This document shows, piece after piece, positions 1 to 20,858 of a DNA stretch of 20,858 nt. How positions within the stretch are numbered: position 1 is the first letter of the stretch; each line of letters opens with the position of its first letter. The position numbers and the translations under genes were made by a program. The notes beneath the pieces were generated by a model that was not told where the DNA came from, did no database searches, and saw only the letters and a program-made list of their open reading frames with translations. Origin of the DNA: Candidatus Eiseniibacteriota bacterium (GTDB lineage: Bacteria; JAFGKV01). The stretch covers positions 1 to 20,858 of the forward strand of contig JALOPK010000068.1 of the NCBI GenBank assembly GCA_025453925.1, read 5' to 3'.

Positions 1-803
1 CGGTTGATGACGCGGTTCAAGCGCTCGACCGTCCTGACCACTGTTGCACCGCTCTCCTTCCCCATTCGGAGGCCGGTGATGACATCGCGGGCGACCAGAG
101 CAGCGGGCAGCCCGTGGCCCGCCGCGTCGGCGATGGCGACCCGGAGCGCGCAACCGGGGAACTCAAGGTAGTCATAGAGGTCTCCGCCGACTACCTCGGA
201 CGCCCGGGACTCGCCGTGGATGTCATAGCCGGGACAGTCTGGGGCCGACACAGGGAGCAGGCTCTCCTGGATTATGCGGGCCTCCTCGATGATGCCGGCG
301 AGCTTTCGCTCCTCCAGCTTCAGGTTGATCACGTGACGAACCGCCGAGAGGGAGTAGAGGATGTGCTCCTCCTTGATCGAGCCGTTCACCGAGAAGGCGA
401 GGACATGAGAGTTATCGGGGCCAACCGCGATGGCGGCGAAGGTCGACGTCACGCCGACGGCCCATTCGAACTGCTCGTCATAGCCTGGGCCACCCTTCCC
501 CATGATCAATAGGCCCTCGGCCAGTGTTCTCACGTGAGGCGGGTAGTCGCGGGGCACCTTGAACCCGATGGGCACGTGCCGCGACCCACCGTAGGTACAG
601 CAGAGGATGAAGTCCTGTTCTTCGCGCCGGTACAGCCGACCCATCTCGAACCCCAGATCGTCCCGGAAGTCACGAACCAGGGTCTCCATAACGACCTCCA
701 GAAGTTCCGTACTGTCCTGGATCCGCTGGAAATGGGCAAGGGCCCGCTCGATTTTTCCGTAGAGCGCCTTGAAGTCCGATGACCTCGACCGGTCCGTGGC
801 CAC
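1..803 (-). CDS. GAF + SpoIIE-type PP2C serine phosphatase (3' end outside window)
   Basis: This frame runs off the left edge and gives 267 residues. Residues about 25-165 look like a GAF-type sensory domain. A helical linker follows (about 160-185, ending RIIQESLLP), then the start of a SpoIIE/RsbU-type PP2C domain. The metal-binding signatures are clear: EVVGGDLYDY at about 203-212 and IADAAGHGLPAAL at about 224-236. The family dephosphorylates anti-sigma-factor antagonists (STAS proteins) in partner-switching pathways; the partner here is not visible. The start is GTG at 803, chosen because GGGAGGTGA lies 4 bases upstream (808-816) and an in-frame stop lies just before it. The rest of the PP2C domain lies beyond base 1. 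It is divergent from the deiminase gene. The family call is secure, the biological role is not. Confidence 0.9.
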   Translation of the reverse strand, partial: MATDRSRSSDFKALYGKIERALAHFQRIQDSTELLEVVMETLVRDFRDDLGFEMGRLYRREEQDFILCCTYGGSRHVPIGFKVPRDYPPHVRTLAEGLLIMGKGGPGYDEQFEWAVGVTSTFAAIAVGPDNSHVLAFSVNGSIKEEHILYSLSAVRHVINLKLEERKLAGIIEEARIIQESLLPVSAPDCPGYDIHGESRASEVVGGDLYDYLEFPGCALRVAIADAAGHGLPAALVARDVITGLRMGKESGATVVRTVERLNRVIN

Positions 804-807
804 GCCG

Positions 808-816
808 TCACCTCCC
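808..816 (-). promoter_or_regulatory. Strong ribosome binding site of the SpoIIE phosphatase
   Basis: GGGAGGTGA on the minus strand lies 4 bases before the GTG codon at 803. It fixes the start of a gene that has no ATG nearby, because the same frame is closed by TGA a few codons upstream. Confidence 0.75.
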
Positions 817-1103
817 GCATCAGTTCAGCATCCGCCGTATGCCTTGCGCATCGTCGTTGCCGGAATGTCGGCGGACCCATTGAGGGAAGTTGCCCTCAGG
901 GAATCCACCGCGGGACCCGCACCGCTTGCACGAAACGGGATCCCACGTCGCTGTGATGGCAGGAGAAGGTACGTCGGGGCGGGGGCCAGTGCCTCTCCCG
1001 GGGAGAAGACCCGAGGATGGGATGCCTGGAATCGGGACCAGCCCCGCCGCGCGTGCAGCGCACTTCAGATCTCGTGGTCCGCTGAGGTCGGGCAGGTGCG
1101 TCC

Positions 1104-1132
1104 TTTGCCCCGGATGGACCGCGCCGTATGTT
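1104..1132 (+). promoter_or_regulatory. Possible sigma70-type promoter for the deiminase-rlmKL pair
   Basis: TTTGCC (1104-1109) and TATGTT (1127-1132) are separated by exactly 17 bases, about 50 bases before the chosen start at 1181. The -10 matches TATAAT at 4 of 6 positions and the -35 is weak. In GC-rich DNA this could be chance. Confidence 0.25.
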
Positions 1133-1180
1133 GGCAGGCGTTCCCTCATCTCACGAAGTCCGGCTTTCCCGAGGTTCCGT

Positions 1181-2833
1181 ATGGTTCAACTCCAGTGTTC
1201 ACCGTCTCGCCTGGGAGCTTCGGCAGCCCGCTCCATGCGGTCACTGCCAGCTCTGCTCCTCTTGGGAGTCGCGGCTGTCGCTCAGCCGGTCTCCCCCGTC
1301 CGCATGGGCGCGGAATGGGAGCCCGCGATCGGCACTCTCATCCGCTGGCCGCTGGGCATCCCGTCCGGGTTGGTGGTGGAGCTGGCCGAGGATGACAGTC
1401 TGTTCATTCTCGTTGAAACGCAGGCCCAGGAGAACCAGGCGCGCACCACCTTCGCCGCATGGGGCGTAAATCTTGACCACTGCCGGTTCATCCGCGCCAG
1501 TACCTACTCGCATTGGACACGGGATTGGGGACCCCATTCGGTTTATGACGGCAACGGTGAGTGGGGCATTACCGATCCCGTGTTCACGGGATATCCATGG
1601 GTTCCGGGGTGCGATGGCACCGGGCGAGGCGGCATTCCGGACTCCGTGGCCGTTCCACGGAGGGGAATGCGGGGTTACGAAGAAGACGATGCGGTCAATG
1701 GGGTGCTGGCGGGCGACTTCGGCTGTCCGCTGCATGAGCTGCCCGCGTTCCTCACGGGGGGCAACGTGATGGTCGACGGGCACGGCACAGCCTTCTCGAC
1801 AGTCCAGATGCTGGATGAGAATGGCATGTGGTGGACCGAGGAGCAGTTCCGCGAGCTCGCGGAGGCCTACATCGGGGCGGAGACGTACCATTTCGTGTCC
1901 AATCCCGACATCCATGGGTTGCAACACATCGATTGCTGGGTCAAGCTCCTGGATGAAGAGACGCTGCTGGTCAAATCCCTTCCCCTCGGGCATCCGGAGT
2001 ATGCGTGCATAGAGGCTGTCGTCGCGGAACTGGAGACCGTCCTCTCCTGCTACGGAAGACCCTACAGGATCGCCCGCGTGTTCTGTGGGGCATACTCCGG
2101 CAACTCCACGGCGGCGTACACGAACTCCCTCATCCTGAATCGCAAGGTGCTGGTTCCGCTGTTCGGAATCGCGTCCGACGGCCCGGCACTGGAGGCGTAC
2201 CGAGCCGCCATGCCGGGTTACGAAGTGATCGGCTTCACCTCGGCCTCGTGGTACTACTACGATGCGCTTCACTGTCGCACCATGGGGATTCTCGATCGGC
2301 ACATGCTCCGCATCGGGCACCGGCCCTACGGCGACGGGATCTTCGAGGCCGCGGCGTACCCCATTCGCGTCTTGATCGACGATCGGAGCGAGTCGGGCCT
2401 CCTCGCCGATTCTCTCGGGATCCGCTGGCGGGTGGCCGGGGCCGGCTGGTCGTGGCTGTCCCTGAGCCCTGCGGGGGTGGACTCCTTCATCGCCTCGATC
2501 CCGGGGCAGCCCGCAGGTGTCACGGTGGAGTATTTCATCGTCGCTGCCGATTCATCGGGCCGGCGCGAGACCGCTCCCCGCACCGCACCGGCGGGTTTGT
2601 ACCGCTTCACGGTGGTCGCATCGCTGGACGATGTCACGCTGACGGCCAGCGCCGATTCGGTGTCTCTCGCATGGAGTCCGGTCCCCGGTGCGACCAGCTA
2701 CCGGGTCTATGGCTCCGCCAGCAGCTACGCAGACTTCCAGCTAGACCCCACGGGTTCGTTTCATGACACCGTCTGGTCAGCGCCCCGGCCGTCCGCTCCG
2801 CGTTTCTACCGTGTGACCGCAGTGGCGCCATGA
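1181..2833 (+). CDS. Secreted peptidylarginine/agmatine deiminase-family protein (PAD_porph) with Ig-like and FN3-like tail
   Basis: The predicted protein is 550 aa. A Sec signal peptide (core LPALLLLGVAAVA, cleavage near AVA|QP) precedes a guanidino-modifying catalytic domain. Conserved family segments are WTRDWGP (Asp about 115), GGNVMVDG (about 193), HIDCW (His 249, Asp 251) and DALHCRTMGI (Cys 365). These match the Asp, His-x-Asp and Cys catalytic set of bacterial peptidylarginine deiminase; agmatine deiminase shares the fold. After about residue 385 there is an Ig-like segment and then an FN3-like one ending FYRVTAVAP. The expected reaction is hydrolysis of a guanidino group to a ureido group plus ammonia; whether the substrate is protein arginine, peptide or agmatine is not decided by sequence. 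Start 1181 has GAGG 6 bases upstream; ATG 1235 is the alternative and gives a shorter signal peptide. The stop overlaps the next start (ATGA). Confidence 0.87.
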   Translation: MVQLQCSPSRLGASAARSMRSLPALLLLGVAAVAQPVSPVRMGAEWEPAIGTLIRWPLGIPSGLVVELAEDDSLFILVETQAQENQARTTFAAWGVNLDHCRFIRASTYSHWTRDWGPHSVYDGNGEWGITDPVFTGYPWVPGCDGTGRGGIPDSVAVPRRGMRGYEEDDAVNGVLAGDFGCPLHELPAFLTGGNVMVDGHGTAFSTVQMLDENGMWWTEEQFRELAEAYIGAETYHFVSNPDIHGLQHIDCWVKLLDEETLLVKSLPLGHPEYACIEAVVAELETVLSCYGRPYRIARVFCGAYSGNSTAAYTNSLILNRKVLVPLFGIASDGPALEAYRAAMPGYEVIGFTSASWYYYDALHCRTMGILDRHMLRIGHRPYGDGIFEAAAYPIRVLIDDRSESGLLADSLGIRWRVAGAGWSWLSLSPAGVDSFIASIPGQPAGVTVEYFIVAADSSGRRETAPRTAPAGLYRFTVVASLDDVTLTASADSVSLAWSPVPGATSYRVYGSASSYADFQLDPTGSFHDTVWSAPRPSAPRFYRVTAVAP

Positions 2834-4977
2834 CCGCGCCCGGGCCGACCGGCGCGCCCTCCGTCGCCTACTTCGCCGCCGCATCCCGCGGCACCGAGTC
2901 GGTCCTGGCCGCGGAGCTCATGGAACTCGGGCTGCCCGCCGTCGAAGAGCGGCGTGGCGGAGTGACGTTTGGGGAGCGCCTCGAGCACGCGTATCGGGCC
3001 TGCCTGTGGTCAAGAGTGGCCAGCAGGGTGGTGTTCCCTCTGGTGACCTTCGCCGCCGGAGATCCTCAAGAGCTCTACGAGGGTGTCTACGCCATCGACT
3101 GGACCTCCCATCTCGATCCGGCGCGGACCGTGGCGGTCGACGTCACCGGTGCACCGTCACCCATCGGGTCGCCCCGTTTCATCACCCTCAAGACCAAGGA
3201 CGCGCTGGTTGACAAGGTGCGGGACACGGCGGGAACGCGACCGGATGTTGACACCGAGCACCCTGATGTCAGGATCAGTGTCTACGTCTCAGCCACCGCC
3301 GTCACCGTCAGCATCGACCTCGGGGGCCGCGGCCTCCACCGCCGCGGGATCGGCCGTCGCTTCGCCGAGGCCCCGCTCAAGGAGAACCGGGCTGCGGCGA
3401 TTCTCCGAATCGCAGGATGGCCGGCCCGGTGCCCTGCCCGTGCCCTGTTCGACCCCTTCTGCGGGTCAGGTACGTTCCTGCTGGAGGCGGCATGGATGGC
3501 GGGGGACGTCGCCCCCGGGCTTACCCGCCCGCGCGGCGGCACGGGGTGGCGGGGCCATGACGAAGCACTCTGGAACCGCCTGTTGTCCGAGGCGCGCGAC
3601 CGCCGGCGGGACGGAATGCTCCTCCCCGTGCGCATCGAGGGGTCCGATGGGTCCGTTGAGGCGGTGCATCACGCCCGCGAGAATCTCCGCCGGGCGGGAC
3701 TCTCGGGAGTGGTGCGCGTAGACCACCGGGACCTGCGCGACATCCGCGCGCCCTGGGAGGATGGCGGGCTGGTGGTCACCAATCCGCCCTATGGGCAGCG
3801 GCTGGGGGAGGCGGGGGAGCTTGGGCCGCTCTACGAGTTGCTCGGAGATGTCCTGAAGAGAAGATTCGCCGGTTGGACCGCGTGGGTGTTCTCCGGCAAT
3901 CCGGCGCTGGTGAAGCGCATCGGGCTCAGGCCGGCATCGCGCCACATTCTCTACAATGGCCCCATCGAGTGTCGTCTTCTGGAGATCCCCATCGCCGCGG
4001 AACGCGTCGTGGGCGATGCCGGACCTGGTTGGCGGCGGCCAAGCGCAGAGGCGGACGCCTTCGCGAGGCGGCTTCGAACCAGCCATCGTGAACGTGCGCA
4101 ATGGGCGCGGGACGGGGACATTACGTGCTACCGGCTCTATGACAGTGATCTCCCCGAGTACAATCTGGCCGTTGACTGGTACGACGGCGCCGTCAGGGTG
4201 GAGGAGTACGCGCCGCCGAGCAGGATTCCTCCTGAACGAGCGGAGCGTCGCCTGCGCGACGCCCTGATGGTCGTGTCGGAGGTCATGGGCGTCGATCCTT
4301 CGGAGGTGGTGCTGCGGGTGCGAAGACGACGCTCCGCGGGCGAGCAGCACCAGCGGCGGGGGGACTTACGGCGTTTCCGTACTGTCAGAGAGGGAGGTCT
4401 TCGGTTCATGGTGAACCTCACCGACTATCTGGATACGGGTCTCTTCCTCGATGACCGGCAGCTGAGAAGCCTTATCCGCAGTCGCGCGTCGGGCCGCCGT
4501 TTTCTGAACCTGTTTGCCCATACGTGCACCGCGTCGGTGGCTGCGGCGGCCGGCGGTGCGGGAGCGACGACAAGCGTGGAACTCTCCAACGTCTACCTGT
4601 CGTGGGGTAAACGCAACTTCGCGCTCAACGGGCTGCTCAAGCCGGCGCACCGGTTCGTCCGGGCTGACGTTCTGAGCTGGCTGGAGGGCCATGACCGGGG
4701 CCTCTACGATCTGATCCTTCTGGCGCCGCCCACGTTCTCGCGCTCGAAGGGGATGCGGGGTGATTTCGACGTGCAACGAGATCACACGTTCATGATCATG
4801 GCGTGCGCGCGGTTGCTGGCTCCCGGCGGGGAAGTCCTCTTCACCACCAACTTCCGGGATTTTCGTCTCGACGTCGAAGGCATACGGGGTGTCACTGCCC
4901 GTGAGATCACGCAGGAGGTGACCCCCGTCGACTTCGGCCGGCGACCGCGGCTCCGGGCGTGGGCGATCTCGGCATAG
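2830..4977 (+). CDS. rlmL: Bifunctional 23S rRNA methyltransferase RlmKL-like (RlmL half intact, RlmK half with altered motifs)
   Basis: The protein is 715 aa, close to E. coli RlmKL (702 aa), and aligns over both halves. An N-terminal THUMP-containing region is followed by the RlmL methyltransferase: motif I DPFCGSGTF (208-216) and motif IV NPPYGQRLGE (from 318), which in the family makes m2G2445 of 23S rRNA. The C-terminal RlmK half (m7G2069 in E. coli) begins near RFLNLF (about 557) and contains TTSVELSNVYLSWGKRN and FDVQRDH. In this half the usual DPPTFS is APPTFS (Ala 632), and the glycine of the FSYTG-like motif I is Cys 566. Both are positions normally kept for SAM binding or catalysis, so RlmK activity may be lost. 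The protein is cytosolic. Translation is probably coupled to the deiminase through the ATGA overlap, although the two functions have no obvious link. Confidence 0.92.
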   Translation: MTAPGPTGAPSVAYFAAASRGTESVLAAELMELGLPAVEERRGGVTFGERLEHAYRACLWSRVASRVVFPLVTFAAGDPQELYEGVYAIDWTSHLDPARTVAVDVTGAPSPIGSPRFITLKTKDALVDKVRDTAGTRPDVDTEHPDVRISVYVSATAVTVSIDLGGRGLHRRGIGRRFAEAPLKENRAAAILRIAGWPARCPARALFDPFCGSGTFLLEAAWMAGDVAPGLTRPRGGTGWRGHDEALWNRLLSEARDRRRDGMLLPVRIEGSDGSVEAVHHARENLRRAGLSGVVRVDHRDLRDIRAPWEDGGLVVTNPPYGQRLGEAGELGPLYELLGDVLKRRFAGWTAWVFSGNPALVKRIGLRPASRHILYNGPIECRLLEIPIAAERVVGDAGPGWRRPSAEADAFARRLRTSHRERAQWARDGDITCYRLYDSDLPEYNLAVDWYDGAVRVEEYAPPSRIPPERAERRLRDALMVVSEVMGVDPSEVVLRVRRRRSAGEQHQRRGDLRRFRTVREGGLRFMVNLTDYLDTGLFLDDRQLRSLIRSRASGRRFLNLFAHTCTASVAAAAGGAGATTSVELSNVYLSWGKRNFALNGLLKPAHRFVRADVLSWLEGHDRGLYDLILLAPPTFSRSKGMRGDFDVQRDHTFMIMACARLLAPGGEVLFTTNFRDFRLDVEGIRGVTAREITQEVTPVDFGRRPRLRAWAISA

Positions 4978-5397
4978 CGAGGCGCGCCACAGAGGTCCGC
5001 AGCGGCGAGACGGTTCACTCGCTGTCGGCGGCGAAGCTCCCGATCACACCGGTCGGGCGGGATGCAGTATCGGCGGAGCGGCATCGGAGCGTGGACGGGG
5101 CGCGTGACAGGGCGCTGGGGACTGCAGGTGATTCGGATCGGGACTGCGAGGGATCCCCCAGGGGGGAGGGAGGAATCCCCCCTCCCCCCACCCCCCGGGG
5201 GATCTGGCCTCCTAGGCACAGATAGAATAGGCCGTGCCGGGGCGTGCGCGTCGGGTTGGATCCGTGACGGACCGGCACAGAACACATGATCACACTACCA
5301 TGATCGCCGAAGGGCTCCGTGGAGGCCATCCTCAGAAAGGGTTAGACGGGGCCGGTTAATGGGCTATGGAAGCCGGTGAGACTGCGGGCTCCCGGGC
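4978..5397. other. Spacer between convergent genes
   Basis: This 420-bp gap lies between the end of rlmKL (+) and the end of the kinase gene (-). It should contain both terminators. The only marked structure is the nested inverted repeat at 5152-5204. A direct repeat of CATGATC occurs at 5286-5292 and 5299-5305. No gene is supported. Confidence 0.5.
5152..5204. repeat. Nested G/C-run inverted repeat, potential G-quadruplex, possible two-way terminator
   Basis: The outer arms GATCCCCC (5152-5159) and GGGGGATC (5197-5204) enclose inner arms GGGGGGAGGG (5161-5170) and CCCTCCCCCC (5180-5189), with a 9-base loop. On the minus strand the right side reads as three runs of six G separated by single T and A, a strong G-quadruplex candidate. 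It lies between two convergent genes, so a terminator or transcription-collision role is plausible. No T-run follows either end, so it is not a textbook intrinsic terminator. Confidence 0.6.
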
Positions 5398-8304
5398 TCA
5401 GGCCTTGGCGATCCCCTCGCGTACCGCGTAGCGGACCAGATCGGCCTGCTTGTGCAGTCCGAGCTTCACCCTGATGTTGTTCTTGTGGACGTGCACCGTG
5501 TTGATCGACACGTCAAGACGTTGGGCGATGCCCTTGCTGGTGAACCCTTCGGCGATAAGCTGAAGCACTTCGCGTTCCCGCACGGTGAGCGTTCCCCGGT
5601 TCCGCGCCTTCGGCGGCGCTTGACGCTTTGCCAGGAATCCCTGCACCACGAACCGGGAGACACCGGGGCTCAGGAAGAACTTGCCTCGATAGACCTCCCG
5701 TACAGCCTGGATGATGTCCCGCATGGCGCTCTCCTTGAGCACGTACCCGTTGATGCCGGATTCGATGGCGCGGGTGACGATTCCCTCGCTGTCATGAATG
5801 CTCAGCATGACAATCTTGGCATCCGGATCCTCTCTTCGCAGCCGTATGGCGGTTTCGATGCCGTTCAAGAGAGGCATCGCCACGTCAAGGAGGTATACGT
5901 CGGCGGCGCGGGACTTCGCGAACTCGATGGCCTCAAAGCCGCTTCCGGCTTCAGCAACCACTTCGATGTCCGAACAGTTCCGGTGCCCGGGTGATGCGAC
6001 GATCTCACACGCACCTTGCACCGACGACGCCATCTCTCTCATGGCCCGGAGCCCCATGTGCGCGGTTGCAGAGGCGGCCAGCGTATCGGCGTCGAACCCT
6101 TTGCCGTTGTCGCGAATGCGCAGCGTGAGACCGTCCGACCCGGCGGTGAGGCGGATGACCACACGTTTCGCCTCGGCATGACGGGCGATGTTGTTGAGCG
6201 CCTCCTGCGCGATCCGGAAGACTACGATGGACTCCTCGGGTCCCACCTCGGCATCGTTGACCCGGATGACGCAGTCGATGCGCGTGGGCGTGCGTTCCAT
6301 GGCCTGTGAGACGAGGAGTTTCAGCGCGGCGGTGAGCCCGAGGATGTCGAGGTCGGGAGGCCGAAGGTCGACCGCCAGGTTCTTGAGGCGCCTGACGACG
6401 CGTTCAAGGACGTACTTTCCCTCCTCCATTGCCTCCAGCCCTCCCCTGAGATCGTTCCGGCGGATTGCCTCCTCGGCGAAATGGAGCTGCGCCGTGAGGC
6501 CGATGGCCATGGAGCCGACCTCGTGATGGAGCACGGCCGACAGGCTCCGCTTCTCCTCCTCTCGAACACCCAGCAGACGCCGCGAGAAGTGCCGCAGGTC
6601 ACGCTCGGATTCCTCCAGCCTCGCGCGGTTCTCGGCCAGCGCCCGTTCCGTCCGACCGCGTACGAGGGCGTTGCCGAACAGCTCACCGGTCAGCCGCAGC
6701 ACGGCGATCTCGTCCGCATCCCACGCGCGACCCGCACGCCTGCATCCGAACGCCAGCACGCCCAGGAGATCCGGACCATCGAACAGGGGGAGCGCCACAA
6801 GTGAATGCCAACCGCGGGTCTGGCATACTTCCCACAACGGTTGCGGAACCGCCTGGACGGACGTCGTCATGATGAGCGGTTCGCCTCGGCGCAGGTTGTC
6901 GAGAGCCCAGCCGAATTCCTCGGTCGAGAGCCCGCAAAGGTCGGGGCCGATTTCGTTGCCCGCGTACCAGCGGTAGGTGCGGATCACGGTGGACAGATCG
7001 GCCGAGAGGAGACCGATCCCGCTGGCATCCGCGCCTGCGTACTCCCCGACGGATCCCAGGGCCCGGTTGATCTCTTCCTCCGCGCTCTCGGAGGAGGCAC
7101 TGACGAAACGGCTCGAAATCCCGCCCACCAGGCGTTCACCGTCCAAGCGGCGGCGGAGGGCCTCCTCGACCCGTGCGCGCTCCCTCAGCTCCGTCTGAAG
7201 GCATGCGTTGGCGTCCCGCATCTCTCTTGTGCGATCCAAAATGGTGGCCTCGCGGTCGGCAAGGGTCTTCCTGAGGATGCTCTGAGCGCTGTCGCGCGCG
7301 GCGCGGGCGCGGAGCGCGCCGATACCGTGGGCGGTGCTGGCTCCGACGTCTTGCAGCAGGCTGATCTCCACCTCATCAAAGGCGTCGGGCTCAGTGGAGT
7401 AGAGGTTGAGCGCCCCGATCGCCCTGCCTCCGTCGAGCAATGGCACGGCGGCGCTGGACGCGTAGCCGCGCCGGATTGCTTCGCCGCGCCAGGGCTGGAA
7501 TCGGGGATCGTCAGCGATGAAGCGTGCAACGGAGGGCTCTCCGTTGCGGATCGCGGTGCCTGTCGGCCCACGGCCCCGGGCATTGTCGGCCCACGAGATC
7601 CCGGTCAGGTCGACATAGCCATCGTCAAGCCCGTGATGGGCCACCGGCCTCACCGACTTGCCGCGGTCGTGTTCGGCGAAGCCGATCCACGCGAGACAGT
7701 AGCCGCCGATCTCGACAGCGATTCGGCACACCTCGCGGAGGAAAGAAGTCTCGTCGCCGGTCCGAGCGGCGGCGGCGTTGCATCCGGACAGCATGTAGAG
7801 GGCCCGGTTGGCGCGGGCCAGCCGTCGTTCGAACTGTTTCCTCGCGTGTATGTCGATGGCGGTCAACACCCACCCGGTCGCGTTTCCATCGGATCCGTCG
7901 CGTCGGTTCACCGACATCTCGACGGATACGTGTTGCCCGTCGCCTCGCACAAGACTGATCTCGATGGCCTCTGCGGGCCCGTCCTGCTCGAACGCCCGAT
8001 GCAGCGTGTCCTCCAGGGTCCCCATGTCGTCGCGGGCGACGAACGGATAAGGAGGCGCGCACCCCACAATCACCTCGGTTCCGGCGAGAAGCGCACGGAA
8101 AGCACGGTTGGCCGCCAGGACGCGGCCGCCCAGGTCTATCGTCATGATACCGCAGGCTGCGGCCTGCAGAATCGCGTTCGCATCATCACCAGGACCAGCG
8201 GAGCCATTCTCCAGAACTCCGGTCATTGGTGCGAGGCGAAGCCGGCTCTCGGCAACACTCATCCTCTGCCCCTTTGAATCACGCACGAACAGAGAAAGTG
8301 CCAC
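5398..8304 (-). CDS. PAS-GAF-GAF sensor histidine kinase fused to a truncated NarL/LuxR-type response regulator
   Basis: The protein is 968 aa with no membrane segment. Approximate order: PAS (40-155), GAF (165-335), coiled coil (340-390), GAF (395-555), coiled coil, HisKA_3 dimerisation/phosphoacceptor region with LHHEVGS (His 593), HATPase_c with EALNNIARHAEA (N box) and DNGKGFD (G1), receiver, LuxR-type HTH (LTVREREVLQLIAEG to the end). Kinases of this NarX/DegS class normally phosphorylate a separate NarL-type regulator. Here the kinase runs straight into the regulator at ASPGH-RNCSDIEVVAEAGSG (about 770-787). The final HATPase strand and roughly the first 30 receiver residues (beta-1, the acidic Asp pair, most of alpha-1) are absent. 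The phosphoacceptor LLDVAMP (Asp 807) and the conserved Lys (YVLKES, 857) remain. The start is GTG 8304 or, equally plausibly, ATG 8262, which is preceded by AAAGGGGC. It lies 89 bp after phoU on the same strand. Confidence 0.85.
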   Translation of the reverse strand: MALSLFVRDSKGQRMSVAESRLRLAPMTGVLENGSAGPGDDANAILQAAACGIMTIDLGGRVLAANRAFRALLAGTEVIVGCAPPYPFVARDDMGTLEDTLHRAFEQDGPAEAIEISLVRGDGQHVSVEMSVNRRDGSDGNATGWVLTAIDIHARKQFERRLARANRALYMLSGCNAAAARTGDETSFLREVCRIAVEIGGYCLAWIGFAEHDRGKSVRPVAHHGLDDGYVDLTGISWADNARGRGPTGTAIRNGEPSVARFIADDPRFQPWRGEAIRRGYASSAAVPLLDGGRAIGALNLYSTEPDAFDEVEISLLQDVGASTAHGIGALRARAARDSAQSILRKTLADREATILDRTREMRDANACLQTELRERARVEEALRRRLDGERLVGGISSRFVSASSESAEEEINRALGSVGEYAGADASGIGLLSADLSTVIRTYRWYAGNEIGPDLCGLSTEEFGWALDNLRRGEPLIMTTSVQAVPQPLWEVCQTRGWHSLVALPLFDGPDLLGVLAFGCRRAGRAWDADEIAVLRLTGELFGNALVRGRTERALAENRARLEESERDLRHFSRRLLGVREEEKRSLSAVLHHEVGSMAIGLTAQLHFAEEAIRRNDLRGGLEAMEEGKYVLERVVRRLKNLAVDLRPPDLDILGLTAALKLLVSQAMERTPTRIDCVIRVNDAEVGPEESIVVFRIAQEALNNIARHAEAKRVVIRLTAGSDGLTLRIRDNGKGFDADTLAASATAHMGLRAMREMASSVQGACEIVASPGHRNCSDIEVVAEAGSGFEAIEFAKSRAADVYLLDVAMPLLNGIETAIRLRREDPDAKIVMLSIHDSEGIVTRAIESGINGYVLKESAMRDIIQAVREVYRGKFFLSPGVSRFVVQGFLAKRQAPPKARNRGTLTVREREVLQLIAEGFTSKGIAQRLDVSINTVHVHKNNIRVKLGLHKQADLVRYAVREGIAKA

Positions 8305-8393
8305 CCAGCCCCAAGGGGGTCAAGCCGCCTATAAGGCTACCGTGGACGCGCAGCGCCCGGACGTGGGTATCGCCGGGGGAGAAGGCTCCGGGG

Positions 8394-8990
8394 TCAGGGC
8401 CGCCGGTGGCGGACGATGGTGCCTTCCATCATGTAGATGACGTCCTCGGCGATATTGGTGGCGGCGTCTGCGATGCGCTCCAGGTGCCGCCCGATCTTCC
8501 GGTACATCTGGCGGTTGATCTCGTCGACCTCGTCGTCAGATGCCAGCACCTTCCGAGCCAGACCGGTGTCCATTTCGAAGAGGGCGTCAAGGCTCTCGCG
8601 CAGCATCACGAGCGTCTTTCCCCACATGTCGTCGAACGCGAAGGGCGCTTGAATCGGCTCGCGCTGACAGAGGAAGACGGTGCGCTCCGCGATGTTGACC
8701 GCCAGGTCACCCATGCGCTCCAAATCGTTGTTGATCTTGAGGGCGGCGATGATGAAGCGAAGATCGATCGCTACGGGCTGGTGGAGCGCCAGGATCTTCA
8801 GGCACTCCTCCTCGACGCGTACTTCCTGCTCGTCGATGGCGGAGTCGCCCTTGATGACTGCTTCGGCCAAGGCTGCGTCACGGTTCTCGATGGACCTGAC
8901 GGCCTTGCGCACACTCTCTTCGACCACGGTGCTCAGGGCAGTGATCTGTTTCTTGAGAAGCTCAATCTCCCGCTGGAGGTGCATTCCCAT
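8394..8990 (-). CDS. phoU: Phosphate-signalling protein PhoU, internally shortened
   Basis: The protein is 198 aa; PhoU is usually about 215-240. PhoU is a cytosolic protein of two three-helix repeats that restrains the PstSCAB/PhoR system when phosphate is ample. The first repeat is normal, with LERMGDLAVNIAER (about 90-103). The second has DDEVDEINRQMYRK (152-165) followed directly by IGRHLERIADAATNIAEDV (166-184). In relatives about 20 residues (typically YMMEDPRTI and the next helix start) lie between these two segments, so the second repeat lacks a helix turn and loop. The usual DHATNI is DAATNI here. The frame is intact. The start ATG 8990 has AAAGGA 8 bases upstream. PhoU is separated from pstB by 461 bp, unlike the tight pstCAB spacing. 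Confidence 0.9.
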   Translation of the reverse strand: MGMHLQREIELLKKQITALSTVVEESVRKAVRSIENRDAALAEAVIKGDSAIDEQEVRVEEECLKILALHQPVAIDLRFIIAALKINNDLERMGDLAVNIAERTVFLCQREPIQAPFAFDDMWGKTLVMLRESLDALFEMDTGLARKVLASDDEVDEINRQMYRKIGRHLERIADAATNIAEDVIYMMEGTIVRHRRP

Positions 8991-9451
8991 GGAATGGTCC
9001 TTTCCCCGTTGCTACTCAGGTAACGGGTGTGGGGGTTCGGGGTTCAGTGCGGCCTCTGAGGTCGGTCGGGCTCCCTCAGGATTCTCGGGGTTGAGAGTAC
9101 GGCCCGCTGTAGCCACGCCGCTCTGCGGCGTGCAGCCCGGCGCAGAGCGCCGGGACTCCAGCCCCGAGGCATTCCCACATGCCGATGACATGTGTACTCT
9201 CAAACAAGGGAGGGAGTTCTGCTGAATCTGTACGCCACCAGGCTGTGCATCAGGCCGGACTCGGCGTGAGGGCCACCGTGCTCGACACCCTTGCAGGGAG
9301 CCGATCGTGCGGCTGTAGACTCCACGGCAACGAACCGGGAAGATCAGAGGCTGGTGCACGCCGTGTTTCGTCCTAACCCCTCCTTCATACTATCCATCTC
9401 TCCAGAAGCCACTGGCCATGATCCCTGGCAGCCTGCGCACCAGACTTCCCC
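8991..9451. other. Spacer between pstB and phoU
   Basis: This 461-bp gap breaks the otherwise compact pst-phoU run. It contains the cloverleaf-like element at 9091-9203. The remaining 9204-9451 shows no supported gene, hairpin-plus-T terminator or clear promoter. Confidence 0.5.
9091..9203. repeat. Cloverleaf-like palindromic element with 10-bp terminal inverted repeats
   Basis: The perfect terminal repeats TTGAGAGTAC (9091-9100) and GTACTCTCAA (9194-9203) enclose three hairpins. Arm A is CACGCCGC-TCT-GCGGCGTG (9114-9132). Arm B is CCCGGCGC-AGA-GCGCCGGG (9136-9154). Arm C is CACATG-(7 nt)-CATGTG (9176-9194, sharing one base with the terminal repeat). The cores of A and B, CGCTCTGCG and CGCAGAGCG, are reverse complements, so their loops could kiss or the two could pair across. 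The architecture fits a small non-autonomous mobile or REP-like element, or a structured RNA segment in the pst-phoU transcript. No second copy was seen in this window. Confidence 0.7.
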
Positions 9452-10270
9452 TCATCCGAATCGGCCCGTTATGTAGTCCTCGGTCTGTTTCTTCTCGGGC
9501 GTGGTGAACAACCGCTGCGTGGGCCCATACTCAACCAAGACACCCTCGTAGAAGAAGGCCGTCAAGTCGCTGATACGGGCTGCCTGCTGCATATTGTGCG
9601 TGACGATGACGATCGTGTAGGATCCTCGCAGCTCACCGATGAGATCCTCGATGCGCGTGGTGGAACGCGGATCCAGGGCAGAGGTCGGTTCATCCATGAG
9701 GAGGATTTCGGGGTCGACCGCCAGGGCACGGGCAATACAGAGTCGCTGCTGCTGCCCCCCGGAAAGCCCCAATGCGTTCTCACTGAGTCGATCCTTCACC
9801 TCTTCCCAGAGCGCGGCCTTCACGAGGCTGCGCTCCACGATTGATGCGAGGCGTACCCTATCCCGGGTCCCCTGGAGTCGAGGGCCGTAGGCGACGTTCT
9901 CGAACACGGTCTTCGGAAAGGGGTTGGGCTTCTGAAACACCATGCCCACGCGCTGCCGCAGCGCCACCACGTCAACTTCGGGGCTGTACACGTTGGCCGC
10001 GTCGAAGACCAACTCGCCCCGCGCCCGGCATCCGGGGATGAGATCATTCATCCGGTTGATGGCACGGAGGAACGTGCTCTTGCCGCATCCGCTGGGCCCG
10101 ATGATGGCAGTGACAAGACCAGATGGGATATCAAAGGATACCTGCTTCACGGCTTCCACCTTGCGGTAGAACACGGAGAATTCGCGGGCGCTGACATGCG
10201 CGGTGAGCCCCTCCTGTGAGACCTCGGGTCTGGCGGGAGGTCGGAGCGTGGCGAGCAGTGTGGGGGCCAT
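9452..10270 (-). CDS. pstB: Phosphate ABC transporter ATP-binding protein PstB
   Basis: The protein is 272 aa, usual for PstB, and supplies ATP hydrolysis for the PstCA channel at the inner face of the membrane. Walker [10 protein letters not shown] is at 58-66, the signature LSGGQQQR at 169-176 and Walker B LLMDEP at 190-195, followed by TSALDP. PstB-specific segments include [30 protein letters not shown] and the C-terminal [10 protein letters not shown]. The start ATG 10270 has GAGAGG 8 bases upstream, only 4 bp after the pstA stop, so the two are co-translated. The first 24 residues are Pro/Ala-rich and precede the usual PstB N-terminus. No abnormality is seen. Confidence 0.97.
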
Positions 10271-10274
10271 AGGG

Positions 10275-11621
10275 CTATCCTCTCAGCTTCTTTGAGACCC
10301 GGGCGCGCAGTACGATTGCCGTGACATTCAGAAGCAGCACCAGTACTACCAGCGTGAGCACCATGCCGAATTGGATATGGCGGATCTCGTCAACGGCTTC
10401 ATGCTCGGTTGCCAGATTATAGATGTTCCAGGGCAAGGCAGGTGTGGGCTGCGATGCCGTTTCCCAGAGCTTGAGCGGTTTGCCCACGCTGACTGCCGCC
10501 GTGAAGATGATGGGCGCGGTCTCGCCGGCGGCTCGGCCCATGCTGATCACGATGCTCGTCAGGATACCCGGGAGTGCAGCGGGGAGAATGACCGATACGA
10601 TGGTGTGCCACTTGCCGGCGCCCAGGCTTAGGGCGGCCTCCCTGTAGGTCAGCGGCACTGCGCGGATGGCTTCCTCAGATGCGCGGATGACCGTGGGAAG
10701 TACCAGCACGGCCAAGGTGATGGATCCCGCCAGCACGCTCTTGGACTCCGACACGTGCAGTGTGTTGATGAAGAAGGCCAGGCCGAACAGCCCGAACACG
10801 ATGCTGGGGACGCCGGCCAGGGAGCTGATGCACGTACGCAAGAGTTGGATGAGCCACGTATCCCGGGCGTACTCGACCAGGTAGATCGCGGCGATGATAC
10901 CCATGGGCACGGCGAAGATCATGGCGCCAAAGGTGAGGTAGAAGGTGCCGAGCACTTCCGGCCAGATACCTCCGAAGAAATGAGCATCCATGGATCCGTC
11001 GAAGAGAAAGCGCCAATACACGGTCGTTCGGGGGCGGAGCATCTCCTCGGCATGGGCTTCGATGTACGGGAAGAGCGCCTCAAGAGAGGTTCCGCGGAAC
11101 GCCTCAACGCGAGGGGTTTCAATCCTCACGCCCATCTTGGTCGGGTCTGAGTAGTCATAGGATTCGACGTAGAGAATCTCACGGATCTTCGCCTGGGCGC
11201 GATCCCAGCGGGTCTGCCCGAATTGTTGCCGGATCAGGACCGGCTGAGCCTCGCCGGGGAAGGGGCCCAGCAGCTCCCGGACCAGTGACTCCAGATCACG
11301 CACCGCGCCACGATAGATCCGGCGCTGGTCAGCGGAGTAGTCATTGATCTCGGTTTTGAATCGCGTGATCATGTCGTAGACCGGTTGCCGCGCTGACGCC
11401 GCCCGTGTCACTTCGCCCGAGGTGGCATCACGATTCCCCCGGCCCAAGCGTTCCAGCATGAGCCTGCGATGCTCCACCGTCGCCTTGAACACAAAGGCAT
11501 CCAGCCCGCGCACGAACATGGGGGCCAACATGACGACCAGTGACGCCGCCATGATGCCTATGGAGAAGAACCCCAGGCCGCTGAATGACCGGTCCAGCAC
11601 GCGGCGTGTTGCCAACTTCAT
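10275..11621 (-). CDS. pstA: Phosphate ABC transporter permease PstA with large N-terminal periplasmic domain
   Basis: The protein is 448 aa against about 280-300 for typical PstA. A first membrane helix (about 15-38) is followed by about 180 charged residues (40-219), predicted to lie in the periplasm and containing [17 protein letters not shown]. The standard permease core then begins near W220PEVLGTFYL. It carries the ABC-permease EAA-type loop around [16 protein letters not shown] and ends in a last helix before [10 protein letters not shown]. It forms the phosphate channel with PstC. The start codon ATG directly follows the pstC stop (TAGATG), indicating translational coupling. Long PstA versions with such an insert exist in several non-proteobacterial phyla; the insert's function is unknown to me. 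Confidence 0.95.
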
Positions 11622-12806
11622 CTACGCGCCCTCGATCTTCCGCAGCGTACGTCGCCTGACTTGCTCGCTGGCGAGATTGCAGAGGAAGGAGATCAGCAGC
11701 AGGCATGCCGCCATGGCAAAGAGGACATGGTAACGCGCTGATCCCGTTACGTGATCAGCCTCGCCCATATCGCCGGCAATGGTGGCGGTCAGCGTTCGTA
11801 CCGGTTCAAGGAAGTTCAGCCATGGCGAGGGGATCTGGGCTGCGTTGCCCGACGCCATCCAGACCACCATGGTCTCGCCTATGGCCCGCATGATGCCCAG
11901 TATCACAGCCGCCAGGATACCGCTGCTGGCAGCAGGTATGATGACCTTCAAGAGCGTCTCGGCTCGGGTAGCACCCAAGGCGTAGCTCCCTTCCCGAAGA
12001 TCACGGCCGGTGGCCTGTATTGCGTCTTCCGACACACTCACGATGGTGGGAAGTGCCATGATGCCCAGAATGAGCGAGACGTTGAGCGCATTGGTCCCGC
12101 TGCTCACTTCCACCGCCTTGAGCGTGATTCCCAGGCGCCAGAGCCCGAACCCTCCGATCAGGATCAGCGCGAACGTTACGCCGAGCCGAAGGGCGCGGGC
12201 TTTGGGGCCTGCCAGGCGGGCAGTGGAAAGGTCACCGATGACCACGGAGCTCAGGAGGAGGAGAGGCGCGCCGACGCACCACGCAGTCACCGCCAGGATG
12301 GGGCCGCCTTGGGATTGGAGCAGAGGCGCGAGAACCACGAGGGCGAAAAAGCCGTAGGCAACGGACGGAATCGCCGCCAGTATCTCAATGACGGGTTTGA
12401 CGGCCTGGCGAAGGCCGAAGGGGAGTACGTCACTGAGGCACACCGCCGCTGCAACACCAAGAGGTACCGCCACGACAACGGCGCCCAAGGTGACCAGGCC
12501 GCTGCCGAAGAAGATGGCCAAGGCGCCGAACTCCGGTGGTGAACCGGTGGGATACCACTTCGTGGAACTGAAGAACTCGGCAACGCCCCGAAGCTGAAAG
12601 AAGGGCAGCGCATCGCGGAAGATGTAGTAGAAAATGAACAGAATCGAAGCCGCACTGAATGCGGTGACCAGGAAAAGAAAGCCCTGGCCAAGAAATGAAG
12701 CGGTGCGTTGCCACCGGCTCGCGCTCTTGGACAGAAGCAGACTTCGCGCAGGGGGGCGCGGATCGACCCGGCGATCCGCGCCCGTGGTTCCCGCGATGGT
12801 CTTCAC
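11622..12806 (-). CDS. pstC: Phosphate ABC transporter permease PstC
   Basis: The protein is 394 aa. A polar N-terminus of about 35 residues precedes the first membrane helix (FLGQGFLFLVTAFSAASILF). Further hydrophobic segments follow, with the PstC-type stretch WYPTGSPPEFGALAIFFGSG and ILAAIPSVAYGFFALVVLAP. The EAA-type cytoplasmic loop is around REGSYALGATRAETL, then GIMRAIGETMVVWMASGN. With PstA it forms the membrane channel of the high-affinity phosphate importer. An extra hydrophobic pair around 205-230 makes it longer than E. coli PstC (319 aa), as in other long PstC proteins. It lies 27 bp downstream of pstS on the same strand. Confidence 0.95.
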   Translation of the reverse strand: MKTIAGTTGADRRVDPRPPARSLLLSKSASRWQRTASFLGQGFLFLVTAFSAASILFIFYYIFRDALPFFQLRGVAEFFSSTKWYPTGSPPEFGALAIFFGSGLVTLGAVVVAVPLGVAAAVCLSDVLPFGLRQAVKPVIEILAAIPSVAYGFFALVVLAPLLQSQGGPILAVTAWCVGAPLLLLSSVVIGDLSTARLAGPKARALRLGVTFALILIGGFGLWRLGITLKAVEVSSGTNALNVSLILGIMALPTIVSVSEDAIQATGRDLREGSYALGATRAETLLKVIIPAASSGILAAVILGIMRAIGETMVVWMASGNAAQIPSPWLNFLEPVRTLTATIAGDMGEADHVTGSARYHVLFAMAACLLLISFLCNLASEQVRRRTLRKIEGA

Positions 12807-12833
12807 GCGAGACCTACCCCGCTCCAGGACCTA

Positions 12834-13649
12834 CTAGTACGCGGTGACCGGCACGAATCCGATGGACTCGATGATCTCCTGACCCTTGGCGCTCAGGTAG
12901 AGCGTAACGAAGGCATGGAGATGACTGCCGAGCTTGGGATAGCCATCGGTGAACATGAAGAGGGGGCGGGCGATGGGGTACGTGCCCGAGGCGACGGTCT
13001 GGGGGGTCGCGGCGATACCGTTCACGGTCACGGCCTTGACCGTATTGTCGACAAAGCCCAGGCCGACGTAGCCGATGGCGGCATCCGTGCTCTGGATCCG
13101 CTGACGGACCGCGCCATTGCTGCCCACGTACTCGACGCTCTCAGCCATCTTCTGCTTGTTCATGACCAGCGTCTCGAAGGTCTCGTACGTGCCGCTGTTG
13201 GTATCGCGGCTCACCACGATGATCTTCTTGTTCGGGCCGCCCAGGTCCTTCCAATTGCTGATGGTGCCCATATAGATATCGCGGATCTTCTCGACCGGAA
13301 GCTCCTTCACAGGATTGCCCGGGTGCACGATCATCGCGATGCCGTCCATGGCGATCACATGCGCGACCGGCATCTTGCCCGCGTCCGCCGCGGCCTTGAA
13401 CTCCTCGGGCTTCATGAAGCGGGACATGTTGGCGATGTCGCAGGTCCCGTTCACGATGCTCTTGGCGCCGTTGCCGCTGCCCGATTCGCTGACGGTTATG
13501 CTCACATCCGGGTTGTTCTGCATGTAGTACTCGGCGAAGGCCTTGGCAATGGGGCCGACGGTGGTGGATCCATCGAGCACCAACGTCGACGGATCGCCGG
13601 CGAACGCCGTACCGATGAGCGCGCATGCGAGGATCAAAGTGCGAAACAC
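12834..13649 (-). CDS. pstS: Periplasmic phosphate-binding protein PstS
   Basis: The protein is 271 aa. The signal peptide MFRTLILACALIGTAFA is cleaved before GDPS; there is no lipobox, so the product should be a soluble periplasmic protein. The mature part shows phosphate-binding signatures: LDGSTTVGPIAKAFAE near the N-terminus, SESGSGNGAKSI, and SRDTNSGTYETFE, which supply the Ser/Thr/Asp/Arg contacts to phosphate in this fold. The length fits the short PstS class of SBP family 2. The start is GTG 13649, with AGGAGGTAA 3 bases upstream. It delivers phosphate to PstCA and is the first transporter gene after the porin, 80 bp away across a hairpin (13676-13704). Confidence 0.95.
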   Translation of the reverse strand: MFRTLILACALIGTAFAGDPSTLVLDGSTTVGPIAKAFAEYYMQNNPDVSITVSESGSGNGAKSIVNGTCDIANMSRFMKPEEFKAAADAGKMPVAHVIAMDGIAMIVHPGNPVKELPVEKIRDIYMGTISNWKDLGGPNKKIIVVSRDTNSGTYETFETLVMNKQKMAESVEYVGSNGAVRQRIQSTDAAIGYVGLGFVDNTVKAVTVNGIAATPQTVASGTYPIARPLFMFTDGYPKLGSHLHAFVTLYLSAKGQEIIESIGFVPVTAY

Positions 13650-13675
13650 TGGTTACCTCCTGTGTACCGATGCCA

Positions 13676-13704
13676 GCCCGGCGCCGGGAGATCCGGAGCC
13701 GGGC
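13676..13704 (-). promoter_or_regulatory. Intercistronic hairpin between porin and pstS
   Basis: GCCCGGC (13676-13682) and GCCGGGC (13698-13704) form a 7-bp GC stem around a 15-base loop that itself contains TCCGGA. No T-run follows, so this is more likely an RNA stability or processing element, or partial attenuator, than a full terminator. It could allow different porin and PstS levels from one transcript. Confidence 0.45.
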
Positions 13705-13729
13705 GTCATCATGAGCTGGTGTCTTGGAT

Positions 13730-14779
13730 CTAGAACTTGAACGCGAAGTCGAGCTGCATCCGGCCGTAGTCGGTCTCGTCTCCGCCCTCGGCGATGCCGG
13801 TCTTGTTCAGGAAGTAGGTCAGCCCGAGATCAGCGTCCTTCATGACCCGGAGGCCCGCGCTGATGACGTGCCCGTTGGCATCCGTCCCGCCGCCGCCGAA
13901 ATCTGAGCCGCAGAGATCCCCATTGACCGCGTTGGCCTGAAGCTCTTGGTAGAAGTACTTCAGATCCCACGACCCCGGGTTCTTCTTCTTACCGAGGCCG
14001 AAGCCGAACAGCATACCGGTGTTATCGTCCTCGGCTTCACCGTTGGAGACGTAGTCCGCGAAGATGGTCGCGGGCATCTCGCCAAGCTTCATCCCCACCT
14101 CCGCCATCACCTCGAGCATGTTGTACATCTCGATCTCAGTGTAGGTGAAGTATCCCGCACCCACCGTCAGATCCATGGCGCCCAGCTTGGCCGCCACGCC
14201 ACCCTGACCACCGATGAGCATGACGTCGGAGTCCGCACCGACTTCGTCGACCCAGAGGTAGCCGGCATTGGCGAACAGCTTGGCCGCGCCCATGGGACTT
14301 CCGAACTTCAGCGCCAGACCCTCGGGGGTAAGATCACCGTCCCAGATGAGTTCCGACTTCGCGGGGGCCACGAACGGGTTCTTCATCTTGCCCAGCACGA
14401 GATTGACGCCCTTCAACGTCGCCGGATGGAGATCCGAATAGGCCAGATCCAGGAGGATGGCCTTCTTCGTGAAGCCGCCGTCCAGCGTCTGGTTGGTGGA
14501 GACGGGATCAGTGGCGTCGCCGGTGGCAAGGCTGAACCCGAAGCTGACTGCATCCGAGACCATGGCGTCGAGGTAGAGACGGGTGCGGATGCGGTGACGC
14601 ATGCGGGTGTAGGTGTCACCCTCGTCATTCAGTTTGGAATCATCCGCGATGGTCTCCAGACGATACCGGAAGTCTCCGGACAGCTTCAGCTTGTCCGACC
14701 ACGACCCCTCCTCGCCCGCGCGGGCCATGCCCGCCACGACGAGGATGCCCACGACTGCACATGCCAGGTAGGTTCGCAT
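13730..14779 (-). CDS. Putative outer-membrane porin of the phosphate locus
   Basis: The protein is 349 aa. The signal peptide MRTYLACAVVGILVVAGMARA is cleaved before GEEG. Mature residues are rich in alternating polar/hydrophobic beta-strand patterns, Gly and aromatic residues, and the last residues DFAFKF end in Phe, the classic outer-membrane insertion signal. Segments KLSGDFRYRLET, RMRHRIRTRLYL, ATGDATDPVSTNQTL, LDLAYSD and GKMKNPF resemble the 'putative porin' family (Porin_5-like); family membership is from memory. Its place just upstream of pstS suggests a channel for phosphate or phosphorylated solutes, analogous to OprP/PhoE in role but not in sequence. The start ATG 14779 has AAGGAGG 6 bases upstream. 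Its leader contains hairpins, and an 11-bp-period repeat array lies about 85-135 bp upstream. Confidence 0.85.
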   Translation of the reverse strand: MRTYLACAVVGILVVAGMARAGEEGSWSDKLKLSGDFRYRLETIADDSKLNDEGDTYTRMRHRIRTRLYLDAMVSDAVSFGFSLATGDATDPVSTNQTLDGGFTKKAILLDLAYSDLHPATLKGVNLVLGKMKNPFVAPAKSELIWDGDLTPEGLALKFGSPMGAAKLFANAGYLWVDEVGADSDVMLIGGQGGVAAKLGAMDLTVGAGYFTYTEIEMYNMLEVMAEVGMKLGEMPATIFADYVSNGEAEDDNTGMLFGFGLGKKKNPGSWDLKYFYQELQANAVNGDLCGSDFGGGGTDANGHVISAGLRVMKDADLGLTYFLNKTGIAEGGDETDYGRMQLDFAFKF

Positions 14780-14800
14780 CGTCCCTCCTTACTTGGGGTT

Positions 14801-14849
14801 ACCCGGCTCCGGAGCCAGCCGGCTCCGACCTCTGCTCACGTGGAGCAGA
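14801..14849 (-). promoter_or_regulatory. Structured 5' leader of the porin mRNA
   Basis: On the minus strand a 7-bp hairpin (TCTGCTC/GAGCAGA, 14831-14837 with 14843-14849) is followed by GGAGCC-GGCT-GGCTCC (14821-14826 with 14811-14816). The central GGCTCC can instead pair with the next GGAGCC (14805-14810), so two folds exclude each other just before the ribosome site. No known riboswitch class is recognised. Confidence 0.35.
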
Positions 14850-14854
14850 ACGAT

Positions 14855-14915
14855 GTGCGAGAAGATGCGATGAACCGGTGTAGAAACTGTGAGCGGAACG
14901 TTAGGATTGTGTGAA
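14855..14915 (-). promoter_or_regulatory. Tandem 11-bp-period hexamers resembling a Pho-box array
   Basis: Reading toward the porin, hexamers start exactly every 11 bases: TTCACA (14910-14915), CTAACG (14899-14904), CTCACA (14888-14893), TACACC (14877-14882), ATCGCA (14866-14871) and a weak sixth, TCGCAC (14855-14860). PhoP of Bacillus binds TT(A/C/T)ACA direct repeats at this period, and PhoB boxes also repeat every 11 bp. Only the first unit is a perfect match, so the call rests on periodicity and location. Confidence 0.42.
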
Positions 14916-15129
14916 GCCCCGGATCGTCGGCGCCGCGCTCGGCTCCTCCCACCTTCACAAAGGGCAGTGGGAGCGACTCCGCGTGAAGGCCATGTTGCCA
15001 CGGCCTGACGCGGGTCACGTGGTCAGTCACCATCGAGTGAGGCGGGTGAAGATGCGGTCAGCGATCGGCAGAGCAGCTACGGGGCGTACGTGAGAGGGCG
15101 GCAGGATCTGCCGATCCCAGACAACGGGT

Positions 15130-16824
15130 CTACTTCGTCCTCGTGACCATGAACTCCTTGCCGTTCCTGTACATGACGAAGCCATTGACTTCGCCGCGCT
15201 CGTCGTTGCTGAACGCTATTGTGACATCATCCTGGTCTGCAAGGAAGAACCCGGATTCGGACTCGGGATACCAGGTACTTGTAGGAAACGCCTCGGACCG
15301 CATGATGAGGCACCCGTCACCCACCTCCACCTGGAACCCCATGGCGAAACTCGACCGGTAGGTCCCGGTGAATCGCCGGAGTTGTTCATCACTCATCGGA
15401 ATTGCATGTTTTGGCTCGGGGATCGACAGATTCGTTCGTTTCCCCACATACAGCTTCCCATCTTCACTGCGCCAGTTCGCGTGGGTGACTTCACCCTGTT
15501 CGCTGATGACGAACTCGAGCCTCCCCGGTCCATCCCAGAAGAACTCAGTCTGCGAGAGGGGATAGATCGCGTCCTTTCCAAAGCCTGTCTTCTTTTGGTA
15601 GAGCTGCCGGCCCTTTCTCGTGACGACTCTATAGTCGTTCTCGTTCTCCTCGTAGACCCCCACATACGCGTCCAGCGTCTCCTCATCCAGCTCGATCGGT
15701 GTGAGCGCCGCATCGGCGACCGGCTTCCCTAACATGATCCGTGCGAGCTTCCCTGCAATCGTCTCAGGGTCATGCGTGTCCCTCTCGCCCTCCATCGGGT
15801 GGGAGTTAGTCAGCACGGCGATGTAGATCTGATCGTCAACGAGGAGCATACCGTATGACTTGAAACCAAGGGAGCTTCCCCCATGCCTGACAACGGCCTG
15901 GCCGAGGAACTCGTCGACGTTCCATCCGAAGCCATAGCCAGTGCCCTTCCCATCCTTCAGCACAGACGCCGTGAATGCCTTCTTCAACGACTCCCTACTC
16001 AGCAGCTTCCCACTCAGCAGTCCGGTGTTCCACCTGGCCAAGTCACCCACGCAGGACCAGATGGACCCTCCCGCAAACTGCTGCGTGATGCTGAAATAGC
16101 CGGCGTTCTCGAACGTGCCGTCGCGGAGGGAGTAGCCCCTCAGTCGTCCGGCCATGATACCGGTGTTGCTGCCGACCCGCGTGCGCCCCATCCCAAGAGG
16201 CTCGAACACTCTGGTTCTCAGGAACTCATCATAGGTCTGGCCCGATGCTCTCTCTATCACCATCCCGAGCAGAACATAGCCGGCATTACTGTAGTGATGA
16301 CCCTCTCCAGGCTTGAAGAGCAGTGGCCTATCAATGAAATAGTCAAGCAACTGCCTTGGAGAGACATCGGTCTTCAAGCCATCGAGCCACTCGGGAATCT
16401 CAAACAGATCGACGATGCCGGCAGTATGAGTGAGGAGATGTTCTATTGTGATTGTATCACTTCTCGTGTCGTACTCTGGAACGTACATCCGTATGTCATC
16501 GCGTATCCCCAGCTTGCCTTCCTCTGCGAGCATAAGGATCGACACGGCGGTGAACTGCTTCGTCATCGATCCAATGGCGTACACCATGTCAACGGTGGTG
16601 GGAACGCTTAATTCCAAGTCGGCCATGCCGTACGCCTTCTTGAAGACCGTGGAGCCCGCTTTCGTGACGACAACCGCCCCTCCCGGAGTATCTGTGCGGA
16701 ATGTAGTGGTCAAAAGGCGATCGATTCGGTCGACACGCTCCCGTCCCCGCGAACTGCATCCGGCAATGGCGAGAAGAAAGAGGAGTGTCGATGTCAGATG
16801 ACCGCGTGTGGCGATTCGTTTCAA
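15130..16824 (-). CDS. Lipoprotein serine hydrolase of the beta-lactamase / penicillin-binding class C type
   Basis: The protein is 564 aa. An N-terminal lipoprotein signal ends in LAIAGC (Cys 23). The beta-lactamase-like domain (about 35-350) has all three catalytic boxes: SMTK (Ser 86, Lys 89), YSN (178-180) and HGG (314-316). A C-terminal region of about 190 residues, with repeated YVGVY and FTGTY motifs, resembles the lipocalin-like tails (DUF3471-type) of this family. Members hydrolyse peptides or esters, and few are true beta-lactamases, so the substrate is open. The start is TTG 16824, chosen because AAGGAGGG lies 6-7 bases upstream and the signal peptide begins there. By eye its DNA is less GC-rich than its neighbours, which may mean a more recent arrival. 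Confidence 0.9.
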   Translation of the reverse strand: MKRIATRGHLTSTLLFLLAIAGCSSRGRERVDRIDRLLTTTFRTDTPGGAVVVTKAGSTVFKKAYGMADLELSVPTTVDMVYAIGSMTKQFTAVSILMLAEEGKLGIRDDIRMYVPEYDTRSDTITIEHLLTHTAGIVDLFEIPEWLDGLKTDVSPRQLLDYFIDRPLLFKPGEGHHYSNAGYVLLGMVIERASGQTYDEFLRTRVFEPLGMGRTRVGSNTGIMAGRLRGYSLRDGTFENAGYFSITQQFAGGSIWSCVGDLARWNTGLLSGKLLSRESLKKAFTASVLKDGKGTGYGFGWNVDEFLGQAVVRHGGSSLGFKSYGMLLVDDQIYIAVLTNSHPMEGERDTHDPETIAGKLARIMLGKPVADAALTPIELDEETLDAYVGVYEENENDYRVVTRKGRQLYQKKTGFGKDAIYPLSQTEFFWDGPGRLEFVISEQGEVTHANWRSEDGKLYVGKRTNLSIPEPKHAIPMSDEQLRRFTGTYRSSFAMGFQVEVGDGCLIMRSEAFPTSTWYPESESGFFLADQDDVTIAFSNDERGEVNGFVMYRNGKEFMVTRTK

Positions 16825-17616
16825 GAGAGCCCTCCTTGAGGGAAGCGCGTCCAGAGCCAGGGTCGCGCCATGCTGGCTGCGCCGCTCCGAACACCTGCGG
16901 GCTGGCGACTCGCCATCAACCGGGGGCTAGTTCGCTGATCGGGAAGGGGTGTGTCAAGAGACCCGGTGTTGGTGACAGATCCTCAACGTGCCATCCTCGA
17001 CTCTGTGACCAGGAAGGCGCGAGGAAGCCATGTCTCTCGCCCCTCGACCACCCCCAGCGGTGACGGCGAACCGTCTGCTGTGAACTGCGCCTCTCCGTGC
17101 GCGCACACAGGGATGTCATATCGGCTGCACCCTGAACGACTGCCTCCATGCGGCTCTGGCACTCAGAATGAGGTGTCAACTCCCCACCGTGGGCCGTCCC
17201 CTCTGCACTGCGTTGCGCTGCGGCACCTCCCCTGTGATCGCCCACCGGATTGGCGATCCTCTTCCACGTTGACCCTCGCCTTGTTCTCGTTGGGGGAGTC
17301 TGAGAGGGGCCGCGGAAGGTCAAGCCTTGAGGCCGGCACGGTTGATTCCGGCACGTTGACCTCGGCAGAAGGCCGGAGACGACGGTGACCCGTGCCTGGG
17401 GAGGCCTGGGGGACGCGGGAAGATCGGCGACCTCTGCACCCGGGCCGTGAGTGTTGATGTGCTGGCCACTGTCGTGGCAGCTCGTAGAGACTCCGCGTGG
17501 GCTTGTTGATGCGTCGGGTGTGCGTCCTTTGATTGCGCAGCGGCGATAGAGAACAACCCGCCGCAAACCCACGCCCTGCCGCCGATGGCATCTCTCACGG
17601 ACCTCAGGAGGACACG
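16825..17616. other. Gene-free divergent spacer
   Basis: This 792-bp gap lies between the divergent hydrolase (-) and FG-GAP protein (+) genes. Open frames exist on both strands, but they are Arg/Ser/Pro-rich, lack good ribosome sites and resemble no family I know. A short imperfect tandem repeat, CCGGCACG(G)TTGA, occurs at 17333-17345 and 17348-17359. Promoters of both genes should lie here, but none stands out. Confidence 0.5.
17606..17611 (+). promoter_or_regulatory. Ribosome binding site fixing the FG-GAP protein start
   Basis: AGGAGG lies 5 bases before ATG 17617. The frame stays open further upstream to 17533, but this site and the signal peptide that begins at 17617 identify the true start. 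Confidence 0.8.
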
Positions 17617-19653
17617 ATGCGTGCACCCCGCCTCAGATTCTCGCAGCCGGCGCTCCTCGTCTTTCTGGTTCATTCCGCGACCACTCATGCGCAACCATGG
17701 GAACTGAACGACCTGATGTTCAACCCCAGTGGCATCCCGTCGCTCTCCTTCTCCCAACCGCGCTTTGCCGATCTGGATGCCGACGGGGACTTCGATCTGA
17801 TCCTCGGCAGCATTGATGAGGCGCCGCTCTACTACGTCAACGACGGCGGCGCCACCACTCCATCGTTTCACGTTGGGCCTGACGTGTTCGCGGCCGTGTC
17901 CCCGCTGGATGCGGAGGTCGGCGTGTGCGTGGATCTCGATTGTGACGGCGACCTGGATTTCGTCACCGGCGGCTTCTCCGGCCTGAGCCTCTTCGACAAC
18001 CTCGGCGATGCCTCGGCGCCCCTGTTTCAGAAGGTCGAGGGCTTCTTCCAGGGCATGACTCCGGGATCTAACCCGGTACCAACCGGCGCAGACCTGGATA
18101 GTGACGGCGATCCGGATCTGATCCTCGGATTGAGCGAGGACGGTCATTTGAAGCTCTATCCCAACTCGGGGACCCCGGACTCGGCCGTGTTCCTGGAATC
18201 CCAATCCGATCTCTGGTTTGATGTCGGACTGTACGCATACCCGTGGTGCGCGGATCTTGACAATGACGGCGACTACGATCTGCTGGCGGGTCGCGATGCG
18301 ACGGGGTTCCGGTACTACCGCAATACAGGCGACCTGGCGACCTGGGAATGGGAAAGCGCCGACCCTGTCTTCTCGGGGCTCGCCCAGACCACCTACTGGA
18401 ACTCGCCATGCCTGGTGGATCTCTCCGGCGACGGCACGAAGGACCTCGTCTACGGCACGGCAGCCGGTCCTCTGAACTACTACGTCAATACCGGCAGCCC
18501 TTCGACTCCCGTCTGGGCTGCAGAACCTGGTCCATTCGGCGGCGTGATCGATGTCGGGGGCGCCAGTTCCCCCTTTCTGTTCGATTTTGACCTCGACGGT
18601 GATCTGGACTTGGTGTGCGGCACCCAACTCGGAGACATCAAGTACTACGAGAACTGCGGTTCCGCATTCGCGCCGGCCTGGGAACCGGGTCACGATGCAT
18701 TCAGCTCAATCGATCACTCCATCTACTCCTCCATCAGCCTCGGCGACGCCGACGGGGACGCATTGCCCGACGCTTTGGTCGGCGACACGAGCGGCCGGTT
18801 CTTCTTTCACTGGAACACGGGCGCGGGTTTCGTCTATGACGGCGCGCTTCTGGCGGGCGTCGACCTTGGCTATACTTCGGTGCCGCGGTTGACCGACATG
18901 GATCTCGATGGTGATCTGGACATCGTCGCGGGCAGCGAGGCGGGCGCCCTGTTCTACTTCCGAAACACGGGCACTCTCGATTCACCCGAGTGGGTGATGG
19001 TGCCGGGGTTCTTCGGAGATATTGATGTCGGAAGCTACTGTTCGCCCACGGTTGGCGACCTCGACAACGATGGAGATCTGGATCTCCTGACCGGCGACAT
19101 CTTTCACGAGATCCAGTTCTTCGAGAACGTAGCCGGGACGTGGGTGGAGGACCCGGCCGCGGTGGAGGGCATATCCGCAGGGCAGAACGCCGCGCCGGCC
19201 ATGGGTGATCTGGACGGGGACGGCGATCTGGATCTCACCATCGGCAACTATGACGGCACCTTCAACTACTACCGGAACATGATCCTGCTGGATGCCGCTC
19301 CGCCCATGCCGGTGGCCGACCTCGCGGTGGCGGTGGCGGGACACCTGCTCGCGCTCGAATGGTCGGCAGTGACTACCGACACCGGCGGTGCGCCCGAGAC
19401 CGTGGCGTACTACACCGTGTACCGAGGTGAATCGGCACACTTCGCGCCCACGGCCGCGGAATCGCTGGCCGCCACATTCGGCACGAGCTTCATCGACAGT
19501 AGCGTATCGTTCAGCCCCGCGGTGAGCTTCTTCTATCTCGTCAGGGTTGTCGACCAGAGCGGCAACCAGTCCGGCGAGTCAAACAGAGTGGGGGAGATCA
19601 ACCTGGAGCTGCTGTCGGGCACACAGGCGCTGCGCCATGATGCAGGCCGCTAG
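17617..19653 (+). CDS. Secreted FG-GAP/VCBS repeat protein with C-terminal FN3-like domain
   Basis: The protein is 678 aa. The signal peptide core is PALLVFLVHSATTHA, with cleavage near HAQ. The mature protein holds ten Asp-rich repeats at about residues 52, 106, 159, 213, 268, 323, 377, 428, 481 and 531, spaced 46-55 residues. Each has a variant of DLDxDGDxDLxxG and most are followed by a YYxNTG-like strand. This is the FG-GAP/VCBS beta-propeller repeat, whose Asp loops usually bind calcium. Units five (DLSGDGTKD) and seven (DADGDALPD) are the most divergent. Residues about 562-660 form one FN3-like domain (ALEWSAV, YYTVYRG, FYLVRVVD). The protein is probably extracellular or at the cell surface, in adhesion or matrix binding; no enzymatic domain is visible. 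The final 20 residues are not a recognisable sorting signal. Confidence 0.88.
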   Translation: MRAPRLRFSQPALLVFLVHSATTHAQPWELNDLMFNPSGIPSLSFSQPRFADLDADGDFDLILGSIDEAPLYYVNDGGATTPSFHVGPDVFAAVSPLDAEVGVCVDLDCDGDLDFVTGGFSGLSLFDNLGDASAPLFQKVEGFFQGMTPGSNPVPTGADLDSDGDPDLILGLSEDGHLKLYPNSGTPDSAVFLESQSDLWFDVGLYAYPWCADLDNDGDYDLLAGRDATGFRYYRNTGDLATWEWESADPVFSGLAQTTYWNSPCLVDLSGDGTKDLVYGTAAGPLNYYVNTGSPSTPVWAAEPGPFGGVIDVGGASSPFLFDFDLDGDLDLVCGTQLGDIKYYENCGSAFAPAWEPGHDAFSSIDHSIYSSISLGDADGDALPDALVGDTSGRFFFHWNTGAGFVYDGALLAGVDLGYTSVPRLTDMDLDGDLDIVAGSEAGALFYFRNTGTLDSPEWVMVPGFFGDIDVGSYCSPTVGDLDNDGDLDLLTGDIFHEIQFFENVAGTWVEDPAAVEGISAGQNAAPAMGDLDGDGDLDLTIGNYDGTFNYYRNMILLDAAPPMPVADLAVAVAGHLLALEWSAVTTDTGGAPETVAYYTVYRGESAHFAPTAAESLAATFGTSFIDSSVSFSPAVSFFYLVRVVDQSGNQSGESNRVGEINLELLSGTQALRHDAGR

Positions 19654-20165
19654 CGATCGGCAGGGACTCACGGGCGGAAGAGCCGCCCGGGCGGGCCCGA
19701 GAACTCGAGGATCCCGTGTGTGGCGACACACGACACACAATGATCGTTGGGTGGAACGAGAACCGTCGCGTCCGTCGCCAGTCGGACTCTCGTCCTTCGG
19801 TTGGCCGGGGCGGGTGGCTCGGAGCAGCAGGCAGGGAACCCGAGTCCTCGTGCACGTGGGGGAACAACCGATCGCAGGACCGGCCACTGAAACCTGCGCC
19901 GCACGAGCGGAGCGAAGGAACCCCTGCAGGAATGCGGCAGAAGGCGGGCATCAGTCGTTCGCCGCGCATCGGGTTGCCCCTCTCGCGCCGGCCAGGCCGC
20001 ATCCGCGGCCGCGGACATGGGGAGGAACTATTCTAACATTAGAATAGTTCCTCGCGGTGCACCGGACGGGCCCGTGAACCTTACCAGCCTTGGTATTCCG
20101 TCGCTGAAGCGTGTCCAACGTCACCAGTGGCGGATCAGTTGAGCGCGAACCCTTGACGTGACCCC
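19654..20165. other. Spacer with several palindromes
   Basis: This 512-bp gap lies between the FG-GAP gene and the broken MarR-GNAT gene. It includes CCGCCCGGGCGG (19683-19694), a hairpin CGTGTGT-GGCG-ACACACG (19715-19732) and the palindrome cluster at 20002-20064. No gene is supported. Confidence 0.5.
20002..20064. promoter_or_regulatory. Cluster of three palindromes, including a perfect 15+15 bp inverted repeat
   Basis: TCCGCGGCCGCGGA (20002-20015) is a 14-bp palindrome. GAGGAACTATTCTAA (20022-20036) and TTAGAATAGTTCCTC (20039-20053) are perfect arms around CA. CGGTGCACCG (20055-20064) is a 10-bp palindrome. The middle one is AT-rich against GC-rich surroundings. It sits about 110 bp before the MarR-like reading frame, so an operator for that regulator is plausible. 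A hairpin terminator for the FG-GAP gene is possible but lies 370 bp past its stop. Confidence 0.55.
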
Positions 20166-20858
20166 ATGGACATGATCGAGCGGCTCGGTATGCTCGCGTT
20201 CGGCACCGGAGTCAGAGGCCTCTCTGACCGATTCTGAGCCAGGGCGAGCTGGCGTGCCGGGCGCAACACGTCGGGATCGAGCCGCGCTGGCTCACCACCG
20301 TGTGCCTGCTGAGATCGGAACCGAGGCCACCGGCGATCCGCTTTCCGCCTCGTCTTGAACCACCCCGCTGTGATCCAGACGACCGCGGCCATGGTCAAGA
20401 GCGGCGTCCCGGTCTCGTCCCGGGATCACGGTTGCAGCCGCAAGCGCCTGGTCAGGCTTTCTCCTGTGGGCCTGGCGATGTGGCGCCAGCTTGAACCCGT
20501 CCGGGAGGCGTTCGAGCAGGCAGCAAAGGGGCTTCTCGACGAAATCAGTATGGACGTCATCTCCGTCATCGAGAAGCTTGAGCATGCCTGGCCGCCCGCA
20601 GCCTGCCCGCAGCCTGCAGGCCCGCGGTCTCATGGAAGCCTCGAGGAACGCCAGCATGCCGAGATGGCGATCGTCGCCCACTAGCCTGAACTCAGTGAAT
20701 CGTCTCGGGATCTGAATCGCGAGCGGCCCACCAGCTGCCTTCGCGTCCAACCCGAGGACGAACGCCGGCGCACGGATTCCCCGCGACAGATACGCGGTGC
20801 AAACCGATCCGGCCCAGTTCGCTGCCGGAACGATCGCCGATCTGGAGGAAATCAGCGA
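20166..20858 (+). pseudogene. Decayed MarR-GNAT fusion regulator (frameshifts and stops; runs off window)
   Basis: Pieces of one family occur in order but in different frames. MDMIERLGMLAFGTGVRGLSDRF (split here as MDMIERLGMLAF and GTGVRGLSDRF) starts at 20166 and ends at a TGA (20235). ELACRAQHVGIEPRWLTTVC lies in another frame from 20246. From about 20355 the first frame resumes with LNHPAVIQTTAAMVKSG, the MarR recognition-helix region, then VRLSPVGLAMWRQLEPV and MDVISVIEKLEHAW. After another in-frame TAG (20682), PELSESSRDLNRE and LRVQPEDERRRTD look like the start of the acetyltransferase half found in bifunctional MarR/GNAT proteins. With at least two frame changes and two stops, no full product can be made unless the changes are sequencing errors. 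The 3' end lies beyond the window. Confidence 0.62.

Follow-up and report, generated by a model that had tools for sequence, protein, structure and literature searches.

A REP dimer nested in a dispersed palindromic repeat between pstB and phoU of a Candidatus Fermentibacteria genome

Bacteria commonly carry small palindromic repeats such as REPs, and the ways in which these spread and combine are poorly understood. In the stretch of DNA analysed here (20,858 nucleotides, henceforth the window), an initial annotation made from the sequence had drawn attention to a gap within the pst-phoU locus holding a 113-bp, cloverleaf-like element, which it read either as a REP/MITE-type insertion or as a structured RNA controlling phoU expression. 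We therefore asked what this element is and whether it belongs to the phosphate locus at all.

The pstB-phoU gap and the repeat within it

Reading of the sequence places phoU and pstB 461 bp apart, as annotated, and Pfam identifies PhoU and the neighbouring ABC ATPase (PstB), behind which lie two permeases, a phosphate-binding-type protein and a porin. Likewise present as described are the perfect 10-bp inverted repeat and the exact reverse complementarity of two hairpin cores, CGCTCTGCG and CGCAGAGCG. The structure is also beyond chance, with folding energies of -55.6 kcal/mol (z -4.1) on the + strand and -62.8 kcal/mol (z -4.8) on the - strand, neither of which was equalled in 200 shuffles. 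Elsewhere in the window, positions 5398-8304 (-) hold one long frame that by eye resembles a sensor kinase joined, abruptly, to a LuxR-type response regulator.

We compared the genome from which the window comes (G000; 3.9 Mb, 502 contigs, 82% complete) with a genome of the same genus (G001) and one of the same family (G002). G000 contains 25 matches to the element, several of them spanning the whole unit, and G001 and G002 contain more, these copies having been gathered by searches and regions so that counts are by pattern and not exhaustive. In 38 more distant genomes we recovered one single 29-base match in one genome, and the named records that carry the outer part of the repeat are Candidatus Fermentibacteria MAGs. 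In aligned copies the shared unit spans roughly 9048-9208, and the flanks vary from copy to copy; the left boundary of the unit is inferred from the end of the sequence common to the copies and from tandem junctions. Of 12 copies in G000, ten fall outside likely ORFs and the other two overlap an ORF end by at most 28 bp. Window 9048-9208 thus belongs, as a single copy, to a dispersed Candidatus Fermentibacteria repeat family made of two nested parts, an outer shell and an inner REP dimer (Table 1). The span originally annotated (9091-9203) is too narrow, as the repeated unit is wider and includes a conserved hairpin (9056-9079) outside that span. No coding role is evident for the composite element, which is most readily interpreted as mobile DNA.

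Table 1. Features of the composite repeat and its left flank in the window
Feature	Positions	Strand	Basis
Heptamers GGGTTCG/GGGTTCA, TCAG-ending, beside shell left end	9034..9047	+	Window sequence; flanks of 54 complete copies
Composite repeat, shell with nested REP dimer	9048..9208	+	Copy alignment, tandem junctions
Shell left hairpin, CTGAGG (9056-9061) / CCTCAG (9074-9079)	9056..9079	+	Copies in G000, G001 and G002
Second shell hairpin, left arm TTGAGAGTAC	9091..9100	+	Window sequence and copies
REP unit a, GTAGCCACGCCGCTCTGCGGCGTG, GTAG tag	9109..9132	+	Window sequence, REP pattern, stem pairs
REP unit b, inverted, GGAGTCCCGGCGCTCTGCGCCGGG, tag GGAG	9136..9159	-	Window sequence, REP pattern, stem pairs, dimer comparison
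Third hairpin, CACATG/CATGTG, probably chance	9176..9194	+	Fold; copy alignment
Shell right end, arm GTACTCTCAA (9194-9203) then ACAAG	9194..9208	+	Copies

The corresponding sites in the relatives bear directly on the proposed role in phoU expression. The phoU-pstB gap, read in the sequence of both relatives, is devoid of the element and measures 16 bp in G001 versus 87 bp in G002, and on this basis the pst-site copy is an insertion particular to the window's lineage. These gaps are not exact empty sites, as the G000 gap holds, besides the shell, 57 bp on the left and 243 bp on the right (9209-9451), which, the heptamer flank excepted, have no match elsewhere in G000. A structured RNA selected at the pst site to control phoU would accord with the strong fold of the - strand, which is the transcribed one, and with the position of the element between two genes of one operon. 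However, given the element-free gaps of both relatives, the copies at many unrelated loci and an Rfam scan that gave no match near the gathering score, we regard this part of the initial annotation as scarcely credible. A secondary effect of the element on the pstB-phoU transcript is nevertheless conceivable: transcription across the gap would run from pstB to phoU and carry the hairpins into the transcript, which they might then attenuate or stabilise, as has been proposed for REPs generally (PMC3733652).

The inner REP dimer and the RAYT genes

The inner part (9109-9159) is a head-to-head, REPIN-like dimer of GTAG-tagged REP hairpins. In G000 dimers the tags lie outside and 3-5 bp separate the units. 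The tag of unit b is GTAG in most other copies and is degenerate in the window copy, which may for this reason be inactive. A search with the pattern of this REP (REP1, GTAGCCNCGNCGCTCTGCGNCGNG; 3 mismatches at most) gave 51 copies in G000 and 38 in G001, versus 1 and 3 control matches, and none in G002, whether inside or outside shells. The two complementary cores that had been interpreted as kissing hairpins are one REP in two orientations, and no kissing interaction is needed to account for them; the third annotated hairpin is not conserved in other copies. As the inverted REP units supply the complementarity and the third hairpin lacks conservation, a kissing-loop or cloverleaf RNA was rejected.

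Compensatory changes, which had been suggested as support for an RNA function, are present both in the REP stems and in the left hairpin of the shell. For the REP stems these were counted in 68 copies at the two base pairs that the search pattern does not fix. The first free pair is G-C in 28 copies, C-G in 20, T-A in 8 and T-G in 7, and the second is A-T in 33, C-G in 22, G-T in 3 and G-C in 2; hence at least 60 of the 68 copies pair at each position through several different base pairs, counts that are not a probability as related copies are not independent. Base pairs were counted directly after RNAalifold had given a weak consensus for the mixed shell alignment, owing to the different loop lengths among shells.

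Genes for RAYT transposases scoring above the NCBIfam cut-off occur in all three genomes, with one at C309 in G000 scoring 108.8 bits against a cut-off of 80. In each of G001 and G002, one RAYT lies amid GTAG repeats of other families, and no RAYT flanked by REP1 itself was found in the three genomes, of which G000 is only 82% complete. One RAYT gene (L036 in G001:C207; L230) has multiple GTAG REPs on either side, drawn from two other families (GTAGGGGCGACCGCC.. and GTAGGGGAGGGCG..), and the pattern for the former family matches 94 times in G001, 3 times in G000 and not in G002. At L038 (G002:C200) the RAYT gene is surrounded by inverted GTAG-GTCGGGTTA repeats, which form a further REP family.

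The shell and its variable cargo

The left hairpin of the shell is conserved across the three genomes, its arms in G002 being CTGATGGCGC/GCGCCATCAG, and the right-end pattern occurs 10 times in G000, 92 in G001 and 30 in G002, versus 1, 1 and 8 times for the reversed pattern. Comparison of 54 complete shells (9, 30 and 15 in the same order) revealed that the loop between the arms of the second hairpin differs markedly in length and content. In G002 it measures 14-28 nt in 13 of 15 shells, mostly 14 nt, and 161 and 223 nt in the other two, the longer of which spans two shells; G002 loops are free of all three REP families that were tested (0.06 matches per set in shuffled loops). In G000 it measures 91-107 nt in eight of nine shells and 326 nt in the remaining one, and all nine contain the REP dimer. 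In G001 the loop ranges from 92 to 342 nt, and the 30 shells comprise 6 with REP1, 9 with only other GTAG REPs and 15 with neither, the last often being filled by 6- and 7-mer simple repeats. Repeats of a CCCGTA-kind 6-mer are also present in the intergenic DNA of G000.

The REP-free shells of G002 point to a shell older than the REP dimer. An alternative is that the shell and dimer constitute one indivisible element, with the REP-free shells of G002 being deletion derivatives, to which the invariable presence of the dimer in complete G000 shells and its single position within them lend some weight. Against this, REP1 is missing from the whole of G002, the G002 loops are uniform, other cargo fills most G001 shells and REP1 can be found away from shells as well (e.g. 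L012 in G000); we accordingly consider such a history improbable.

The outer ends of the shell (TGCGGCC; AACAAG) do not form an inverted repeat and the 10-bp arms are internal, so that the shell has subterminal hairpins at both ends without a terminal inverted repeat. Its left flank is TCAG or CAAG in most copies, but this motif lies inside 7-mer repeats that blur the left boundary, and an exact empty site is absent. Such 7-mer repeats with TCAG in each unit, e.g. (GGGTTCA)n, precede most shells (for example L091, L171, L176, L092; also L011 and L022). As no clear target-site duplication was seen around the copies and the outer ends are not inverted repeats, a terminal-inverted-repeat MITE was rejected. 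The initial proposal of a REP/MITE-type insertion is supported by dispersed, mostly intergenic copies with conserved ends, by GTAG REPs with covarying stems, by RAYT genes and by the element-free gap at the orthologous site of both relatives; the short target duplications envisaged alongside such copies were not clearly evident. The Y1 transposase loci examined include no transposase gene with shell ends, and viral contigs gave no match to the shell pattern. Since the MITE features are lacking and the features of IS200/IS605-type elements are only partly present, the shell is filed under no family. One IS200/IS605-type transposase gene in G000 (L031, G000:C7:438-1109; 76 bits against a cut-off of 55) has a frame that continues into unrelated residues past its conserved part and is therefore probably disrupted.

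We also considered whether the shell could be, instead of a mobile element, a dispersed intrinsic terminator, i.e. a hairpin followed by a T run. A perfect left hairpin with TTTTT behind it does give the G002 shells (L027, L063, L064) a terminator-like look, but the T run is broken in the G000 copies (GGATTCTC in the window), the orientation in the window opposes the pst-phoU transcript, conservation extends equally to the second hairpin and the right end, and the pst-site copy is lineage-specific, all of which renders this explanation highly improbable.

Relation to known repeats and order of events

The dimer resembles GTAG-tagged REP dimers and REPINs (Di Nocera et al. 2013, PMC3733652; Bertels and Rainey 2011, PMC3116915) in its GTAG tag and short G+C-rich hairpin with a covarying stem, in the head-to-head arrangement of two different stems with tags outside and a short spacer, and in being dispersed and mostly intergenic in genomes with RAYT genes. 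Unlike the known GTAG REPs described there, the Candidatus Fermentibacteria REP has its own stem and loop. We file the dimer as a GTAG REP. Nesting of REP dimers in palindromes is already known, namely the GTAG-15 REPs in long palindromes of Anabaena variabilis and the CGTC-1 REPs in 41-bp palindromes of Halothiobacillus neapolitanus, in neither of which were palindromes without REPs found (PMC3733652). The shell is comparable in that a REP dimer lies within a larger conserved palindromic repeat, but it differs from these palindromes in being known without a REP and with other cargo, and in having a second hairpin. The BOX elements of Streptococcus pneumoniae, which are modular repeats with constant ends (PMC3049150), share with the shell the constant ends, variable middle, structure and intergenic, non-coding location, but have no sequence relation to it, and the middle of the shell consists of other mobile or simple repeats rather than copies of one module. 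Non-autonomous IS200/IS605-type elements are similar in their subterminal hairpins, the lack of a terminal inverted repeat and, apparently, a left end after a short motif, whereas for the shell no transposase gene with shell ends was found. A limited literature search found no description of such repeats in the phylum Candidatus Fermentibacteria. What is new is the presence in relatives of REP-free shells and shells with other cargo, which suggests an order of events; as one scaffold is seen REP-free, occupied by a REP dimer or loaded with other cargo among three related genomes, the order of nesting becomes testable.

Within the loop, the dimer holds nearly the same position in G000 and G001 (mostly 7-11 nt before it and 32-35 nt after it), and the spacers following it are related (mean score between the genomes 1.7, versus -3.8 with sd 2.9 for shuffled spacers). 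In light of this shared position and these spacers, the simplest reading is a single insertion of the dimer preceding the split of both species, followed by spread of the composite. We propose that 9048-9208 is very probably a composite mobile repeat insertion, in which a REP dimer entered an older shell, the composite spread and one copy reached the pst locus. TnpA-REP proteins act on a single-stranded GTAG tag with its hairpin and cut nearby (PMC8266576). In this reading, the REP dimer would have been copied as single-stranded hairpin DNA by a RAYT transposase and would have landed once in the loop of the older dispersed palindromic shell; shell and dimer would then have spread as one unit within the genus, with one composite copy landing between pstB and phoU in the window's lineage. 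The shell itself perhaps moved by IS200/IS605-like single-strand transposition, a route we infer from its subterminal hairpins, its left end after TCAG or CAAG and the lack of a terminal inverted repeat. As a more tentative extension, which we hold to be doubtful, the shell could be a single-strand-transposing scaffold whose second hairpin loop serves as a safe harbour for unrelated GTAG REP families and simple repeats. If so, small palindromic elements would spread by riding inside each other, carried by the shell.

At several G001 loci (L114, L129, L201, L202) shells stand in tandem, the right end of one running straight into its neighbour's left end (AACAAG|TCGGGCCTCTGA). Many G001 shells (L114, L154, L161, L194) have beyond their right end another conserved stretch, TGGGGGCCCCGGGC..GCCCGGACGATACA, and a related stretch comes after some G000 shells (L002, L003). 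Many G001 contigs begin within a shell (L070-L072, L074, L076, L077, L079, L080), and hence the repeat seems to break the assembly of that genome.
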